Shown here: positions 1 through 62,462 of the stretch, piece after piece
Layout of the letters: each line of letters starts with the position of its first letter
Numbering within the stretch: position 1 is the stretch's first letter
Assembly (NCBI GenBank): GCA_013286655.1
Contig: JABDFG010000009.1
Location: 1 to 62,462, forward strand
Origin: Bacteroidota bacterium
GTDB lineage: Bacteria > Bacteroidota > Bacteroidia > JABDFU01
Length of the DNA: 62,462 nt
Direction of reading: 5' to 3'
Position numbers and translations under genes: made by a program
Notes under the pieces: generated by a model
The model's input: the letters and a program-made list of their open reading frames with translations, nothing else
The model's database searches: none
What the model was told of the DNA's origin: nothing

Positions 1-54
1 ATAAACAACGAAGTTCCACTATTACTGAAAAAGTGGAAGGATAAAAAGAAATAA
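1..54 (+). CDS. C-terminal end of an upstream gene (partial)
   Basis: Frame 1 is open from the first base and ends at TAA 52-54. It encodes 17 residues ending in a lysine-rich tail (KKWKDKKK). The stop lies 12 nt before the GTG start of the TolC-like gene, so it is probably the last codons of the preceding gene of the same efflux operon. Too little is visible to name the family. Confidence 0.4.
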   Translation: MNNEVPLLLKKWKDKKK

Positions 55-66
55 AATTATCTTACA

Positions 67-1389
67 GTGAACTGCTATTTTGGAAAAATAATCATTCTTA
101 TCTGCTTGCCATTTATTGTTACCGCACAGAAAGAATTAACGTTCTCAAGTCTGGATTCGTTATTCTCATTTGCGGAAAAAAGCAGTTCCGTTGTAAAAAC
201 AAACAACCAGCAGGCGTTACTCGCAAAATATCAAAAAATTGCAGCCATAGGCAATGTGGTGAATTTTCGCGATCCGGTTACCTTGACGCTTACCAATAAT
301 ACTAAATTGCCCGTAAGTTTTATTCCTGCGGATCTGTTGGGTGGCCCTCCGGGGACATTTAAGGAAATTACACTTGGGCAACAATACGTAAGTAATTTTG
401 GGGTAAATCCTCAAATTGACATAATTAATCCAAATACATGGGCTCAGATAAGGAGCGCTACGATCAACGTAGATCTTACAAATGCGAACAATCAGCTAAA
501 CAAAAAATCACTTTTTGAATCCATTGCTGCCTGCTATTACAATATTGACACCTACCTTGATCAGATTAATTTGACTCAGCAAAATATTTCTTCTTCAGAT
601 ACACTCCTTTTAATTGTATCCAACAAATACTCCCAGGGACAAATCCGGCAACAGGATGTAAATGACGCGACAATAAACAAACTTACACTACAAGACAAAT
701 TAAAACAATTGCAGGTTTCCCTTGAACAACAATACAACAGTTTAAAGATATTATGTGATATTCCAATAAATACATCTGTTCATCTGCAGGAACAACTGAA
801 TTACGGCCAGCAATTTGAGCCTGAACTTAAGCCAAATTCTCAGCTTTTAATTAAATCAGCGTTATTGCAGGAAGAGACTGCTAAAGCTGATCTCCGACTG
901 AACAGGTTGTCCAATCTTCCTATAGTTTCACTTTTATATTCCAATTCATATTATCAAAACAGCAACAATCAACTCTTTGATAATAACCCCAACGATAAAT
1001 GGCTCAATGCTGTTTATGTAGGAGCTAAGGTCACCTTCTTTTTGCCTGATGTTAACAGGATCATATTAACTCAGAACTCAAAGGTCAATTACCAGATGGC
1101 ACTGATTAACCTCGAGCATAACAAACTCCAGAATGATATAAACAATGGTCAACTGCAGCTGGATTACGAGAAGACCTTTTCCCAGTTTTCAATGTTTAAA
1201 CAGGTGTTTTTATTAAAGAATGAGAATTATAAAATGGCCCTTAACCAATATAACCAATCCATTTTATCCTTTGATAAATTGCTCACCGCATTCAACGATA
1301 TGCTTAACAGCCGCATTAATTACAGCAGCGCTCTTGCAAACCTGCTTTATACAAAATCTAAAATTGAAATTAACAATACCATAAAATGA
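67..1389 (+). CDS. TolC-family outer membrane efflux protein
   Basis: This is the outer-membrane channel component of a tripartite exporter. The 440-residue length is usual for the family. A signal peptide covers about residues 1-20 (hydrophobic core IIILICLPFIV, cleavage near TAQ). The rest is two Gln/Asn-rich helical hairpin repeats typical of OEP domains, for example the segments around residues 165-235 and 355-430. The start is GTG at 67, chosen because it gives an intact signal peptide. Its stop overlaps the next gene's start as ATGA (1386-1389), so the two are translationally coupled. Order in the operon is TolC, fusion protein, permease, ATPase. Substrate cannot be read from sequence. 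Confidence 0.85.
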   Translation: MNCYFGKIIILICLPFIVTAQKELTFSSLDSLFSFAEKSSSVVKTNNQQALLAKYQKIAAIGNVVNFRDPVTLTLTNNTKLPVSFIPADLLGGPPGTFKEITLGQQYVSNFGVNPQIDIINPNTWAQIRSATINVDLTNANNQLNKKSLFESIAACYYNIDTYLDQINLTQQNISSSDTLLLIVSNKYSQGQIRQQDVNDATINKLTLQDKLKQLQVSLEQQYNSLKILCDIPINTSVHLQEQLNYGQQFEPELKPNSQLLIKSALLQEETAKADLRLNRLSNLPIVSLLYSNSYYQNSNNQLFDNNPNDKWLNAVYVGAKVTFFLPDVNRIILTQNSKVNYQMALINLEHNKLQNDINNGQLQLDYEKTFSQFSMFKQVFLLKNENYKMALNQYNQSILSFDKLLTAFNDMLNSRINYSSALANLLYTKSKIEINNTIK

Positions 1390-2477
1390 AGACGTCAATC
1401 AAAATCATATTGCTTGTTTTAGGCTTATCTATTCTAAACTCCTGTGGCAGAAAATTCACTGAAACCAAACCTGTACGAAATAATATTACGGAAACAGTAT
1501 TTGCCTCCGGAATTCTTGTGCCCGACAACCAATATAATCTCACCGCGCAGAATGACGGGTACCTTGTAAAATTAAATTTTATTGAAGGAGACACGGTTAA
1601 AGCAGGTACTATTTTAGCTATCATCGAAAACAAACAAAATGACGCAAATGCAATAGGAGCCAACGCGCTCTTGGCTATTGCAGGAGCAAATATTGCACCG
1701 AATGCCCCCGCTCTTAAACAATTATCCGCCAATATCGATCTTGGGAAATTGAAATTGAAAGAAGATTCAGTGCAAGCGGAGCGGTATAAAAAACTATACC
1801 AGGAGAAAAGTGTATCGAAATTGGATTACGAAAACATGGAACTTGCTTTGGCAAACTCCAAATCCAGTTTAACTGCCTTGCAGGAAAACTACAAACTATT
1901 GCAGCAACAGGCAGAGCAACAACTCATTAGTCAGAAGTCCCAGACAGATGTCAATATCGTTTTAAAAGAAAACAATGAAATAAAGGCAGTAATCGGTGGT
2001 AAAGTTTTTCAAAAACAAAAGCAACTGGGGGATTATGTAAAAAAGGGCGACGTTATTGCCGTCATTGGAAATCAGGATTATATCTATGCTAAATTGAGTA
2101 TCGATGAAACTAATATTTCAAAAATTAAATTAGGGCAAAATGTGATCCTTCAGCTTAATACAAATAAAGCAAAAGATTACAATGGAGTGGTAACTGAAAT
2201 ATACCCTGCCTTTGACGATCAGGCTCAATCATTTTACTGCAAAGTAAGGTTTATGGATCAGCTCGATTTCAAAATATCTGGCACACAATTACAGGCAAAT
2301 ATTGTCATTGGAACAAAAAATAACATACTCGTTATTCCTAAAATTTATCTGGGTTATGGAAATAAAGTAAATGTAAAAGGCAAAGGTGCGGTAACAATTC
2401 AGACTGGTTTTGTTTCCAACGATCTGGTGGAGGTCATCAGCGGCCTGGATGAAAATTCCGTAATTACAACGAATTAA
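1386..2477 (+). CDS. HlyD/MacA-like periplasmic membrane fusion lipoprotein
   Basis: This is the periplasmic adaptor that bridges the ABC permease and the TolC channel. It has a lipoprotein signal peptide with lipobox LNSC (Cys about residue 20). A biotinyl-lipoyl-like half follows (NDGYLVKLNFIEGDTVKAG, about residues 57-75), then a long helical hairpin about 100-190. The second lipoyl half is IGGKVFQKQKQLGDYVKKGD, about 200-219, followed by a beta-barrel domain. The length of 363 aa is typical. An Ala-rich insertion before the hairpin (about 85-110) is unusual but in frame. It overlaps the upstream TolC gene by 4 nt and is followed 4 nt later by the permease gene. Confidence 0.85.
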   Translation: MKTSIKIILLVLGLSILNSCGRKFTETKPVRNNITETVFASGILVPDNQYNLTAQNDGYLVKLNFIEGDTVKAGTILAIIENKQNDANAIGANALLAIAGANIAPNAPALKQLSANIDLGKLKLKEDSVQAERYKKLYQEKSVSKLDYENMELALANSKSSLTALQENYKLLQQQAEQQLISQKSQTDVNIVLKENNEIKAVIGGKVFQKQKQLGDYVKKGDVIAVIGNQDYIYAKLSIDETNISKIKLGQNVILQLNTNKAKDYNGVVTEIYPAFDDQAQSFYCKVRFMDQLDFKISGTQLQANIVIGTKNNILVIPKIYLGYGNKVNVKGKGAVTIQTGFVSNDLVEVISGLDENSVITTN

Positions 2478-2481
2478 AATC

Positions 2482-3714
2482 ATGCGCAGTGTAAATACAG
2501 AAATAGCTCTTACCCATTTACTATCACGTAAAAGACAAACCTTGGTAGCTGCATTAGGCGTTACCATAGGTATCGCCATGTATATTTTCATGAATTCACT
2601 GGTCATGGGCTCTAACCGATACCAGGATAATGCCGTTTTTAAAACAACACCTCACATCCGGATTTACAAGGAGGATGAAATGAGTAAACCCTTAAGGGCT
2701 GATTCTTCAGGAAATAATAAAACAGTAATCATCAATCCAAAAATATCCAATATCACAAAAAATCTGGTTAACCCGTTAAAACTATTGGAGGATATTAAAA
2801 AACAAAAAGACGTGACGTCAGCAGCTTTGTTTGTAAATGCAAATCTGTTTTACAACAACGGCAAATCACAATTGGATGGAAATGCTCTTGGAATGAATAT
2901 AATGGAAGGAAATGCCATGTTTGACATTCAATCAACAATGGTAGATGGTGAATTAAAAATACTATTAAATACCCCTAATGGAATTATCATTGGGGCCGGC
3001 ATTGCTGATAAGTTAAGTCTCAAGATGTATGATAACGTCAGTATTATATCTTCTATTGGTGTTATCAAACTAATGAAAGTGGTAGGCATTTTTAAAAGCA
3101 GTAATACGTTTACAGATAAGAGCAAATCCTATATGAACCTCGCCGCTGCTCAACAACTGCAGGGGAAAGGACCAAATTATGTAACTGATATTTATGTAGA
3201 TATTAAAGACCCCGAACAGGCCTCAAAATTTGCAATTCTCCTTCATGAACTAACGGGATACACAGCAGAAGATTGGCAATCAGCGAATGAATTGTTTGTG
3301 GCCGGAAAAAAAATAAGAACCATTATGTTCGGCTGTATTTCATGGGCAATTTTGCTTGTAGCGGGTTTTGGCATTTACAATATTATGAACATGACTATTG
3401 CGCAAAAACTAAATGACATAGCTATTTTAAAGGCAACAGGATTTTCAGGAAGTGATGTCGTAAAGATATTCATTCTTGAATCATTAATAATGGGAATATT
3501 AGGTACATGCATTGGTCTGGTATTCTCTTCGATTTCGATCAACCTTTTAAGTCACGTCTACATTGGAGCTGACATTGGTTATTTCCCAATTCAGTTTGAA
3601 CCATTGGTTACATTTCAAGGAATTTGCGTAGGAATGATGGTGACATTGTTTGCCGGCTATATTCCTGCACGTAAAGCAGCTAAAGTTGATCCGATTGAAA
3701 TTTTCAGAAAGTAA
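2482..3714 (+). CDS. ABC transporter permease, FtsX/MacB type
   Basis: This is an inner-membrane permease of the mechanotransmission (MacB/LolCE/DevC) type. One N-terminal membrane helix lies at about residues 18-38. A large periplasmic domain follows (about 40-275), then three C-terminal helices within an FtsX domain (about 280-400). The end motif is PARKAAKVDPIEIFRK, the classic coupling-helix end of the family. The stop codon overlaps the ATG of the ATPase gene (taATG, 3712-3716). Sequence alone does not separate a drug, peptide or lipoprotein substrate; pairing with TolC and HlyD partners argues for export across both membranes. Confidence 0.88.
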   Translation: MRSVNTEIALTHLLSRKRQTLVAALGVTIGIAMYIFMNSLVMGSNRYQDNAVFKTTPHIRIYKEDEMSKPLRADSSGNNKTVIINPKISNITKNLVNPLKLLEDIKKQKDVTSAALFVNANLFYNNGKSQLDGNALGMNIMEGNAMFDIQSTMVDGELKILLNTPNGIIIGAGIADKLSLKMYDNVSIISSIGVIKLMKVVGIFKSSNTFTDKSKSYMNLAAAQQLQGKGPNYVTDIYVDIKDPEQASKFAILLHELTGYTAEDWQSANELFVAGKKIRTIMFGCISWAILLVAGFGIYNIMNMTIAQKLNDIAILKATGFSGSDVVKIFILESLIMGILGTCIGLVFSSISINLLSHVYIGADIGYFPIQFEPLVTFQGICVGMMVTLFAGYIPARKAAKVDPIEIFRK

Positions 3715-4409
3715 TGAAAAAAAACAGTGTACTCAGAACGAGTGGTATAGGTAAATATTTTTATGATCCGGTAAAATTTAAAGCATTGGACGACATTACC
3801 TTTGAAGCTTACCAGGGTGAGTTTCTAACACTAATAGGGAAATCAGGAAGCGGGAAGTCAACCTTACTCTACGTACTTTCTACCATGGACACCGAATATG
3901 AAGGAGATCTTTTTATAGATGGAGAAAAAATAACCGGACAGACACTTGATAAATTAGCAGCCATACGCAATAAAAATATAGGTTTTGTATTCCAGTTCCA
4001 TTACTTGCTCCCCGAATTTAGTTGCCTGAAAAATATTATGATCCCTGCACTCAAACTTGGAAAATATAGTTCGAAAGAAATCGAAGAGCAGGCATATAAA
4101 AGTATGGAAGTCCTTGGAGTTCAGGATCAGGCTTTGAAACCAGCAGCAAAGCTTTCGGGCGGTCAACAGCAAAGAGTGGCAATTGCCAGAGCAATGATTA
4201 ATAATCCAAAAATAATAATGTGTGATGAACCAACCGGAAACCTTGACAGCAAAAACACGCAGATCGTTTTTGATATTTTTCAGCGAATTTCCAAAGAGTT
4301 CGGACAAACCATAATCGCAGTTACCCACGACAATGATTTTGCAAAAGCATCAGATAGGACCATTGAACTCGCTGATGGCAAAATAATAAACCACGATTTG
4401 AAATTTTAA
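3714..4409 (+). CDS. ABC transporter ATP-binding protein, LolD/MacB/DevA type
   Basis: This is the ATPase of the exporter encoded by the three genes just upstream. At 231 aa it has the usual size. Walker A is GKSGSGKSTLL (about residues 42-52), the Q-loop region is GFVFQFHYLLPEF, the signature is LSGGQQQRVAIARA, and Walker B is IIMCDEPTGNLD followed by the H-loop VTHD. It is the last gene of the plus-strand operon and ends 14 bp before the converging OsmC gene. No hairpin is visible in that gap. Confidence 0.92.
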   Translation: MKKNSVLRTSGIGKYFYDPVKFKALDDITFEAYQGEFLTLIGKSGSGKSTLLYVLSTMDTEYEGDLFIDGEKITGQTLDKLAAIRNKNIGFVFQFHYLLPEFSCLKNIMIPALKLGKYSSKEIEEQAYKSMEVLGVQDQALKPAAKLSGGQQQRVAIARAMINNPKIIMCDEPTGNLDSKNTQIVFDIFQRISKEFGQTIIAVTHDNDFAKASDRTIELADGKIINHDLKF

Positions 4410-4423
4410 AAAAATATTCAGTT

Positions 4424-4867
4424 CTAAACCGTCGTTTTCGACTGCACAGGAGCGAGAACAAAATGAGCTTCTGAAGTTATGGGCACAGTTAAGGCTTTTG
4501 AGACAATACAATTTTTCTCCGCTTCTTTTGTAATAGCTTCAAATTCATCTGCTTTTATACCATCTACTGAACCCGTAATTGAAAGGTGAATATTTTTAAT
4601 GCTTAATTCTTCCATTGTTACCGTTGCTTCGGTGTCCAATGATGTTGGACGTAGCCCCTTTTTGGTCAACAATGAGGAAACTGACATCGTAAAGCAGCCT
4701 GCATGAGCAGCCGCAAGCAGCTCTTCCGGATTTGTCCCTTTCTCTCCTCCTTCAAACCTTGTTTTAAAAGAGTAATTCGCTCTTTCCAATACTCCACTGG
4801 AAGTACTGAGAAATCCTTTTCCTTCTTTGAGATTTCCTTGCCAATGTGCTTTTGCTGACTGTTTCAT
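4424..4867 (-). CDS. OsmC family peroxiredoxin
   Basis: This is a thiol-dependent organic hydroperoxide reductase of the OsmC/Ohr superfamily. The 147 aa length is normal. The two catalytic cysteines are both present, at about residue 58 (AAAHAGCFTM) and about residue 120 (EKNCIVSKAL). The family segment GTNPEELLAAAHAGC is intact. The pattern fits the OsmC branch (salt- or stress-induced) better than Ohr. It is monocistronic, convergent with the upstream exporter operon and separated by about 165 bp from the oxidoreductase gene transcribed in the same direction. Confidence 0.9.
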   Translation of the reverse strand: MKQSAKAHWQGNLKEGKGFLSTSSGVLERANYSFKTRFEGGEKGTNPEELLAAAHAGCFTMSVSSLLTKKGLRPTSLDTEATVTMEELSIKNIHLSITGSVDGIKADEFEAITKEAEKNCIVSKALTVPITSEAHFVLAPVQSKTTV

Positions 4868-5033
4868 CTGTATATATTTGTTTAGTTTTTAAGGTCGTAT
4901 GGAATTTTTCACTCCATTTGTTTTTGTTTTTTATTTGAGTTCATGAATGCTTCGCATTTTGCCATCCGCACCAAAACTAAAAAAAAAATTGCCAGGATAT
5001 GTTACGCAATTCCGGAATTGTGTTTACACTTGA

Positions 5034-6083
5034 TTAATGAATGTGATTCGTATGAATCTGATCAGCTTGTATGGTTACTTTAATTTTACCGATCAGTTCA
5101 ATAGATTTTAATAACTTTTCATGAGATAGGCCTGCATTATCCATTTGAAAAGTAAATCTTGAAATCCCCCCAAGGGCATCACTGTGTCTTAGAATTTTCT
5201 CAGCTATCTCTTCCGGGCCTCCTACTAACAAAGCGCCCAGTGGTCCATTTTGAGCATTGAACCTGGCAGGACTAACAGGAGGCCAACCCCGTTCCTTTCC
5301 GATTCTTGTAAAAGTTTCAGCGTAACCTGGGTAATAATCTGCAACAGCTTCCTCCGATGAATTCGCAACATAACCGAGTGAATGCAAACCCACCTTTAAT
5401 TTCTCCACAGGATGACCAGCCTTTTTTCCTGCTTGTCTGTATAGATCCACAAGAGGACGAAAGCGGTGCGTTTCTCCCCCAATTACTGCAACCATAAGGG
5501 GAAGTCCTAGGGTCCCCGCACGAACAAAAGATTCCGGGGTACCGCCTACGCCTAACCAAATAGGAATTGGATTTTGTAATGGCCTTGGGTAAATTGCCTG
5601 GTTTTTAAGTGCAGAGCGAAATTTCCCGGACCAGTTAACTACTTCATTGGTACGGATGGCGAGCAAAAGATCAAGTTTCTCAGCGAAAAGATCATCATAA
5701 TCATTAAAACTAAAGCCAAATAGCGGAAATGCTTCTGAAAATGAACCTCGACCAACAACCATTTCAGCCCGGCCTTGTGAAATGAGGTCAAGAGTTGCGA
5801 AATTTTGAAATACCCTGACAGGATCGGCTGCACTCAATACAGTAACTGCACTTGTAAGTCGAATGCGTTTTGTACGGGCAGCGGCAGCGGAGAGAATAAC
5901 GGCCGGTGCAGAATCAAGAAACTCCGATCTGTGATGCTCCCCGATTCCGAATAGATCAAGACCGATTTTATCTGCTTGTTCCATTCTTTCAAGCAGTTCG
6001 GCCATTGAGCGCATATTATTGACTGCGTTGGCTCCATCATTGGCTGTCCTTGCAGCCGCGAAACTATCAATTCCAATTTCCAT
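5034..6083 (-). CDS. LLM class flavin-dependent oxidoreductase
   Basis: This is a luciferase-like monooxygenase-fold protein (349 aa) expected to use reduced flavin. It starts MEIGIDSFAAA and shows family landmarks: LDLFGIGEHHR (about 43-53), TSAVTVLSAADPVRVFQNFATLDLIS (in two parts around 77-100), GRAEMVVGRGSF (about 104-115) and IPIWLGVGGTPES. The substrate is unknown. It lies 17 bp downstream of the TolC gene of the second exporter on the same strand, so read-through from that operon is possible. Confidence 0.85.
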   Translation of the reverse strand: MEIGIDSFAAARTANDGANAVNNMRSMAELLERMEQADKIGLDLFGIGEHHRSEFLDSAPAVILSAAAARTKRIRLTSAVTVLSAADPVRVFQNFATLDLISQGRAEMVVGRGSFSEAFPLFGFSFNDYDDLFAEKLDLLLAIRTNEVVNWSGKFRSALKNQAIYPRPLQNPIPIWLGVGGTPESFVRAGTLGLPLMVAVIGGETHRFRPLVDLYRQAGKKAGHPVEKLKVGLHSLGYVANSSEEAVADYYPGYAETFTRIGKERGWPPVSPARFNAQNGPLGALLVGGPEEIAEKILRHSDALGGISRFTFQMDNAGLSHEKLLKSIELIGKIKVTIQADQIHTNHIH

Positions 6084-6099
6084 AATTATTTTGCATCAA

Positions 6100-7422
6100 T
6101 TATAATACTCCAAGGGCCTTTCTGTATTGCACGACCGCAACCAGGTAGTTGTAGACCGCATTTAAATAATTTGTCTGCGTCTGTTGAAGCGTGTAATAAG
6201 TAGTGCTCAAGTCATTGGGCTTAATGCTCCCATTCTTGAGCCTGTCAGTATCTATTTTATATAATTCATTGGCAAGGTCCAGATTCTTTTTTTGATAATC
6301 CAGGTCTGAATTTGCATTATTCAGGGATGTAAGAGCAGTTCGGGCTTCTTGCCGGTAATCGTTTGTTAATTTTTCGTAGTTCAGCTTTGAAGATTCGCTC
6401 CTTAATTGATATTCAGATTTTGTTCTTTCCTTCAGAAAACCGTCAAAAATTGGAATGCTTGCTTTCAGACCAAAATAATTAAAGGGGTACCAATAGGAAG
6501 ATGTTAAGGGCGAAAAATCGGCATTCAGGTATTGAAATGTATAATTTGCGTAAAAACTAAAAGAAGGAATATAAGAAAGGTTTTGTTTTTTAATATTTAA
6601 TTGATAAATCGTCCATTGCCATTGCTCCATGTCAAGTTCTGGTCTTTTTATTTCCATGCTGTTTATATTTGTCCCCGAATACTGAATAAAAAGCGAGTTG
6701 ATATCGTCTTTAAGTGAATAGGTTTGAATGGTATCATCTCCCAGCTTATACGATAAATCATTGTAGGAAAGATTCTGGCTATTTACATTCTTTTCATTTT
6801 CCGAAAAAGCATTTTCATAATCAATGCGGTAGTGCTGTAAATCATAGGCGGTAATGGCTCCCTGTGTCAACTGATCCTTGCCTGTTATATAAATACTATT
6901 TGTCCGATCCAGGTTAGATTTTGAAAGCGCAGACTTTTCCTTCCAGAGCAGGGCAGTAAAATAGGCTTCCATCACATCCAACTTCACATCTTCTTCCGTT
7001 TTCTTTTCATTTTGCATATTATAATGTACCTGTGCTTCCGCGATTTGCCTGTCTCCTGAATTCACTGGATTATAGATATTTTGACTCAAGTTAAACGCCC
7101 AAAGCGTATTATAGGCTGTCCCAAATTGTACAGGTCGCCCTTCTGAGTTTGGCTGACCGAAAAAAATTCCAGGCAGAATGTTTGTTTGTAAAACGGAATT
7201 ATACCTGAAGTCAAGGTCGGAACTAATCTGGGGAAGACCACGAGCCGTCACTTCTTTCACCTGACTTTCTGAAATCTTCAGATTCACCTGTTGAATTTTC
7301 AAATCCAACCTGTTTCTTATGGCCCGATGAATTGCCTCGTCCAGTGACAACTCCTTTTTGTCCTGACCGAAAATGAAGGCAGAACCTGCTATTAGCTGTA
7401 TTATAAATAAGTATTTCTTCAT
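6100..7422 (-). CDS. TolC-family outer membrane efflux protein (second exporter)
   Basis: This is the outer-membrane channel of the second tripartite exporter. The signal peptide KKYLFIIQLIAGSAFIFG starts at the ATG at 7422. An in-frame GTG at 7431 adds three residues (MID) but would abut the permease stop, so the ATG is preferred. The OEP repeats are visible: LSLDEAIHRAIRNRLDLKIQQ at the N-terminus of the mature protein and TTYYTLQQTQTNYLNAVYNY near the C-terminus. It is last in the order ATPase, fusion protein, permease, TolC, which is the DevBCA-TolC arrangement known from cyanobacteria and common in Bacteroidota. Confidence 0.87.
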   Translation of the reverse strand: MKKYLFIIQLIAGSAFIFGQDKKELSLDEAIHRAIRNRLDLKIQQVNLKISESQVKEVTARGLPQISSDLDFRYNSVLQTNILPGIFFGQPNSEGRPVQFGTAYNTLWAFNLSQNIYNPVNSGDRQIAEAQVHYNMQNEKKTEEDVKLDVMEAYFTALLWKEKSALSKSNLDRTNSIYITGKDQLTQGAITAYDLQHYRIDYENAFSENEKNVNSQNLSYNDLSYKLGDDTIQTYSLKDDINSLFIQYSGTNINSMEIKRPELDMEQWQWTIYQLNIKKQNLSYIPSFSFYANYTFQYLNADFSPLTSSYWYPFNYFGLKASIPIFDGFLKERTKSEYQLRSESSKLNYEKLTNDYRQEARTALTSLNNANSDLDYQKKNLDLANELYKIDTDRLKNGSIKPNDLSTTYYTLQQTQTNYLNAVYNYLVAVVQYRKALGVL

Positions 7423-7432
7423 ATCAATCACA

Positions 7433-8554
7433 TTATGCTCTAAATACCTGAGCAGGTTCCAGACTGGTTATGCGCTTTATCGCAAACAAACTCCCACACA
7501 ATGCAATGACAATAGTAACTCCGAAAAAAGAAAACCTCAGCCACATCGGATAGTTGAAAATTGTTCCAGCTTTCGCAATACCATGTCTGAATCCTTCGAC
7601 TAAAGCCATTCCTATACAAAATCCGAGCACTCCGATGATCAATGCCTGGGTAATGATCAGTTTCCGAATATATCCATTTGTGGCTCCTATGGCTTTTAGC
7701 GTTCCATAATCCTTTATACGGTCTATTGCCGCTGAGTATAGTGTAAGACCGATGATTACAAAACCCACAATCAGGGCAAAGAGTATGAGTGTGCCAAATG
7801 AAATGGCAATACCGGAAGTTTTCAATACGGTAATAATTGTGGCTTTGGCAAAATCATCACTTTTCCAGGCTCTTACACTTTTCATTGTGGCATTGATCTG
7901 ATTAATTATTTTTTGTTCTTCTTCTTTGTTTTTTAATTCTACCAGAAAAGCGCTGGCCTTATCAGTTGAGAAATTTCCCAGGTATCTTGCCCGTTCGATT
8001 GTAGTGAAAGTGTAAATCCCCCCAAATGATCTGACTCCTTTGGACTGGGCAGCATTGAATACCTTTTTACCGTTTATTTCAAAATACTGACCCGGCCGAA
8101 TATCCCCTAATGAGGCTTTATCAAAATAATCCGTAATGATCGCTTCATCCCTGAGCATATCCTCCTTTTTGCCATTAAAAAGAGCCCATGGGCCTCCTGC
8201 AAATACAGGGGCCTCCACTCCTATAAGTGTAATTCCTGATGACTTCCCGTTTTCAAACCTTGCCGCTCCGGGAGTGACAACCAGAGGGTAAACCTGTCTT
8301 ATCCCTTCAATGCTTTTTAACTCGTACCCAACCCTTGTGTCTAATGTCGCCAGAGCATTTATATTGGTAGTCATATTGTCTACAACCCAGATATATTCAG
8401 AATTGTTCTGGACAAGGCTGGACATTGCACTGATCAGGAAAATAAATATCCCTGCCTGCTGCCCGATCAAAAAAATCGAAATAATAGTACCGGCTAAAGC
8501 TCCAATAGATTTGGGCTTATCGTACAAAATAAATCTTAATGCCGTTTTAAACAT
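7433..8554 (-). CDS. ABC exporter permease, DevC-like FtsX family
   Basis: This is an inner-membrane permease of 373 aa. It begins FKTALRFILYDKPKSIGAL and has an N-terminal helix at about residues 18-42. A periplasmic domain contains IRQVYPLVVTPGAARF and GVEAPVFAGGPW, followed by three C-terminal helices in an FtsX domain (about 250-365) and the end motif SLEPAQVFRA. The N-terminal and periplasmic sequence resembles DevC proteins more than MacB. It is separated by 9 bp from the HlyD-like gene and 10 bp from the downstream TolC gene. Export of a lipid or glycolipid is a family precedent, not something seen here. Confidence 0.87.
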   Translation of the reverse strand: MFKTALRFILYDKPKSIGALAGTIISIFLIGQQAGIFIFLISAMSSLVQNNSEYIWVVDNMTTNINALATLDTRVGYELKSIEGIRQVYPLVVTPGAARFENGKSSGITLIGVEAPVFAGGPWALFNGKKEDMLRDEAIITDYFDKASLGDIRPGQYFEINGKKVFNAAQSKGVRSFGGIYTFTTIERARYLGNFSTDKASAFLVELKNKEEEQKIINQINATMKSVRAWKSDDFAKATIITVLKTSGIAISFGTLILFALIVGFVIIGLTLYSAAIDRIKDYGTLKAIGATNGYIRKLIITQALIIGVLGFCIGMALVEGFRHGIAKAGTIFNYPMWLRFSFFGVTIVIALCGSLFAIKRITSLEPAQVFRA

Positions 8555-8563
8555 TTTAATTGA

Positions 8564-9526
8564 TTACTGTAATAGTATAACACATTCTACCCTACTTCCG
8601 ATAATTGTTTTTCCCCCTTCGTCCAACAATACCCTTACCTCACGTACCCGTCTGTCTTCCATATTGGTTGCATCATCGGAGAACAAGGACTTTTTCCGAA
8701 GGTAGGGAGATGTCAGAAAAATTTTACCGGTTGCAAGGGTGTCAAGCTTACCCTGGGGCCGTATATAAGCCCTCATCCCATCTTTTACCTTATTAGCAAA
8801 AAGCTCATCTACTTCCGTGATTGCCATGAGCGGGCCATCCGGAGCAAAATCACAGAGAGACTGGTTGGTACTTACATTATTCCCCACCCTTACATCCATG
8901 GAAAGCAGCCTTCCATCCACAGGAGCTTTTATTTTTTTTCGTTCCACTATTTTTTCATAATAATTGATATCTGCCTGCAATTCCAGGAGACGGTCTTCCT
9001 GCTGTTTTAAACTGGCTTCAGTACCTATTTTATCAGCGCTTTGGGAATTAAAGGAAAAACGGCTGTCATCCAGGGCTTGCTGGGTAACTCCCCCTGATTT
9101 TATGAGGTTCAGATTTCTTTCATAATTCAATTTCGCATTTTCAAGTTTGACTCCCACAGAGGCAAGCTGCGCTTTTGATGAAGCGATAGTTGATTTCTGT
9201 GTAGCCAATTTGGATTGGGCCTGCTCCAACTGGGCCTGCTCCACATCACTTTCCAATTCCAGGATTACTTCATTTGCTTTCAGTTCTTCGTTTATATCGT
9301 GGTTGATCCTTTTTACGATACCACCAGTTTCAGAATAAAGAGAAACAATATGGGATTTGGGTTCAATGGTAGCAACACCGATGATCTGGTTGACATTCGC
9401 CGTCCTGGAAAGTGAATCCTCGGAAAGAGACCCACTTTTGTTTTTTTCGCCTCCTCCACAGGAACAAAAGCAAAGTGTTAGGAAGAAGATGGAAGCGAAT
9501 AAGGAATTGTACCTGTTCATATGCAT
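8564..9526 (-). CDS. HlyD/DevB-like membrane fusion lipoprotein
   Basis: This is the periplasmic adaptor of the second exporter, 320 aa. The lipobox is FCSC with cysteine followed by GGGEKNKS. Long coiled-coil arms cover about residues 85-200 (Gln/Ala/Leu rich, EQAQLEQAQSKLATQKST). They are flanked by lipoyl-like halves (TGGIVKRINHDINEELKANE and KAPVDGRLLSMDVRVGNNVS). The start ATG at 9526 overlaps the TAA of the ATPase gene by one base; an ATG two codons later is equally possible. The C-terminus ends VRVLLDEGGKTIIGSRVECV. Confidence 0.87.
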   Translation of the reverse strand: MHMNRYNSLFASIFFLTLCFCSCGGGEKNKSGSLSEDSLSRTANVNQIIGVATIEPKSHIVSLYSETGGIVKRINHDINEELKANEVILELESDVEQAQLEQAQSKLATQKSTIASSKAQLASVGVKLENAKLNYERNLNLIKSGGVTQQALDDSRFSFNSQSADKIGTEASLKQQEDRLLELQADINYYEKIVERKKIKAPVDGRLLSMDVRVGNNVSTNQSLCDFAPDGPLMAITEVDELFANKVKDGMRAYIRPQGKLDTLATGKIFLTSPYLRKKSLFSDDATNMEDRRVREVRVLLDEGGKTIIGSRVECVILLQ

Positions 9527-10227
9527 TATTTTTTAGGGGAAAAAAGATCTTTTGAGGATTCTACCTCGGTTACCACACCGTTATTTACCTCAACAATGCG
9601 ATGCGCATATTCCTGTAAGCGGGGATCATGTGTAACAACTGCCACCGCCTTTCCTTTATCGGCAAGGCTCCTGAGCTCTTTCATTACAACGACCATAGAA
9701 TCTTTGTCCAGCGAAGCGGTGGGTTCATCGCATAAAACAAGTTTGGGGTCAGTGACCAGGGCGCGGGCAATGGCAATGCGTTGCTGTTGTCCGCCAGAGA
9801 GCTCCCTGGGTAAACTTTTTCGTCTATCAGTCATCCCAACGAGTTCTAACGCATGATTTACCTTTTCCATCGCTGTACGATAATTTTCAGCTCTTAACTG
9901 CAAAGGCATCAATACATTTTGTTCGCCATTTAATGGTGCAAGCAGATTAAAATTCTGAAATACAAAACCAATTGAATGAAGGCGAAGACGGGCCAGTTGA
10001 TTTTCATTCATTTCATTTATCAACTGATCGTTCACCCATAGTTTACCTGTGCTTGGATATATTACGCAACCCAGTAAGGAGAGTAATGTAGTTTTTCCGG
10101 ACCCTGAAGGACCAATGATCAGTAATAATTCGCCCTGATTCACTACCAGGTCCGTTTCCTGCAAAGCAATCAAACGCTGATCCCCCACCTTGTATTCTTT
10201 TGAAACGTGTTCTAATTTGGCTATCAT
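9526..10227 (-). CDS. ABC exporter ATP-binding protein, DevA-like
   Basis: This is the ATPase of the second exporter, 233 aa. Walker A is GPSGSGKTTLL (about residues 39-49), the Q-loop is FVFQNFNLLAPL, the signature is LSGGQQQRIAIARAL, Walker B is LVLCDEPTASLD and the H-loop is VVTHDPR. It is the first gene of the four-gene operon and is transcribed away from the MarR-like regulator. Its upstream region carries the 30-bp repeat array. That array contains two minus-strand TAnnTTTG boxes (10289-10296 and 10319-10326), so the array is both promoter and likely operator. Confidence 0.92.
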   Translation of the reverse strand: MIAKLEHVSKEYKVGDQRLIALQETDLVVNQGELLLIIGPSGSGKTTLLSLLGCVIYPSTGKLWVNDQLINEMNENQLARLRLHSIGFVFQNFNLLAPLNGEQNVLMPLQLRAENYRTAMEKVNHALELVGMTDRRKSLPRELSGGQQQRIAIARALVTDPKLVLCDEPTASLDKDSMVVVMKELRSLADKGKAVAVVTHDPRLQEYAHRIVEVNNGVVTEVESSKDLFSPKK

Positions 10228-10270
10228 ATCCTTCTCAGTCTATTTTTATATAGACCTATCCATTTAAATC

Positions 10271-10360
10271 ATTTTCGCTTTATATTTTCAAAGTTATACT
10301 ATTTTCGTTTTATATTTGCAAAGGTATATTATTATCGTTTTAATATACAATATTTTCGAC
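10271..10360. promoter_or_regulatory. Three-copy 30-bp tandem operator/promoter array
   Basis: Three head-to-tail copies start at 10271, 10301 and 10331, with exactly 30-bp spacing. Each begins ATT(T/A)TCG(Y)TTT and copies 1-2 continue through TATATTT(T/G)CAAAG(T/G)TATA. Copy 3 keeps ATTATCGTTT and then diverges; a fourth ATTTTCG appears at 10352. On the minus strand copies 1 and 2 each contain a Bacteroidota -7 box (TAACTTTG and TACCTTTG). Copy 2 also holds TATATTTG on the plus strand. Position between the MarR-like regulator and the exporter operon suggests that the regulator binds here. Confidence 0.7.
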
Positions 10361-10366
10361 GAGTTG

Positions 10367-10374
10367 TATTTTTG
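10367..10374 (+). promoter_or_regulatory. -7 promoter box for the MarR-like gene
   Basis: TATTTTTG matches the Bacteroidota TAnnTTTG box and lies 17 bp before the ATG at 10392, implying a very short leader. It sits just downstream of the 30-bp repeats, consistent with autoregulation. No good -33 TTTG at the ideal distance is visible. Confidence 0.5.
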
Positions 10375-10391
10375 AAGCAAATTTCCTATAA

Positions 10392-11093
10392 ATGAAGCCA
10401 TTAGTTAAGCTTGTAAATGAGTGGGATGCTTATGAAAGCAAACATTCCAATGCCTCCATTGAAGATTTTTGCAGATTTTATTTAATTAAAAAACGGGAAG
10501 AGGAAAGAAAGGGTATTATATTTTCGGGAGGAGCGGTTCCTCCTAGCATCAATTCAATACTATTAAAGATGTTAAGTCGTATTTCTGCAATTAACTTCTA
10601 CTATTTTAAGATTTCCTCTGAAAAGGAGGATCGGATTGAACCAGAGTGGTTTTTACTTTTAAATTCCATATTTTTTAAGAAAGAATCAAAAAAAATAGAC
10701 GTAATAAACGCAAACTTTATTGAGCAATCAACCGGGGTTGACATGTTAAAAAGAATGAAAAAAGCCGGGTTGATTTCTGAAAGAAATGATTTAGTCGACA
10801 AGAGAGCTGTTCTGGTCAAGTTGACTCAAAAGGGAGAAGGTATATTATTTAAATGCTTCGAAAAATTAAGCACAATAGGCTTTTTCATGTTCCAGGATGT
10901 AAATGAAGATGACAAAAATCTGGTTTTGCAGCTTTTAAGTAACACCGAAATAAAGCACAGCCGGATGATTTTGGAAAACAGAACGAAAAATTTTGATGAA
11001 ATTCTTGACAGGTATAGTGACAAAGAGAAATTGAATAAATTCAAAAAAGTGTCTCGCGTAATGAGGGCTAAGGCAATTAAGGAAAGAAAGTGA
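10392..11093 (+). CDS. MarR-like winged-helix transcriptional regulator
   Basis: This is a DNA-binding regulator of 233 aa, longer than the usual 140-170 aa MarR protein. The winged-helix core is at about residues 100-160. It includes the recognition-helix region QSTGVDMLKRMKKAGLI and the wing ERNDLVDKRAVLVKLTQKGE. The N-terminal 45 residues and the basic C-terminal 50 residues (ending RVMRAKAIKERK) are extensions. It is divergent from the DevABC-TolC-like operon over a repeat-rich 164-bp gap, so it is the likely regulator of that exporter. The ligand is unknown. Confidence 0.75.
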   Translation: MKPLVKLVNEWDAYESKHSNASIEDFCRFYLIKKREEERKGIIFSGGAVPPSINSILLKMLSRISAINFYYFKISSEKEDRIEPEWFLLLNSIFFKKESKKIDVINANFIEQSTGVDMLKRMKKAGLISERNDLVDKRAVLVKLTQKGEGILFKCFEKLSTIGFFMFQDVNEDDKNLVLQLLSNTEIKHSRMILENRTKNFDEILDRYSDKEKLNKFKKVSRVMRAKAIKERK

Positions 11094-11165
11094 GTTAAAA
11101 TTAATGTCAATTATTTCGTCACCAATACATCCCTCAGACCGTTCAAAATCGAGTAAACTATGGAG

Positions 11166-11666
11166 TCACCATTGATGGATAGAATAGCTCTTGTTTAACA
11201 TTGCTTCGTGCTCCGCTTTCATTTTTTCATGGTCCACCTTCATTAATTCATGATCCTGTTTAATCTCTTCCAGGTCCCGTAAAATAGAATTGATTTGCTC
11301 TTGAATCGCAAGATCTTCCATTTCCTTGTTTCGATATCTTTTTTCTACTACTGCATAATCTTCAAACAGTTTTTTATGCCGTTCGATTATTTCGGTGTGT
11401 TTTTGAATCATCAATTTATGGCCCTCTTCCCATCGATTATAGATTGTATCGTTTCCAGTACCTGTGCTTTGCTGATGTTTTTCTGCCCATTGCCTATGTT
11501 CGGTTTCGAGTTCAGAATGCTCCATTTCCAATATTGAATCTTGTTTTTTCAGCATTTCTTTAGTGTCGATAAGTTTTTCTTCAAGGGTTTTGGGTTGTTC
11601 ACAGCCCAAATGCATTAGGATGATCAAACTTAAGAATAGGAACGGAGCCCGAAGATGCATTGTCAC
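11166..11666 (-). CDS. His-rich heptad coiled-coil lipoprotein
   Basis: This is a small lipoprotein (166 aa; lipobox MHLGC, Cys about residue 22) that is almost wholly helical after the signal peptide. Histidines recur at seven-residue spacing in the C-terminal part: DHELMKVDHEKMKAEHEAM (about 139-157), after GHKLMIQKHTEIIERHKK in the middle. One face of a coiled coil would therefore carry His, Met and Glu. This composition and its place 12 bp after a TonB receptor gene suggest a periplasmic metal-binding partner; that is inference. I do not recognise a named family. Either of two close ATGs (MTM) could be the start. Confidence 0.75.
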   Translation of the reverse strand: MTMHLRAPFLFLSLIILMHLGCEQPKTLEEKLIDTKEMLKKQDSILEMEHSELETEHRQWAEKHQQSTGTGNDTIYNRWEEGHKLMIQKHTEIIERHKKLFEDYAVVEKRYRNKEMEDLAIQEQINSILRDLEEIKQDHELMKVDHEKMKAEHEAMLNKSYSIHQW

Positions 11667-11678
11667 TAGAAGTTAATT

Positions 11679-14072
11679 TTAATCATTCAGTTCTTGTATG
11701 TTTTTATTTGGAATAATATCAAAAGGAATCCGAATCTTCAGTTGTATGCTTCTGCCAGGTTCATCAGCATAATATCGAAAGAAATCCATGTAGTCCCGGT
11801 AAACTGTATTCAAAAGGTTGCTTCCTTGCAGGCTGATCGTTATATCTTGTTTTTTATACTTAATGGTACATCCTACGGCAGCGGAAAAAATCGTGTACCC
11901 TTTGGGAGGGGAAACAAAATCACTATTGGGAGGAACACGGGTTTGCCGGGGTACAATCAGATTGCTGATGCTTGCAAACGCATTTTTCAACTTTCCCAAT
12001 TTGGCCCATCTGTATTCCAGGGTATTTTTAATCCGTTGAGGAGGGATTAAAATCAGGTAACTGTGGTTGGTTAAATCATTGGCAAAAACCAGTGTAATCT
12101 TTGGTTCATACGTCAGTTGTTTAGTAATATGGTATTTTACATCCAGATCAGCGCCTTTGAACAAAGCATTGGTTTGAGTAAAATCAAACTGCGGGTAATA
12201 ACCATCAATGGTTTGACGATACGTAAGCGTAGGTTTTAAATAGATATAGTTATCAATGACATTTGCATAAACCCCGACTTCCCCTTCAATTTTTTCACCC
12301 GCATAATGAACGGAAGTCGTAAAATTCGTTGACTTTTCTACCTTAAGCGTACTGTCGCCGACCTCAAAGGTCTGAGTGGCCCCATGAATACCAAAAGCAT
12401 ACAATTCATATACTGAGGGTGCTCGCCATCCATTTCCAATATTTGCATTAAGACTAATCTTAGGAGTAAATCTGTAAATGGCTCCAATAGTTGCTATTGG
12501 GCTTTCATATTGCTGGGTTGGAGTAAATTCAATTAACGTGTTGAGGTTAAGCAGGTACTCTCTTTGCCACTGATAGTCATAGCGCAATCCGCCTTCAATT
12601 GTCAATTTATTCATAAGATTCCACTTTTCAATGATATAAAGGCCCCCGCTGTAATTTCTGAAATTTGGAATGAGAGGGCCATACGTCAATCCTGTATAGA
12701 CATTTCCCATTGTAAAAAAGCTTGCACCTACGCTTCCTGAAATATTATGCCAGCTGTTATGCTCCCAAATAAGCTCCCCGGTATGGGTAGTCAGATCAAA
12801 ATTATTTTGAGGGGCATTGTCAAGGCTTCCATTAACCGAATATGGAACATCCAGATCATACTCTTGCCGGGCATCCGTTTGACGGGCAAAGGTTGCTGAC
12901 AGTTTCCCCAGTCGGCTGTATTTAGTAAAAGCGTTGACTTTAAGCAGATCATGATTTACCAGCTGATACCCACGATTAATAGTGTAAAACCCGTTTTTAA
13001 GGTAATAGGATAACGGAAAATTGGTAGGCTCCGGCTGAGAAAATAGTTGCAAAAGCTGTGCACCATTACTTGCCTCTGAATAGGTAAAAATACCAAGTTG
13101 AGTGTAAAACTGGCTATAATATATACTCATTCCGTTGTGTCCCTTTTCATAACTCAGTTCACCGGAATAGTTTTTCTCCAATAACCCGGTATTATCCAAA
13201 ATGTAATGAGGTGTCTCAATATTTCCGGCCTGACGATAAGTCCCCTGAATGCGAAAACTAAGCCCGGTTAGTTTTTTATCAAAAGCTCCTTGAAGAATAC
13301 CTGAACCAGCATATAGCCTGTTGTTATCCATTCCCACAAGATTCATTTCCCCGCCCAAACTTTTTAGTTTGGGCATATCGGCTGGTTCAACCAGTACAAC
13401 TCCTCCAATGGCATCAGAACCGTACCGAATACTAGCAGCTCCCTTTATAACTGATAACTTTGTAGCAATGAAAGGATCTATTTCCGGAGCATGGTCACTT
13501 CCCCATTGTTGCCCCTCTTGCCTGACGCCATTATTAAGTATCAATATGCGGTTGCTGTATAAACCATGGATTACAGGTTTGGTAATGGTAGCTCCAGTTT
13601 GTATAACATCCACTCCCGAAATTTCTTTAAGAGCGTCGCCCAAATTTTCTCCGCGCGTCTGATTAAGTTTTTCGCCTGACAATTCATCTTTCGTTACTGT
13701 TTCAACTCCCTGTTTCTCAACTTTGTTGCCAGTAATGTGTACTTCCTCTAAATGAATAGTGTCAGACTGCATTTTCAATGCTATTGTCCGGTCAGAAACC
13801 ATATTGAGTATGGTATCCAATTTTCTGTACCCTATAGCAGAGGCTTCAAGGTGAAATGTTCCCGGACAAACATGTTGGACTTTAAACTTTCCGTTTTCAT
13901 CAGTGGTAGCACTTTGGTTTGTATTTAAAAAACCAAGGGCTGCAAAACTTAAAGGCTTCCCATCGTTAGCGCAAACGACGGTTCCAGAAAGCGATAGATT
14001 GCAAGATTTGTCCTGCGCAAATAAAGCGCAGGACAAAATCAAACAATTAAATAAAATCAAACCACACCTCAT
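11679..14072 (-). CDS. TonB-dependent receptor with carboxypeptidase-like regulatory domain
   Basis: This is an outer-membrane active transporter of 797 aa. It has a signal peptide (about 1-19), a CarboxypepD_reg-like domain (about 26-105; SGTVVCANDGKPLSFAALGF) and a plug (about 120-230). The plug contains LKEISGVDVIQTG, IHGLYSNRILILNNGVRQE and IRYGSDAIGGVVLVEP. The remainder is a 22-strand barrel. The plug segment GQQWGSDHAPEIDPF resembles receptors of the ZnuD/metal type. The short spacing to 14087 upstream and 11666 downstream indicates one operon. Metal import is inferred from the His/Cys-rich neighbours, not proven by the receptor itself. Confidence 0.85.
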   Translation of the reverse strand: MRCGLILFNCLILSCALFAQDKSCNLSLSGTVVCANDGKPLSFAALGFLNTNQSATTDENGKFKVQHVCPGTFHLEASAIGYRKLDTILNMVSDRTIALKMQSDTIHLEEVHITGNKVEKQGVETVTKDELSGEKLNQTRGENLGDALKEISGVDVIQTGATITKPVIHGLYSNRILILNNGVRQEGQQWGSDHAPEIDPFIATKLSVIKGAASIRYGSDAIGGVVLVEPADMPKLKSLGGEMNLVGMDNNRLYAGSGILQGAFDKKLTGLSFRIQGTYRQAGNIETPHYILDNTGLLEKNYSGELSYEKGHNGMSIYYSQFYTQLGIFTYSEASNGAQLLQLFSQPEPTNFPLSYYLKNGFYTINRGYQLVNHDLLKVNAFTKYSRLGKLSATFARQTDARQEYDLDVPYSVNGSLDNAPQNNFDLTTHTGELIWEHNSWHNISGSVGASFFTMGNVYTGLTYGPLIPNFRNYSGGLYIIEKWNLMNKLTIEGGLRYDYQWQREYLLNLNTLIEFTPTQQYESPIATIGAIYRFTPKISLNANIGNGWRAPSVYELYAFGIHGATQTFEVGDSTLKVEKSTNFTTSVHYAGEKIEGEVGVYANVIDNYIYLKPTLTYRQTIDGYYPQFDFTQTNALFKGADLDVKYHITKQLTYEPKITLVFANDLTNHSYLILIPPQRIKNTLEYRWAKLGKLKNAFASISNLIVPRQTRVPPNSDFVSPPKGYTIFSAAVGCTIKYKKQDITISLQGSNLLNTVYRDYMDFFRYYADEPGRSIQLKIRIPFDIIPNKNIQELND

Positions 14073-14086
14073 TTCAGATCAACTAT

Positions 14087-14827
14087 TTACTTTTTCAGAA
14101 ACAAATAGGCTACTCCTAAAGTGAAACTCATGGTATTCAAGGGCTGATTATACTCAGTTATCAATCTTCCAACATTTGCCGGACGATTGATGTTATCTAT
14201 GTAAAAATCAGGTTGAGTGGATAAATAATTGGCATGAAGATTCAGTGCCAAGCAACTACGAATGCTATAGCTAACACCGAGTCCGACCATGTATCCGAAA
14301 GCATTTGCAGTACAAGCCTGTTGGGTAAAAATACCGTCGTCCCTTCCTCCGTCAAAAACGTCGCAGGTAATGGTCGGAGTGGTTGCACTTGTGAATCCGG
14401 CAAGGAACTTTGCATTAATTGAGAACTTATTCCCAAATGGGCATCTCAAATAGATTCCGGGCATAAAGGTCCACATGCTGTATCCTCCATTTACCATGGT
14501 TGTTACCTGGTCAACATCAAATGAATTTTGGTACCCTGCAGAAAGCGAATCAATACCCTTAAAACTAAATATACTATAGCTTATCATACCTCCGATCCCT
14601 ACACACTTTGAAAAGTACCAGGCTCCTTCGATACCAAAAGTCGACCCATTGCCCGCATAACCGGAAGTATTGTCGTTGTAGGCGACATGGGTCCAATTCC
14701 CGGACGGAACTGTTAAACCTCCAAAAACGCCAATAAAACCGTTGTTCTCAGTTGGAATGTCGGTAGTTTGCGAATATGCAGCCACACCTATAATAAACAG
14801 TGCTATAACTATTTTTAGTTTTTTCAT
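14087..14827 (-). CDS. Outer membrane beta-barrel protein
   Basis: The protein is 246 aa with a signal peptide (KKLKIVIALFIIGVAAYSQ). Beta-strand patterning runs throughout: FIGVFGGLTVPSGNW at the N-terminus, and a C-terminal strand ending SFTLGVAYLFLKK typical of a BAM-inserted barrel. This fits a small 8-10 stranded barrel (OmpX/OmpA-barrel-like). Several cysteines occur in loops (CVGIGGM, ITCDVFDGGRDDGIFTQQAC). It is 14 bp upstream of the TonB receptor gene and 20 bp downstream of the lipoprotein gene, in one operon. Confidence 0.7.
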   Translation of the reverse strand: MKKLKIVIALFIIGVAAYSQTTDIPTENNGFIGVFGGLTVPSGNWTHVAYNDNTSGYAGNGSTFGIEGAWYFSKCVGIGGMISYSIFSFKGIDSLSAGYQNSFDVDQVTTMVNGGYSMWTFMPGIYLRCPFGNKFSINAKFLAGFTSATTPTITCDVFDGGRDDGIFTQQACTANAFGYMVGLGVSYSIRSCLALNLHANYLSTQPDFYIDNINRPANVGRLITEYNQPLNTMSFTLGVAYLFLKK

Positions 14828-14847
14828 ATTTCTGGTTTTTAACTATT

Positions 14848-15486
14848 TTATTGAATATTTACAGTATAGAAAACATCAAAATCATCAGTACCGGGACCGC
14901 AGGTGCCATTTTTAACGTTGGGCTGATGGTGCAGAGCAGCCTCCAATCTGCCGGCACTTACAGCGAGTGTGGTCACGTTATCATTCAAACCAACCTGTAA
15001 GGGGGGGGTGTTCGTATCATAATCTGTACGGACTATCGACCAGTTTGTGGCAATTCCACCGGTTGCATTAAAGCAAACAAGGTGATAATTCTGCCTTGAC
15101 CTGATTTCAGTTGTTACGTTTACTGTCGTTGAAGGAAGCTTGTTTATATTAAAATTAGTCGACACCAATGAATCGGTCGCCGTTTTGCTTTCGTCAAGAA
15201 TGTAAATATTACACACATACTGGCTGTTTTTTTTGTAATTCAAAACAGCCTTTGAAGTATCGGGTGGCAGTGATCCACTGGGATTGAGTTCTCTCCAAAT
15301 TGAAGTAGTAGTATCAAAAGGAGCTGCAGTGTTGATGCACCGGAAGATAACGGTTGTAAGAAATTCGTTCGTTGGAGGAGCCGGTGTAACAATCGTTTCC
15401 GGCTTTTTGCATGATTCGAATGTTAAAATAGTCCAGGCAATTGCCATAACGGCAAAACCCGATAGGTAAATCCATGTTTTTTTCAT
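14848..15486 (-). CDS. Hypothetical lipoprotein with HHQP/C motif
   Basis: This is a 212-aa predicted lipoprotein (lipobox FESC, Cys about residue 26) with a beta-rich body and no domain I can name with certainty. Near the C-terminus it has EAALHHQPNVKNGTCGPGTD. The His-His and Cys here could coordinate a metal. A run of eight C on the coding strand (plus-strand G at 15001-15008) falls inside the gene. In-frame slippage there would truncate it. It is in the TonB-receptor operon between a His/Cys-rich small protein and a beta-barrel. Confidence 0.65.
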   Translation of the reverse strand: MKKTWIYLSGFAVMAIAWTILTFESCKKPETIVTPAPPTNEFLTTVIFRCINTAAPFDTTTSIWRELNPSGSLPPDTSKAVLNYKKNSQYVCNIYILDESKTATDSLVSTNFNINKLPSTTVNVTTEIRSRQNYHLVCFNATGGIATNWSIVRTDYDTNTPPLQVGLNDNVTTLAVSAGRLEAALHHQPNVKNGTCGPGTDDFDVFYTVNIQ

Positions 15487-15608
15487 TTGTATAATTATTT
15501 AGTTTGTAAAATGTATGCTATTGCCAGAATTTGAATTGTGCTCATGGCACAACAAAAATCCCAAGCCCAAGTGCGTACTTAAGGCAATAAACAATTCGGA
15601 AAGTCAAA

Positions 15609-15926
15609 CTAAACAGAAGGGGGACCTCTCGGAGAATAATTAAAATCTGCTGAAATTGGTAAAGAGCAGGAAACATAATTTGAATAGGTACTTGGAAACG
15701 ATATAGCCGAAGGTATAACTGTGCTTTCGGGTAATGACCCCGTTAATGAAAGGGTGAAATCACAAATAGGGCAACTGTGCTCCTGTTTGTGAAAGTGATT
15801 TTCAGTGTGAACAAAGCATACAGCATCATAACGGTGTGCAAATTCGTGTATCCCAACCTGAATAGACGGGAATAGGAATAGGGATAAAAAAAATAAAGAA
15901 AAAGATCTTCGTATACTTAAGGACAT
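15609..15926 (-). CDS. His/Cys-rich small membrane or secreted protein
   Basis: The protein is about 105 aa with an N-terminal hydrophobic segment (FSLFFLSLFLFPSI). A cluster of metal-liganding residues follows: HEFAHRYDAVC, HTENHFHKQEH and SCPICDF. The CPIC motif next to several His resembles small proteins encoded just ahead of metal-related TonB receptors. The reading frame extends two codons to a GTG at 15932, but that codon lies inside the -7 promoter box, so the ATG at 15926 is taken as start. It is the first gene of the operon running to 11166, with a 122-bp gap to the next gene. Confidence 0.65.
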   Translation of the reverse strand: MSLSIRRSFSLFFLSLFLFPSIQVGIHEFAHRYDAVCFVHTENHFHKQEHSCPICDFTLSLTGSLPESTVIPSAISFPSTYSNYVSCSLPISADFNYSPRGPPSV

Positions 15927-15931
15927 TAACA

Positions 15932-15965
15932 CAAATGTAGAATTTATTTTTTTAATCTATCAAAA
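15932..15965 (-). promoter_or_regulatory. Bacteroidota promoter of the His-rich/TonB-receptor operon
   Basis: On the minus strand TTTTG (15965-15961) and TACATTTG (15939-15932) are separated by 21 nt, a near-consensus -33/-7 pair. The predicted transcription start falls within a few bases of the ATG at 15926, so the message would be leaderless or nearly so. Confidence 0.65.
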
Positions 15966-16020
15966 CGCTATTTTAAAAAGTCTGAGTTAAAGTAACAGGC
16001 AAGCGGCAAGCCCAGCTCGA

Positions 16021-16869
16021 TTACTGGACAATGCCGTCAAGCTCCTTCATTTCACTGTCAGTAAGCTCAATGGATGCGACTTTCATATTCTCTTCCAGGT
16101 GGCTTACACGAGAGGTGCCGGGTATCAGTAACACATTATTTGAATGACGCAGCAACCAACTGAGTGCTACCTGCGGAATAGTTGCATGATACAGATCTGC
16201 TATTTTTTTCAATCCCTCCATTTTTGTTAAATTCCCGGCATTAATAGGATTCCAGGGAATAAATGCAATATGATTCGTGCTGCAATATTCAAGTACTGCT
16301 TCCCATTGGCGATAATCAATGCTGTACTTGTTTTGTACCGAAACCACTTTGAAATAACTCTGCGCTTTTTTAATATCATCCACGCTTACCTCTGAAAGTC
16401 CAACATGTTTTACCTTGCCTTCCTTTTGCGCTTGTTGTAAAAAAGAGAACGTTTCTTCTGCCGGTACTTTTGGATCAATTCGGTGGAGTTGGTATAAATC
16501 AATGCAATCCAATTTGAGCCTTTTCAAACTCCCGTTTAATGCCTCTTTTAAATGTTTCGGACTGGAATCTATAACCCATGAATTCGGCCCTGATCTTAAA
16601 AATCCACCTTTTGTTCCTATTACTAATCCTTTTGGATAAGGATAAAGTGCCTCCGCTATCAATTCTTCAGATACATTTGGGCCATAACTATCTGCAGTAT
16701 CTATAAAGTTAACTCCCAATTCTATCGCAAGCTTTAAAACTTTTATGGCTTCCGTTTTATTCTCAGGTACTCCCCAAACTCCTTTACCAGTTATACGCAT
16801 TGCCCCATATCCTAAGCGGTTTACCGTTAAATCAGCTCCAAGTGTGAAGGTTTTCTTAAATTTTGTCAT
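16021..16869 (-). CDS. Aldo/keto reductase
   Basis: This is an NADPH-dependent oxidoreductase of 282 aa with a TIM barrel. Catalytic residues are visible: Asp and Tyr in FIDTADSYGP, Lys in VIGTKGG, and His in IDLYQLHRID. The C-terminal cofactor region is VLLIPGTSRVSHLEENM. The closest style is the YdbC/AKR group of bacterial general aldehyde reductases. It is divergent from the DOPA dioxygenase gene, with the regulatory space at 16870-17008. Confidence 0.9.
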   Translation of the reverse strand: MTKFKKTFTLGADLTVNRLGYGAMRITGKGVWGVPENKTEAIKVLKLAIELGVNFIDTADSYGPNVSEELIAEALYPYPKGLVIGTKGGFLRSGPNSWVIDSSPKHLKEALNGSLKRLKLDCIDLYQLHRIDPKVPAEETFSFLQQAQKEGKVKHVGLSEVSVDDIKKAQSYFKVVSVQNKYSIDYRQWEAVLEYCSTNHIAFIPWNPINAGNLTKMEGLKKIADLYHATIPQVALSWLLRHSNNVLLIPGTSRVSHLEENMKVASIELTDSEMKELDGIVQ

Positions 16870-16963
16870 TGTACATTGGGAGTAAATGCCAGTCGTTTAT
16901 AATTCAGTTTTAAAAGTTAAAATTACTGAATATTCGACAGGTCTCCGATTTTTCTTCAATACG

Positions 16964-16971
16964 TATCTTTG
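16964..16971 (+). promoter_or_regulatory. -7 promoter box upstream of the dioxygenase gene
   Basis: TATCTTTG matches TAnnTTTG and lies 38 bp before the ATG at 17009. It supports that ATG over the upstream in-frame start at 16886, because transcripts from this promoter could not include the latter. Confidence 0.5.
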
Positions 16972-17008
16972 TCCAACGTCAGCACTTTTACCTTTAACAA
17001 AATCAGCC

Positions 17009-17848
17009 ATGAAACTAAATGACCTGAGTAAAATAACCGATCCGTTTTCAAAAACAGATAAAATGCCTGTGCTATTTTTGGGACACGGAAGCCCAATGAA
17101 TGCCATTGAAGAAAACGAGTTTGTAACTGGATGGAGAACAATAGGCCGGACGTTACCAAGGCCAAATGCTATTCTGTGTATTTCTGCACATTGGGAAACC
17201 AGAGGGACTTTCGTAACCACGATGGAAAAACCTAAAACAATACACGATTTTGGTGGTTTTCCAAAAGAATTATTCGCTGTAGAATATCCCGCACCGGGAA
17301 GTCCTGAACTGGCTAAAGAGACGAAAAGTCTTATCAAAAAGACAGAGGTTGGTCTGGATAATAATTGGGGGCTTGACCACGGAGCATGGAGCGTGATTAA
17401 ACAGCTATTTCCAAATGCCGATGTTCCGGTAATAGAAATGAGCCTGGATTTCAGCCAAGCACCACAGCATCATTACGATTTAGCAAAAGAACTTACTACA
17501 TTACGTAACAAAGGAGTTTTAATCCTGGGAAGCGGAAACATGGTTCACAACCTCGGCCTTATGGCATGGGATAAGTTGAACGCACCCAATTATGCTTTTG
17601 ATTGGGCATTGGAAGCCAGTGAAAAAATGAAAAAATTTATTCTTGAAGGCGACCACAAATCGCTAATAAATTATCAGTCACAGGGAAAAGCCTATAACTT
17701 GGCAATTCCATCACCCGAACATTATTTGCCTCTTTTATATACTTTGGCATTAAAAAGTGAGAACGAAAAGGTGAATTTATTTAATGATAAGGCAGTCGCT
17801 GGATCATTAACTATGACTTCTGTAAAGATTGATCCAGTTACCATTTAG
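17009..17848 (+). CDS. ygiD: 4,5-DOPA dioxygenase extradiol family protein (YgiD-like)
   Basis: This is a LigB-type class III extradiol ring-cleavage dioxygenase of about 279 aa; it needs a divalent metal. Family features are LFLGHGSPMNAIEENEF at the N-terminus, ISAHWETRG and LDHGAWSVIKQLFPNADVPV, where the His residues are metal and catalytic ligands. EHYLPLLYTL comes near the end. The frame is open back to 16886, but those 41 residues are not family-like. A promoter box at 16964 also lies inside that stretch, so the start is put at 17009. The physiological substrate is uncertain; YgiD homologs are often named by analogy with plant DOPA dioxygenase. Confidence 0.85.
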   Translation: MKLNDLSKITDPFSKTDKMPVLFLGHGSPMNAIEENEFVTGWRTIGRTLPRPNAILCISAHWETRGTFVTTMEKPKTIHDFGGFPKELFAVEYPAPGSPELAKETKSLIKKTEVGLDNNWGLDHGAWSVIKQLFPNADVPVIEMSLDFSQAPQHHYDLAKELTTLRNKGVLILGSGNMVHNLGLMAWDKLNAPNYAFDWALEASEKMKKFILEGDHKSLINYQSQGKAYNLAIPSPEHYLPLLYTLALKSENEKVNLFNDKAVAGSLTMTSVKIDPVTI

Positions 17849-17854
17849 CCTAAA

Positions 17855-18274
17855 TTATAACTCAGCCAACGATTTTAATGCTACCAGCACAGGATTTTCT
17901 TCGCCTTGCGGTTTTTCTTGAACCGCACCTGGCCGATTATCTTCCTGAATAATTTCAAGTTTTACTCCCTCTCTTTCTTTAGTCAGCGCATATTCCATAA
18001 CGAAATAATTTTCGGCTTTATCTTCAAGGTCCGGACGCGGAGCGAAAAGACTGTACCTCACTTTCTGATATGGCATCACTTCCAATATTTTACCCCACTG
18101 TTCAAACACTTTACCCTCCCATTCCGCCCTGAATCTGATTGCACTTCCGACTTTCCAGTCAGTAATCAGGTCGCTTCCGAATTGCCATTTTTTTACCAGC
18201 TCCGGCTTGGTGAGTGTATCCCATATCTTATCAATGGGTGCTTTGATGAGAATAGTAGAGATGTTTGTTACCAT
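17855..18274 (-). CDS. SRPBCC (AHSA1-like) domain protein
   Basis: This is a single START-like/AHSA1 domain of 139 aa. It opens with STILIKAPIDKIWDTLTKPE, the usual first strand-helix of the fold, and has WKVGSAIRFRAEWEGKVFEQWGKILE in the middle. Such proteins bind small hydrophobic ligands and are often paired with ArsR regulators, as two others are in this window, but this copy stands alone. It converges with the dioxygenase gene with 6 bp between stops. Confidence 0.85.
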   Translation of the reverse strand: MVTNISTILIKAPIDKIWDTLTKPELVKKWQFGSDLITDWKVGSAIRFRAEWEGKVFEQWGKILEVMPYQKVRYSLFAPRPDLEDKAENYFVMEYALTKEREGVKLEIIQEDNRPGAVQEKPQGEENPVLVALKSLAEL

Positions 18275-18556
18275 TTTTTAGTTCTATTATCTGTGAATTT
18301 CCACTAATACCCAGGCATCTAATAGCGATTAGTTCTTAGCACTCTCAATCAATTACTTCTTTTGAACCGGATCAACAGTACCTGGAAAAACATTATCTCG
18401 ATCAATAAAAATAGAAACAAATGTGCAAAGGCTACGATTTAATTTATATTTTAAATGACATGCTACTCTGGGGTGCAAAAAAGGTTAAAACATTGTTAAA
18501 TAAAATGAAATATCCCATCTCTATCTTCGTCTGACGAATTAACAATTAGCTACAGT

Positions 18557-19606
18557 ATGGCACTATTAAAATCAATTGGTAAAAATCCCTGGGGTGAACG
18601 ATTAAATAAAATTCAACAATCTGCAAACTACAAAAATGATATTTTTCAAAACCTCAATATAACTAAGGTTATGGAAGAAAGGAGGGATTTATTCAGAACC
18701 TTTAAGAAATTTCTTAATAAACCTAAATCTGTGATGCCTGCATTTCCATTGCCCTCCGTTAAAACAGACCTTAAAAATCTACCCAACGGAGGATTCCCGG
18801 TACTCGTCTGGTTTGGCCATTCATCCTATCTATTGAAAATTAATGGCAAACACATTCTGGTTGACCCGGTTTTCAGTGGATATGCTTCTCCTTTCAAACT
18901 TAAATCTGCTAAGAATTTTGACGGGAGTAACATTTACGGAGCGGAGGACATGCCCGAAATTGATATCCTCCTCATTACTCATGATCATTACGACCATTGT
19001 GATTACAAGACAATACTAAAGATTCAAAATAAAACCAAACACATCATTACCTCTTTGGGAGTGGGATCCCACCTTGAATACTGGGGAATTGACATGAATA
19101 AGGTTACGGAACTGGATTGGAATGAAAGCATTGAAAAGGTGGAGGGCATTCAAATATACGCTGCACCAGCCAGACATTTTTCAGGAAGAGGATTTTCGCG
19201 GGCAAGAACCCTTTGGTCATCCTTTGTTTTAAAAACGAAGGATTGTGCTATTTACATTGGCGGAGATAGTGGTTATGATACCCATTTTCAGAATATAGGA
19301 GAAAAACAGGGCCCATTCGATCTTGCCATCCTTGAATCCGGACAATACAATGAAGCCTGGAAAAGCATTCACATGATGCCGGAAGAAACTGTCCAAGCAA
19401 GTCTTGACCTACAGGCCAAAATATTATTCCCAGTTCATTGGGGAAAATTCTCTCTTTCTCTTCACCCGTGGGATGATCCTATAAAAAGAGTTGTAAAGAA
19501 AGCAAATGAATTAAATGTAAAAATCACCACTCCCAGAATTGGCGAGCCCATATTAATAGGTGAAAAATATCCGTCTGACCAATGGTGGGCCTTTAATAAG
19601 ATTTAA
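18557..19606 (+). CDS. MBL-fold metal-dependent hydrolase (UlaG/NAPE-PLD-like)
   Basis: This is a 349-aa metallo-beta-lactamase-fold hydrolase. It shows the motif HDHYDHCD (HxHxDH), WFGHSSYLLKINGKHILVDPV upstream, a later metal-ligand region IYIGGDSGYDTHF, and FPVHWGKFSLSLHPWDDP near the end. The N-terminal region of about 70 residues before the fold and the WGHSS segment match the NAPE-PLD/RomA-like branch. The substrate could be a phospholipid or lactone and is not resolved here. It is a stand-alone gene preceded by 282 bp in which I see no strong promoter. Confidence 0.85.
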   Translation: MALLKSIGKNPWGERLNKIQQSANYKNDIFQNLNITKVMEERRDLFRTFKKFLNKPKSVMPAFPLPSVKTDLKNLPNGGFPVLVWFGHSSYLLKINGKHILVDPVFSGYASPFKLKSAKNFDGSNIYGAEDMPEIDILLITHDHYDHCDYKTILKIQNKTKHIITSLGVGSHLEYWGIDMNKVTELDWNESIEKVEGIQIYAAPARHFSGRGFSRARTLWSSFVLKTKDCAIYIGGDSGYDTHFQNIGEKQGPFDLAILESGQYNEAWKSIHMMPEETVQASLDLQAKILFPVHWGKFSLSLHPWDDPIKRVVKKANELNVKITTPRIGEPILIGEKYPSDQWWAFNKI

Positions 19607-19782
19607 TATCAGGTCGGTACATCTTCACTTACTGTCAATGTCATGATGTTACTTACCTTTAGGTAGTTCATTAAACACTAAAGTGGCGAACTTATTGTAT
19701 GAAGAGGTGAAGAACAAACGGAGGATATTTTGATTATTGGAGTAAGAATATAACCTTTAAGGATAATTTTAGTCACAAGAAA

Positions 19783-20166
19783 ATGGACACGATAGATCTT
19801 CCTTATGTTAACATAAAATACGTAGAACCCATTGTTAACTATATATATAAGGAAGGTGCACAATTAGGGTTTCCGGAAGTCCGCGAACTTATTTTCTATG
19901 CTGAAAAGCTAAGTGGATATAAACCCTACTTTACTTTTGCAGATGTCCAAGCAGCTAATATTGATATAACCAATGAAGGGAAGCGAGTTGTTGCAAATGT
20001 GAAAAACATGCCATTATTTAGAGGTACCGCGGTGTTAGTAAAAAACAGCTTGTATAAATTTGCAGCAAATTTTCTCAACGATTTTAACAAACCTCAGTAT
20101 CCTTTCCGTGCTTTTACTTCAAAAGACGAAGCTATTATGTGGCTTTTATCTTTACCCCGAGATTAA
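19783..20166 (+). CDS. Small STAS/SpoIIAA-like cytoplasmic protein
   Basis: The protein is 127 aa with alternating helix and strand: DLPYVNIKYVEPIVNYIY, then YKPYFTFADVQAAN, GTAVLVKNSLYKFAANFL and FTSKDEAIMWLLSL. The order and the final helix-after-DEA motif are like small SpoIIAA/STAS-type domains that Bacteroidota carry as single genes. No enzymatic motif is visible. Function is unknown. Confidence 0.55.
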   Translation: MDTIDLPYVNIKYVEPIVNYIYKEGAQLGFPEVRELIFYAEKLSGYKPYFTFADVQAANIDITNEGKRVVANVKNMPLFRGTAVLVKNSLYKFAANFLNDFNKPQYPFRAFTSKDEAIMWLLSLPRD

Positions 20167-20192
20167 TGTCGCCTGTTTATGCAAGCCATTAA

Positions 20193-20705
20193 CTAATATT
20201 TCATCGCTTCTTTGGTGAAATACTTTTTTAAATATGCCATTTGTCCAATATCGTAACTTTCGTGTTGAGCAAGAAAGACGATAGTGCCCCCGATTGTGGA
20301 ATCACCTGTTGGATTCTTAAAGGGTGCTGGGCCAGCCAAGTGTTCATCTGTTACAGCATGTAGGGCTTCTTTTAAAAGCGGAGATGCCTTTTCCCATTCG
20401 CTTTTTACTTTTTCCAAAGTAGGATAAACCTCTTTTGTATCAAAAGGTTTAAAATTATCAAACCGTCCCTTGAATGGATTTTCAGTAGGATTTCCCAAGA
20501 AATTAAGCGTGTTGTATCTCGCCCAAACTGTATGGGCTGCAATCCAGATTAATGGGTTCGAATGCTCACTGATTCTTATTTTGGATTGCTCCTCTGTCAC
20601 TCCTTCCAAAGCATTCAGGAATAAACGATTGTTGAGTTTAAATATCAGCAATGAGGGATAAATTGCCGGAGTCTTTGTTTTTGTTGTTTCAATTGTCATT
20701 TCCAT
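20193..20705 (-). CDS. DinB-family protein
   Basis: This is a four-helix-bundle DinB/DfsB-type protein of 170 aa. Metal-ligand histidines typical of the fold are seen at WIAAHTVWARYN and FLAQHESYDIGQMAYLKK. Many members are thiol-dependent transferases (for example with bacillithiol or mycothiol), but most Bacteroidota copies are uncharacterised. It stands alone, with a 285-bp gap to the Arr gene upstream. Confidence 0.85.
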   Translation of the reverse strand: MEMTIETTKTKTPAIYPSLLIFKLNNRLFLNALEGVTEEQSKIRISEHSNPLIWIAAHTVWARYNTLNFLGNPTENPFKGRFDNFKPFDTKEVYPTLEKVKSEWEKASPLLKEALHAVTDEHLAGPAPFKNPTGDSTIGGTIVFLAQHESYDIGQMAYLKKYFTKEAMKY

Positions 20706-20990
20706 AATTTATGTATTTAAAAGTTAAATTATTAAAGTTGAATTTCGTTAGGACAAATTTATCATTATTTAATTGAAAGTGGGTTATGGTTTATCCCTGC
20801 CAACAAATTGTTCTTGACCGAGCAAAAACTGAATTTTATCAAACACCAAACTGCTACAAAACCGTCAAGCGACATGTGCATAAATGAAATTATTTTTCTC
20901 ATGGTTCTATTTTTTATTGTTGTTTATGGTTCGTTATTGTCTTTATTACAGCGTTTCATTTCCATCTAAATTAAAAAGTCATTACGGAAA

Positions 20991-21734
20991 CTAATTAATA
21001 ATGTCTCCTTTGTTATTCGCCAACTTTTCGCGCCATTTTTGAAGTTCTTCAGGTGCTAGTCTAACCCAATCTGTTACTTCCCCAACGATTTTCAATGGTG
21101 CTTGGCTGCGATATGAGCGTGTCGGATTTCCCGGAAATTTTTTGTCTGTAACATTCGGGTCATTTTCAAAGCTACCTGTCGGTTCAACAATATAAATATG
21201 TTCACGTCCATCGCTTTTTGCTAATTCAGCAGCAAGCCCCGCCCCATTAACCAAGGCGGTGAAATAAATATGATTCATTTTGATTTCGGGTTTGTAATTT
21301 GAACTGCCGCCTGCTATCAGTAACTCGCCAACCTGCAAATCGGCTTTTGTCCCGTGATAAAAGGGACCTTTGTCAGATGGTTTATCATTAAACGAAATTG
21401 CCAATTCATAATTCTTTTTTGCCTTGCCAGTGTCGCTTAAGTCCTCATAGCATTTAGCAATGTTTAAATATAGAGAAGGGAAAGCACTTTTAACAGAGTC
21501 ATTATTTATTTTTAATGCAAACCGCAAATCCGTTTCGAGCCATTTTAATTTGTCGAAAACATTTTTTTGATGTCGGGCTACGTAATGAGCTGCAATAAAT
21601 TTTTCAAAATCGTTTGTCGCTTCGTTCCAGGCTTGAAGAAACAATTTGTTCGCCTCTTCAGGTTTGCCATTTTCTTCCATGCTCATACCTTGAAGGCAGA
21701 GTTTAACGATACTATTGTTAGGGCTGAATTCCAT
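20991..21734 (-). CDS. arr: TPR-like domain fused to rifampin ADP-ribosyltransferase (Arr)
   Basis: The protein has two parts. Residues about 1-112 resemble a stand-alone TPR-like Bacteroidota protein (KPEEANKLFLQAWNEA, AAHYVARHQ, YLNIAKCYEDLSDTGKAKK). Residues about 118-247 form an Arr domain: GPFYHGTKADLQVGELL, HIYFTALVNGAGLAAELA, IYIVEPTGSFENDP and DKKFPGNPTRSYRS. The conserved His-Gly-Thr and the Tyr/Asp positions of Arr are all present, so it should be able to transfer ADP-ribose from NAD to rifamycins. Classic Arr enzymes are about 140 aa without the N-terminal domain. It is followed 6 bp upstream by the RibD-like gene on the same strand, so the two may be co-transcribed. Confidence 0.85.
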   Translation of the reverse strand: MEFSPNNSIVKLCLQGMSMEENGKPEEANKLFLQAWNEATNDFEKFIAAHYVARHQKNVFDKLKWLETDLRFALKINNDSVKSAFPSLYLNIAKCYEDLSDTGKAKKNYELAISFNDKPSDKGPFYHGTKADLQVGELLIAGGSSNYKPEIKMNHIYFTALVNGAGLAAELAKSDGREHIYIVEPTGSFENDPNVTDKKFPGNPTRSYRSQAPLKIVGEVTDWVRLAPEELQKWREKLANNKGDIIN

Positions 21735-21740
21735 TTTTAA

Positions 21741-22322
21741 TTATTTTGTCGATAAATTATTCACAGTAGTTTCATTTTTCTTGTAATGAAGTGCGATTGC
21801 GCCCGATTTAAACAGCTGGGTATGCTCCAGTTGGAAGTTGAGTTTTTCCGGAACGAGAAAGTTTTCAAATAAGCGTTTGTTCTCTCCTACCAGAACCGGG
21901 TGGATCACTAAATGAAGTTCATCGATCAGACCAAGTCCCAGCAAGCCCGGAAGCAGGCTGGTGCTGCTGAATGCGATTTTTTTTCCGGGTTGCAGTTTTA
22001 ATTCACGGATCAAGCCTTCGGGATTTTCATTGACTATTCTTGTATTTTCCATGGCATTTTTGAGTGTGCGCGAAAGGACGATTTTCTCGATCGGGATCAT
22101 GGCCTCCGCAAAGGCAATATCACCAGGTGTACCAGACTTATTTTTGGCAACTTCAGGCCAAAAAGGAACCATTAATTCGTACGTTTTGCGGCCATATACA
22201 ATCAAGCCAGTGTCCCGCATGAGCCAGGTGAAATAGTCCATCAGTTGCTCATCAGGGGCAAAATGTGTGTGTTCATAGCAACCGTCGATGCTGATATTCA
22301 TGGCGAACATTACTTTTCTCAT
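21741..22322 (-). CDS. Dihydrofolate reductase family protein (RibD C-terminal-like)
   Basis: This is a 193-aa RibD_C/DHFR-fold protein: MFAMNISIDGCYEHTHFAPDEQLMDYF (in two parts), LIVYGRKTYELMVPFWPEV, KIVLSRTLKN and LGLIDELHLVIHPVLVGENKRLF. NADPH is the expected cofactor; the physiological substrate is unknown and these proteins are not true folate-cycle DHFRs. It is the first gene of a probable two-gene unit with the TPR-Arr fusion. Confidence 0.85.
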   Translation of the reverse strand: MRKVMFAMNISIDGCYEHTHFAPDEQLMDYFTWLMRDTGLIVYGRKTYELMVPFWPEVAKNKSGTPGDIAFAEAMIPIEKIVLSRTLKNAMENTRIVNENPEGLIRELKLQPGKKIAFSSTSLLPGLLGLGLIDELHLVIHPVLVGENKRLFENFLVPEKLNFQLEHTQLFKSGAIALHYKKNETTVNNLSTK

Positions 22323-22365
22323 GGTATTGTTTTAGTTTTTTAAAGTTCATAATTTTTTACAGAAT

Positions 22366-22475
22366 GGCATAACCGATTATTCAGCCATTTCAGGAGCGGC
22401 CCAACCAGGTTCCGATGTCAGTATTTTGGGAAATTTTCCCCAAACACGCTTGGCGACATCCGGCATAGGGCCGGA
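22366..22475. repeat. Dispersed nested-hairpin repeat, copy 1
   Basis: The copy starts AACCGATTATTCAGCC and continues through TCAGGAGCGGCCCAACC, then a nested hairpin, ending ATAGGGCCGG. The inner arms are ATTTTGGGAAA and TTTTCCCCAAA. The outer arms are CCGATGTC and GACATCCGG (one bulged base). It resembles copies at 39010-39187 and 40848-40935. The inner stem is conserved in sequence. The outer stem differs between copies but still pairs. Confidence 0.6.
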
Positions 22476-22598
22476 GTGTCCTGACACGAGTATAATGCTG
22501 CCTGTAATTCTGGCTATTCAATATTCAATTTCACCGAATTGTATCATAATACATTAGAAATCAAGTTAAATTTCCAGCTTTAAAATCCTTTGAAAAAA

Positions 22599-23519
22599 AT
22601 GAATTCAAAAAAAATAGTCGTAGTAGGCGCAACTGGACATCTTGGAGTCAAAATTGTCCAGGCTCTTCTGGACCAAGGAGCAGATGTCACAGCAATGGTG
22701 AGGGCCACCAGTAACAAAAGTAAACTTGAAGCAATGGGTGTAAAACATTTTGCTCTTGGGGATATGATGAACAAAGAGTCTCTAAAGGAGGCACTTAATC
22801 CAAGGGAAGGTTTTGATGCGATAGTTGCCAGTGCAGCAGGATATACTGCGCATTCGAAAGGTGATAGCCCGGCAACCGATACAATAGGTTATAAAAATTT
22901 GGTTGATGCAACCAAAGCAGCAGGCATTCCAAGATTTGTTCTTCTCTCTATTTTGGAATGTGATAAAGCAGTGAATGTGCCTCACTTTCACAACAAGTAT
23001 TTAACTGAAACGTATCTGCAAGAAAAAAAACAGCCCTATATAGCGTTAAGATCTGGAGCATTCTTCGATTGGAATGATAATTTTATGCTGAAAAGAATTT
23101 CCAAAGGAGTTGTTCCTGTATTTTTTACAAAGGCCGGTTATGGGACAATTTACACACCCGATCTTGCACGTTATTTGGCAATGGCAGCTGTTAGTTTGCC
23201 TGATTCAGAACTAAACTCATACGTTGATGTAGGTTGGAGCAAACCTGTAAACAGCGAATCATTAATAGCAGCGTTTTCAAAAGTATTGGATAAACCTTTC
23301 AGAGCAAAATTGATTGTGTCGGGTTTAGTGTTTGGCATTCTCTGCTTTTTTGCTATGTTTATCCCTAAATTAAAAGATATGGTTGCAATGGTGAGGTGGG
23401 TAAACACGGGGGTATATGTAAGTAAGGACACCGCACGACAACAAAAACTCTTTGGCGATTTGCCAACCACTGAAGAAGCCGTGAGAAGATATTGCAAAGA
23501 CCATCATCTAATCAAATAG
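22599..23519 (+). CDS. NmrA-like NAD(P)-binding SDR family protein
   Basis: This is an atypical short-chain dehydrogenase of about 306 aa. The nucleotide-binding motif is VVGATGHLGVKIVQALLDQG at the N-terminus, followed by VTAMVRATSN and AIVASAAGYTAHSKGD, then YKNLVDATKAAGIPRFVLLS. A hydrophobic segment at about residues 245-262 (IVSGLVFGILCFFAMFIP) suggests membrane contact. An in-frame TTG at 22590 adds MKK, but the ATG at 22599 is preferred. It is 71 bp after the end of the nearest repeat-containing gap and is transcribed toward the GNAT remnant. Confidence 0.8.
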   Translation: MNSKKIVVVGATGHLGVKIVQALLDQGADVTAMVRATSNKSKLEAMGVKHFALGDMMNKESLKEALNPREGFDAIVASAAGYTAHSKGDSPATDTIGYKNLVDATKAAGIPRFVLLSILECDKAVNVPHFHNKYLTETYLQEKKQPYIALRSGAFFDWNDNFMLKRISKGVVPVFFTKAGYGTIYTPDLARYLAMAAVSLPDSELNSYVDVGWSKPVNSESLIAAFSKVLDKPFRAKLIVSGLVFGILCFFAMFIPKLKDMVAMVRWVNTGVYVSKDTARQQKLFGDLPTTEEAVRRYCKDHHLIK

Positions 23520-23548
23520 AATGTTTGTATACCCTAACATTTTTAACC

Positions 23549-23795
23549 ATGAAAATCAATAAAAACGAAAAGCTTAACCGGTATGAAATCGAGACGGATG
23601 GAGAATTTGCATACATTGAATATCAATTTTACAAAGACGATATTGCGCTAATGCACACCTTTGTCCCTGAATCTGCAAGAGGAAAAGGCGTTGCGTCAAA
23701 ACAAGAAAGTGATGATTTATTGTCCCTCAGTTGCAAAGTATGTTAAAATGCATCCTGAATACGAACCCCTTATTGACAAACAATGGCAGAAATAG
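23549..23795 (+). pseudogene. GNAT N-acetyltransferase (NATD1/YjdJ-like) with internal deletion
   Basis: The gene begins MKINKNEKLNRYEIETDG and runs in frame to VPESARGKGVASK, which is the acetyl-CoA loop of the small GNAT family. The last part of the same protein resumes in another frame from about 23705: NKKVMIYCPSVAKYVKMHPE, ending EPLIDKQWQK at TAG 23793-23795. The helix that should join them (roughly 12-15 residues) is missing, and the joint changes frame, so the protein is broken. The 3' end overlaps the pirin ATG by 13 bp, matching the common GNAT-pirin gene pair of Bacteroidota. An assembly error is possible but would have to remove several tens of bases. Confidence 0.75.
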
Positions 23796-24685
23796 TAATT
23801 GACGCTCGTAATGCTTTTATTGGACCAAACATGGCCGTTAGCCGCATCCTGCCATTCCGTAAAAAAAGAATGGTTGGACCGTTTATTTTTATGGATCATG
23901 CTGGTCCGGTAAAACTGCAAGGTATCAAGCACCATAAAATGGATGTACTGCCTCACCCTCACATTGGCTTATCTACGGTAAGTTACTTGTTTAATGGGGA
24001 AGTTACACATCGTGATAGTCTTGGGGTGGAGCAGATCATAAAACCTGGAGAGGTTAATTGGATGACTGCAGGTAAGGGAATTTCTCATTCCGAAAGATTT
24101 GAAAATCCTGCCATTCTCGCGAGTGGACAATTAGAGATGCTTCAGACATGGGTTGCACTTCCTGAAAAGGATGAAGAGTCAAATCCGTCTTTCAAAAATT
24201 ATAGTAAGAAAGAACTTCCGGTTGTCACAGATCAGGGCTTGTGGATGCGACTCATTGCGGGGGAAGCGTTTGGAGTCAAAAGTCAGGTTTCTACTCATTC
24301 TCCTCTTTTTTATATCCATGTAACGTTGAAACCTTATTCAAAAGTAACCTTGCCGGTAAATTATACCGAACGCGCAATTTATATTGTAAAGGGATCTGTT
24401 GATGTGAATAACGATGTCTATCACGCTAAACAAATGGTTGTTTTTGCAAGCAACGAGAATCCGGTAATTAACTCCAGGGAGGAGACCGTATTGATGATGT
24501 TGGGTGGCGAGCCGCTGGGTGAAAGACATATTTGGTGGAATTTTGTTTCTTCAAGCAAGAATCGAATTGAACAGGCAAAAGCTGACTGGAAAGAAGGTAG
24601 AATTAACTTGCCGCCTCTGGATGACAAGGAGTATATTCCCCTGCCGGAAGAAAAAACCGGAAGGCCACCGGAAGCTTTGTCTTAA
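23783..24685 (+). CDS. Pirin family protein
   Basis: This is a cupin-fold pirin of 300 aa. The N-terminal cupin has the metal-site sequence DVLPHPHIGLSTVSYLFNGEVTHRDS (in parts, about 52-77) with two His, and EVNWMTAGKGISHSE (about 91-105) with the third His and a Glu. The C-terminal cupin includes GSVDVNNDVYHAKQMVVF. Bacterial pirins are reported as quercetinases or redox regulators; the role here is open. It overlaps the end of the broken GNAT gene. Confidence 0.9.
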   Translation: MAEIVIDARNAFIGPNMAVSRILPFRKKRMVGPFIFMDHAGPVKLQGIKHHKMDVLPHPHIGLSTVSYLFNGEVTHRDSLGVEQIIKPGEVNWMTAGKGISHSERFENPAILASGQLEMLQTWVALPEKDEESNPSFKNYSKKELPVVTDQGLWMRLIAGEAFGVKSQVSTHSPLFYIHVTLKPYSKVTLPVNYTERAIYIVKGSVDVNNDVYHAKQMVVFASNENPVINSREETVLMMLGGEPLGERHIWWNFVSSSKNRIEQAKADWKEGRINLPPLDDKEYIPLPEEKTGRPPEALS

Positions 24686-24786
24686 ATTACGAGCCACTTT
24701 TCTTCTCAAGAATTCCCCTAAGCTGTTTAATCTGTTCCTGGTACAATCCCAGCCAGAGCCTGGCTGTTGTGGCATACACAGTGAGG

Positions 24787-25071
24787 CTATCCCTCTCCGG
24801 AGCCTGGAGACAGCAAGATTGATAAGGAAAAGCACCCAAAACTGACCAGTGAAATGAAGGTCCGGATCGTATGAAACAATTCCCATTTGCTTCTTATTTC
24901 TTCCCAACCCAATGGAACTGTCAAATCAGTCCACTGTTTTATCTGATTGTCCATAGGAACCTTAATTCCCAGAGTAATAAATAATGTAATCAATATGAGG
25001 AGCAAGGAAAGACAGGCAGTATAAAAACCAATTGATTTCCTTTTGGGATACAAAACCAATGTTAGTATCAT
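24787..25071 (-). pseudogene. DUF1772-like membrane protein lacking its N-terminal half
   Basis: The 94-aa frame has one to two membrane segments and VPMDNQIKQWTDLTVPLGWEE followed by WELFHTIRTFISLVSF, which are family landmarks of the C-terminal half of DUF1772 (about 150 aa). The expected N-terminal helices are absent. The first codons (MILTLVLYPKRKSIGFYT) match the middle of the family. Six bp upstream is a GTTTG-N5-CAAAC palindrome with flanks identical to the promoter at 38968-38999, but the -7 box there is replaced by TATGATAC. It looks as if a deletion joined the operator to the middle of the gene. Confidence 0.6.
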
Positions 25072-25077
25072 AATTCA

Positions 25078-25092
25078 GTTTGCAATACAAAC
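25078..25092. promoter_or_regulatory. Operator palindrome GTTTG-N5-CAAAC, site A
   Basis: GTTTGCAATACAAAC sits 6 bp upstream of the truncated DUF1772 frame. The flanks (TAATTCA before and CAAAT after) are the same as at site C (38981-38995), which shows common origin. The likely binder is the winged-helix regulator at 38070-38363. Confidence 0.6.
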
Positions 25093-25247
25093 CAAATCTA
25101 TTTTTATCATTGGGATAAGATTCTTTTATAAAATGTCATGGCAAAAGTAAATAGCCACAGCATATATATGGAACAAGCACCATCCTTTGAATAAGGCCAA
25201 GCCAAGAATGGAATATATTTTGCTCATAATGAAGCTTCTGTCTTGTA

Positions 25248-25694
25248 TCAAACCCCAAACTGCGAAAAGTGATGATCCAGGTGTTTATAATTGATGCGGC
25301 CCCATTCAATTGGTTCCATTTTTCCGAAGAAGGGGTGCTTTTCTGCAACTGCTCCGGCTTCCCCACCTTTAGTAAGCCTTTCGAATGCCCTCAGAAAATT
25401 TTGTTTTTCAACATCGAACTCATGTTGCCCGGTAGCTCTGAGTTCCTTTGCAGTAGGAGAATTTTTTCTCATCTGTCCTTCTCCAAGAACCGCTTTCTTT
25501 AAAAACTGCCCTAAGAACCTTATTGGCAGGAGCTTTGCGTTTAATTCTCCAGTCGGCATTTGCATCGCTTTGGTGCAATGGCAGAGCATTTGAGAGACAT
25601 TCATTTCCCCCCACAGATTTTTTGTTTGAGACGTAAGCTTTTCCAGCCTTTGTAAAAGTTCTTGTTGTTCAGATGAATTGAATATGTTCTTCAT
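25248..25694 (-). CDS. DUF1569 family protein (DinB-like fold)
   Basis: This is a 148-aa helical protein matching DUF1569: SSEQQELLQRLEKLT, LWGEMNVSQMLCHCTKAM (with Cys and His typical of the DinB-like metal site), KKNFLRAFERL-like segment and HPFFGKMEPIEWGRINYKH, followed by LDHHFSQFG. Function is unknown. It is preceded by a 166-bp gap and is divergent from the VOC genes. Confidence 0.85.
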   Translation of the reverse strand: MKNIFNSSEQQELLQRLEKLTSQTKNLWGEMNVSQMLCHCTKAMQMPTGELNAKLLPIRFLGQFLKKAVLGEGQMRKNSPTAKELRATGQHEFDVEKQNFLRAFERLTKGGEAGAVAEKHPFFGKMEPIEWGRINYKHLDHHFSQFGV

Positions 25695-25806
25695 ATTTCG
25701 AAATTAAAAAAAAATATTTGTTTGATATTGAAGGCTAATGTACAAAACAATAATATATGCCCTTCAGTATTGAGATGTCTGCGATTGAGCTTGACACAGG
25801 TAAGAG

Positions 25807-25838
25807 TTTCCTGAATAAGTGAAATCATATTATCTTTG
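25807..25838 (+). promoter_or_regulatory. Promoter of the VOC gene
   Basis: TTTC (25807-25810) and TATCTTTG (25831-25838) are separated by exactly 20 nt, which fits the Bacteroidota TTTG/TAnnTTTG pattern. The ATG at 25861 follows 22 bp after the -7 box. Confidence 0.55.
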
Positions 25839-25860
25839 AATCAGATCAGGCCGTTAACTT

Positions 25861-26238
25861 ATGAATACTATTGGTTATTTCGAAATACAATCAACTAACC
25901 CGGAAAGGGAAGTAAAATTTTATTCTGCGTTGTTCGGGTGGAAATTTACCAGGCAGGAGTTTGTTCCAATTGAATACTATGGTATAGAAACAAAAACCAT
26001 ACGCGGTGGCCTTTTAAAAAGGCCAGCTCCTGTGCCTTCCCCTCCAAGCGGGACCAATGCTTTTGTTAACTCTGTAGAAGTTGAAAATTTTGACAAAACA
26101 AGAGAACTCATACTCCAAAACGGAGGACAAGTTGCCTTGCCGAAGTTTGCAATACCCGGAAAATGCTGGCAGGGTTACTTCCTCGATCCAGACAATAATA
26201 CGTTCGGTATTTTTGAAGTGGATTCGAAGGCAAAGTAA
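25861..26238 (+). CDS. VOC family protein (glyoxalase-like)
   Basis: This is a 125-aa vicinal-oxygen-chelate fold protein. It starts NTIGYFEIQSTNPEREVKFYSALFGWKF (in parts), has AFVNSVEVENFDKTRELI in the middle and ends CWQGYFLDPDNNTFGIFEVD. The GWKF and DPDNNTFGIFE motifs are typical. The role could be detoxification or antibiotic binding. It is co-directional with a second VOC gene 54 bp downstream. Confidence 0.87.
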   Translation: MNTIGYFEIQSTNPEREVKFYSALFGWKFTRQEFVPIEYYGIETKTIRGGLLKRPAPVPSPPSGTNAFVNSVEVENFDKTRELILQNGGQVALPKFAIPGKCWQGYFLDPDNNTFGIFEVDSKAK

Positions 26239-26291
26239 GTTATTTCCTACTTTAGTGGGATAATTTTTAAAAATTAAACTAAAAATTAATC

Positions 26292-26726
26292 ATGGCAAAA
26301 ACATCAATTTATCTCAATTTTCAAGGCAACACAGAAGAAGCCTTCAACACTTACAAAAAAATATTTAAAACTGAATTTGTCGGTCAAATCTTCCGAATGA
26401 AGGATATGCCACCATCGCCTGGTGCTCCCAAGCTTTCTGAAAATGAAACGAACAGAATCATGAATATTGCTCTGCCAATTTTGGGCGGTACCATTATTAT
26501 GGGAACGGATATGCTGGAATCTATGGGACATAAACTAAAGGTTGGTAACAACACCACTATTAACCTGGAGGCTGACAGCAAAGAAGAAGTTGATCGCTTA
26601 TACAAAGCACTTTCAGAAGGTGGTTCAGAAATGAATGCTCCTATGGATATGCCCTGGGGTTACTGGGGTGTTTGCCTTGACCGCTTTAGCATCCGCTGGA
26701 TGTTCAACTGTATGAAACCCATGTAA
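26292..26726 (+). CDS. VOC family protein (PhnB-like)
   Basis: This is a 144-aa PhnB/3-demethylubiquinone-type VOC protein. Visible family segments are IYLNFQGNTEEAFNTYKKIF, LPILGGTIIMGTDMLE, TINLEADSKEEVDRLYKALS and MPWGYWGVCLDRFSIRWMFN. These dimeric proteins often lack known activity. It is likely transcribed with the preceding VOC gene. Confidence 0.87.
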   Translation: MAKTSIYLNFQGNTEEAFNTYKKIFKTEFVGQIFRMKDMPPSPGAPKLSENETNRIMNIALPILGGTIIMGTDMLESMGHKLKVGNNTTINLEADSKEEVDRLYKALSEGGSEMNAPMDMPWGYWGVCLDRFSIRWMFNCMKPM

Positions 26727-26893
26727 AAATAGCTACACTGAACTTGACTAAAACAATCGCCGAAGGTGTGGTACATGAAGCCCATATAGAGTGACTACTC
26801 TCGAAGGAAAGCACAGGCCATGCTGTTGGCCTGGTTGTCCACATACATAGGAGACCAAATGCAAAAAAAAATGAATACCTGCTATGTTATTTT

Positions 26894-27139
26894 TTGGCTT
26901 CCGCCGAAATTGCAATTGCTTATTTATCTTTTTTTAGCAGAAATATTAAAGATGGCCAGACCTTACGACTGGTCTGTTTCACCATAATTGTCTTCCATTC
27001 AGTAACCGGCATACTTGAACTTTACGCTTATACACAAGGAGTAAGTGTGAAAATATTGGGAAATATCGCCCTCCGAATAATTGTTACAGCTTTGTTCTTT
27101 TACTATGGAATTTATAGACCTTCAAAACTAAACGTTTAA
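26894..27139 (+). CDS. Small membrane protein, probably 5'-truncated
   Basis: The frame has three hydrophobic segments (EIAIAYLSFFS, LVCFTIIVFHSVTGILELY and LRIIVTALFFYYGIY) resembling the C-terminal two-thirds of a roughly 125-aa membrane protein common in these accessory clusters. The frame stays open upstream to 26795 with NEYLLCYFLASAE, but it has no ATG or GTG; the only nearby start is the TTG at 26894. It is therefore probably the remnant of a longer gene. It is 10 bp before the monooxygenase-like gene. Confidence 0.45.
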   Translation: MASAEIAIAYLSFFSRNIKDGQTLRLVCFTIIVFHSVTGILELYAYTQGVSVKILGNIALRIIVTALFFYYGIYRPSKLNV

Positions 27140-27149
27140 ACAAATCGAA

Positions 27150-27458
27150 ATGGAATACAAAGTAATCGCAATATTCAAACTGCAACCAAATACGGCAGAC
27201 CAGGAAATCGAACGTTGCAAAAGCCCTGAAAGCTTACTTAACACACTTAAAACCTTCGCAGGTTTCGTTGCTTATGAAGTGGTTAAAATCAGTGAGGATA
27301 GCACCATGACTATACAAACCTGGGAAACCAAAGAACACTTTCAAAGTGCAATGGCCAAAGCGATGGGTGCACATTCGGCTAAAATTCAAACCAGGGAAAA
27401 CCTTGTTATATCTTATCAGGGTTATTCAGGCGAAATTGTCTTGGAAAATAGTTTATAA
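27150..27458 (+). CDS. Antibiotic biosynthesis monooxygenase (ABM) domain protein
   Basis: This is a 102-aa dimeric alpha/beta-barrel (ABM/YgiN-like) protein. It begins EYKVIAIFKLQPNTADQE, has GFVAYEVVKISEDSTMTIQTWETKEHFQSAMA (in parts) and lies just downstream of the small membrane gene. Members act on quinols or as simple ligand binders. It converges with 27470 with 11 bp between stops. Confidence 0.8.
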   Translation: MEYKVIAIFKLQPNTADQEIERCKSPESLLNTLKTFAGFVAYEVVKISEDSTMTIQTWETKEHFQSAMAKAMGAHSAKIQTRENLVISYQGYSGEIVLENSL

Positions 27459-27469
27459 TAATGAAAAAT

Positions 27470-27997
27470 TTATGGGCAAGTAATCGCTATAGCCGTAATT
27501 ACACCAGTATTACTTACAGTTATTTGCCAACAATTGCCATTAGGCGAAGAAAGGATCATTCCCTGTCCCGGTGTTTTAGAATATACAGCGCCAGTTGATT
27601 GTGAATACAATGCATAGGGCACTGATAACATTTCCGATATTCCCATTAACGCAAAATTGCTGCCACCGTTTGGGTCGAATTCTATTTTTATAAAATAGGG
27701 GCCATTACTCCAGTTAATTGCAGACATACTTCCCTTAATAACCGCCCCTTTTCCAATATCTAAAGTAGCTAAGCCAAACTGGTTTGTGGTTGCTGTATCG
27801 GTTTCTTTATAAACTACAGGGCCTGACACATTGCCTTGTACTATACTCATTCTGAACGATACACTTCTATTCACTATGTTATTTCCTGAAGCATCTTTTG
27901 CTTTAGTTTGATACTTGAATGATTGAGGTGCCTGCCCGAATATAGAAGTGCACGATAATAATAGAAGTGCCGAAATAAACGCCAAATGTTTTTTCAT
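27470..27997 (-). CDS. Secreted protein with Chitinophaga-type N-terminal domain
   Basis: The protein is 175 aa with a signal peptide (KHLAFISALLLLSCTSIFG). A beta-sandwich domain follows: APQSFKYQTKAKDASGNN, SFRMSIVQGNVSGPVVYKET, QFGLATLDIGKGAV and YFIKIEFDPNGGSNF. That domain usually stands at the N-terminus of larger surface or tail-fibre-like proteins, so this may be a short version. There is no T9SS C-terminal domain. Its role is unknown. Confidence 0.65.
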   Translation of the reverse strand: MKKHLAFISALLLLSCTSIFGQAPQSFKYQTKAKDASGNNIVNRSVSFRMSIVQGNVSGPVVYKETDTATTNQFGLATLDIGKGAVIKGSMSAINWSNGPYFIKIEFDPNGGSNFALMGISEMLSVPYALYSQSTGAVYSKTPGQGMILSSPNGNCWQITVSNTGVITAIAITCP

Positions 27998-28017
27998 AGG
28001 TGAATTATTAAATGTTT

Positions 28018-29247
28018 TTAATCTATTTTCTGTATTTTAAATACTTTTACTCTGTTCCCGTCCTTGTCATAAACTTCCAAAATATAAATTTCATCCGAAA
28101 GATTGCTTAAATCTATCTGACCTTGTCCATTTTCAAAAGATTGTTCATAAACAATGTTGCCCTGTAAATCAATTACCTTAGTATGAATAGGATCACTAAC
28201 GTCGCTCTTAATATTTAACAATGAAGTGACCGGGTTAGGACCTGCTGATATATTAATTGTTGGCTGAGCTAACTCATCAACAACTGACACTACCGAATAC
28301 GATCCTTGTTGAAACCCTTGTGTGAGGGTATTGCTGGTGTCTGAAACCGTCTCTGAAATAAGCTCCCCCATTGTCCAACTTAAGGAACCGACACTGTTTT
28401 TGTAGTAGCCTCCGGTTGTTGTTACAACATCAGGTTTCAGTGTACCGGTACTATTTCCATACGCTGGGTCATCACTTAATAAGTTATTTAACTTTAAATT
28501 TTTCATAGCAGAAGTATGGAATGAAAAAAGATAAGTATCGTTAAATGCTTTCTCAAGTTTTTTTGCACTACTAAGATCATCGCATTCATTAATTGCGATT
28601 GCTGTTTTGCGTGCAACTAACTCCACTTCTTTATTCTTTGCATTCGCAAACCTGTCGGCGCACCTGTCAAGCCGGTCAGCCATATTGGCAATTTCCTCTT
28701 TGGTTTTTCCATTGAAATTGTAACCTTTGTATTTCTTTATACCACTTCGTATTGCCGAGAACAATAAAACAGAACCTGCACCAGCTAAAAAGGCAAGCAT
28801 AAGGTTTTCATATTCCTTACTCCTTATAGGGCCGGGAATGCCACCTGCTTTTTCATTCCCCAGGGACGGTGTATTGATTCCCTCGTGCTTAACTTTGTCT
28901 ATATTATTATTTACTTTTTCAAGTGAATCTATCGCTTTATTGTGCCGGGCTTCTGAAAGTATTCCATTATTAATCGGCTGTTTATTTTCTATCCTAACCC
29001 GCACAGAGTTTTTAGCTTTTTCTGTAATAGTTTTATTACGTGTAGTCAGAGAGGAATTATCAAGAGTATTCTTTGGTAAATTTCTTGATATGTACTTCCC
29101 TGCTAAATGAGATCTAACGTATAAGGCACTTCCCTTTTGAATAAAATACCCCGGTAGGTAACGTCTTTTCTGAACATCACAGGAAACCGGTAATATGCAT
29201 ATTAGTATGCATAATAGAAAATAGCGGATAGTCCTATTCCTTTGCAT
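28018..29247 (-). CDS. T9SS type A sorting-domain protein with internal membrane helix
   Basis: The protein is 409 aa. The N-terminus has a lipobox-like LPVSC and CDVQKRRYLPGYFIQK. A membrane segment lies at about residues 152-168 (LAFLAGAGSVLLFSAI). The second half is the standard Bacteroidota secreted ending: GGYYKNSVGSLSWTMGELIS, TLTQGFQQGSY, then a type IX secretion C-terminal domain (ISAGPNPVTSLLNIK to YILEVYDKDGNRVKVFKIQK). A cytoplasmic-looking middle with a membrane helix and a T9SS signal in one chain is odd and suggests a gene fusion. Confidence 0.65.
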   Translation of the reverse strand: MQRNRTIRYFLLCILICILPVSCDVQKRRYLPGYFIQKGSALYVRSHLAGKYISRNLPKNTLDNSSLTTRNKTITEKAKNSVRVRIENKQPINNGILSEARHNKAIDSLEKVNNNIDKVKHEGINTPSLGNEKAGGIPGPIRSKEYENLMLAFLAGAGSVLLFSAIRSGIKKYKGYNFNGKTKEEIANMADRLDRCADRFANAKNKEVELVARKTAIAINECDDLSSAKKLEKAFNDTYLFSFHTSAMKNLKLNNLLSDDPAYGNSTGTLKPDVVTTTGGYYKNSVGSLSWTMGELISETVSDTSNTLTQGFQQGSYSVVSVVDELAQPTINISAGPNPVTSLLNIKSDVSDPIHTKVIDLQGNIVYEQSFENGQGQIDLSNLSDEIYILEVYDKDGNRVKVFKIQKID

Positions 29248-29337
29248 TTTTTAAAATTGACCTATTGACCTATAGAAGACAGGCTCCAGTGTGCAAAAAA
29301 CGCAAATGTATCATTTAATTTCAATCAATGCTTTTTA

Positions 29338-30501
29338 TTACCCATCTTCTTTTCTGTAGGCAAAATAACCACGTGTAAACTCTTTCAATTCTTCATTCCT
29401 GGTATTCCATTCCCATGGCCCATTTTTAGATTTTTTCAAATCTTTATATGGGTCGTATTTTAATACTTCGAGATTTTTCTCCCTTTCTGCATACTTACGA
29501 TTTGCAACCTCTCCATGCCATAAATGTAGAACAGTACCCTGAACATAAGAGACCTTCCCCTTCACCTCTTTGTACATAGATTTACACCAGTCCAGGTAGT
29601 GATCATAAAAATTATTGTTTGAGCCCATAATTCTATTTATACATCCTGTATCCCAGTCACCACAAAAAGAATGTGCCATAACGTGATCTGCCGTTCCCCC
29701 TATACAAACATCATATAATCCATGTTTTTCAAGAATGCTTCTTTGAGCTGCCCAGGCAAAACCTGTATGCCCGTGATTAGCGAAATTTCCCATAGTTAAA
29801 ACGTTAGGGTGGTTCTTATAAATGTATCCAAAACCCGAATACCAGTCTCCTATCCCTTTGAAACTTAAAACGTCTTTAGGCAATCTAACAGCAAATTCAA
29901 AAGGTTGGATCACCTTATATTCGTCCAACGCTATGGAAGTATCAACTGCCCATTCAGGGTTTTCAAATAGTATATCGCAATCTACCCACGCAACCTTTTT
30001 ACAATTGGCCGGTAATAGTTTTATTGCATGGTTCAATAATCGTTCTTTTTGCCACATTACATCTTTTGCCCTAATTTGCATAACGTTTTTCGACGCAGGC
30101 AATTCAAACGGGTCACTTCCAAAAGCGCATTCAATTATAAGATAGTTTAAATTTGACTTATTTATCTTTTCAATAAAGGTTTCATAATTATACCTTTTAG
30201 TTTTATATTTTTCCGAATTATAATAGGAACTTAGTATCCATAAATCATCAACATAAGTGTATCGTTCAGCGCCTGCAATTTCAATTGTTGATTGATTTCT
30301 AATATCAACCAAGGCATTGTACTTATCTATTTTCAGGTCGACACTTTCAAATGATGACACATTGAGTAGTTTTTCTTTTAGCTTTTGTGAAACCCCTGGT
30401 GGAGAAGGGAACGAATCATTTACTGGTTTAAGGCACACAGCTTCCTGTCTCTTTTTAAAAGGCAAGAATTGACCTTCATATTTGCAACAGAGACAGAACA
30501 T
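29338..30501 (-). CDS. GT-A-like glycosyltransferase-type protein
   Basis: The protein is 387 aa. A GT-A-like core is suggested by YTYVDDLWILSSYYN, KVAWVDCDILFENPEW (a DxD-type motif, about residues 174-176), GFAWAAQRSILEKHGLYD and GGTADHVMAHSFCGDWDTG. VLHLWHGEVANRKY comes near the end, and its His could be the last metal ligand. Such genes occur in phage and polysaccharide loci. The first residues MFCLCCKYEGQ are Cys-rich and have no signal peptide. The donor and acceptor are unknown. Confidence 0.6.
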   Translation of the reverse strand: MFCLCCKYEGQFLPFKKRQEAVCLKPVNDSFPSPPGVSQKLKEKLLNVSSFESVDLKIDKYNALVDIRNQSTIEIAGAERYTYVDDLWILSSYYNSEKYKTKRYNYETFIEKINKSNLNYLIIECAFGSDPFELPASKNVMQIRAKDVMWQKERLLNHAIKLLPANCKKVAWVDCDILFENPEWAVDTSIALDEYKVIQPFEFAVRLPKDVLSFKGIGDWYSGFGYIYKNHPNVLTMGNFANHGHTGFAWAAQRSILEKHGLYDVCIGGTADHVMAHSFCGDWDTGCINRIMGSNNNFYDHYLDWCKSMYKEVKGKVSYVQGTVLHLWHGEVANRKYAEREKNLEVLKYDPYKDLKKSKNGPWEWNTRNEELKEFTRGYFAYRKEDG

Positions 30502-30811
30502 AATAATGATTATTAATGGCCGCTAATTTAAAATTATAAATGAAGTTTCCCTTATTCGGTCACAATTGGCAGAAATATTCCTGATGAGGTGCTCCTCAGC
30601 AGAGCTCATTTCCGTTTTTCCCTGCATCGCAAATGTAAAGCATATTCAGGATTAAAATTAAAGTGTTAATTAATGGCAGGATTATTAACCCCAAAGTGTC
30701 AACTAAGGCAGGACGAGTCAAAAGTAGTCCGACTGAAACATGCCCTTCACCTGAAACATAAACGAAGGAGCCAGTTTGCAGGGCAAGCACGGGTTAGCAA
30801 CTATCAAAAAA

Positions 30812-30836
30812 AGACCCCGCCTTTAAAGCGGGGTCT
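30812..30836 (-). terminator. Minus-strand rho-independent terminator
   Basis: AGACCCCGC pairs with GCGGGGTCT around a 7-nt loop. On the minus strand it is followed by seven T. It lies 17 nt before the tRNA-Glu-like fragment at 30854, the same distance as the terminator of the intact tRNA-Glu at 61834-61860. Confidence 0.75.
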
Positions 30837-30850
30837 AAGAAAACAAAGAG

Positions 30851-30867
30851 TTTGTAGCCCATAGGGG
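30851..30867 (-). other. tRNA-Glu 3'-end-like fragment (candidate att scar 1)
   Basis: TTTGTAGCCCATAGGGG matches 16 of 17 bases of the 3' end of the tRNA-Glu gene at 61875-61891. The match stops where the T-arm would continue. It is in the same orientation as the intact gene and is preceded by a terminator. This is best read as the left scar of integration into a tRNA 3' end. Confidence 0.5.
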
Positions 30868-30965
30868 TTTCTACCGATTTGAAATAACTAACTAATATCC
30901 AAATACTTGCGGAGGCTATTTTTTGATACCCGAAGCAAACCTGAAACATTTATACCGAGAATTAG

Positions 30966-31006
30966 AAACATGTACTCCGTAGAGACATCTCTTTAAAACA
31001 TGTACT
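30966..31006. promoter_or_regulatory. Paired direct repeats upstream of the Fic gene
   Basis: AAACATGTACT occurs at 30966-30976 and 30996-31006, exactly 30 bp apart. Each copy contains the palindrome ACATGT. They lie just before the -7 box at 31015, so they are a candidate operator. Confidence 0.5.
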
Positions 31007-31014
31007 ATTTTTTG

Positions 31015-31022
31015 TATTTTTG
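31015..31022 (+). promoter_or_regulatory. -7 promoter box of the Fic gene
   Basis: TATTTTTG matches TAnnTTTG and is 17 bp before the ATG at 31040. The second ACATGTACT repeat ends 8 bp upstream, so bound protein would overlap the promoter. Confidence 0.5.
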
Positions 31023-31039
31023 CGACATATTAATAAACG

Positions 31040-32122
31040 ATGGACGCCAGCAAACCATATAACAAATTGCCACTACTTCCGCCGAAAGCTGATATAGAAA
31101 CGAAACAAATACTACAAAAAGCGATAAGAGCTAACAAAGCTTTGGCTGAACTAAAAGCATTTGCCAATATTATTCCAAACCAGGGGATTTTAATAAATAG
31201 CCTTACTCTGAAAGAAGCAAAGGACAGTTCTGAAATCGAAAATATTATTACAACCCATGATGAACTTTTTAAAGCGTTCTCTACTCATATAACCAGCAAT
31301 ATTTCACCTGCTACAAAAGAAGTTCTAGCTTACCGCGAAGCCCTCTGGTTTGGCTATGAGCACATAAAGAAAAAATCATTTCTTAATACCAATGCCGTTA
31401 TTAAAATCCAGGAATTGATTGTTGAAAACAAAGCAGGCATAAGAAAACAGCCTGGCACTGTTTTAAAAAATGATAAAACGGGCGAAGTAATTTACACTCC
31501 TCCTTCAGGCATTGATGTAATAGAAGGTATTTTAAAAAATTTAGAGGAGTATATCCACGATGACATGGATACTACAGACCCTTTAATACGGATGGCAGTT
31601 ATTCATTACCAGTTTGAATCTATTCACCCGTTCTATGACGGTAATGGAAGAACGGGCAGGATATTGAATGTCCTGTACCTTATTCTGGCTGAATTATTGG
31701 ATTTGCCCGTACTTTACCTAAGTTCATATATCATCAAACATAAATCAGCGTATTATAAATTATTACAGGAAGTGCGGACAGAAAAAAATTGGGAGGGCTG
31801 GATACTGTATATGCTCGACTGCGTTGAACAAACGTCAAATGATACCACACATAAAATCAAACAGATAAAAAAACTATTTGATGAAACCGCAGGTAAGGTT
31901 AAAAATAAATTGCCAAAAATTTACACTAAAGAATTGATTGAAGTAATTTTTCGACAGCCTTATTGCACAATCGGTCATTTGGTCGAAAATAAAATTGTGG
32001 CTCGTCAAGCCGCCGGGAGATACTTAGGTCAGCTGGAAGAAATTGGAATTCTGGAAAGTAAAAAAACAGGCAGGGATATATTATACATCAATACCAGTTT
32101 ATACAGCTTATTAAAAAACTAA
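31040..32122 (+). CDS. Fic family protein (AMP-transferase type)
   Basis: This is a 360-aa Fic/DOC protein. The catalytic motif HPFYDGNGRTGR is complete (about residues 196-207). An N-terminal Fic_N region has SSEIENI at about 63-69, which fits the inhibitory-helix motif (S/T)xxxE(G/N) of class II Fic proteins that self-inhibit AMPylation. The C-terminal 80 residues look like a winged-helix (CTIGHLVENKIVARQAAGRYL). This is the standard Bacteroidota Fic-wHTH layout. The gene stands alone behind its own promoter with paired repeats. The target is unknown. Confidence 0.9.
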   Translation: MDASKPYNKLPLLPPKADIETKQILQKAIRANKALAELKAFANIIPNQGILINSLTLKEAKDSSEIENIITTHDELFKAFSTHITSNISPATKEVLAYREALWFGYEHIKKKSFLNTNAVIKIQELIVENKAGIRKQPGTVLKNDKTGEVIYTPPSGIDVIEGILKNLEEYIHDDMDTTDPLIRMAVIHYQFESIHPFYDGNGRTGRILNVLYLILAELLDLPVLYLSSYIIKHKSAYYKLLQEVRTEKNWEGWILYMLDCVEQTSNDTTHKIKQIKKLFDETAGKVKNKLPKIYTKELIEVIFRQPYCTIGHLVENKIVARQAAGRYLGQLEEIGILESKKTGRDILYINTSLYSLLKN

Positions 32123-32227
32123 AACCTGCAAGCCCCAGGTATAAGATAAAAGACATTATTTCCACTGACCTGGATTACCTATCTAGGCACATTTTAAAGA
32201 TGGCTAATATTGTGACCATAAGTTTGT

Positions 32228-33103
32228 TCAATCAGTTCTTTCAATTTGGAAATATTGTCTGCAATACATGACATAACCATACGTTTTATTGCCAATTTTC
32301 CTGATTAATTTGGGGAAAATAACCAACAGCAAATTCCAGGGGAAAAAAAGTGGTAATTTTTTACCAATTCTATCAGCTTCATCAAGAATGAGGAGATTTT
32401 CACTCACCCTCCAGCCCTGGCGGCTAAAAAAGCTTAATGGTTCTTCAACCTGAAACTGTAAAAGAACATTCTGTAATTTTTTTTGTAAAGCTTTGGTTCC
32501 ACGGTTTTTTCTTAACTTACCCCTGCTATAATCCTGGATCCAGTAATGGAATGGGGGAATACTAAACAGATCTTCTGAAAGTTTGGCGGCCTGTTGATTG
32601 GTTAAGTAGCCAATTACTCCTTCTGTAATAATCAGTGCACTTTTTGTTTTATTTCCAAGTTGTTTAAAAAGCTCTTTTCTATCAATATCCTGAGAAAGAT
32701 CGAAAGAAATTCTTTCCAGGTGACAGCATGGATTTTCAGCCTTTAAAATTTCATTTTTGTAATCAATGATATTTTTAAAATCAACCTCAATCCATATCAG
32801 GCCAGAAGGTAAATTCATCCTGTATGGTCTGGTATCAAGTCCTGCACCCAGGTTAATAACCGTATCAATACCTTTAGAAACAGCTATTTCTACAAGACGG
32901 TCAATAGCGCAGGTCCTGACGATCATGGCAAAAGCCATTGATTCGGTATGGGGAGTAGTTGCGACCATCTCAAATCCTTTTTCCCCAGCCAGTTTTTCAG
33001 CTAACTGATCATTAATTACAGGATGGCTGCTTTTGGTCTCTTTTGCTCTGTAAGCTGCAATCCAGAGAGCGGTATCAGAAATATGATTAATAGAATTTTC
33101 CAT
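32228..33103 (-). CDS. Class I SAM-dependent methyltransferase (LCMT/Ppm1-like)
   Basis: This is a 291-aa methyltransferase of the leucine carboxyl methyltransferase-like family. SAM-binding segments are TVINLGAGLDTRPYRM and WIEVDFKNIIDYK, followed by ALIITEGVIGYLT. The N-terminal region NHISDTALWIAAYRAKET and HTESMAFAMIVRT are family features. Bacterial members often methylate small molecules such as polyketide or toxin carboxylates. It is convergent with the Fic gene. Confidence 0.85.
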   Translation of the reverse strand: MENSINHISDTALWIAAYRAKETKSSHPVINDQLAEKLAGEKGFEMVATTPHTESMAFAMIVRTCAIDRLVEIAVSKGIDTVINLGAGLDTRPYRMNLPSGLIWIEVDFKNIIDYKNEILKAENPCCHLERISFDLSQDIDRKELFKQLGNKTKSALIITEGVIGYLTNQQAAKLSEDLFSIPPFHYWIQDYSRGKLRKNRGTKALQKKLQNVLLQFQVEEPLSFFSRQGWRVSENLLILDEADRIGKKLPLFFPWNLLLVIFPKLIRKIGNKTYGYVMYCRQYFQIERTD

Positions 33104-33292
33104 TTATTTCAGTTTTCCAATATTTATCAAAACCCAATAATAATAATTTTTTTTTATTAGAGACTATATCGAATAAGATACTAAGGGTATACAGTATAAA
33201 CTCGCAGTGATAAGCGAGTAATTTGACAGGATGATGGAGTGTTGCCTAACGAGGATTCCATTTTCTACTTCAATAAAATAAATATAGAAATA

Positions 33293-33324
33293 TTTGCGGA
33301 ACCGAATAGTTACACATACATTTG
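33293..33324 (+). promoter_or_regulatory. Promoter of the first ArsR-SRPBCC pair
   Basis: TTTG (33293-33296) and TACATTTG (33317-33324) are separated by 20 nt, a perfect Bacteroidota promoter. The predicted start is near 33330, with the ATG at 33356. Confidence 0.7.
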
Positions 33325-33341
33325 TAACCGAATAGTTACAC
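33300..33341. promoter_or_regulatory. Direct-repeat operator of the first ArsR regulator
   Basis: AACCGAATAGTTACAC occurs twice without change, at 33300-33315 and 33326-33341. The first copy fills the promoter spacer and the second covers the transcription start. The second copy also forms the inverted repeat GTAAC-N6-GTTAC. This is the expected layout for autorepression by the ArsR-type gene that follows. Confidence 0.7.
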
Positions 33342-33355
33342 TAATAAATAAAATA

Positions 33356-33703
33356 ATGAGAAGAGATGTATTCCAGGCCATTGCAGACCCAACACGCAGA
33401 GAGATAATCAACCTTATTACTCATAAGTCCCTAAACTTAAATTCTGTTGCCGAAAATTTTGACATAAGTAGGCCAGCCATATCAAAACACATTAAAATTC
33501 TTACCGAATGTGGATTAGTAGTTATTAAACAGACAGGCCGGGAGCGTTTTTGTGAGGCACGTCTTGAAAAACTGAACGAAGTGTCAGATTGGATTGAGCA
33601 ATATCGAAAATTCTGGGATTCGAAACTTGATGCGTTGGAAGCTTACTTAGATCAATTACAAACTAAAACAAAAAAACATGTTAAAGGAAAAAGAAAGCAC
33701 TAA
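33356..33703 (+). CDS. ArsR-family winged-helix regulator (SdpR-like)
   Basis: This is a 115-aa regulator with the opening RRDVFQAIADPTRREIINLI typical of the ArsR/SdpR type that is paired with AHSA1-like genes. The recognition helix is FDISRPAISKHIKILTECGL and the wing is VVIKQTGRERFCEA. The open frame reaches back to 33239, but the promoter and repeats lie there, so the ATG at 33356 is chosen. It overlaps the SRPBCC gene by 26 bp. No metal-binding cysteine motif is seen. Confidence 0.88.
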   Translation: MRRDVFQAIADPTRREIINLITHKSLNLNSVAENFDISRPAISKHIKILTECGLVVIKQTGRERFCEARLEKLNEVSDWIEQYRKFWDSKLDALEAYLDQLQTKTKKHVKGKRKH

Positions 33704-34154
33704 AGACATTAAAGAGAAGGAATTGGTCATAAACAGGCTTTTAAATGCCCCCAGGGAGCTTGTATGGAAAGCCTGGACCGATCCTGAACAAGTAGCAAAA
33801 TGGTGGGGACCAACTAATTTTACAATCCCCCTTTGTGAGATGGATGTTAAGCCGGGCGGATCTATACTAATTCACATGAAAGCTCCGGACGGGACGATTT
33901 ATCCCATGAATGGCATTTATAAAGAACTGGTTAAACCTGAACGAATTGTTTTTGTCGGCGCGGCTCTTGATGCCAATGGGAATGCCCTCTTTGAACAGGT
34001 CACCAGTATCTTGTTTGAAAAGGAAGGAAACAAAACCAAACTCAGTATTAAGGTAACATTCTCCAAAGTTAAACCGGAGGCGGCAGGACATCTTGCCGGC
34101 GCCGAAGTCGGTTGGAATCAAATGCTGGATAAACTTCTGGCTTATGTCCAATAA
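33678..34154 (+). CDS. SRPBCC (AHSA1-like) protein, partner of ArsR
   Basis: This is a 158-aa START/AHSA1 domain protein: ELVINRLLNAPRELVWKAWT, QVAKWWGPTNFTIP, DGTIYPMNGIYKELVKPERI and EVGWNQMLDKLLAYVQ. It overlaps the ArsR gene by 26 bp, so the two are translated together. Members bind hydrophobic ligands; here it is presumably the effector whose level the repressor controls. Confidence 0.9.
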   Translation: MLKEKESTKDIKEKELVINRLLNAPRELVWKAWTDPEQVAKWWGPTNFTIPLCEMDVKPGGSILIHMKAPDGTIYPMNGIYKELVKPERIVFVGAALDANGNALFEQVTSILFEKEGNKTKLSIKVTFSKVKPEAAGHLAGAEVGWNQMLDKLLAYVQ

Positions 34155-34189
34155 TGGAACATAAATTAATTAGCAATAATAAAACAAAC

Positions 34190-34273
34190 ATGACTACGGA
34201 AAACAAAAACGTAAAGACAACAAAAATTCTCTACTGGATATTTACAATTCTAATTTCAGGTTTTGGGTATTAA
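34190..34273 (+). pseudogene. DoxX-like membrane protein, N-terminal fragment
   Basis: The 27-residue frame TTENKNVKTTKILYWIFTIL followed by ISGFGY and a stop looks like the first helix of a DoxX-like protein, which often follows ArsR-SRPBCC pairs. The remaining ~100 residues are missing. A 3' deletion is the likely cause. Confidence 0.45.
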
Positions 34274-34313
34274 TAATCTTTAGTTCAAAATAAAACCTTT
34301 AAATCCTCTACTC

Positions 34314-34421
34314 ATGTCATTTCAAGCATACATTGATAACATAAAAGCCAAAACCGGTAAAAAGCCCGAGGATTTTAAGAAAATAGCTGAGAAGAAAGGT
34401 TTACTCAAACCTGGTGCTTAG
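34314..34421 (+). pseudogene. DUF4287-like fragment, truncated at 35 residues
   Basis: SFQAYIDNIKAKTGKKPEDF and KKIAEKKGLLKPGA match the start of DUF4287 proteins, which normally continue with a KAGEI-type segment and more than 30 further residues. Here a TAG follows at 34419. It is next to the DoxX fragment, suggesting one deletion scar region. A functional short peptide cannot be excluded. Confidence 0.5.
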
Positions 34422-34503
34422 AGCAAACCATGTGCCCCAAAATATTCCTGTTACCAGAAGTAAAAGAAATTGAGCTGAGAATTGAACAACTTTTAGTTTC
34501 ATG

Positions 34504-35175
34504 TCAGTATAGTTTTAAAATTTCCTCACATTCTGCCTTTCCCCAATGAGGGTAAAGCGGTTTTGGATGTTCATTGCTGAGCTGCTGAAGGGCCTTATCC
34601 AGCAGTAATTTAGCCTTCTTTTGGTCCCCGCCCCACAATTTCGGAGTATAATACTTGAGCCATCCGTCCAGATAGGTGGCCCTGGCATTTGTGGAATCCG
34701 TCATTTTGGCTTTAACGATATAAAGATTAGCTGTCGGTCCATACTTTTTTCCGTTAGTCATGGGACTTATAAAAATTTTGGTTCGGTACATCATACTCAT
34801 TACTCCGTAAATTTCAGATAACTCCTTCTTTTGATTGACTGTATCTATCAGGGATAAGGCAGTATTGATTTGAGTTTCACATAGCTCATTGAATAACTCC
34901 ATTTTATCGGAAGCTTTTTCATTTCTGGCAAAATGGATAAATCCAATCTTGGCATTACAAAAGGCGGCATAATAAAATGGGAGCCAGTCCTTTTTATTCG
35001 CTCCTGATAGCCTTGCAAAGTCATTTCCAAGAACCTGGCAATCATTTATAGTCTTAGCGCTATCCAGCTTTGCAATTTCCGTCATCATTTGCTTAGTGTA
35101 GTTTGATTCCTGTCCAAACATCGCTGAACAAATTAACATTGTCCCTGCGATCAATTTTATTCTTGTCTTTTTCAT
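34504..35175 (-). CDS. Secreted TPR-like helical protein
   Basis: The protein is 223 aa with signal peptide KKTRIKLIAGTMLICSAMFG. Helical repeats follow: FYYAAFCNAKIGFIHFARN, LCETQINTALSLIDTV, and YLDGWLKYYTPKLWGGDQKKA with LLDKALQQLSN. These resemble TPR-like units that accompany a TonB receptor in many Bacteroidota. It ends the operon that starts with the membrane protein at 37962. Function is unknown. Confidence 0.7.
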   Translation of the reverse strand: MKKTRIKLIAGTMLICSAMFGQESNYTKQMMTEIAKLDSAKTINDCQVLGNDFARLSGANKKDWLPFYYAAFCNAKIGFIHFARNEKASDKMELFNELCETQINTALSLIDTVNQKKELSEIYGVMSMMYRTKIFISPMTNGKKYGPTANLYIVKAKMTDSTNARATYLDGWLKYYTPKLWGGDQKKAKLLLDKALQQLSNEHPKPLYPHWGKAECEEILKLY

Positions 35176-35199
35176 TTGGTTTACTTTTGGGTTTCGTTT

Positions 35200-37479
35200 T
35201 TAAAGGTTTTGATTGATAAAGTCGTCAGTGCGGTTAAGGCCGAAATTTATAAAGAGGCCAATAAAGAAAGTTCTCGGAGCCGGAAGCGTTATGGGAACCT
35301 TATTTAAGCCATCATAGCTGTAGTTGTATCCGAATACCTGTTCATTTCCAAAAACGTTATTGATGCTGAAAAATATGATTGAAAAATCCTTGTTCCTCTT
35401 CTTTTTGAAAAGTGAAGCCATGTATGCGATACTGACATTAAGTCCATTGTAGGCTATGGTGGAACCTTGGGCGTAAATTTCAGGCTGCCCGCTTGCGCTA
35501 TTGGTTCTTATGTCATAATAGGGTCTTCCGGTAGCAAAATAGTAGGCTGCGTTGAAACTGATGTTCAGTTTTTCAAAATACCTTTTAACCACAAGTGAAG
35601 CAGTATGAGGTGTTGAAAATATTGGCTGTAATAGCGAAGGATAATCCAGGTATTCACGTTTGGTCTCCAGATAGGTGTATGTGATCCAGTAATCGATATT
35701 TTTAAACGTTTTCTTATCCTTCCAGAACAGTTCAACTCCCCTTGCATAACCTGTTCCTCCATTGTTCAGGTAGGGATAAGTCCTTACCAAATCGTCGTAT
35801 TGCTTGTAATAACCTTCTACTCTGAAAAAACGCTCATTTACCTTTTTGGTATAATTGATAATGTAATGAGTGGCAGAAGAATAATTGAGATATTTGAATT
35901 GGTTCAAAAAATTACCTGTGTTTGTAATTACTCCTTCGTTTTGGATGATACTGCTGTAAATTGTTCCGTATTCCGGCACCTGATAAAACTTGCCGTAGGC
36001 TATATTAATCTGACCAGCATTGTCGAATCGATATGCCAGGCTAACCCTTGGTGCGGCATTTGACCTATTGAAAAGGGAAGTGTTTTCAACCCTTGCACCG
36101 ACATTAACTGCTAAATGGGAGGAAAGTTTAAAATTGCCTTCTATAAATCCGGCAGTGGAATTATCCGTTATGACTGTGTTGGAATCCCCATACTTATAGT
36201 TATCCGAGGAGTATTTGTATTCTCCTCCAAAACGAATAGTTACATTATTCCCAATATATTTTGAGAATACTGTTTTAAAATTTACAAAATCAGATTGAAC
36301 CGTCGTACTGTTATTCAGGGTATTAAAAGGAAACTCTGGAAGAGAAACCTGTTCATTGTTTTCATTCAGCAGTTTATTTGTGTACTGTTCATTGCTGTAG
36401 TTAAAAGTGAGCCCTAAGTCAACTTTCCAGGTTTCAGCTAACGCCTCCCGGTAACTGAGGACATCATAAATATTTATTCCCTGAGACTGGAAACTGGTTT
36501 TAAGATTGGAGCTATCAACCGCCGGGTTTATCATCCCGGTATTGTTGTAGGAAGTGTTCACATAGAATTTCAGCATACCCGTATTACTTGTTTTTATCCT
36601 GAAATTCCCGTCGACTGTGATGTATTCCGGTCCTTTGAAGAAATCCGGCTTCTGAGGGATTACCTGGGAATAGGCATTGTAATTCACATACCGGGTATTG
36701 ATCCCATAGCTGCATTTCTTATTATCAGTAAGATGTTGGAAGCCTGCCGTCCCAACAATTGGCGAGCCTCCGATAATTGAGGAGGATTGATCCGGAAGAT
36801 CGACACTTTCCAGTATCAAAGCTCCGCTCATTCCGTCTCCGTATAGCGCAGAGTATCCCCCAGAGCTGAAATTGATGCCTTTAAATAGGAACGGAGAGAG
36901 GTATGCAGGTTGCATCAAACCCGGGACGCTTGGGAAATTGGGAGATTTCAGAACAGTCCCATCCACATATTGCTTCGTTTCGTCCCCAGCTCCCCCCCTT
37001 ACAAACAGCCCTTCCTGTTCTCCTATTTGCTGCGTTCCGGGTAAAGACTTTAAGGCGTTGGCAATATCTCCGTTATTACCCGCTGTAGTGACAACATCAA
37101 TCGGTGTCATGTTTGCACCCTTGGTTTTGTCATTGGCCTCAAAGCTTCCTGCCGATATGACAACTTCACCCAGGGAGGTTTGGTCAACCTGAATTTCAAT
37201 GGTTAATCCTGTTATTGGCGAATCCGTATTTATTTGCCTGGTATACTTTTCAAATCCAACACAGAAAACATTCAGAACTTGCCGTCCCTTTGCCGAGGTA
37301 GTGAATTTAAACTGCCCTAAACTGTCAGTAGAGGTTCCATCAGCCGTTCCATCAATATAAACGCTTGCATAGGATACCGGATGATGGCTTTTGTCGAGAA
37401 CGATTCCTGAAATGCTCGTCTGTGCGGATAAATGCAATCCGAAAATGGAAATTGAAATGAAGAAGAAACTAAATCTCAT
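35200..37479 (-). CDS. TonB-dependent receptor (second)
   Basis: The receptor has 759 aa. The signal peptide covers about 1-19 and a CarboxypepD_reg-like domain about 22-100 (SGIVLDKSHHPVSYASVYIDG). The plug covers about 120-230 (IANALKSLPGTQQIGEQEGL, FVRGGAGDETKQYVDGTVL, SGGYSALYGDGMSGALILES). A barrel follows. It sits between a membrane protein gene (12 bp upstream) and a secreted helical protein gene (24 bp downstream), so it is in the same operon. The substrate is unknown; this receptor has no metal-like motif. Confidence 0.88.
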   Translation of the reverse strand: MRFSFFFISISIFGLHLSAQTSISGIVLDKSHHPVSYASVYIDGTADGTSTDSLGQFKFTTSAKGRQVLNVFCVGFEKYTRQINTDSPITGLTIEIQVDQTSLGEVVISAGSFEANDKTKGANMTPIDVVTTAGNNGDIANALKSLPGTQQIGEQEGLFVRGGAGDETKQYVDGTVLKSPNFPSVPGLMQPAYLSPFLFKGINFSSGGYSALYGDGMSGALILESVDLPDQSSSIIGGSPIVGTAGFQHLTDNKKCSYGINTRYVNYNAYSQVIPQKPDFFKGPEYITVDGNFRIKTSNTGMLKFYVNTSYNNTGMINPAVDSSNLKTSFQSQGINIYDVLSYREALAETWKVDLGLTFNYSNEQYTNKLLNENNEQVSLPEFPFNTLNNSTTVQSDFVNFKTVFSKYIGNNVTIRFGGEYKYSSDNYKYGDSNTVITDNSTAGFIEGNFKLSSHLAVNVGARVENTSLFNRSNAAPRVSLAYRFDNAGQINIAYGKFYQVPEYGTIYSSIIQNEGVITNTGNFLNQFKYLNYSSATHYIINYTKKVNERFFRVEGYYKQYDDLVRTYPYLNNGGTGYARGVELFWKDKKTFKNIDYWITYTYLETKREYLDYPSLLQPIFSTPHTASLVVKRYFEKLNISFNAAYYFATGRPYYDIRTNSASGQPEIYAQGSTIAYNGLNVSIAYMASLFKKKRNKDFSIIFFSINNVFGNEQVFGYNYSYDGLNKVPITLPAPRTFFIGLFINFGLNRTDDFINQNL

Positions 37480-37491
37480 TGTAACATGGTT

Positions 37492-37962
37492 TTATTTAGA
37501 TTCAACATTTATTACTGGTTTTGAAAGGGCAATCAATAGAAGAATCTCAGAAATGAGCATTACAGCCAGCCGGTGCCAGGAAAGATCAAGCCACAGTGTT
37601 GTCTGACGGTGAAACTCATCCAAATTTGTAAGATTTGGAAACCCAAACAGTAGCTTTGAGAAATACATGCTGATTAAATCAACGTAAACCAATCCGTATA
37701 GCGCTATTATAAGGGCTTTACGTCGTCTGGTCATCCAATTCAGGACTAAGGAAAAGATTAATGAGAACAGACTGATAATATGCAAGGGAATCCAAAACAA
37801 TTGTGGCTCCTTGCTATCACTATGGAAATAAGCCTTCATAGAGTCCGGGGAACTTAACATTTGAGGAATTCCGAACATGTGCTGGTAAATACCGGCCCCG
37901 GTGTTCATTGCAAGGGCGAGAATACAGACGATCATTACAGGAGTTGCGAACTTTGTTTTCAT
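37492..37962 (-). CDS. Four-helix inner membrane protein of unknown function
   Basis: The protein is 156 aa with four hydrophobic segments (VMIVCILALAMNTGAGIY, IPLHIISLFSLIFSLVL, ALIIALYGLVYVDLISM and LAVMLISEILLLIALS). A hydrophilic insert after the first contains FGIPQMLSSPDSMKAYF. No catalytic motif is visible. It is first in the operon with the TonB receptor. Upstream, 68 bp from the start, is operator site B. It may therefore be controlled by the winged-helix regulator next door. Confidence 0.6.
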   Translation of the reverse strand: MKTKFATPVMIVCILALAMNTGAGIYQHMFGIPQMLSSPDSMKAYFHSDSKEPQLFWIPLHIISLFSLIFSLVLNWMTRRRKALIIALYGLVYVDLISMYFSKLLFGFPNLTNLDEFHRQTTLWLDLSWHRLAVMLISEILLLIALSKPVINVESK

Positions 37963-38029
37963 ATTATTTGCGTTTTAGTTTTCATTTATATTAAATCCAA
38001 CGTTATTTCCACATTCTTATATTCATGTT

Positions 38030-38044
38030 GTTTGTATTACAAAC
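38030..38044. promoter_or_regulatory. Operator palindrome GTTTG-N5-CAAAC, site B
   Basis: GTTTGTATTACAAAC lies between the winged-helix gene (ends 38070) and the TonB-receptor operon (starts 37962). The position is upstream of the operon on the minus strand. No clear -7 box follows at the distance used by site C, so the promoter there is weaker or differently placed. Confidence 0.6.
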
Positions 38045-38069
38045 CATAAGGACAAAAAATATATGTTTC

Positions 38070-38363
38070 TCATAGATGCAGGTATTTTTTAATTGCTTCA
38101 ACATAAATTTCAAAAGCTTTTCTTCCCTTTGGAGTTAATTTGCAAATGGTTAAAGGGTAATTCCCTTTGAAAGTCTTTTCAATTTCAACATACCCCTCCT
38201 CGCTCAGCTTCTTTAGCTGATGGCTTAGATTGCCCTGGGTTGTCTTCGTTATTTTCATCAATGTATTAAAATCAGCCTGTTTTACTTTAATAAGGACAGA
38301 AACAACTGCCAGGCGCACAGGCGTATTCAATACTGGATCGAGTTCCTGAAAATTCTCTGCCAT
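38070..38363 (-). CDS. Winged-helix DNA-binding regulator
   Basis: This is a 97-aa winged-helix protein: LDPVLNTPVRLAVVSVLIKV, DFNTLMKITKTTQGNLSHQL (recognition helix) and LSEEGYVEIEKTFKGNYPLT (wing), then KLTPKGRKAFEIYVEAIKKY. It has the compact transcriptional-regulator form often paired with a membrane partner. Its start overlaps the preceding gene's stop by one base (38363), so the two are translationally coupled. The three GTTTG-N5-CAAAC sites in the window are its most likely targets. Confidence 0.82.
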   Translation of the reverse strand: MAENFQELDPVLNTPVRLAVVSVLIKVKQADFNTLMKITKTTQGNLSHQLKKLSEEGYVEIEKTFKGNYPLTICKLTPKGRKAFEIYVEAIKKYLHL

Positions 38364-38935
38364 TACGATTTTGAATATTTAAGCAAATATCCCGGAATTA
38401 GGTACCCGGCAATAATAATAACTCCATGAAATAACATTCTATATTCATTGGGGATATAAATGCTTAATACCACAGACAGCAGGAATAATACACCTCCGAA
38501 TATTAAAGGATTGAACTTCAGTACAAGTCCTGAAATCAAGGTTCCGATTCCGGCAACCAATAACGTATAAGTAACAGGGATCAGGTTTTGAGAAACATTG
38601 ATAAAAACAACCGTTATAAAACATATACCCAAAACGAGCCACATCCTGTATAGGAAATAACTAAGGTGAGTTTCTGTTGTTGATCGCTTCTGCATAATAT
38701 AATACCTCAGTGAAACCGTAATGCCTACAATAGCCAAAACGGGAAAAGGAAGAAAGAAATACTTGAAATCGGTAAAGCGATTTAAAATAAAAAAGGAAAT
38801 GCTCGCCACTGAAATAAGCCATCCCCATAGAATAAATAAAAAACTATTCGCCTTGATATTGTCCTTTGTCTTAGAGATCACGCTTGATATTAATTCAAGG
38901 CTCTGCTGGGGTGATAGTGTTTGTTCAGTTTCCAT
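38363..38935 (-). CDS. Six-helix membrane protein coupled to a winged-helix regulator
   Basis: The protein is 190 aa with about six hydrophobic segments (FILWGWLISVASISFFIL, FPVLAIVGITVSLRYYI, WLVLGICFITVVFINV, YTLLVAGIGTLISGLVL, FGGVLFLLSVVLSIYI and VIIIAGYLIPGYLL). The N-terminal helix LSPQQSLELISSVISKTKDN is cytoplasmic. It could be a membrane-bound sensor or sequestering partner for the regulator. Its promoter (38968-38999) holds operator site C in the spacer. Confidence 0.7.
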   Translation of the reverse strand: METEQTLSPQQSLELISSVISKTKDNIKANSFLFILWGWLISVASISFFILNRFTDFKYFFLPFPVLAIVGITVSLRYYIMQKRSTTETHLSYFLYRMWLVLGICFITVVFINVSQNLIPVTYTLLVAGIGTLISGLVLKFNPLIFGGVLFLLSVVLSIYIPNEYRMLFHGVIIIAGYLIPGYLLKYSKS

Positions 38936-38967
38936 TTTACATTAATTGATTAATGAATTGCGGGACA

Positions 38968-38999
38968 AATATAATTCAGTTTGTGATGCAAACCAAATA
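38968..38999 (-). promoter_or_regulatory. Promoter with operator site C in the spacer
   Basis: On the minus strand TTTG (38999-38996) and TATATTTG (38975-38968) are 20 nt apart, a consensus promoter. The palindrome GTTTG-N5-CAAAC at 38981-38995 lies inside the spacer, so a bound regulator would block RNA polymerase. It drives the membrane protein/winged-helix pair and so implies autoregulation. Confidence 0.75.
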
Positions 39000-39009
39000 T
39001 AATTTTAAC

Positions 39010-39187
39010 TTACTCAGGAATTTGGGAAATATATCCTAAAACTGCTTGGGGACCCCTAAACAGGGCCGGGTATTATGAAATAACCGATTATTCAGCCCTC
39101 TCAGGAGCGACCCAACCTATCCTACCCCGGTATTTTGGGAAAATACTCCCAAAACTGCCTGGGAAAGGTAGGGATAGGGCCAGGTTG
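39010..39187. repeat. Dispersed nested-hairpin repeat, copies 2a (partial) and 2b
   Basis: A partial copy (39017-39070: GAATTTGGGAAATATATCC, CTTGGGG, ACAGGGCCGGG) is followed directly by a full copy. The full copy runs from AACCGATTATTCAGCC (39083) to GGATAGGGCCAGG (about 39184). In the full copy the outer arms CCTATCCTACC and GGTAGGGATAGG pair with one bulged base. The inner arms are ATTTTGGGA and TCCCAAAA. The outer arm sequence is unrelated to that of copy 1 at 22.4 kb, yet pairing is kept. Confidence 0.65.
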
Positions 39188-39248
39188 TTAGGACATATCC
39201 ATTTAGACTCACCAAATCTGGTATTCTGAAACTAAAGTGCAAGATAAA

Positions 39249-39280
39249 TTTGCGCAAGTTAAACCTTGCACATATATTTA
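39249..39280 (+). promoter_or_regulatory. Promoter of the second ArsR-SRPBCC pair
   Basis: TTTG (39249-39252) and TATATTTA (39273-39280) are 20 nt apart. TTGCGCAA at 39250-39257 is a short perfect palindrome overlapping the -33 box. Confidence 0.65.
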
Positions 39281-39294
39281 CAAGTAATTACTTG
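39281..39294. promoter_or_regulatory. Operator palindrome of the second ArsR regulator
   Basis: CAAGTAATTACTTG is a perfect 14-bp palindrome immediately after the -7 box, covering the predicted transcription start. ACTTGCGCA at 39290-39298 also repeats, inverted, the TGCGCAAGT at 39251-39259. The ATG at 39301 follows. The layout fits autorepression. Confidence 0.7.
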
Positions 39295-39300
39295 CGCATT

Positions 39301-39645
39301 ATGATACCAAACCGAGATATATTTCAAGCAATAGCTGATCCAACACGTAGGCAAATTATAGGTATGCTGGCTAAGAAATCACTCAATGTTAATGCTATTG
39401 CCAAGGAGTTTGATATAACCCGACAAGCAGTTTCATTGCATGTCCAATTCCTTAACGATTGTGGTTTAATTGTAATCAAAAAACAAGGCAGGGAAAGATA
39501 TTGCGAAGCTAAACTCACAAAATTAAGTGAAGTAACAGACTGGATAGATCAATATCGAAAATATTGGGACAATAAATTTGACTCATTGGAAAATTATTTA
39601 GCTAAAATTCAAAAAAAGAAAAAACAGAATAATGGAAAAATATAA
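39301..39645 (+). CDS. ArsR-family winged-helix regulator (second, SdpR-like)
   Basis: This is a 114-aa regulator: NRDIFQAIADPTRRQIIGML, recognition helix FDITRQAVSLHVQFLNDCGL, wing IVIKKQGRERYCEAKL, and the C-terminal WIDQYRKYWDNKFDSLENYL. It is a close paralogue of the regulator at 33356. The ATG at 39301 is used because the 17 upstream in-frame codons overlap the promoter. It overlaps the downstream SRPBCC gene by 14 bp. Confidence 0.88.
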   Translation: MIPNRDIFQAIADPTRRQIIGMLAKKSLNVNAIAKEFDITRQAVSLHVQFLNDCGLIVIKKQGRERYCEAKLTKLSEVTDWIDQYRKYWDNKFDSLENYLAKIQKKKKQNNGKI

Positions 39646-40117
39646 TACATTTAAACAAGAAGAGAACATACTTATACATACAAGAATTCTTGATGCTCCA
39701 AGGGATTTAGTTTGGGAAGTATGGACTACCCCGGAACATATCAAAGAATGGTGGGGACCAAATGGTTTTTCGCTAACTACAAAATCAATGAATGTGGAAC
39801 CAGGCAAAATTTGGGATTTTATTATGCATGGTATGGGACGGGACTGGGATAGCAAAATCGAGTACGTGGAAGTAAAAAAACCATCCTTTTTATCCTATAA
39901 ACAGTCTGGTGCAAAAAGCGAAGATTATAACTTTACAGTTTCAATTTTATTTGAGGAGGTTGAAGGAAAAACATTATTGACAATGAAGTCAGTATTTAAG
40001 TCAAAGGCAATTATTGAAGAATTAAATAGAAAGGTAAATGCCATTGAAGGTGGCAAGCAGACTTTAAATCGACTTGAAAACTACATTAAAATATTAGAAA
40101 GTAACAACCATAAATAA
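39632..40117 (+). CDS. SRPBCC (AHSA1-like) protein, second pair
   Basis: This is a 161-aa START/AHSA1 protein: LIHTRILDAPRDLVWEVWT, HIKEWWGPNGFSLTTKSMNV and GKQTLNRLENYIKILES. It is translationally coupled to the ArsR gene and is followed 19 bp later by a DHFR-family gene, so the three form one transcription unit. Confidence 0.9.
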   Translation: MEKYNTFKQEENILIHTRILDAPRDLVWEVWTTPEHIKEWWGPNGFSLTTKSMNVEPGKIWDFIMHGMGRDWDSKIEYVEVKKPSFLSYKQSGAKSEDYNFTVSILFEEVEGKTLLTMKSVFKSKAIIEELNRKVNAIEGGKQTLNRLENYIKILESNNHK

Positions 40118-40136
40118 TAATAAAAAATAGAAAAAT

Positions 40137-40715
40137 ATGAAAAAAATAATTTCATTTATGCACATATCGCTTGACGGTTTTGTAGCAGGACCGAACGGGG
40201 AGATGAACTGGATTAAAGTTGATGAAGAAATTTTTGATCATGTCGGTGAGCGGATAAGCGTAACCGATACGGCATTATATGGACGAGTAACTTACCAGAT
40301 GATGGAAAACTACTGGCCTACCGCAGGGGACAAGCCGGCAGCGACCAAGCACGACATTGAACATTCAAAGTGGTATAACAAAGCGCACAAAGTTGTTTTA
40401 TCAAAAACAATGAAAGACGCGGGTTTGGCTGATACAACAATTATTAGCGACAACTTTTCGGACAAAATAAACGAAATAAAACAACAGGCAGGTGGAGAAA
40501 TCTTGCTTTTTGGTAGCCCGACAGCCACACATTCACTTATTCAACAGAACTTAATTGATGGATATTGGCTATTTGTTAATCCAATTATTCTTGGACGAGG
40601 CATTCCATTGTTTGTAGACATTAAAGACAAAATAAAACTAAAACTATTAACTACTCGACAATTTACTTGCGGGGTAACTGAACTGAATTACACAGTGGAC
40701 AGAAAACAACAATGA
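40137..40715 (+). CDS. Dihydrofolate reductase family protein (RibD C-terminal-like)
   Basis: This is a 192-aa RibD_C protein: ISFMHISLDGFVAGPNGEM, TALYGRVTYQMMENYWP, KVVLSKTMKDAG, EILLFGSPTATHSLIQQNLI and LFVNPIILGRGIPLF. It is a homologue of the protein at 21741. It is third in the ArsR-SRPBCC operon, a common Bacteroidota arrangement. The substrate is unknown. Confidence 0.88.
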   Translation: MKKIISFMHISLDGFVAGPNGEMNWIKVDEEIFDHVGERISVTDTALYGRVTYQMMENYWPTAGDKPAATKHDIEHSKWYNKAHKVVLSKTMKDAGLADTTIISDNFSDKINEIKQQAGGEILLFGSPTATHSLIQQNLIDGYWLFVNPIILGRGIPLFVDIKDKIKLKLLTTRQFTCGVTELNYTVDRKQQ

Positions 40716-40847
40716 ACCGCTAAGAGGATATAAATAGGTTTACTGACCTTTCTTCCCAAGAAAAAAATTAATCTGGACGACATGGCTCGCTCCTGGAAAA
40801 TCAGGCAACAAAGCGGATTTTATGAGTTAGCTAAATAATAAGCTCTC

Positions 40848-40935
40848 TCAGGAGCAGAGCCAACCAGTTCCTACATTGGTATTTTGGGAAATTTTTCCCA
40901 AACATGCTTTGGGAGGTTCGGGATATGGCAGGGTG
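40848..40935. repeat. Dispersed nested-hairpin repeat, copy 3 (degraded)
   Basis: The copy runs from CTCTCTCAGGAGCAG through CCAACCAGTTCC and the inner hairpin ATTTTGGGAAAT / TTTTTCCCAAAC to GGGATATGGCAGG. The outer stem no longer pairs well. The copy leads straight into the serine-recombinase remnant. Confidence 0.5.
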
Positions 40936-41340
40936 GATTGACAGGGTGATGAACAAAAAAGCTTTTGAGGCAAGTATTGCAAAAAAGCTAAGGGAAATCG
41001 AAATAAAAATGAATAAGCTCGTAAACGGCTATTTGGACGGAGACTTCGAGAAAGAAAATTATCTGATTAAAAAAAATGAATTAGTGTTGGAAAAGGGTGA
41101 TTTAAAGTCAAAATCCAGCGATTTAAAATATAGGACCGAAAAGTGGCTCGAACCCCTTCGCGACTGGGTTAAAACAGCTGAGAACATGGGAGTTATGACA
41201 TCTTCGAATCCTGATTTAAAAGAACTAAGGGATGTTATTGAAAAAGTCGGCTCGAAACGTCAAATGCGCGGGGGCAGAATAGAATTTGAGTTCGTTCAAC
41301 CATATGATTTGATCAGTAAGTACAGGACCTTGGCAAAAAA

Positions 41341-41366
41341 AATCCCCCAAGAAGAGTTGGGGGATT
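41341..41366 (-). terminator. Minus-strand terminator before att scar 2
   Basis: AATCCCCCAA pairs with TTGGGGGATT around GAAGAG. On the minus strand eight T follow. It lies 29 nt before the tRNA-like fragment at 41396. Confidence 0.7.
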
Positions 41367-41392
41367 TGGGAGAAACTTGCGAGAGTTCTCTA

Positions 41393-41408
41393 TTGGTAGC
41401 CCGTAGGG
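41393..41408 (-). other. tRNA-Glu 3'-end-like fragment (candidate att scar 2)
   Basis: GTAGCCCGTAGGG at 41396-41408 is identical to 61878-61890, the 3' end of tRNA-Glu. Beyond it the similarity fades (AT.C.ACC). The orientation is the same as in the tRNA. It lies at the left end of the element that carries the integrase at 41718. Confidence 0.5.
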
Positions 41409-41496
41409 CTATACAACCTACTTTCTTACCAACCTCCACATGCTTAAACACCAGTAAAATCAATACTTTTTTATTTTTACTTAGTTCGTGTTTCCC

Positions 41497-41537
41497 CTTC
41501 TTTTCACAATCTTTGTTACTCTATTGTTACTTTGAAA
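41497..41537 (+). repeat. Left copy of the 41-bp imperfect direct repeat
   Basis: The sequence begins CTTCTTTTCACA and ends with a 21-bp core starting TTGTTACTCTATTG (41513-41533). The core is identical to the right copy at 61801-61821, and only four or five bases differ across the rest. It lies about 90 bp inside scar 2 and 181 bp before the integrase gene. It may be an integrase arm site or an att core. Confidence 0.6.
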
Positions 41538-41598
41538 AAAATGTAATTATATTTGTGCAAACAAAGGAAAACAAAAAGTAACAAAAAGGCAACAACTA

Positions 41599-41617
41599 AG
41601 TAACAATCATTGTTACT
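41599..41617. promoter_or_regulatory. Perfect palindrome in the integrase leader
   Basis: AGTAACAAT-C-ATTGTTACT has 9-bp arms. The half-site TTGTTACT is the same as in the direct repeat at 41513 and 61801, and AGTAACAA also occurs at 41577. The likely binder is the integrase or an excision factor. Confidence 0.5.
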
Positions 41618-41717
41618 CTTTTATTGGTAAGGGTTTCAGCAGGTGGTGGCAGGTAGCCAAATACAGTTATAAACCACTTCTTAAAAGGGTAACGAAGTCA
41701 ATTAAAGAAGCGAAAAC

Positions 41718-42782
41718 ATGAGCGTAATTCTACGAAAAAGGAAAAATCAGGATGGCACTACTTCCCTACTGCTCGACATCTTCCACAACAGCAAACGGCA
41801 GTACGAATTTCTAAAGGAGTTAAAGCTAATCAAACCGCTGACACCATTTGACCGGGAAGAAAACCGGAACCGCCTAAAGTTGGCAGAGCAGATCAAGAAC
41901 AAAAGAGAGCAGCAGTTACAAGGGGACGAGTATGACATAACCCCGGCTTTCAAAAAAAATATTGATTTTGTCCAGTTCTTTGAAAGCTACAATAACAGCT
42001 ATAACAAAAAAGATAAGCGGGTAATGGCAGGGTGTTTTGAGAAATTCAAGGAGTTTATGACTGAAACGGGAATAACCTCATTCACTACCAAGCAAATCAA
42101 TGAAAGCCTTGCAAATGAGTTTAAAGAGTATTTAGAACAAACACTGAACGGGGAAACACCTGCCAATTACTTTAAGAAATTCAAAAAAGTTTTAAAGTAT
42201 GGGGTAAGCAAAAAAATATTTTCTTTCAATCCAGCACAGGAATTAACAGCAAAACGGAATGAATCTATAAAAAAGGAAGTTTTAACCTTTGCCGAAATAC
42301 AACTGCTTGCCGGAACACTATGTACAAATGATGAAGTAAAAAGGGCTTTTCTGTTTTCCTGCCTTTCCGGGCTAAGATTTTGCGATATAAAAGTCCTGCA
42401 ATGGAAGCATATAAACGGGAATGTGTTGAAAATAACCCAGCTAAAAACCAGCAAGCAGGTAACGATCAATCTGAATGAAAATGCTTTGCAGCTTATTGGT
42501 AAAGGCGGAAACAAGGATGAATTAGTCTTTAACCTTCCCTCGCATACTGCCTGCATTAAAGGCTTAAAAGTATGGTGTACTAAAGCCAAGATCAATAAAA
42601 AAATAACCTGGCATTGTGCCCGGCACAGCTTTGCTACGAATATAATTTTTTATGGTAGTGACGTGAATAGCGTAAGTTCCCTGCTCGGTCACAGTTCCTT
42701 AGCCTATACACAGCGATATTTAAGGGTAGTGAATGAGTTGAAAGAAAAAGCGGTTCAGAATTTACCAAATATTAACCTATAA
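41718..42782 (+). CDS. Tyrosine-type site-specific integrase
   Basis: This is a 354-aa phage-integrase-family recombinase of the Bacteroidota type (arm-binding N-terminus, SAM-like core-binding domain at about 85-180, catalytic domain at 185-345). Catalytic residues are R220 (CLSGLRFCDI), Lys about 243-246 (LKTSKQ), H299 and R302 (WHCARHSFAT), H325 (SLLGHSSLAY) and Tyr334 (TQRYLR). All are present, so the enzyme should be active. It lies 310 bp inside the left scar of the element, the usual position for an integrase. Confidence 0.92.
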   Translation: MSVILRKRKNQDGTTSLLLDIFHNSKRQYEFLKELKLIKPLTPFDREENRNRLKLAEQIKNKREQQLQGDEYDITPAFKKNIDFVQFFESYNNSYNKKDKRVMAGCFEKFKEFMTETGITSFTTKQINESLANEFKEYLEQTLNGETPANYFKKFKKVLKYGVSKKIFSFNPAQELTAKRNESIKKEVLTFAEIQLLAGTLCTNDEVKRAFLFSCLSGLRFCDIKVLQWKHINGNVLKITQLKTSKQVTINLNENALQLIGKGGNKDELVFNLPSHTACIKGLKVWCTKAKINKKITWHCARHSFATNIIFYGSDVNSVSSLLGHSSLAYTQRYLRVVNELKEKAVQNLPNINL

Positions 42783-42808
42783 TAATAACTTTTCAAAACA
42801 TATAAAAC

Positions 42809-43651
42809 ATGAAAAAAGAATTTATCGAGGAATTGTTTGCCAAATTTGAAAATGCCTGTTATATCTATAAAGGTGTTGAATGCTGGAGTGCAAGAGAGTT
42901 ACAGGAAATTTTAGGATATACCAAGTGGGATAATTTTCTAAATGCCATTGAAAAGGCACAAAAATCCTGTGAAGGAGCCGGAGAGAAAATTTCCGATCAT
43001 TTTGCTGACATCGGGAAAATGATCGAATTGGCTAAGGGGGCTCAAAGAACGATTCCTGATTTTGCTTTGTCAAGATACGGCTGTTATCTGATTGCACAAA
43101 ATGGCGATCCAGTTAAACCCGAAATTGCTTTTGCTCAAACCTATTTTGCGGTTCAAACCCGGAAGCAGGAAATTATTGAACAGCGTTTACTTGATATAGC
43201 AAGGGTAACAGCACGTGAAAAACTTTCCAAGTCAGAGAAAAAACTGTCCGGTATTATTTATGAACGTGGTGTAAACGAAAAAGGCTTTGCTATCATCCGT
43301 TCCAAAGGGGATCAGGCTTTGTTTGGAGGCTTTTCCACCAATGGCATGAAAAGAAAAATGATTGTTCCTGATGGCAGGCCATTAGCCGACTTCCTGCCAA
43401 CCCTAACAATAAAAGCAAAAGACTTTTCAACCGAACTTACCAGCCACAATGTAATAGAAAAAGACTTAAAAGGCGAAAAAGCCATTACTCACGAGCATAT
43501 TGAAAACAACAAGGCAGTAAGGAAAATGCTTATCGGGCGTGGTGTAAAGCCCGAACAATTGAAACCAGAGGAAGATGTACAAAAAGTAAAACGAAAATTG
43601 GAAACCGAAGAAAAGAAAGCCCTGAAGGAATTGAAAAAGAAGAAAAAATAA
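42809..43651 (+). CDS. dinD: DNA damage-inducible protein D (DinD-like)
   Basis: This is a 280-aa protein with the DinD layout. A Bro-N-like start is ECWSARELQEILGYTKWDNF. DFALSRYGCYLIAQNGDPVK and IAFAQTYFAVQTRKQEIIEQ follow, then GINEKGF-type segment, SKGDQALFGGFSTNGMKRK and the Lys-rich end. E. coli DinD inhibits RecA filament function; a phage-antirepressor-like role is also possible for this domain. It is 26 bp after the integrase stop. A perfect 14-bp palindrome 37 bp after its stop may act as terminator. Confidence 0.88.
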   Translation: MKKEFIEELFAKFENACYIYKGVECWSARELQEILGYTKWDNFLNAIEKAQKSCEGAGEKISDHFADIGKMIELAKGAQRTIPDFALSRYGCYLIAQNGDPVKPEIAFAQTYFAVQTRKQEIIEQRLLDIARVTAREKLSKSEKKLSGIIYERGVNEKGFAIIRSKGDQALFGGFSTNGMKRKMIVPDGRPLADFLPTLTIKAKDFSTELTSHNVIEKDLKGEKAITHEHIENNKAVRKMLIGRGVKPEQLKPEEDVQKVKRKLETEEKKALKELKKKKK

Positions 43652-43688
43652 ACATGAGACAATTTGCGGATAAATATTTATCATTTAT

Positions 43689-43872
43689 AATTGCTGCCGT
43701 TATTAACGGCAGCAATTACGCCGTCAGCAACGGCAAAATCTGGAAATATATTTTGGCAGTCAATAACTGCCAAAATTAGTCATTCAAATAGACAGTCGGC
43801 AACTGGCCTATTTACGCAGTCAGCAACTGCACAAATGAAAAAACAAATTAGGCAGTCAGCAACTGGCTAATT
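43689..43872 (+). repeat. Array of six short hairpins
   Basis: Six inverted repeats have centres at 43703, 43727, 43763, 43799, 43823 and 43859, so spacings are 24, 36, 36, 24 and 36. The first is the 14-bp perfect palindrome AATTGCTGCCGTTA and its complement. The others have stems GCCGT/ACGGC, GGCAGT/ACTGCC, CAGT/ACTG, GCAGT/ACTGC and CAGT/ACTG around five-base loops (CAGCA three times, CAATA, CGGCA). Hairpins 3, 4 and 6 have longer outer arms (TTTTGGCAGT; AAATAG/CTATTT; AATTAG/CTAATT). Stem bases change in compensated pairs. It lies between dinD and the 311-aa gene. Confidence 0.75.
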
Positions 43873-43931
43873 GAGAATATTATGTCATCACAAATTGTGA
43901 TCGTTGAAAAAAGGACAGGAACAAGAGAACA

Positions 43932-44867
43932 ATGGCTAAGAAAAAAATAAAAAAACAAAAGGTAATTGAAGTAAAAAAAAGTGCCCTAACTCAACTAATT
44001 GGAAAGGGTGTGATTATTTTTTATCCTTGGACAGAAAAAAATAAAAAATTATTTGGAGATGGTGAAGGACATTGGTGGCTTAGTGAACAGTTTAAAAATG
44101 AGTTTTTTTCAGCTGCAGAAAAATTGATTACAGCCCATGGTGAAATAGGAGCTGAATGCAGTTACAGGGAAATTGTTGTCAAAATAAATCAATTACCAAT
44201 TGAGCATCAACAGGCACGTTACCTTGAGATTATTAAAAATGAGATTGATAAGCAATCAGGCCAAGTTCTTCTTTTAGATGATGAGTACCTAAAAAATAAT
44301 ATTGATGACTATTTTGATTATGAAGAATTATTAATTTTTCATAATAGTGGAAATAGCTGTGATATGCTTAAAAACCAATTTATAAAAGAAAGTATTGAGG
44401 CAACAGAATCCGTATCATTAATAAAAAAATTAAATAATGATTACAATAAATTATCTGGAAAGCCCTTGTTGGAACAAGAATTTTACAAGTGGCCAAAAAA
44501 AAACATGGCAGAACTTACAATGCTATACCAAGAAATAGAAGGAGTTCTTTTTAAGGGCAATAAATCTCAGAATAAATTTATTGACATATTTTCGGAGAAA
44601 GCAATTAATGAACCAATGCAAGTACAGAACACTAGGCTACTTGTATATTTTCTGAAACAACTTCACATTAAATATATTTTGCCTGAAAACTGGCAAACCA
44701 TTGCCGAAAATAAAAAATACTTTAAAAGCACAACCTCAAAAATAATTTTAAAATCTGATCTTTCTGGAGCCCTTAGGGATATTAACAGAGATGGTAATCC
44801 TAAATATACCTCAGTTATAGCTGACGCTCTGAAAAAAGTATCATACAATCAGACTGATACTATCTGA
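43932..44867 (+). CDS. Hypothetical AT-rich element protein
   Basis: The protein is 311 aa and basic at the start (AKKKIKKQKVIEVKK). No domain is recognised. The C-terminal part RLLVYFLKQLHIKYILPENW with SGALRDINRDGNPKYTSVIA resembles loosely the ends of Bacteroidota mobilisation or regulatory proteins. The gene is more AT-rich than its neighbours, suggesting separate origin. It follows the hairpin array, which could be its leader. The pyrimidine tract CCTTTCC repeated at 44871-44892 follows its stop. Confidence 0.5.
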   Translation: MAKKKIKKQKVIEVKKSALTQLIGKGVIIFYPWTEKNKKLFGDGEGHWWLSEQFKNEFFSAAEKLITAHGEIGAECSYREIVVKINQLPIEHQQARYLEIIKNEIDKQSGQVLLLDDEYLKNNIDDYFDYEELLIFHNSGNSCDMLKNQFIKESIEATESVSLIKKLNNDYNKLSGKPLLEQEFYKWPKKNMAELTMLYQEIEGVLFKGNKSQNKFIDIFSEKAINEPMQVQNTRLLVYFLKQLHIKYILPENWQTIAENKKYFKSTTSKIILKSDLSGALRDINRDGNPKYTSVIADALKKVSYNQTDTI

Positions 44868-44959
44868 CACCCTTTCCTTTCCTTCCTTTCCTATGTTTGT
44901 TCTGTTAACAAAATAACAGGGCTTGCAAGCTTATTTAATTAACAATAAAATTAAATGGT

Positions 44960-45277
44960 ATGGACAAACAGGAAATGAAGGTATCAGAATATTTAGAACT
45001 TATTTATTCTGGTCAGAAGAAAATTGAAACCTTACTGCTATCACAAAAAACAGTTTTCAATTTTGAACAGATGGTGGAGTATACAGGGCTGTCTCGATCT
45101 TTTTTGTATAAACTTTCTTCAACAGGACGTGTTCCCTGCTCCAAGCCCAATGGAAAGCTCATTTTTTTTGAGAAGAAATCTGTAGATGATTGGTTACTGA
45201 GGAACCAGAAGGCCACAAACGAAGAACTGGAAACAGAAGCGAACACTTATATCACACTTAATGAAGGAGGCAAATAA
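44960..45277 (+). CDS. Excisionase-like helix-turn-helix protein
   Basis: This is a 105-aa HTH_17/MerR-like DNA-binding protein: FEQMVEYTGLSRSFLYKLSS and PNGKLIFFEKKSVDDWLLRN. These are typical of Xis-like or plasmid-replication helper proteins in Bacteroidota elements. The N-terminal 40 residues form a short coiled-coil. It probably assists the integrase or controls the replication genes that follow. Confidence 0.82.
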   Translation: MDKQEMKVSEYLELIYSGQKKIETLLLSQKTVFNFEQMVEYTGLSRSFLYKLSSTGRVPCSKPNGKLIFFEKKSVDDWLLRNQKATNEELETEANTYITLNEGGK

Positions 45278-45377
45278 TGATCGGCACTTTACTTTGAATA
45301 CCTGTAGATTATGAATACCTGAGCCAATTGGCTGCCAAATTAATAAACCAATAATTAAACCTAAAAACAAAAACATC

Positions 45378-45875
45378 ATGATTAAAACAATTAATTTCCC
45401 TGATTATACCCCATCAGGATTTTTCAAATTAACAGCGGGTGAAAACAAGTTACGCATCCTCTCAAATCCCGAATTCGGATATGAGTACTGGCTCAATAAA
45501 AAGCCTTACAGGTTTGCCCATGCAAATAAACCTATACCACCAGCAGGAGCAGATCCTCTGAAGCCACTTTGGGTCTTTAAGGTTTACGATTGCAAAACCA
45601 ATACAGTAAATCTTTGGGAGCTTTCAAAACCAAGCATTCAAAAAGCCTTGCAGAGCCTGATTGAGAGTGAAAGTTGGGGAGACCCGACTGGCTACCCTAT
45701 ATCAATAACGGTGACTGGATCAGGTATGGATACACGGTACGCAGTGCTGCCTTTGCCAAAGGAGCCTTTGTCTTCTGAAATTCAAAAGCTAAGTGATGAA
45801 TCTACTATTGATTTGAGTAACATATTCAATAGTGGTGGTACAGGTTCCAAGCGGAATACTGAATTTAATTTGTAG
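45378..45875 (+). CDS. Phage-type single-stranded DNA-binding-like protein
   Basis: This is a 165-aa protein with GFFKLTAGENKLRILSNPEF and GYEYWLNKKPYRFAHANKP, then WVFKVYDCKTNTVNLWELSK. The opening is like the OB-fold of phage SSB proteins (gp32-like pattern FxxKxGxNKxRIL), and the C-terminus has the acidic/flexible tail SDESTIDLSNIFNSGGTGSK. It is immediately upstream of the helicase and primase genes, which supports the assignment. A zinc-binding motif is not visible. Confidence 0.6.
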   Translation: MIKTINFPDYTPSGFFKLTAGENKLRILSNPEFGYEYWLNKKPYRFAHANKPIPPAGADPLKPLWVFKVYDCKTNTVNLWELSKPSIQKALQSLIESESWGDPTGYPISITVTGSGMDTRYAVLPLPKEPLSSEIQKLSDESTIDLSNIFNSGGTGSKRNTEFNL

Positions 45876-45885
45876 TTCTAACTGA

Positions 45886-45915
45886 AATGCCTGTGGGTTG
45901 TAGCTCACAGGCATT
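45886..45915 (+). terminator. Terminator after the SSB-like gene
   Basis: AATGCCTGTG pairs with CACAGGCATT around a 10-nt loop. TTATT follows, so it works on the plus strand. The stop of the SSB-like gene is 11 bp upstream. Confidence 0.7.
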
Positions 45916-45944
45916 TTATTAACTAAACTTTAATATTTACGACA

Positions 45945-47696
45945 ATGAAAGATACTGATTTTAACAATGAATTACAAGCTCCCGTTGAAACCATAACGGC
46001 CAACCTGGATGCTCAGACCTCCAATGATGCCAGTCCTGAAACACCCACAGACGATGCTGTTAATAAGGATCAGAAGGAAACAATTTTCATTAAACCGGGG
46101 GATGACTTCTCCGATGTAATTATCCCGGATGTTTCCGATTCAAGTGAGAATTCCAAGAAGGAAGAATCAGAAAATAGTTCTCCTGATAACGGCTCCTGCG
46201 ATGCTCACACGACTTCTCCTCTAAGTGAAAATGAATTTACTATTGGGATATGGCTTTTCACCATTATCAAAGGAGGGATTGCTAAACTGAAGGGATTTTG
46301 TAGAAGCTGTGTTATCCAAAAGTTTACCGAATACGGCTACTACAAAAGATATCGAGATAAAATGTCTTACATATTTATCAGGGAACAGGACGGTATCATT
46401 GAGGAGACAGAAACGGTCATTGTTAAAGACCTTTTTCACCAGGAGGTTGTTGACATGAAGGAGTCAATGGTTATTTCTCACAATGGTAGCAATGCTGAGG
46501 TATTACCGCAGAAGCTCAAGGAAACATTCTTGAACCAAAGCAACATCATTTTTAACAGGCAATTCCTGGAACATTTACCTAACCATACCAAACCGATCCT
46601 GAAGGATGACAAAACAACGGCTAACTTCTTTTTCCAGAATCAGATTATTATGGTGACTGCAAATGGAATTGACTATGTTGAGTACAGGGACATACTGGAC
46701 TATTGCATCTGGAAGAACCAACAAATTGAACATGTATTCACCTACAATCCTGACAATAAGAACTGCCACTTTGCAAAGTTCGTTAGAAATGTCACAAATA
46801 ATGATCCTTTGCGCTTGGGTGCACTTGTATCTGGCATTGGTTACCAGCTTCACAATTATAACCACCCATCCGGAGGTCAAGCGGTACTTCTTTATGACGA
46901 GGAAATCGCTGATATTAGTTCACCGATGGGCGGCACTGGCAAGGGGTTAATTGGCAATGCTATCGCTGAGATGAGGGAAGTTGTTAAAATTGATGGAAAG
47001 AAATTTAACCCTAAGGACCGGTTCTGTTTTCAGGACATTTCCGACAGCACACAAGTCGTGTTATTTGACGATGCGAAACCAGATCTAGGGTTTGATCGTT
47101 TTCATAGCATACTCACCGATGGTTGGAGTGTTGAGAAAAAACATAAGGATCAGTTTTTTATTAAACCGAAGGACAGCCCCAAAATGCTTATCACCAGCAA
47201 CTCCATCCTCAGCAGTGATGGCAACACTAATAAGAGAAGACAGCATGTTATCGAATTGTCCGACCACTACTCAAAGCAATTTAAGGCGGGAATCAAGGAG
47301 CCTATTAAAAGTGAGCATGGCTGTACCTTCTTTGATGAACAAGATTGGGATGCAGTTGAGTGGAACAAATTCTATTCCTATATGCTTGAGTGTATTCAAT
47401 ACTACTTAGAGTTCGGCCTGCAAGATTACCCGCACGTAAACGTGGAAGAGAACAAATTAAGACAGGCTACCAGCGAGGAATTTTGTGAATGGACAAAAAG
47501 CCAGAATTTTCAGAAAGGCGTGAAATACGGTATCAGTGATTTGTGCCGGGAATTTACCGACATCTATTACGGGAGTTCTTCCAATGACTTTAATCAGCGG
47601 ACATTTAACCAATGGATGAAGAAATTTGCAGCTTCCAGAGAATGGACAATGGAAATTAAAAAAAGTAACAGTTCCAACTTTTGCACCTTTAAATAA
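45945..47696 (+). CDS. SF3-type replicative helicase/ATPase
   Basis: This is a 583-aa replication protein. The first 95 residues are acidic and low in complexity. The ATPase core has Walker A SSPMGGTGKGLIGNAI (about 325-340), Walker B VVLFDDAKPDLGFD (about 371-384) and a sensor KMLITSNSILSSDGNTNKRR with Arg finger candidates. The C-terminal part (EWTKSQNFQKGVKYGISDLC) is a DUF5906/primase-helicase-like tail. The order SSB, helicase, primase suggests that the element replicates autonomously at some stage. Confidence 0.8.
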   Translation: MKDTDFNNELQAPVETITANLDAQTSNDASPETPTDDAVNKDQKETIFIKPGDDFSDVIIPDVSDSSENSKKEESENSSPDNGSCDAHTTSPLSENEFTIGIWLFTIIKGGIAKLKGFCRSCVIQKFTEYGYYKRYRDKMSYIFIREQDGIIEETETVIVKDLFHQEVVDMKESMVISHNGSNAEVLPQKLKETFLNQSNIIFNRQFLEHLPNHTKPILKDDKTTANFFFQNQIIMVTANGIDYVEYRDILDYCIWKNQQIEHVFTYNPDNKNCHFAKFVRNVTNNDPLRLGALVSGIGYQLHNYNHPSGGQAVLLYDEEIADISSPMGGTGKGLIGNAIAEMREVVKIDGKKFNPKDRFCFQDISDSTQVVLFDDAKPDLGFDRFHSILTDGWSVEKKHKDQFFIKPKDSPKMLITSNSILSSDGNTNKRRQHVIELSDHYSKQFKAGIKEPIKSEHGCTFFDEQDWDAVEWNKFYSYMLECIQYYLEFGLQDYPHVNVEENKLRQATSEEFCEWTKSQNFQKGVKYGISDLCREFTDIYYGSSSNDFNQRTFNQWMKKFAASREWTMEIKKSNSSNFCTFK

Positions 47697-47706
47697 ATAG
47701 AAAGGG

Positions 47707-48795
47707 ATGGGAAACAGCCAATTTGATAATAGCCAAGTCCAAAACAGTGACAGAGTGACGGCAGATATTGTAAAGGAGGGTACCCCATTAAATGTATATT
47801 CCAATTTAAATGGGACTCCGCCCGATGAAAATCGCAAGTCAGAAAATATAGGGGTACCCCCTACCATAGTAGGTTCTCGTCACTTCGTCACTTTCTCTGA
47901 CCACTTCGAGGATTCTGTCAGTTGCTTTGCCAACATATTCAGCACTGATCCGCACAACATCACACTAGATAAATGGATTAACGCCTGCACGAACCCACAA
48001 AGTCAGTTCGCGCTTGAACAGAGAGATCTTTGCCTTAAATTCAGGGAAACTGGAAATAAGCAAATAAAGGGAGCAATGCTAGCATTCAGCCCAGGAGCGG
48101 AAATGATCAGTAGGAAAAAAGAACTGAGCGATACGGAAAAGAGATTAAATGTAACCGGCTGGGCCCAGTTCGATATTGATCCCCAACACAATTCTCATAT
48201 AAAGGATTGGGTAAATTTACGGGATCAGGTAAGTAACATCTCCTATGTAGCATTTTGCAGCCTTTCCGCTTCAGGGAAAGGAGTGTGGGGACTGGTTAAA
48301 GTATCCCGTCCTGATAAATACCCGCTACATTTTGAGCAACTTAAACGGGACTTTGCAAGCAGGCGAATAATCTTGGATCCAACCAAAGGAGGGAACCCCA
48401 CAGATCTGAGGATATACAGTTTTGACCCCGATGCGTACGTAGCAGATCAGTTCAGGATTTATGATCGTATTTATAAACCTATGCTACAAAAGGTAAAATC
48501 TTTTAAACAGCACGGAATCAGGGATAATTTCGGGAAGGTTCAAAGCCTAGTAAAAAAGATACAGCTCACTCGTACTGATTTAGCCCCGGATTACTTGACT
48601 TACCTTAGAGTCGGACTGGCACTTGCAACTGAGTTTGGTGAGTCAGGCAGGAGCCTCTTCCATGATGCTTGCTCAGTTAGTCCAAAGTACAAATACCGGG
48701 ATGCTGACAAAGATTTCTCTAGTTGGTTAAAGGCCCATAATGGAAAAATTACTATTAATACCTTTTACTATCTATGTAATTGTAAAATGAACTAG
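47707..48795 (+). CDS. VirE N-terminal/BT4734-like primase with PriCT domain
   Basis: The protein is 362 aa. After a variable N-terminus (about 1-55), the VirE_N/BT4734-like domain runs from about 60 to 245. It has IKGAMLAFSPGAEM, GWAQFDIDPQHNS with acidic metal ligands (FDID), SLSASGKGVWGLVKVSRPDK, and LDPTKGGNPTDLRIYSFDPD. The C-terminal segment YLRVGLALATEFGESGRSLF to FSSWLKAHNGKITINTFYYL is a PriCT_2-type primase domain. It is separated by 10 bp from the helicase gene. Confidence 0.83.
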   Translation: MGNSQFDNSQVQNSDRVTADIVKEGTPLNVYSNLNGTPPDENRKSENIGVPPTIVGSRHFVTFSDHFEDSVSCFANIFSTDPHNITLDKWINACTNPQSQFALEQRDLCLKFRETGNKQIKGAMLAFSPGAEMISRKKELSDTEKRLNVTGWAQFDIDPQHNSHIKDWVNLRDQVSNISYVAFCSLSASGKGVWGLVKVSRPDKYPLHFEQLKRDFASRRIILDPTKGGNPTDLRIYSFDPDAYVADQFRIYDRIYKPMLQKVKSFKQHGIRDNFGKVQSLVKKIQLTRTDLAPDYLTYLRVGLALATEFGESGRSLFHDACSVSPKYKYRDADKDFSSWLKAHNGKITINTFYYLCNCKMN

Positions 48796-48928
48796 ACGAT
48801 ACAATTTCACAGAAAAAATTGTTCATAAAAATTTCAAAAAGCCCGCGAACACTTTTAGAAAAACCAAAACCATATGGTAAAATTATCGTAGGTTTATAAA
48901 TATTCATGCTTAAACAAAATTTTCAATT

Positions 48929-50608
48929 ATGAGTATTATACATGTTAACCAGATAGCGGGAAAAATCACCCAACTATTTAGGGATAAAATAGATCTTTCT
49001 GATATCACCGATAATGATTCTGAAAAAGAGGTTAAATGCCTTACGCGATCATTAGCGGCTTATGCAATATACAATCATACTGCTTGCTCTTCTGAAGAAG
49101 CAGCTCACTCAATTGTAGATGGCGGGAACGACAATGGCATTGATGCGATTTTTTATTCTGCTGTTTTAAAAGAGTTAATCATTGTTCAATCTAAATGGAT
49201 AAAAACCGGATCCGGAGAACCTGATAGTGGTGAAATACTAAAGTTCTGTTCCGGCATTGAAGATCTTATTAATTTGAATTTTGAACGGTTTAATAGTAAA
49301 GTAAGCAATAGACAGCAAGAGTTTGTAAAAGCAATTTCTGGTTTTGACACAAAGTATGTTGTTATTCTCGCATATACTGGTGACAAAGGAATTGCCGAAC
49401 ATGGTCAAAGAAGAATTGACGACTTATTAAATAAGCTAAATGATGCGGGAGAAGGCCCCATTGAAGAACTAATAAGATTTAAAAAATTTGACCAAGCCAA
49501 AATATACACTAGCCTTTCAAAAGGATTACTTTCGGATCCATTGGATATTGCAGTAGGCCTGCATCAATGGGGAAAATATTCAGAACCATTTGGTGCATAT
49601 TATGGCTATATATCTGGTGAAGAGATCGCAAAATTGTGGAATGAAAGTGGCAGAAAACTCTTTCATAAAAACATTAGAAACGTATTGGGTAAAACAGATG
49701 TTAATGACGAACTTCAGGCGACCATTCAAAATAATCCTGAAAAATTTTGGTATTTCAACAATGGCATAACAATTATTTCTGACACTATTGAAAAATCAAT
49801 GATTGGAGGTACTAACAATGATCTTGGAAGTTTTAAGTTGAGCAATGCCTCAATAGTCAATGGCGCTCAAACAATAAGTTCAATCGGTGAAACCGCCTCC
49901 AAATTTCCAGAACAAATAAAGAGAATATTTGTTCTGGCTAGGTGTATAAGTCTTCAAAATACTCCTCCTGAATTTGGCAATGAGGTAACAAAAAGTAATA
50001 ATAGACAAAATAGAATCGAGAACAGAGATTTCGTTTCTCAGGATCCCGAACAAAATAGAATACGAGAAGAGTTAGCGCATGATGCAATAAATTATATTAT
50101 TGCAAGGTCTGATCAATTTGTTATATCAAAATCCTCATTTGAGGTAGAAGAAGCTACCATTAGTTTAGCGTGTGCTTCCGGCCAGGTTTCTTTAACCGTG
50201 CAGGCTAAGCGAGAATTAGGTAAATTCTATGAAAATCTTGCGAAAGGTATATACAAACAAATATTTAATCCTTCTACAACAGGCAGGTATCTTTTTAATT
50301 GTATTCAAATTAATAGAGAAGTGGAAAGATTAATCGCTCTAAAAATTGACACCTTGGATAGAAGAAGCGGGAAGGAATACGGAATTCTTGTTCATGGAAA
50401 CAGAATGATAAGTAGTTTTGTGTTTCAAAAAATTAAACTGTCAAATTCTGACATATTAAATATTGAAAACTTGAATTTAGATCAATATTTCCAGGAAGTT
50501 TTAATTAAAATAACAACTGCCATTAATTCGAATTTTGCTGACAATTTCCTTGCTACCTTATTTAAGAACAAAACTAAATGTGATATATTACAACGTATGT
50601 GCCAATAA
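48929..50608 (+). CDS. AIPR-family protein (phage-resistance nuclease-like)
   Basis: This is a 559-aa AIPR protein. The N-terminal PD-(D/E)xK-like motif is DGGNDNGIDAIFYSAVLK with ELIIVQSKWIK (D72, Q87, K89). The AIPR core includes KNIRNVLGKTDVNDELQATI, NPEKFWYFNNGITIISDT, NASIVNGAQTISSI and RENGR-like NNRQNRIENRDFVSQDPEQN. AIPR proteins were named for abortive infection systems and are mostly of unknown mechanism. It is the only defence-type gene clearly on this element. A CCATATGG palindrome (48870-48877) lies 50 bp upstream of its start and might control it. A 15-bp-arm hairpin follows. Confidence 0.85.
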   Translation: MSIIHVNQIAGKITQLFRDKIDLSDITDNDSEKEVKCLTRSLAAYAIYNHTACSSEEAAHSIVDGGNDNGIDAIFYSAVLKELIIVQSKWIKTGSGEPDSGEILKFCSGIEDLINLNFERFNSKVSNRQQEFVKAISGFDTKYVVILAYTGDKGIAEHGQRRIDDLLNKLNDAGEGPIEELIRFKKFDQAKIYTSLSKGLLSDPLDIAVGLHQWGKYSEPFGAYYGYISGEEIAKLWNESGRKLFHKNIRNVLGKTDVNDELQATIQNNPEKFWYFNNGITIISDTIEKSMIGGTNNDLGSFKLSNASIVNGAQTISSIGETASKFPEQIKRIFVLARCISLQNTPPEFGNEVTKSNNRQNRIENRDFVSQDPEQNRIREELAHDAINYIIARSDQFVISKSSFEVEEATISLACASGQVSLTVQAKRELGKFYENLAKGIYKQIFNPSTTGRYLFNCIQINREVERLIALKIDTLDRRSGKEYGILVHGNRMISSFVFQKIKLSNSDILNIENLNLDQYFQEVLIKITTAINSNFADNFLATLFKNKTKCDILQRMCQ

Positions 50609-50640
50609 ATTAAGTGGCAATGATAAAGCAAAATAAATTT

Positions 50641-50688
50641 TGTAATAACCGGAAACTACATGTATTGATACAATTTCCGGTTATTACA
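50641..50688. terminator. Long-arm hairpin between AIPR and radC
   Basis: TGTAATAACCGGAAA (50641-50655) and TTTCCGGTTATTACA (50674-50688) form a perfect 15-bp stem. The loop holds a small TGTATTGATACA hairpin. It lies between the convergent genes ending at 50608 and 50694, so it is probably a bidirectional terminator, though the T-run is weak. Confidence 0.65.
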
Positions 50689-50693
50689 GATTA

Positions 50694-51395
50694 TTAACAC
50701 TCCAATTTCCAATCGTCAGCAAAACTGAAATACCCACCTTCCCCAATGATAATGTGATCTATGACAGGTATTTCCAACAGCTTCCCTGCTTCCTTCAGCT
50801 TCTTCGTAATCTGTATGTCCTGGTCACTTGCCTTGGTATTCCCAGACGGATGGTTGTGACATAAAATCACCGATGATGCCAGAGATTCCACTGCTGACTT
50901 AAACAAAATTTTGCAGTCTACAACGGTTCCACTAACGCCTCCTCTGCTGATCATTTCCTTCTTTAGAACATAGTTTGACCTATTCAGGAAAGCTACCCAG
51001 AATTCCTCATGCGGTAAATCCATCAGCAATGGTTTAAACAATTCGTAAGCATCCTTGCTAGTTGTAATCCTTTCTCGTTTACATGCCAGGGAATTCTTCC
51101 TTCTACGGCCTAATTCAATGGCTGCAATAATACTTAATGCTTTGGCCTCTCCCATGCCTCTGAACTTCTTAAAATCGTTCACGGTGAGCTTGCTAAGTTC
51201 ATTCAGGTTGTTGTGTACGGATGCCATAATACGCTTTGATAATGTTACCGCTGTTTCTGTTCTGCTACCTGAAGTAATCAGAAGGGAAACGAGTTCCGAA
51301 TCACTTAATACGCTGTAACCTTTGTTTAATAGTTTATACCTGGGTTGATCGCCTTCTGCCAATAGAGGCATAGACAGGTTTTCTGTGTTTTCCAT
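50694..51395 (-). CDS. radC: RadC-family JAB/MPN protein
   Basis: This is a 233-aa RadC. An N-terminal helix-hairpin-helix part is FKKFRGMGEAKALSIIAAIE. The JAMM metal site has a catalytic Glu about residue 131 (HEEFWVAFLNRS), His180, His182 and Asp191 in CHNHPSGNTKASDQD, all intact. RadC proteins are widely carried on Bacteroidota mobile elements with unresolved function. It starts a minus-strand run of small genes. Confidence 0.9.
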   Translation of the reverse strand: MENTENLSMPLLAEGDQPRYKLLNKGYSVLSDSELVSLLITSGSRTETAVTLSKRIMASVHNNLNELSKLTVNDFKKFRGMGEAKALSIIAAIELGRRRKNSLACKRERITTSKDAYELFKPLLMDLPHEEFWVAFLNRSNYVLKKEMISRGGVSGTVVDCKILFKSAVESLASSVILCHNHPSGNTKASDQDIQITKKLKEAGKLLEIPVIDHIIIGEGGYFSFADDWKLEC

Positions 51396-51435
51396 TTTAA
51401 TAAGTTTTTAGTGAATAAATACGTTTCTTTCAGGG

Positions 51436-51879
51436 TTAGCTGAAAGTGAAGCAATCCTTAACTAATGAGAGATTCTGAATTTTGACACCTTCCAGAGCAA
51501 TTTCCCTGAGTTCTCGAATCAGTTCTGTTCTTTCGCTGGTGGTAGTTGTGTCCCTCCCATTGAAGTCAACGCATGAATTAACAGACCTGCATGCGTTTCT
51601 GTAATCTCCCAATGCCAGGTAACATTTACTGCGAAGGAAGAACAGTTCCGCCGTAAAACGAATAGTCCTGGGTAATTTAAATGCTATTCCAATAAAACCG
51701 AGTGCCATTTGATAATCCTTCTTAAAATGGATGATCTCGTTGAAAGTAATTGTCAAGTTTTCCTCGTATCGTTCCTGGGTTCTGTTGCCAGGTTTTCGAA
51801 TTACTGAAGTTGTCGGAGAAGTTTTAACCAGATAAGCTGATACTTTCTCCTTGATTGTTGTGTAGGCCTTGGTTTCCAT
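51436..51879 (-). CDS. Hypothetical TPR-like protein
   Basis: The protein is 147 aa with TPR-like helices: MALGFIGIAFKLPRTIRFTA, ELFFLRSKCYLALGDYRNAC and RSVNSCVDFNGRDTTTTSER. No known family. The start is ATG at 51879. The start codon lies inside the inverted repeat CCATGA-AAAAA-TCATGG, and a nine-base C tract lies about 20-30 nt upstream on the coding strand. It is the gene upstream of radC on this strand. Confidence 0.5.
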   Translation of the reverse strand: METKAYTTIKEKVSAYLVKTSPTTSVIRKPGNRTQERYEENLTITFNEIIHFKKDYQMALGFIGIAFKLPRTIRFTAELFFLRSKCYLALGDYRNACRSVNSCVDFNGRDTTTTSERTELIRELREIALEGVKIQNLSLVKDCFTFS

Positions 51880-51899
51880 GATTTTTTCATGGATAATGC

Positions 51900-51908
51900 G
51901 GGGGGGGG
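51900..51908. repeat. Nine-base G/C homopolymer tract
   Basis: Nine consecutive G (plus strand) lie between the genes starting at 51879 and ending at 51956. The tract is upstream of the TPR-like gene's start. Slippage could alter promoter spacing. Confidence 0.5.
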
Positions 51909-51955
51909 TAATGCTAATGTGAGTAACCTACTACTCCCAAAATTTAGAGCTAATC

Positions 51956-52312
51956 CTACTTATAATCAGTAAAGCAATCCGTTTCGTAAAATGTGGTAAA
52001 CGCTCCAAGAAATTTAATATTTATTATTACCCCGTTTTTCAAGTAAACCTTCACAACGAATTCTGAATAAAGCAGATTATCTGCAACTACGTCAACTTTA
52101 TAATTATCAATACAGGCATACGGTATAACTTTACCGTCATATGAAAATGTATACCCAGGTGCACCAGGAATTGACATATCATTGCATCGAGAGCCTATTT
52201 CTTTATTAACAACTTCCCAAATTTTCTTTGAGTGATTAAAATCATCAAGACTATCAGACAAACAGAATTGAGATACGCTTAAAATAGCAGCCGTAAAAAA
52301 CAATCTTATCAT
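51956..52312 (-). CDS. Hypothetical secreted protein
   Basis: The protein is 118 aa with a signal peptide (LFFTAAILSVSQFCLSD). The mature part includes SRCNDMSIPGAPGYTFSYDG and KVYLKNGVIINIKFLGAF. Several cysteines are present (CNDM, ACID, CFTD). It is 14 bp downstream of the 294-aa secreted protein gene and is probably co-transcribed. The family is not recognised. Confidence 0.55.
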   Translation of the reverse strand: MIRLFFTAAILSVSQFCLSDSLDDFNHSKKIWEVVNKEIGSRCNDMSIPGAPGYTFSYDGKVIPYACIDNYKVDVVADNLLYSEFVVKVYLKNGVIINIKFLGAFTTFYETDCFTDYK

Positions 52313-52326
52313 ATTGCCTTGTTTTG

Positions 52327-53211
52327 CTATTTTTTTACGCTAAAATCAAATGCTTTTGCCCCTGACTGTTGCCTTGCAGAAGCTTTATTTGCATATAGAA
52401 AACAATATTGACCCGGCTTAAGATCTACTGGAAAGGAAACTTTGTATGTATGTCCGGAAACCTTTTCATATTTAAAATTCACAAGATAGCCGTCTGCAAT
52501 AGACATATCAGTTCTTCCTATACCGGCACTTCCAGAGGTATATTCCCTCCTACCTCTTTCTTGATCAAGTTTTATTAATTTAAAATCATTTGGGCTAATT
52601 GCACTGGCATTACCATTAGCTGCATCCATTCTGCTGAGAATTTCAGCCATATAATTATTCTGCGTATTTTCTTTTTCCGTTGAATTATTAAGACTTTTTT
52701 TCGCCGGCTCAAAATTAAAATAGAATGTAGGATGCTTCTCTTTAAGCTGATAATTAGCCTCACTACCTTCAAGTTGAGATTTATATTTATATGTACCGGG
52801 AATAATAAATCCCGGTTTAAGCGCAGGTACTCCAACATTTGTAGGATCAAGCATGGTATACTTCCCATCTTCAAAAAAGTAAATGCCAGATTCAGTAAAA
52901 ACATAGTTTTGATCAGTGGAATTATTAACGATTTTCTTTTCAGAACTGACTTCCGATTCATCCTGTTTTGAAATCATTAATTCAATGACCTTATCCGAAA
53001 CATTGTTTTCCCTAAGCCTTATCAGAGCATCCGTTGAAACATCAAAAGAACAAACTGATTTACTGATTTTTTGGATAATTATCGACTCCTGTAATTTAGC
53101 CTTTGTAAGCTTTATAACAGTTTCGTTCTTTAGTGTATCAACCTTGGTTTGACTTATTCCAGGCATTGCAAATATTATAGATGTGAATAGAAATAGTATT
53201 GCTTTTTTCAT
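52327..53211 (-). CDS. Hypothetical secreted protein, 294 aa
   Basis: The protein has a signal peptide (AILFLFTSIIFAMPGISQ). A short helical part DALIRLRENNVSDKVIELMI follows (residues about 60-80; this pattern is common in secreted Bacteroidota proteins that sense or bind). A beta-rich C-terminal half contains YKVSFPVDLKPGQYCFLYAN and ASARQQSGAKAFDFSVKK. No enzymatic motif is visible. It is divergent from the XRE regulator gene at 53323. Confidence 0.6.
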   Translation of the reverse strand: MKKAILFLFTSIIFAMPGISQTKVDTLKNETVIKLTKAKLQESIIIQKISKSVCSFDVSTDALIRLRENNVSDKVIELMISKQDESEVSSEKKIVNNSTDQNYVFTESGIYFFEDGKYTMLDPTNVGVPALKPGFIIPGTYKYKSQLEGSEANYQLKEKHPTFYFNFEPAKKSLNNSTEKENTQNNYMAEILSRMDAANGNASAISPNDFKLIKLDQERGRREYTSGSAGIGRTDMSIADGYLVNFKYEKVSGHTYKVSFPVDLKPGQYCFLYANKASARQQSGAKAFDFSVKK

Positions 53212-53255
53212 TGTTCAGGTTTTTATTTATTATTAAATATAGTTTAATTTTTATT

Positions 53256-53277
53256 TTGTCAACGTATATGATGACAA
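53256..53277. promoter_or_regulatory. Inverted repeat in the XRE intergenic region
   Basis: TTGTCA-N10-TGACAA is a perfect inverted repeat located midway between the divergent 294-aa secreted-protein gene and the XRE gene. It is a likely operator of the XRE repressor. Confidence 0.55.
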
Positions 53278-53322
53278 TATTTTTTAATAAAACTGCCACA
53301 TTGCTATTGTATTTCATAGGCA

Positions 53323-53547
53323 ATGAAGAAGACGGAATTTCAGAAAAGATTAGGCAAACACGTTATTGAAATCAGGAAGGCTAAAAAGTGGTCTCAGGCA
53401 GACCTCGCACGTAATTGCGAGAAAGACCGGCAGAACATCGAGCGGTTAGAGAATGGAAAGACTAATCCCACTGCTTTTTACCTATACGAAATTGCTGCCG
53501 GACTTGAAATACCAATTTCAAAACTCCTGGATTTTGATCTTTCCTGA
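53323..53547 (+). CDS. XRE-family helix-turn-helix regulator
   Basis: This is a 74-aa Cro/CI-type HTH protein: GKHVIEIRKAKKWSQADLAR, NCEKDRQNIERLENGKTNPT and YLYEIAAGLEIPISKLLDF. It is a stand-alone DNA-binding domain, the usual size for small XRE repressors on mobile elements. It lies divergent from the secreted proteins and converges with 53548-53754 with abutting stops (53547/53548). Confidence 0.9.
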   Translation: MKKTEFQKRLGKHVIEIRKAKKWSQADLARNCEKDRQNIERLENGKTNPTAFYLYEIAAGLEIPISKLLDFDLS

Positions 53548-53754
53548 TCACTTCCTGGGTTTCTTCATCAGTTCCTTAAGTAATTCAATAAGCCTGAAAT
53601 TCGCATAATTCAGATCTTCATTTATTACGTCTTTGGAATCAATGAAATTTTCCTGAATAACTGCTACAATTGCTTTTCTCAGTTCACGCAATAGGGTTTT
53701 CGGCTCATCATCCTTCAGGGAGATAATAAGCCTATTTTTCTTTATTTTAATCAT
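53548..53754 (-). CDS. Small hypothetical protein, 68 aa
   Basis: The protein has KKNRLIISLKDDEPKTLLRE, LRKAIVAVIQENFI and YANFRLIELLKELMKKPRK. It is a highly charged helical protein ending in lysines. It is last of a minus-strand chain beginning at 54828. The family is not recognised. Confidence 0.5.
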   Translation of the reverse strand: MIKIKKNRLIISLKDDEPKTLLRELRKAIVAVIQENFIDSKDVINEDLNYANFRLIELLKELMKKPRK

Positions 53755-53758
53755 ACGT

Positions 53759-54025
53759 TTAGTTTATTTGATTCCAAATTGGATTTAATACAATTACAAA
53801 GTGATGATACTGATAGGCAATGTTTCCGATTACATACAGCAGCCTTTCCTGTTCAGACACTTTGACAAGGCCGACCATTAGCAGAGCACCTGTTTTATAT
53901 ACATCAATGTCTGAAATGACTTTTACAGGAAACGGTACAGCAATCCTTATGATTGTTCCACTGGCCTTTACAACCAATAAACTGAATTCAGGTGCTTCCT
54001 TGTTGACAAGTTCGTTTTCCTCCAT
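53759..54025 (-). CDS. Small hypothetical protein, 88 aa
   Basis: The protein is mostly beta with FSLLVVKASGTIIRIAVPFP and YKTGALLMVGLVKVSEQERL. It is closely linked (4 bp) to the DUF6876-type gene upstream and to the 68-aa gene downstream. The family is not recognised. Confidence 0.5.
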   Translation of the reverse strand: MEENELVNKEAPEFSLLVVKASGTIIRIAVPFPVKVISDIDVYKTGALLMVGLVKVSEQERLLYVIGNIAYQYHHFVIVLNPIWNQIN

Positions 54026-54029
54026 AGCC

Positions 54030-54407
54030 TCAGTATTCGGATGGAAGCATAGCTACTGAATCAGCAAACCAGATAGTTATTTCATCCAATGGGAAATCGC
54101 TGTACGTAATGTCTTGTCTAGCTAATACTGTGTGGTTCCCATCTGTGCAATGAACTATCCAGGTTATATCATCCTGCTTTTTCAATATCCAGACTTGCAA
54201 CCGCGCTTGTTTTATATCCTTCCTATGCTGATATGACATAATCAGGTCAAATAACCAGTAACACTGTGCGTTTTCTGCTAGGTATTTACAGCCATCTGTT
54301 AAAAGGATGCTGCTACCAATTGATTTGTGTTGGTAATAATGTTCTGTTCCGGTAAACTGAGCCAGGGAAGCTTTCAGCTGACCGGGAGTAATAGTCTTTG
54401 TTTCCAT
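54030..54407 (-). CDS. DUF6876-like protein
   Basis: The protein is 125 aa with ITPGQLKASLAQFTGTEHYY, ILLTDGCKYLAENAQCYWLF, LQVWILKKQDDITWIVHCTD and ITYSDFPLDEITIWFADSVA. These match a small protein family carried on Bacteroidota mobile elements next to radC. It could be an element-maintenance or defence accessory; no activity is known. Confidence 0.65.
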   Translation of the reverse strand: METKTITPGQLKASLAQFTGTEHYYQHKSIGSSILLTDGCKYLAENAQCYWLFDLIMSYQHRKDIKQARLQVWILKKQDDITWIVHCTDGNHTVLARQDITYSDFPLDEITIWFADSVAMLPSEY

Positions 54408-54486
54408 GTTTTTTATTGATTTAGAGGTTGATAAAAAGGGATAGAGCCTATCGTGGCCCTACCCCATTGCAATTGATTAAATCAGC

Positions 54487-54828
54487 CTATGCTACTGGTT
54501 TTTCTCCTTCAAACACATGCTCCTCCAAGGTCTGAGAGACAGGATTGTAGGCATAGGTATAATTTAATTCAACTGTTTCTCCATTCGGAATTGTGTACTG
54601 ATAAGGTTCACATTCCTTCTTTTCAATTATTCCGGGCAACGATGAGCCAATTAAACTTTTGCATGTTTCCTCGTCAAAAGGGGAAACCATATTACACCGA
54701 CGAGCTGTTAAATAAGCTTTACCCGTTGCTTTGGAAATTCCCGCTTCTACGCCTCCCAATAATGATAAGGTAAAAAACGTCTCTCCGTTTGTTTTAGTTC
54801 GTTTGTTGTAACCTGTGATCTTAATCAT
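54487..54828 (-). CDS. Conserved-looking element protein, 113 aa
   Basis: The protein is beta-rich (GETFFTLSLLGGVEAGISKA, YLTARRCNMVSPFDEETCKS, and the end YNPVSQTLEEHVFEGEKPV). The sequence has two Cys and no membrane segment. It begins the minus-strand chain that runs through the DUF6876-like gene. The family is not recognised. Confidence 0.5.
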   Translation of the reverse strand: MIKITGYNKRTKTNGETFFTLSLLGGVEAGISKATGKAYLTARRCNMVSPFDEETCKSLIGSSLPGIIEKKECEPYQYTIPNGETVELNYTYAYNPVSQTLEEHVFEGEKPVA

Positions 54829-54960
54829 TGTTTTAAGTTTTTAGTTAGTACTGATTCGATGAGTCTATCTCATCAGGTTTAATGGAGGGGTGTATCATTT
54901 TATAAACATTTTTATTTAAACTTCTGGGATTTAAACTTTCTGAGTTTAACTCTTTGTCTT

Positions 54961-55330
54961 GAGGCATGCCGTTTGCGAGTGGAGTCACTGGTGGGAGCAT
55001 TGAAACCATGACTTTGTCAGGGTGGATGCGACCTGCTATGCAAGGGCTTTACCTTAGAAATCAAAGGCAAGAAGAAAGCCCGCAGCCAGGGACGACCGCA
55101 GGCATGCAAGAATCGAATTTTGGCGGAATATTTTGCTTCAGCAAAAGATTGGGTAGCCAAAAATGAGCGAAGACAGGTGAGTGAAAATCATGACAAGGCT
55201 GACGAAGGAAGGCTTGGCGTGTATTTTTGTGCGATCCTGTCTGAGTGAATACCTTTTTACCTGGTACAATCAAAGGTGACGATGGGGTGTAAGATGGTTC
55301 AGGCGGGAAGCATGTGGGGCAAGTGGTGGA
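54961..55330. ncRNA. Candidate large structured RNA or conserved non-coding element
   Basis: This gene-free stretch is clearly richer in GC than its surroundings. It contains several helices. GGGCTTT (55044-55050) pairs with AAAGCCC (55075-55081), with an inner CCTT/AAGG. TTTTGC-TTCA-GCAAAA is at 55131-55146. AGACAGG (55171-55177) pairs with CCTGTCT (55236-55242). The frames across it (54966-55166 plus, 55061-55273 minus) have no protein-like features and overlap each other. Strand and function are not known; oriT or a large ornate RNA are the main alternatives. Confidence 0.45.
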
Positions 55331-55717
55331 GAGTTAGCCCTAAGAAATGATTTCTCTCATTGAAAAAAATTCTTTTATAGGGACTGCCTAATAGGTGAAT
55401 TTCTTAATATAAAAGGTACGGGGAGATGTTGAGAAAAGCTAATGCCGGGGAGGATTTTCGTGGGACCCATGTTTGAGTTCAACACCTATAAAAATTTCAG
55501 CCGAAAAATTCAGGTCTCTATACAATTCAATCTGTCTTACATCTACCCAAATGGAAAGGTTGACAACGTATTTGCCAAAATTATCATTTTACTCCATCTA
55601 TAATTAACTTCTCTCCTTCACAGCAAAAAAGAAATTCTGAATTTCGTGAATAAAGTGCATGTTCCTAGAAGCTGTTATGAAATGAATTACTGACTTGTAT
55701 TATCTGCTTTAGTAAAT
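55331..55717. other. Gene-free stretch after the candidate RNA
   Basis: No convincing frame is seen. It contains TAGGGACTGCC and TACGGGGAGATG near the left edge, which might still belong to the structured element, and otherwise AT-rich sequence leading to the end of the 55718 gene. Confidence 0.4.
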
Positions 55718-56269
55718 CTATTTTGTATGGCTTGAATATGTTTTAAGCCAAAAATAAACGTAAGTACTATCACCATTTTTGCTTCTTGAAATAGTATTCG
55801 GTGGCGTATCCGTATCAAAGAAAAAATTAATTTCATTTTTAAAAGGAACAAAACTATAGGGTTTAATTTTTATAGTATCTGAGGAGGAAAAACCTGCGTA
55901 GACTTTCTTTTTTGAATAAACAACATTTGTGATTATTAAAGGGTAACTGGTATAGTTTATTACCAGGTATTTGTCCCCTGCAATGTCACTAATATTAAAT
56001 TTTACATTAACATTATCAGCTTCTATTCTCATTTCTTTATCCCCTAAAACAGTAGATTCTCTGTAAAATATTTTATTGTCTTCGTCTAATTTAACTTCAA
56101 GTATTGTATAAGTATTGGGATTTAAAACAATTGCAATCGCAACATAACTCAATATTAACAATAGTCCGCTGAAAAATTTATTGAATTTGAAAAAATAAAC
56201 AATAATGCATACAAAAATGAATGGAATCAAAATTTCAAGAGAAACAAATAAACTATGGTTGAATAACAT
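55718..56269 (-). CDS. Hypothetical membrane protein
   Basis: The protein is 183 aa with two N-terminal membrane helices (EILIPFIFVCIIVYFFKFNK and FSGLLLILSYVAIAIVLNP). A beta-rich extracytoplasmic domain follows (FNISDIAGDKYLVINYTSYP, DTIKIKPYSFVPFKNEINFF). No family is recognised. It is 14 bp downstream of the DUF4145 gene, so the two may be co-transcribed. Confidence 0.55.
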   Translation of the reverse strand: MLFNHSLFVSLEILIPFIFVCIIVYFFKFNKFFSGLLLILSYVAIAIVLNPNTYTILEVKLDEDNKIFYRESTVLGDKEMRIEADNVNVKFNISDIAGDKYLVINYTSYPLIITNVVYSKKKVYAGFSSSDTIKIKPYSFVPFKNEINFFFDTDTPPNTISRSKNGDSTYVYFWLKTYSSHTK

Positions 56270-56283
56270 GAAAATAAATATTT

Positions 56284-56910
56284 TTAATTATCACGTTTAT
56301 CTATTCCTTTTTTCTTATCCGCCGGCAAACTTGAATATATGCCACTTACCTTCTTCGGTAGAGCTATCATATATTCAACAATTATATTTAATAAATCGAA
56401 TAGCTGCCCTACTGTCTCTGGATTGTCGGTATCAATTTGACCCGGATGAACTGCATCATTACCCGTAACCCGAACTATATCTAATGATTGCTGTACAATT
56501 TCAGGAAGACCTTTTTGTACTAAATTTCCTATGTCATCATTAATATTATTCCCTGGTTCTCCTAATTCCTTGCACAAAACCTGAATTGATAACCTAAGCA
56601 AAGCTGCTGCACCGCGGGGTGATTTAGAATGAATAGAGGCTGCTTCATAGTATAATTTTAATGCAGAATCAGGCATTTCAGGGTTAGGGAAAGGGGCATT
56701 TCCATTATCTGGAAAATACATTTTATCCTGAATCCATAAAGTTGGTTGAGAACAGTGTTGACATCTTCCAACTCTTATCGGATTTCCAACAGTCGGGCCA
56801 TTTACCATATTTCCATCCCAATTTTTATACCACCAATCTTGTTTTGCTATTGCCCCACAACTAGGACACGTAAATGAAGTGCCAAAAACTACGGGTTGAA
56901 TATATTTCAT
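56284..56910 (-). CDS. DUF4145 domain protein with N-terminal zinc ribbon
   Basis: The protein is 208 aa. The N-terminal CxxC pairs are FTCPSCGAIAKQDWW (about residues 14-28) and RVGRCQHCSQPTLW (about 48-61). The DUF4145 helical region is LKLYYEAASIHSKSPRGAAA, LLRLSIQVLCKELGEPG, NLVQKGLPEIVQQSLDIVR and GNDAVHPGQIDTDNPETVGQ. DUF4145 occurs in restriction- and defence-linked proteins, but its activity is unknown. Confidence 0.82.
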   Translation of the reverse strand: MKYIQPVVFGTSFTCPSCGAIAKQDWWYKNWDGNMVNGPTVGNPIRVGRCQHCSQPTLWIQDKMYFPDNGNAPFPNPEMPDSALKLYYEAASIHSKSPRGAAALLRLSIQVLCKELGEPGNNINDDIGNLVQKGLPEIVQQSLDIVRVTGNDAVHPGQIDTDNPETVGQLFDLLNIIVEYMIALPKKVSGIYSSLPADKKKGIDKRDN

Positions 56911-56931
56911 GTTTTATTTTTTTATCCACCC

Positions 56932-57011
56932 ATCAGCCAATCCCGATACTGCGCCTCAGCCTGCTCCATAATTTCCTGTAAAATTGCATTCAAATCTTCC
57001 AGGCACTTTAT
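56932..57011 (-). pseudogene. C-terminal coding remnant of an unidentified gene
   Basis: In the minus frame ending TAA at 56934-56932, 28 residues are open after an in-frame TAG: CLEDLNAILQEIMEQAEAQY, then RDWLMGG. The composition looks like the end of a real helical protein, not random AT-rich sequence. The parent gene is not identified; it may be a decayed restriction-modification or helicase gene next to DUF4145. Confidence 0.25.
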
Positions 57012-57090
57012 CTAACCCAGTTCCAGAAATTGAGGTTTTAAAACCGCCTCTCAATCGAATTGAAAAACCCGATAAATCAAATTGCCTCTG

Positions 57091-57501
57091 CTAAAAGTAA
57101 AAAAGAAAAAATTGAAATAATAGTTTTAGAATTTGTATTACTGCAAAGACTCCACCAACTATTGCCCCTATATATAAGACGCGATCTTTTGTTTTTGCAA
57201 AATCTAACTTGACTTTCTTATCGATTTCCTTCTGGACGTAACCCCCAGCTTCATAAAACTTAATACCTTTCACAGTGATCATTGCATCTTTATAAGGGTC
57301 CAAATCAGTTCTCCCGGTACCTTTAGGCAAATAAACATATCCATTGGAAGCCATTATATCCAATAACTGTTTGAATTCCTCATGATTAAAAAGGTTAAAT
57401 TCCCTCAAAAGGGCATCAACCAGAAGCGGTTCTTTATACCTCTCATTTCTTTTTTGGAGTATTTTCCCTAATAAGTTGTCCAGGATTTTATTCGTTTCCA
57501 T
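57091..57501 (-). CDS. Hypothetical protein with winged-helix-like start and membrane tail
   Basis: The protein is 136 aa. The first 90 residues (LLVDALLREFNLFNHEEFKQ, LLDIMASNGYVYLPKGTGRT, DAMITVKGIKFYEAGGYVQK) look like a winged-helix. The end carries one or two membrane helices (VLYIGAIVGGVFAVIQILKL, LFQFFLFYF). No named family. Confidence 0.5.
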   Translation of the reverse strand: METNKILDNLLGKILQKRNERYKEPLLVDALLREFNLFNHEEFKQLLDIMASNGYVYLPKGTGRTDLDPYKDAMITVKGIKFYEAGGYVQKEIDKKVKLDFAKTKDRVLYIGAIVGGVFAVIQILKLLFQFFLFYF

Positions 57502-57549
57502 TCTATTTATAATAATTATTGGGATTACGCAATTGTGTCTTACTCGTTT

Positions 57550-57798
57550 TTAAATATCGAAATCATTCATCCACCTCTGTCTCAATTTTTCGTGCAATTC
57601 CATAATTTTCAATCTTATTGTTTCAGACCATTCATTGTTTATTAATAGGGAATTACCAGATTTAATACTTCCAAGGACTAAATTTGCTATTCTTTCGTAT
57701 TCTGATAACCCGCCACATTGATTGACGAAATCGGGATTCCTCTCGGAGAATTCTTTTATTGCCCTAATTTGATGCGAATTCCAGCTATCGTGTATCAT
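57550..57798 (-). CDS. Small hypothetical protein, 82 aa
   Basis: The protein is HDSWNSHQIRAIKEFSERNP at the start and SLLINNEWSETIRLKIMELH near the end. It is helical and soluble. It lies 48 bp upstream of the 136-aa gene in the same direction. The family is not recognised. Confidence 0.45.
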   Translation of the reverse strand: MIHDSWNSHQIRAIKEFSERNPDFVNQCGGLSEYERIANLVLGSIKSGNSLLINNEWSETIRLKIMELHEKLRQRWMNDFDI

Positions 57799-57829
57799 TT
57801 TTTACATTATTATTTTATATTTTGAAGGT

Positions 57830-57853
57830 AAGGCCGGCTTTTATACCGGCCTT
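57830..57853. terminator. Bidirectional terminator after the beta-propeller gene
   Basis: AAGGCCGG (57830-57837) pairs with CCGGCCTT (57846-57853) around an 8-nt loop. T-rich sequence follows on both strands. It is 60 bp past the stop of the gene ending at 57915. Confidence 0.75.
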
Positions 57854-57914
57854 TTCCCTCTTTTTAAAGACAGCTAAATCCGTTATAATTAAATCAAACA
57901 GACCTATAGATAAA

Positions 57915-59108
57915 TTAATTTACGATACTTATTCTTTTTGTGCAGGCATCATTGTTTCCGTAAAATCGGACAAAATATTCTCCCGATCGGATAGCTGAAA
58001 GGTCAATCTGCGAAAAGTTGGAAAATAGCCCAACCTTTTCATATACCTTCTCACCAAGTGCATCAAAAATCTCAACATTGATTTGTCCTGGAATATTTAC
58101 AGCCGAACTAACTGAAAACATTCCATTACTTGGATTAGGGTATACATTCAAATTGTCGAAAACAGAGGCTGTTTTTGCAATATTAATGTCATTTGTGCCC
58201 ATTATGACCGGATCGCCGAAACTCTCTTTAACTGACAATGGTGTTACTGCCATTAGTATTCCGCTGGTTATATCAATCGTATACATGTTATGGTTATACT
58301 GAGAATCATAACCACTCAGATAACAGACATGATTTGCCGGATCAATAGTCAACGCAGAGGTAGAACCGAAATGTTCGGAAAGAGTAGAAATAAGAGTGGT
58401 TTTTCCCGAAACAGGGTCTATCTTATAAATTTCCTGTTCATTTATAGAAATCGACTTTTGAACATAGATCAGTCCGTCATTGGAGTTATAAAAGGGATCG
58501 GCTAAACTACCTCCGATACTTAAAACCAATGAAACTAATAGCTTTTCATTCTGCATATCAATAACAAACATTTTCTGCTGAGATTGATTATTATACCCAA
58601 AGCAGAAGCATCGTTTACTGATAGGATCAACTGTCAAAGCAGTCGTCCCGCCTGATAGGCCCGTTATATCTGCAATTGTACGTGCTGCACCAGTAATAGG
58701 ATCAATTTTTAATACCAGTTGCTCATTTGACGAAACGCTGCTCTGCGCATAGATCATATTATCGGAAGTATTGTAATAAGGATCCCCGATATTTTCATGA
58801 ACGCTGAGAATGGGATTCGAAATCACCGTTCCTGTCTTCAAATCAATCTCATACAGTCTGTGATTAGATTGTAAGTCATAGCCAATAACAAAACACCTGC
58901 TATTAGGTTCATCAATCGCTATTGAAGAAGTCCCACCAGACAATCCATTCAGAATAGCAACAACTTCAGAATTACCTGTGACAGGATCTATTTTGAGAAT
59001 CTGTTGTTCGTGAGAAGAAACGGCTCGTTGTACAAGCAAACTGGTATTGGCCTGCGAATATCCCGTAACAAGAGACAGAATAACGGATATTTTATGTATA
59101 ATTTTCAT
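57915..59108 (-). CDS. T9SS-secreted beta-propeller-like protein
   Basis: The protein is 397 aa with a signal peptide (IIHKISVILSLVTGYSQA). Three similar repeats of about 90 residues start at about 26, 117 and 209. Each has a YDPxTG-type motif (LKIDPVTGNSEVVA, LKIDPITGAARTIA, YKIDPVSGKTTLIS) and a GGTS-type turn (SGGTSSIAIDEPNSRCF, SGGTTALTVDPISKRCF, GSTSALTIDPANHVCYL). The last 80 residues are a type A T9SS sorting domain (LNVYPNPSNGMFSVSSAVN, GEYFVRFYGNND, CTKRISIVN). It is likely cell-surface attached. Confidence 0.8.
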   Translation of the reverse strand: MKIIHKISVILSLVTGYSQANTSLLVQRAVSSHEQQILKIDPVTGNSEVVAILNGLSGGTSSIAIDEPNSRCFVIGYDLQSNHRLYEIDLKTGTVISNPILSVHENIGDPYYNTSDNMIYAQSSVSSNEQLVLKIDPITGAARTIADITGLSGGTTALTVDPISKRCFCFGYNNQSQQKMFVIDMQNEKLLVSLVLSIGGSLADPFYNSNDGLIYVQKSISINEQEIYKIDPVSGKTTLISTLSEHFGSTSALTIDPANHVCYLSGYDSQYNHNMYTIDITSGILMAVTPLSVKESFGDPVIMGTNDINIAKTASVFDNLNVYPNPSNGMFSVSSAVNIPGQINVEIFDALGEKVYEKVGLFSNFSQIDLSAIRSGEYFVRFYGNNDACTKRISIVN

Positions 59109-59121
59109 AGAATTTTCCTTT

Positions 59122-61281
59122 TTACAACGTCAATATATAATAGGTAACATAAAATTTAGCAGTTCCATCTCCATTTGTAGGAGGGGCAGTAAGGTCTTCA
59201 ATCATCAAGGGTTGATTAGCTACAAGTGTATTTCCATTTCCTTGTGTGCCCACGGGAGTGATTGTTCCAAACCCTCCAGTATATAAATTAGATAATTGAC
59301 CAATGGCCGCCTGAGCATAATCTGCCCCTGAAGTTATGTATACCAAATTGGAATAATAATCATATTCATGTGTGCCAAAAGTATAATTTACGGCTCCTGA
59401 TACCACCACAATACATTTTCCAGCACCTGGAGCAGGAACGATTTGAACAGGAGTTGTGTAAATGTTTAGAATTTGGGAGGATGTTAATGAAACTGATGCA
59501 GTTTGAAGTACTGCCCCAGGCATATCCGCCACTGTTAAAGCTCTAAAAGTAGGAGCAGCGGCACTTCCAGAACTTGGCCCAGCCAATACGGCATTGGCTG
59601 ATTGCGTGTTTAAGGAAAATGACAATGCTGGCGTTGTTGTTGATGTTGCAACAGATGTTGTAAATAATGGACTCAAATTGCCAGAACTAAAACTTGTTAC
59701 TGTCCCTGATCCAGACGCGGGTTGCCATGAAGCATTCCCGGAAGCATCAGACGTAAGGACATACCCATTTGATTGAGTACCATCTACTAGCCGAAAAGCT
59801 GGCGAACTTCCGCTATTTATGTGTAAAGGGACTGAGGGGCTTGATGTCCCTATCCCAAAGTTCCCATTTGCATCAATAACATCTTTTGTTGTACCGTTAA
59901 CTCTTGCAAGGAATACAGGAGAAGAAGTTGAACCATTATCTGCCAACAAAGCAGCGGATGAATAGGATGGGTCAGCAGTTGAAAGAGAAAAATATCCCGC
60001 ATTTTGTGTTCCTGAACCTCCGTTTAAGGCAACTCCAATTACTCCAACATTTGCTCCATTAGTGTTTTGTGTTGCAACATTTGCCGAACCCACATTGGCA
60101 GTAGCTGAGTTCCAAGCTCCATTATATGTCCCAAAATTTACACCATTTGTTGATGCTCCTAAAGACAAACTTTGCGTGCCTATTGAAGCATGAGGATCGC
60201 TATTATTAGAAAATCTATAAAGAAAACTTGTTGAAGTACATGCTGCCCTACAAATACCATCTATTGCATCATATTCATGAGTGCCTCCACTACTTAAATC
60301 ATTCAGATTAGAATAAAATCCAGCATAGCTAAAATCCGCTCCGGAAGGTATGTTTGCATTATTGTAAATGCTACACCAATCTCCAAACATATTAGTTCCA
60401 GTCGGCAATGTTCCATTTAAATATAGAAATCCATCAGTACCAGTTGTAGGGGCATTTTTAGCGAAAACAGAAGAACCAACCTGAAGTAATTCAGCAGGGG
60501 ATGTAGTCCCAATACCTACATTTCCAGCACCAGATTCTGTAACGAAAGCGTATTTATTTGTAATAGTTCCTGATCCTGACGGCGCGGCAATATACGAGCC
60601 GTACCAATTTGTCATTGCAGAACCTCCGTTATATGTAATTCCACTCTTAAAATTCGTAAAGTCAGAGGTAGATGTAACTGTTGGGTTTATATGTAGCAAG
60701 GCTCCCGGTGATGTTGTACCAATTCCTAAGTTACCACTAGAAGTTATTCTCATTCGTTCATTTGAAGATGCTGAACCTCCTGTATAAAAAGTCATGAAAC
60801 CGGATGAATTAACATTTGACATTATTAATGGAGCTGTACTATTAGTATAAATAAATGGAGTATTTGCAGTACCTGCAGCTCCTCCTCCAGTTACACCTGT
60901 TCCATTAACACCAGCGTATAAAACAGACGTTCCATTCGATGCAGCAAAAAGTGCTGCTGCTGCTGTTCCGGAATTAGTATTACTTATTGTAGCAGATGTA
61001 TTTGAGTTTTGATTATTCGAAATTGACAACATATCTGCTCCGGAAATGAGACTTGTAGTGCCAACCAATAATTGACCGGATGGTGTAAATCTAGCTTTTT
61101 CAGTACCACTTGTAACAAATACCAACGGTTCTGAATTTGTTGAGCCTAGCACTTCTGTTCCACCAAGTGAATTCCCGGCAAGTGACCAATCACTTTGCGC
61201 CTTTGCCTCAGCAAAGCAAATAATTAAAACAGCCACTATAGCTATTCTATTTTTGATAAAGTTGAATTGTTTCATCAGCAT
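59122..61281 (-). CDS. Large surface protein with tail-fibre-like GIGTTSP repeats
   Basis: The protein is 719 aa with a signal peptide (IAVLIICFAEAKA, with the start near MKQFNF). The body is rich in G, S, N and T, with repeated GIGTTSPG-type motifs: SGNLGIGTTSPGALLHIN, AGNVGIGTTSPAELLQVG and NGNFGIGTSSPSVPLHIN. They separate blocks like those of phage tail fibres and Bacteroidota surface proteins. The C-terminus (NGDGTAKFYVTYYILTL) has no T9SS domain. It is 13 bp upstream of the propeller gene on the same strand, so the two may be co-expressed adhesin-type proteins. Confidence 0.75.
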   Translation of the reverse strand: MLMKQFNFIKNRIAIVAVLIICFAEAKAQSDWSLAGNSLGGTEVLGSTNSEPLVFVTSGTEKARFTPSGQLLVGTTSLISGADMLSISNNQNSNTSATISNTNSGTAAAALFAASNGTSVLYAGVNGTGVTGGGAAGTANTPFIYTNSTAPLIMSNVNSSGFMTFYTGGSASSNERMRITSSGNLGIGTTSPGALLHINPTVTSTSDFTNFKSGITYNGGSAMTNWYGSYIAAPSGSGTITNKYAFVTESGAGNVGIGTTSPAELLQVGSSVFAKNAPTTGTDGFLYLNGTLPTGTNMFGDWCSIYNNANIPSGADFSYAGFYSNLNDLSSGGTHEYDAIDGICRAACTSTSFLYRFSNNSDPHASIGTQSLSLGASTNGVNFGTYNGAWNSATANVGSANVATQNTNGANVGVIGVALNGGSGTQNAGYFSLSTADPSYSSAALLADNGSTSSPVFLARVNGTTKDVIDANGNFGIGTSSPSVPLHINSGSSPAFRLVDGTQSNGYVLTSDASGNASWQPASGSGTVTSFSSGNLSPLFTTSVATSTTTPALSFSLNTQSANAVLAGPSSGSAAAPTFRALTVADMPGAVLQTASVSLTSSQILNIYTTPVQIVPAPGAGKCIVVVSGAVNYTFGTHEYDYYSNLVYITSGADYAQAAIGQLSNLYTGGFGTITPVGTQGNGNTLVANQPLMIEDLTAPPTNGDGTAKFYVTYYILTL

Positions 61282-61784
61282 GATTTTTAGTTTAATTATT
61301 AATATTAATTGCGATGAAAATAATATGAATTTTGAAAACGCGCTGATACATAATGGCCTGAAATCTTACATGTGTAAGAAAAACGATCATTATGTCATTA
61401 GAATTTTCTAATGTGTGCGAAATTTGAATTTAAATGATGTTTGTGAGAAAAAATAGATATAAATCACCTGTAAAACCGATGTAAGATTTTGGCCCAACAC
61501 GTAAGAGGAATTTTAGGATAAGTAATTTAATTTTGTTAAAATACGACCCTATTTTATCGAGCAAAAAGACATTTTACCTCTCGAAGTCCGAGTAAAAGGA
61601 AGTTCTTTAATACTTTTTAAGGATATATGCAGGATAAATCCGGAGGAGGATTAGCTATAAACTTTCAAGGCCGACACAATTCTCTGGGAAAATACAGATA
61701 GAAAACAGGAAAAGGGGGAAGGTGGCACCTCATGTTTCACTCTTTCACACAAAATTTTATATTGCCATTTTCCCATGCTTAACT
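61282..61784. promoter_or_regulatory. Intergenic region with two palindromes
   Basis: No gene is seen. TCTTACATGTGTAAGA (61364-61379) has 7-bp arms, and ATTAGAATTTTCTAAT (61397-61412) has 7-bp arms around TT. Both lie within 135 bp upstream of the tail-fibre-like gene start at 61281 on the minus strand. They are candidate operators. No consensus -7 box is clear in the remaining 370 bp. Confidence 0.45.
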
Positions 61785-61825
61785 CTTCTTTTCACACTTC
61801 TTGTTACTCTATTGTTACTTTAAAA
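61785..61825 (+). repeat. Right copy of the 41-bp imperfect direct repeat
   Basis: It begins CTTCTTTTCACA at 61785 and contains the 21-bp core at 61801-61821, identical to 41513-41533. It is 53 bp from the tRNA-Glu 3' end and in the same orientation as the left copy. Confidence 0.6.
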
Positions 61826-61833
61826 GTAAAAAC

Positions 61834-61860
61834 CCCATGTAAACTATTGATTTACATGGG
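61834..61860 (-). terminator. Terminator of tRNA-Glu
   Basis: CCCATGTAAA pairs with TTTACATGGG around a 7-nt loop. On the minus strand the T-run GGGGTTTTT follows. It lies 18 nt past the tRNA 3' end. Confidence 0.75.
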
Positions 61861-61878
61861 ATTATAGCGATTGTTTTG

Positions 61879-61950
61879 TAGCCCGTAGGGGAATCGAACC
61901 CCTGTTACCAGAATGAAAATCTGGTGTCCTAACCCCTAGACGAACGGGCC
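61879..61950 (-). tRNA. tRNA-Glu (anticodon TTC)
   Basis: The minus strand reads GGCCCGTTCGTCTAGGGG at the 5' end. It has the anticodon arm CCAGA-TTTTCAT-TCTGG with anticodon TTC, and the T-arm AGGGG-TTCGATT-CCCCT. The acceptor stem GGCCCGT pairs with ACGGGCT, with discriminator A at 61879. No CCA is encoded. It is the insertion site of the element whose right end is just downstream of its 3' end. Confidence 0.93.
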
Positions 61951-62060
61951 AAAATCGTTTTCAAGAACTAAATTCAATGCTTGATTTTGGGATGGCAAAT
62001 GTAGCATTAAGAATGAAAACCGCCAAATATTTTCAACTTTCTCAAAAAAACGACCTTTTC

Positions 62061-62462
62061 TTATTCTGCGACCATTTTATGGCGTATGCTTTTATCCAAT
62101 GCTTTCCTGGCTAGTGTATGATTGGGGTTAATGGACAGGGCTTTTTCCCAGGCTTCTGTCATTTCGGCTTCGTTTCCCGTTTTCTCACAAAGTACTCCCA
62201 GGTTATAATATGCATCGGCATAGGTAGGATTTACCTTAATTTCCTCCTGCAGCTCTTTCTTGGCCGCAGCATATTGTTCCCGGTTAACATAGATGATGCC
62301 TAGATTATTGTGGATCATTGGCTCTGAACTATTGATCTCCAGGCCTTGCTGATACACCTTTATTGCTTCGTCCGGACGGCCCTGTTCAACCAGTGCCGCT
62401 CCATAGTTTAACTTGGCCAGGGCGGAATGGGGGGAATTGAGAGAGGCTTTTTCCCAAAAAGA
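62061..62462 (-). CDS. TPR-repeat protein, partial (5' end beyond window)
   Basis: The frame is open to the edge at 62462 and reads from the edge SFWEKASLNSPHSALAKLN, then YGAALVEQGRPDEAIKVYQQ, MIHNNLGIIYVNREQYAAAK, YADAYYNLGVLCEKTGNEAE and LSINPNHTLARKALDKSIRH. These are regular 34-residue TPR units. A GTG at 62357 is an internal codon, not the start. It belongs to the flanking chromosome, 111 bp past the tRNA. Confidence 0.85.
   Translation of the reverse strand, partial: SFWEKASLNSPHSALAKLNYGAALVEQGRPDEAIKVYQQGLEINSSEPMIHNNLGIIYVNREQYAAAKKELQEEIKVNPTYADAYYNLGVLCEKTGNEAEMTEAWEKALSINPNHTLARKALDKSIRHKMVAE

Follow-up and report, generated by a model that had tools for sequence, protein, structure and literature searches.

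What is the array of six inverted repeats that follows a dinD gene in a Bacteroidota genome, and does it still have a function? The array lies on contig JABDFG010000009.1 (GenBank assembly GCA_013286655.1), of which a stretch of 62,462 bp, here called the window, was analysed. A sequence-only reading had described the repeats as hairpins and proposed an iterated protein- or ssDNA-binding site, a replication origin or a structured leader RNA.

The array and its surroundings

The gene upstream of the array was identified as dinD by Pfam (Bro-N, 3.2e-11) and by NCBIfam (PRK11525 DinD equivalog, 1.2e-102, above the cut-off). It is part of an integrative-element module (window 41718-48795) that also contains a tyrosine integrase, an excisionase-like HTH protein and DUF5906 and PriCT_2 replication genes. 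Neither Pfam nor NCBIfam gave a match for the gene at 43932-44867 (311 aa). An AIPR-family (abortive infection phage resistance) protein of 559 aa is encoded at 48929-50608. The features of dinD and the array are:

42809-43651 (+): dinD (DNA damage-inducible protein D, Bro-N domain), intact, 280 aa
42995-43024 (+): in-frame palindrome within dinD, GATCATTTTGCTGACATCGGGAAAATGATC, read as D-H-F-A-D-I-G-K-M-I
43688-43718 (+): palindromic unit 1, centre 43703, perfect 14-bp arms, PLLTA
43714-43740 (+): palindromic unit 2, centre 43727, core 43720-43734, PSATA
43750-43776 (+): palindromic unit 3, centre 43763, 11-bp arms, WQSITAK
43786-43812 (+): palindromic unit 4, centre 43799, imperfect, RQSATGL
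43810-43836 (+): palindromic unit 5, centre 43823, TQSATAQ
43846-43872 (+): palindromic unit 6, centre 43859, RQSATG-stop
43691-43870 (+): open frame of 59 codons, TTG to TAA, holding all six units in register

All six palindromes were found again at exactly the centres reported before, with spacings of 24, 36, 36, 24 and 36 nt, each a multiple of 12. The five loops also read as described (CAGCA, CAATA, CGGCA, CAGCA and CAGCA), and unit 1 is palindromic through its own centre. The stems had been said to differ in sequence and always to pair. They do differ, but perfect arms were present only in units 1 and 3 (14 and 11 bp, respectively), and one or more pairs are broken in each of units 2, 4, 5 and 6. 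Units 2 and 5 consist of a 5-bp core, a 2-nt mismatch and outer pairs; in units 4 and 6 the core is 4 bp long and there are additional mismatches. The core stem contains a compensated change within the array, with C-G in units 1-2 and A-T in units 3-6.

Folding of the RNA from 43670 to 43890 gave -68.9 kcal/mol (z = -7.3), which was equalled by 0 of 200 shuffles; the minus strand of the array folds at z = -7.8. A unit counter found 5 units at the array; in 2000 Markov shuffles it found 0.39 on average and never more than 4, and throughout the window only stretches overlapping the array reached at least 4 units per 221 nt. The array is thus real, non-random and compensated.

Relatives of the array and its coding frame

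A paired-motif DNA scan of 84,980 species returned eight stretches. One was a true relative, a Verrucomicrobia DUF1016 gene (L015) with the units IVQSATGQL, VVQSATGQL and IVQMPSGQM, all of which are exact or nearly exact palindromes at the DNA level. The remaining seven were due to chance or to unrelated coding repeats. The 54-residue array peptide retrieved only itself and noise from 396 genomes, and no convincing direct DNA relatives were present among phages, plasmids and viral contigs. None of these searches yielded an intact close relative that could be aligned to the array. In the window's own genome the array sequence occurs at a single locus; other near matches are single.

The sequence-only reading had found no support for a coding feature. 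The likeness of the array to the DUF1016/YhcG genes (PF17761, PF06250; E. coli yhcG) points to a coding origin, with the units as in-frame DUF1016 hinge units. Because the six units share one frame, the 12-nt phasing amounts to a phasing of 4 codons. As peptides the units are PLLTA, PSATA, QSITA, QSATG, QSATA and QSATG, with the general form [PQ]-[SL]-[AIL]-T-[AG]. They conform to the DUF1016 hinge unit, which is palindromic, in frame and about 9 codons long, with the pattern [IVF]-x-[QP]-[ST]-x-[TS]-[AG]-[QKE]-[LI]. The DUF1016/YhcG genes likewise have 9-codon in-frame units (I-x-Q-S-A-T-G-Q-L and variants), located after NLxYMRxF and often repeated. In contrast to these genes, the array has lost the N-terminal and catalytic domains, its frame is broken and it has six units instead of two to four.

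Three further features flank the array:

43654-43686 (+): MRQFADKYLSF, remnant of the end of a DUF1016 N-domain, one base out of frame with the array
43883-43911 (+): possible post-hinge remnant, C-H-H followed by frame-shifted I-V-I-V-E-K (compare WYHHITLLDK)
43887-43901 (+): ATCACAAATTGTGAT, resembling the ORF6N palindrome core and possibly an orphan ORF6N-type site adjoining the array

The full-length DUF1016 profile gave no significant match to the frame-shifted fragment in the array region, and therefore a position-specific test was used. With a DUF1016 position-specific matrix, MRQFADKYLSF ranked first of 124,860 six-frame window positions, scoring 17.3 bits against 11.9 for the runner-up; over 11 residues it matches the YMRxFxxxY end of DUF1016_N. 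The downstream combination of CHH and IVIVEK ranked 183 of 623,720 in a DUF1016 two-block search, a moderate fit to what lies behind the hinge in DUF1016 genes ([LI][STP]W.H and the PDDEXK domain), and the overlapping bases can also be read as ORF6N-type: SQIVIVEKRTGTRE ranked 21 of 124,842 for ORF6N and is the sole ORF6N-type DNA core in the window. A single in-frame gene spanning the whole relic was ruled out by the frame shifts.

Given the identity of the hinge units and the upstream MRQFADKYLSF, the array probably represents the hinge of a DUF1016/YhcG nuclease gene that has decayed, left between dinD and the gene that follows in the integrative element. The open frame at 43691-43870 is probably a relic rather than a gene. 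In the sampled part of the window's genome (72.6% complete) neither an intact DUF1016 gene (PF06250/PF17761) nor a potential parent was present, and the PDDEXK domain is missing. Decay of the window copy is the most likely course of events: the array would have expanded to six units before its host gene was lost. The one-base frame shift relative to the upstream remnant would be one trace of this loss, and the stop in unit 6 another, TAA standing where intact genes usually have CAA, AAA or GAA (Q/K/E). We expect no present function of the window array.

Palindromes at fixed sites in four gene families

The DUF1016 set comprised 117 open frames. Most had an in-frame palindrome directly before the conserved LSW.H / IPWGHN motif, at the hinge that joins the N-terminal DUF1016_N to the PDDEXK domain. 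The palindromes measure 25-31 bp and vary widely in sequence (CAATTCGTGACGCAGTGCGTCACGAATTG, AATTTTGCAACAGGCTGTTGCAAAATT and CAATTGTCCAGACATTGTCTGGACAATTG are examples). There may be one or several, with many genes repeating the unit and some of the intact genes examined holding two to four. They lie inside the conserved body of the protein and do not form an insertion. The best hinge palindrome score in 106 DUF1016 genes averaged 9.5; with synonymous codons permuted the average was 4.6, and other windows of these genes gave 4.65. When the palindrome position was fixed by the protein motif alone, 62.5% of the cells were paired, against 38.5 +/- 1.0% after column shuffling and 20-29% at slid positions, and 316 double changes were counted against 120 under the null. 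Stems of the array type are therefore compensated across homologous DUF1016 genes, as the sequence-only reading would have predicted.

The palindrome inside the window's dinD is kept and compensated in 29 dinD homologues. The homologue palindrome GACCATTTTNNTGACGTCANNAAAATGGTC reads D-H-F-x-D-V-x-K-M-V, with A/S, P/R, V/N, R/T and P/G as paired codons. Pairing in dinD was 88.7% of cells (null 75.8%, slid 19-37%). ORF6N genes contain the palindrome TTGARRTCNCAAWTTGNGAYYTCAA, paired for 91.9% (null 70.6%). The palindrome of RhuM genes, AACTGTTCGGAAATTCCGAACAGTT, is weaker. Mean palindrome scores were 10.8 for dinD, 9.3 for DUF1016, 12.5 for ORF6N and 8.4 for RhuM, whereas 301 flanking control ORFs averaged 6.5 with a synonymous null of 5.9. 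Each of the families DUF1016, DinD and ORF6N, and RhuM to a lesser degree, thus carries at a fixed site an in-frame palindrome of its own type, in which compensatory changes greatly exceed those of controls.

Palindromes of the DUF1016 type were also present as noncoding copies upstream or downstream of DUF1016 genes, namely at L119, L115, L108 and in E. coli. At L119 three of them, spaced at 47 nt, precede the DUF1016 gene and two of the ORF6N type precede the adjacent ORF6N gene. In E. coli the strain 675SK2 (L283) has a further palindrome copy after gltD. The copies that were located are:

L119:1636-1668, 2132-2255, 2490-2556 and 2771-2797: DUF1016 gene and neighbouring ORF6N gene, palindromes of their own types upstream and inside
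L207:4127-4233: yhcG of E. coli K-12, three in-frame palindromes
L207:4967-4999: fourth yhcG-type copy in E. coli K-12, noncoding, directly after the yhcG stop
L280:2457-2483: orphan palindrome AATTCGCCAGACAGTGTCTGGCGAATT in E. coli THO-015, whose gltD-nanQ site is empty of yhcG

A match covering 80% or more of the query was found for the empty site of THO-015 in 947 E. coli genomes. Compared with the copy in yhcG-positive strains, the orphan palindrome in yhcG-less E. coli shows compensated stem differences. Alleles of yhcG were found with an in-frame deletion of 78 nt that removes two units, and truncated yhcG relics end exactly at the third palindrome, which makes them a parallel to the array relic in the window.

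Possible roles of the palindromes

Bro-N and ORF6N-type domains are DNA-binding in nature. Taken with the family specificity, the fixed coding site and the promoter-proximal copies, this makes it the favoured idea that the cognate protein recognises the palindromes, and a DNA-recognition site of the family's own protein is their most likely function. In a parent gene the palindrome would most likely be a double-stranded DNA site recognised by that protein, with copies within the gene itself and, in some cases, in the promoter region or further downstream. Of the earlier proposals, an iterated protein-binding DNA site is a reasonable one as far as the intact parent genes are concerned. In its wider form we hold this reading tentatively: DUF1016/YhcG, Bro-N/DinD, ORF6N and RhuM genes, which are mobile and mostly of a DNA-binding type, may each label both coding sequence and flanking DNA with a family-specific palindrome, recognised by the encoded protein in dsDNA and used for self-regulation, for self-recognition or for gene loss and gain by palindrome-to-palindrome recombination, and the window array may be such a mark that outlived its gene. 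The palindromes may also affect expression or recombination. As in autogenous operators, family-specific palindromes are located close to gene starts (L119, L232, L243 and L248). Unlike such operators there is an additional copy within the ORF. The comparison covered location and family specificity.

Template switching at quasi-palindromes is a known mutational process. It copies one arm onto the other, and palindromes that are perfect and seemingly compensated could therefore be maintained without any function. Such upkeep would account for compensated differences even in the orphan copy and for growth or loss of arrays, of which the 78-nt deletion in E. coli yhcG is an example. It leaves unexplained why four families each have a fixed site, why the control ORFs hardly exceed their null and why promoter-region copies are family-specific, and as the general explanation we consider it rather unlikely. 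Both template-switch upkeep and recombination between palindromes are nevertheless live, as rivals of recognition or as additions to it.

It is less probable still that the array itself continues to function as a noncoding iterated site (an operator or recombination site) beside dinD, akin to the noncoding palindromes flanking DUF1016 genes, its frame being history only. The noncoding copies beside DUF1016 genes, the persistence of the compensated orphan in yhcG-less E. coli and the perfect units 1 and 3 in a broken frame would agree with this. The spacing in multiples of 12 within one frame and the DUF1016 N-flank, on the other hand, argue for a coding origin, the noncoding spacing at L119 being 47 nt; the cognate gene was not found in the sampled part of the genome, and pairs in units 4 and 6 have decayed.

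A structured RNA between dinD and the next gene (a leader, a riboswitch-like element or a small RNA), suggested by the strong folding, is very improbable. No Rfam family came near the threshold for the array, and 0 of 26 further dinD loci had such an array downstream, the comparison that had been proposed as a check. In the parent families, stem mismatches were G-U in 28 and A-C in 40 cases for DUF1016, and 8 and 5, respectively, for dinD, and the centres were usually paired rather than looped (93 of 126). With G-U unpreferred and most centres paired, a palindrome in duplex DNA fits better than an RNA hairpin, and the constraint on the parent-family palindromes looks to act at the DNA level. 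Neither a known RNA family nor G-U-tolerant covariation was thus found, and the proposed leader RNA was abandoned. The replication origin fared no better: no link to replication was found, and the same 26 loci lack the array. An iteron was likewise unsupported, other dinD loci having no similar array.

Coding palindromes as such are already known from the Rickettsia palindromic elements (PMC4316617) and short palindromes from REPs (PMC3733652). Their likeness to the present palindromes, in coding and noncoding DNA, recalls a dispersed mobile palindrome of the REP/MITE type inserted next to dinD, but this is very improbable given the single locus of the array in its genome and the position of the palindrome in the conserved DUF1016 protein body. 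The Rickettsia elements are selfish insertions of 100-150 nt in many unrelated genes (PMC4316617). They share with our palindromes the location within coding sequence with an undisrupted frame; ours differ in being 25-31 bp long, compensated, fixed at one site per family and different in sequence between families. REP elements with RAYT transposases share the short palindromes in or around a gene that possibly encodes its own recogniser, but here there is no genome-wide dispersal, no Y1 transposase and a coding location. In PARCELs (palindromic amphipathic repeat coding elements), an amphipathic repeat protein is encoded by palindromic repeats (PMC2996958). No published description of fixed-site, family-specific, compensated palindromes in these four families was found in a literature search that covered few subscription papers.

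Genes of the yhcG, dinD, ORF6N and rhuM families are very widespread among bacteria, and most of their biology is unexplained. A strongly conserved coding palindrome means that codons are chosen pairwise for a reason at the DNA level, which suggests what the encoded proteins recognise; protein-level analyses of the hinges should take this constraint into account. Hairpin arrays that resemble noncoding structure are in some cases explained as relics. E. coli K-12 has at least two genes of this kind, yhcG and dinD, the latter with one palindrome, and they can be tested directly there. At another locus (L070), the dinD frame is flanked on both sides by noncoding copies of its palindrome, at distances of 121 nt (upstream) and 71 nt (downstream).

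Follow-up and report, generated by a model that had tools for sequence, protein, structure and literature searches.

The window, the whole stretch of 62,462 nucleotides from a Bacteroidota bacterium that was analysed, likely contains an integrative element of about 20 kb (41497-61825), with a 41-bp direct repeat at its boundaries (41497-41537 and 61785-61825, 90% identical) and a tRNA-Glu gene (61878-61950) adjoining one end. On its + strand the element carries a tyrosine integrase gene (41718-42782; Pfam Phage_integrase, 1.2e-18) and replication genes assigned by domain scans to a DUF5906 helicase-like protein and a PriCT_2/primase-like protein (45945-48795). Bro-N, single-strand-binding-like, radC and DUF6876 proteins are also encoded, as are the defence proteins AbiU (48929-50605, E 1.8e-38) and PD-T7-4 (56284-56910, E 9.2e-81). 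The integrase, DUF5906 and PriCT_2, with tRNA-Glu beside one end, are among the features of a P4-like satellite, and the host island is likely to be one, although the scans named no capsid-hijacking gene and it has no known helper phage. A 26-base stretch at the tRNA-Glu 3' end (61875-61900) recurs with 81% identity at 41393-41418; this second copy falls within an ORF to the left of the integrase gene, in an order opposite to that of the 41-bp repeats, and the pair is perhaps the remnant of another insertion.

Between minus-strand genes for a 113-aa protein (54487-54828) and a 183-aa protein (55718-56269) lies, at 54955-55495 on the + strand, what is almost certainly the gene for a conserved structured noncoding RNA, large at about 540 nt, with approximate ends. 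The 113-aa gene is divergent from the RNA and heads a 113-aa/DUF6876 gene row; homologues of its protein occur in 5 of 148 other genomes. At the corresponding position of the same row in a genome of the same genus, G005 (L010), the RNA is missing. The 113-aa gene is preceded by TTTAAAC-type repeats (54899-54954), common to L010 and partly to G067, that are likely the operator or promoter of the row. The original prediction had proposed a large structured RNA in a GC-rich, gene-free segment at 54961-55330, next to radC. The RNA proved real, but it ends about 165 nt further on, near 55495. The rise in G+C is likewise real but modest, with 44-47% in 300-base windows over 54900-55349 and mostly about 26-41% in neighbouring ones; over the same interval the + strand shows a strong G skew of 0.20-0.34. 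radC is present in the window but about 3.6 kb away, so that the link is loose; a radC fragment adjoins the copy of the RNA in genome G468, and at the other RNA loci the look for radC covered just the ORFs named here.

The extent of the RNA was set by covariance-model matches at 54965-55106 and 55107-55244 and by blastn homology at 55350-55497. Helix P1 would be formed by the 5' arm GCATGCC (54964-54970), which is followed by a GTTT loop and GCG (54975-54977), and the 3' arm GGCATGC (55101-55107), which is preceded by CGC (55097-55099) and a single A (55100). Inside it, P1b pairs GTCACTGG (54984-54991) with CCAGGGAC (55086-55093), with both-side changes in 5/8 pairs between the window and C6, the first of two copies in G005. 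P2 (TTTTGGC/GCCAAAA, 55118-55162) has a conserved internal loop and an apical hairpin TTTTGC/GCAAAA (55131-55146); both-side changes were found in 7/10 pairs, and every cell was paired. P3 (55171-55242) consists of a lower stem AGACAGG/CCTGTCT (55171-55177/55236-55242), AAAAT/ATTTT, a single-base bulge at 55222 and CATG/CGTG. All three helices noticed originally are present: the second and third are parts of P2 and P3, and the first, GGGCTTT/AAAGCCC (55044-55081, arms 55044-55050/55075-55081), lies inside the P1 domain. The window's fit there is uncertain, as is the equivalence of this hairpin, matched by eye, to CCTGTT/GACAGG of C6. On the 3' side of P3 follows a conserved linker (55251-55261; ACCTTTTTACC in the window, elsewhere e.g. 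ACCTTATTTCC) that is visible in 8/8 copies. The 3' domain (55350-55497), which includes GGACTGCCTAATAGGT (55381-55396) and AATGCCGGGG (55441-55450), is the most conserved portion in sequence, as seen by blastn against G005. A 9-bp inverted repeat (55373/55485) was considered as an enclosing helix and rejected; by reading, it is missing in C6. The copies in relatives seem to be of comparable size, about 480-600 nt, where the 3' part is retained.

Within the genus, blastn against the fetched loci matched 55350-55497 to C6 with 66% identity (E 1.3e-11), and by reading the correspondence extends over the whole RNA region. The second G005 copy, on C121, is 92% and 87% identical to C6 across its two halves. 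These are separated by an IS3-type transposon (about 1262-2600 of L036) with rve and HTH_Tnp_1 ORFs and inverted ends; by reading of the junctions, the 3-base target AAG was duplicated. The RNA is present in 2/6 genomes of the genus, the remaining genomes being mostly incomplete. Two covariance models were built from C6 and C121 only, excluding the window: R1 (P2 and P3, 29 pairs) and R2 (P1 domain, 31 pairs). R1 matched the window at 55107-55244 (41.4 bits, E 1.5e-8), the next-best match elsewhere in 77.5 kb reaching 9.7 bits. R2 matched at 54965-55106 (33.9 bits, E 4.1e-7), and up to E 10 nothing else in 77.5 kb was found except its own training copies. The two matches abut at 55106/55107. 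When C6 and C121 were used for profiles of sequence alone, the scores were 15.0 bits (E 7.7e-4) for the R1 region and 2.0 bits (E 7.6) for the R2 region.

Both-side changes between the window and G005 occurred in 25/60 pairs (11/29 in R1 and 14/31 in R2), counts that in effect compare two lineages since C6 and C121 are alike. Paired cells amounted to 95.3% (R1) and 97.8% (R2); none of 500 shuffles reached any of the pairing measures, and partners slid by 1-3 columns paired in just 24-52% of cells. The alignments behind the pair counts were fitted to the models, a flaw of which the search E-values are free; the structures had been drawn after viewing the window and the G005 copies and are thus not wholly independent of the window. 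The model helices were also found in the minimum-energy fold of a G005 copy. Taken together, the comparisons demonstrate selection for structure on an RNA whose fold would comprise a P1 domain, P2 and P3.

A third covariance model, R3, built from three sequences, was run over 395 genomes of the class. Beyond the known copies its matches were weak and at chance level. The match in G299 scored 26.2 bits with the P3 motif intact, and its E of 0.0025 per genome means that about one such match is expected by chance over 395 genomes. With the G299 region as blastn query against 150 relatives, one copy was obtained in G468 (E 1.4e-26) and a pair in G483 (E 3.9e-9); G554 emerged when a G483 copy was run against the 147 genomes belonging to its genus. 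The G468, G483 and G554 copies were thus obtained without selection by R3, which scores the second-family copies at 20.7-26.2 bits (25.6-25.8 bits for G483). In total, 8 copies are known from 6 genomes: the window genome, G005 (two), G299, G468, G483 (two) and G554.

The five second-family copies represent another family (f35) of the same class and share with the window RNA the P1 helix, the bulged P3 stem and the linker. R2 found no match in the second family, and the 3' third, including the 3' domain, could not be aligned between it and the window's genus. When the five copies were aligned by sequence and folded with RNAalifold, P1 (GCCAC/GTGGC, loop, GCC/GGC) and P3 (lower stem, AAAAAC/GTTTTT, single-base bulge, CATG/CGTG) were both recovered, P3 thereby independently from five other sequences, with 26/75 compensated pairs. 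In the eight-copy alignment, which was fitted to the model, 93.9% of 213 cells were paired and 19/29 pairs had both-side changes. The P1 geometry is kept in 8/8 copies, with several differing arm sequences, and was found in 29/2400 shuffles; the scan was tuned to the known geometry, so that 8/8 arises by construction and the shuffle rate is the informative figure. Because of the common P1, P3 and linker and the scores of the G483 copies, the RNAs of the two families are very probably homologous. Judged by these alignments, the RNA is kept in shape, hardly in sequence, among related bacteria. The original prediction had called for covariation across at least ten homologues: both-side changes were found, but the copies number eight.

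The first ~390 nt of the two G483 copies (L173 and L174) share 92% identity, but their 3' thirds are dissimilar, so the pair looks modular. Decay seems to have affected at least two copies, C121 through the insertion and G468, which ends in gene fragments. Further searches added little. Blastn of the G554 RNA over the 395 class genomes returned only G299 and one weak place in G318, R2, run over 38 genomes, added a weak place in G020 to the G005 copies and nothing else, and a pattern scan of genome contigs returned G005 again and otherwise three unrelated matches. Such absences are weak, since R1 and R2 both missed the window's own genome in the first pass of the genome search; several of the genomes, moreover, are MAGs and incomplete. 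Among the candidates set aside were a weak R3 match in the window's genome that overlaps a gene end (L142, 24.8 bits), two pattern matches read as chance (L017 and L020) and other R1 or R3 matches scoring no more than about 25 bits. R2 detected no P1 domain in any of these last, a rejection that is itself weak because R2 failed on G299 too.

At gathering thresholds, Rfam 15 recognised only tRNAs in the window and seven loci, and permissive thresholds gave chance matches or none. Its library includes models of GOLLD, ROOL, OLE, introns and tmRNA. The covariance-model check proposed with the original prediction was thus run, and no catalogued family matches. Searches of IMG/VR with seven exact sequence patterns revealed no homologue, the matches of three patterns being judged chance. 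Blastn against phage records found no homologue, six weak matches covering 5% of the query at the 3' end, and plasmid blastn returned nothing of use. A 14-mer of the 3' domain, ACTGCCTAATAGGT, occurs in phage contigs; R1 gave no confirmation there, and by reading the hits include tmRNA genes. Such phage tmRNA genes with ACTGCCTAATAGGT were seen in viral contigs L087, L093, L095, L096, L100, L108 and similar ones and were taken as chance. No description of such an RNA was recognised in open-access full texts, subscription journals lying largely outside this scope. The RNA is new to Rfam 15 and may be new to print, where candidate lists such as that of PMC8040213 also exist.

With regard to the strand, single-sequence folding energies are not decisive: they are by themselves no proof of a structured RNA, and in the window they favour the minus strand (z -3.09, 0/100 shuffles equally good) over the + strand (z -1.66, 9/100). 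R1 and R2 matched the window on the + strand only. G-U pairs, tallied from printed tables, make up 16/213 cells of the eight-copy alignment and 5/93 cells of the P1-domain alignment; as + strand G-U pairs are impossible on the opposite strand, they point to an RNA read from the + strand. MAFFT alignment and RNAalifold folding of three full-length copies gave -62.3 kcal/mol for the + strand versus -45.7 kcal/mol for the other, the middle of this alignment being misaligned.

For 6/8 copies, tyrosine-integrase genes or fragments are found close by or in the same island, and four of these six islands are at or near a tRNA gene. In G554 the order is tRNA-Pro, integrase, D5-type primase, DUF5131 and then the RNA, which again combines an integrase at a tRNA gene with a D5/primase-type replication protein as in P4-like satellites. 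In G299, tRNA-Ala, integrase and an HNH/NUMOD-type endonuclease (by reading) precede the RNA, and in G468 the order is radC fragment, RNA, integrase-like fragment (called by eye from its likeness to the G299 integrase) and tRNA-Ala. Contig C9 of G483 encodes a Phage_integrase protein plus a second recombinase-like ORF, and on C6 an integrase lies about 3 kb from the RNA. For C121, a 3.3-kb contig, and for G483 C2, the sequence read showed no integrase. No neighbour gene is common to all copies; the sole sharing is a 125/97-aa protein upstream of both G483 copies.

These contexts suggest a standalone RNA, predicted to be transcribed from the + strand and about 540 nt long in the window. The absence of a common neighbour gene and the divergent gene on the 5' side argue for action in trans, not as the leader of one gene, and a standalone, trans-acting RNA appears quite probable. 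With the recurring integrase link and no common neighbour, a trans-acting role for the island is the simplest account. The RNA might serve the island's life cycle, in maintenance, induction or a contest with phage or host, conceivably as an RNA or RNA-protein scaffold of the kind thought of for GOLLD and ROOL; by this analogy, a scaffold-type function for the island is tentative. As a whole, a standalone large ncRNA gene that is linked to islands and acts in trans, perhaps as a scaffold, is a reasonably likely reading.

One alternative, a small protein gene or its remnant, can draw on the one open frame of about 44-104 codons that each copy holds and on a part of the second family that is readable as a peptide, GKTMT...WRVFL. 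Against it, mismatches are even over codon positions 0/1/2 (11/11/9 between G483a and b, 20/14/20 between C6 and C121, 26/33/34 between G299 and G554), 12/13 gaps are not multiples of three and stops occur in every frame. This pattern rules out a coding gene or pseudogene and bears out the original observation of no protein-like frame. The frames overlapping the segment, which had been called spurious (66 aa and 78 codons on +, 70 aa on -), match no Pfam family, the best value of 0.073 being chance; the probability of a protein gene is virtually negligible. An oriT, the second possibility raised originally, or some different site that acts as DNA and folds as a single strand, would suit a hairpin-forming segment inside an integrative element. 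It was not borne out: about 540 nt of covarying domains far exceed a nick region, the kept + strand G-U pairs point to RNA, and Pfam scans of 20 window ORFs revealed no relaxase or transfer gene, which makes such a site highly improbable. The suggestion of a new large ncRNA class, by comparison, has stood up, with covariation among homologues and neither an Rfam match nor a coding signal.

Among RNA-level explanations, a cis-acting or antisense regulator similar to those of P4-type satellites, controlling the divergent gene row or another gene of the element, is suggested by the adjoining operator-like repeats upstream of the 113-aa/DUF6876 row, and such ncRNAs are known in phage satellites (excerpts of PMC7567579). 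However, neighbour genes vary between copies, the G005 row has no RNA at that place, and the size and many-helix fold go beyond antisense needs, so we consider this regulator unlikely. The dispersed copies (two each in G005 and G483) with unrelated flanks, and the conserved internal loops and bulge, would also fit a self-splicing or self-cleaving RNA, a ribozyme or intron derivative moving with the islands; as Rfam, introns and ribozymes included, gave no match even at permissive thresholds, and no homing or reverse-transcriptase ORF lies inside (the sole insert being the IS3-type transposon), this origin seems quite unlikely. Finally, the RNA could be a component of anti-phage defence borne by the island, lying as it does between core and defence genes of an element with AbiU and PD-T7-4. 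No defence protein was recognised among the ORFs read beside the other copies (the PADLOC scan covered window proteins), and neither a reverse transcriptase nor a toxin gene was evident as a partner of the RNA; a defence role is very unlikely. The trans-acting, island-linked RNA gene is retained as the preferred reading. In its boldest form, the RNA would be a new large ornate class, unrelated to GOLLD, ROOL and OLE, that is a functional component recurring among the satellite-like integrative islands of the window's Bacteroidota class, acting in trans as an RNA-only or RNA-protein assembly or a ribozyme, a possibility that falls somewhat short of an even chance.

Group I and II introns and known ribozymes are likewise large folded RNAs of mobile DNA; they differ in that no permissive Rfam match and no intron-encoded protein accompany the RNA described here. 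OLE shares the character of a large, structured, standalone bacterial RNA; it is described from Gram-positive extremophiles (PMC11332333), and our RNA has no Rfam match. Phage satellites have regulatory ncRNAs, and those of PLE and P4 type are, similarly, noncoding transcripts of satellite elements, but in the same excerpts they are tied to leader complementarity or terminal inverted repeats (PMC7567579), where a large fold is found here. According to the excerpted PMC12286853, GOLLD and ROOL are large standalone phage RNAs of hundreds of nucleotides and many helices, function unknown, on mobile elements and often near tRNA genes or islands, and with OLE they form RNA-only complexes. In these respects the RNA is of the same type, a large standalone multi-domain RNA of a mobile element. 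Unlike it, GOLLD and ROOL occur in phages or prophages, whereas neither IMG/VR patterns nor phage blastn found our RNA; their covariance models do not match it. Oligomeric cages are a further feature of GOLLD and ROOL. By analogy they appear nearest in kind, membership in either being unsupported by Rfam models. Few large structured bacterial RNAs that lack an assigned function are known, and those studied have proved surprising. A further such class, so far unseen in phages and residing on Bacteroidota islands, would provide an independent system for why mobile elements carry large RNAs, and its structure model makes the RNA directly testable.
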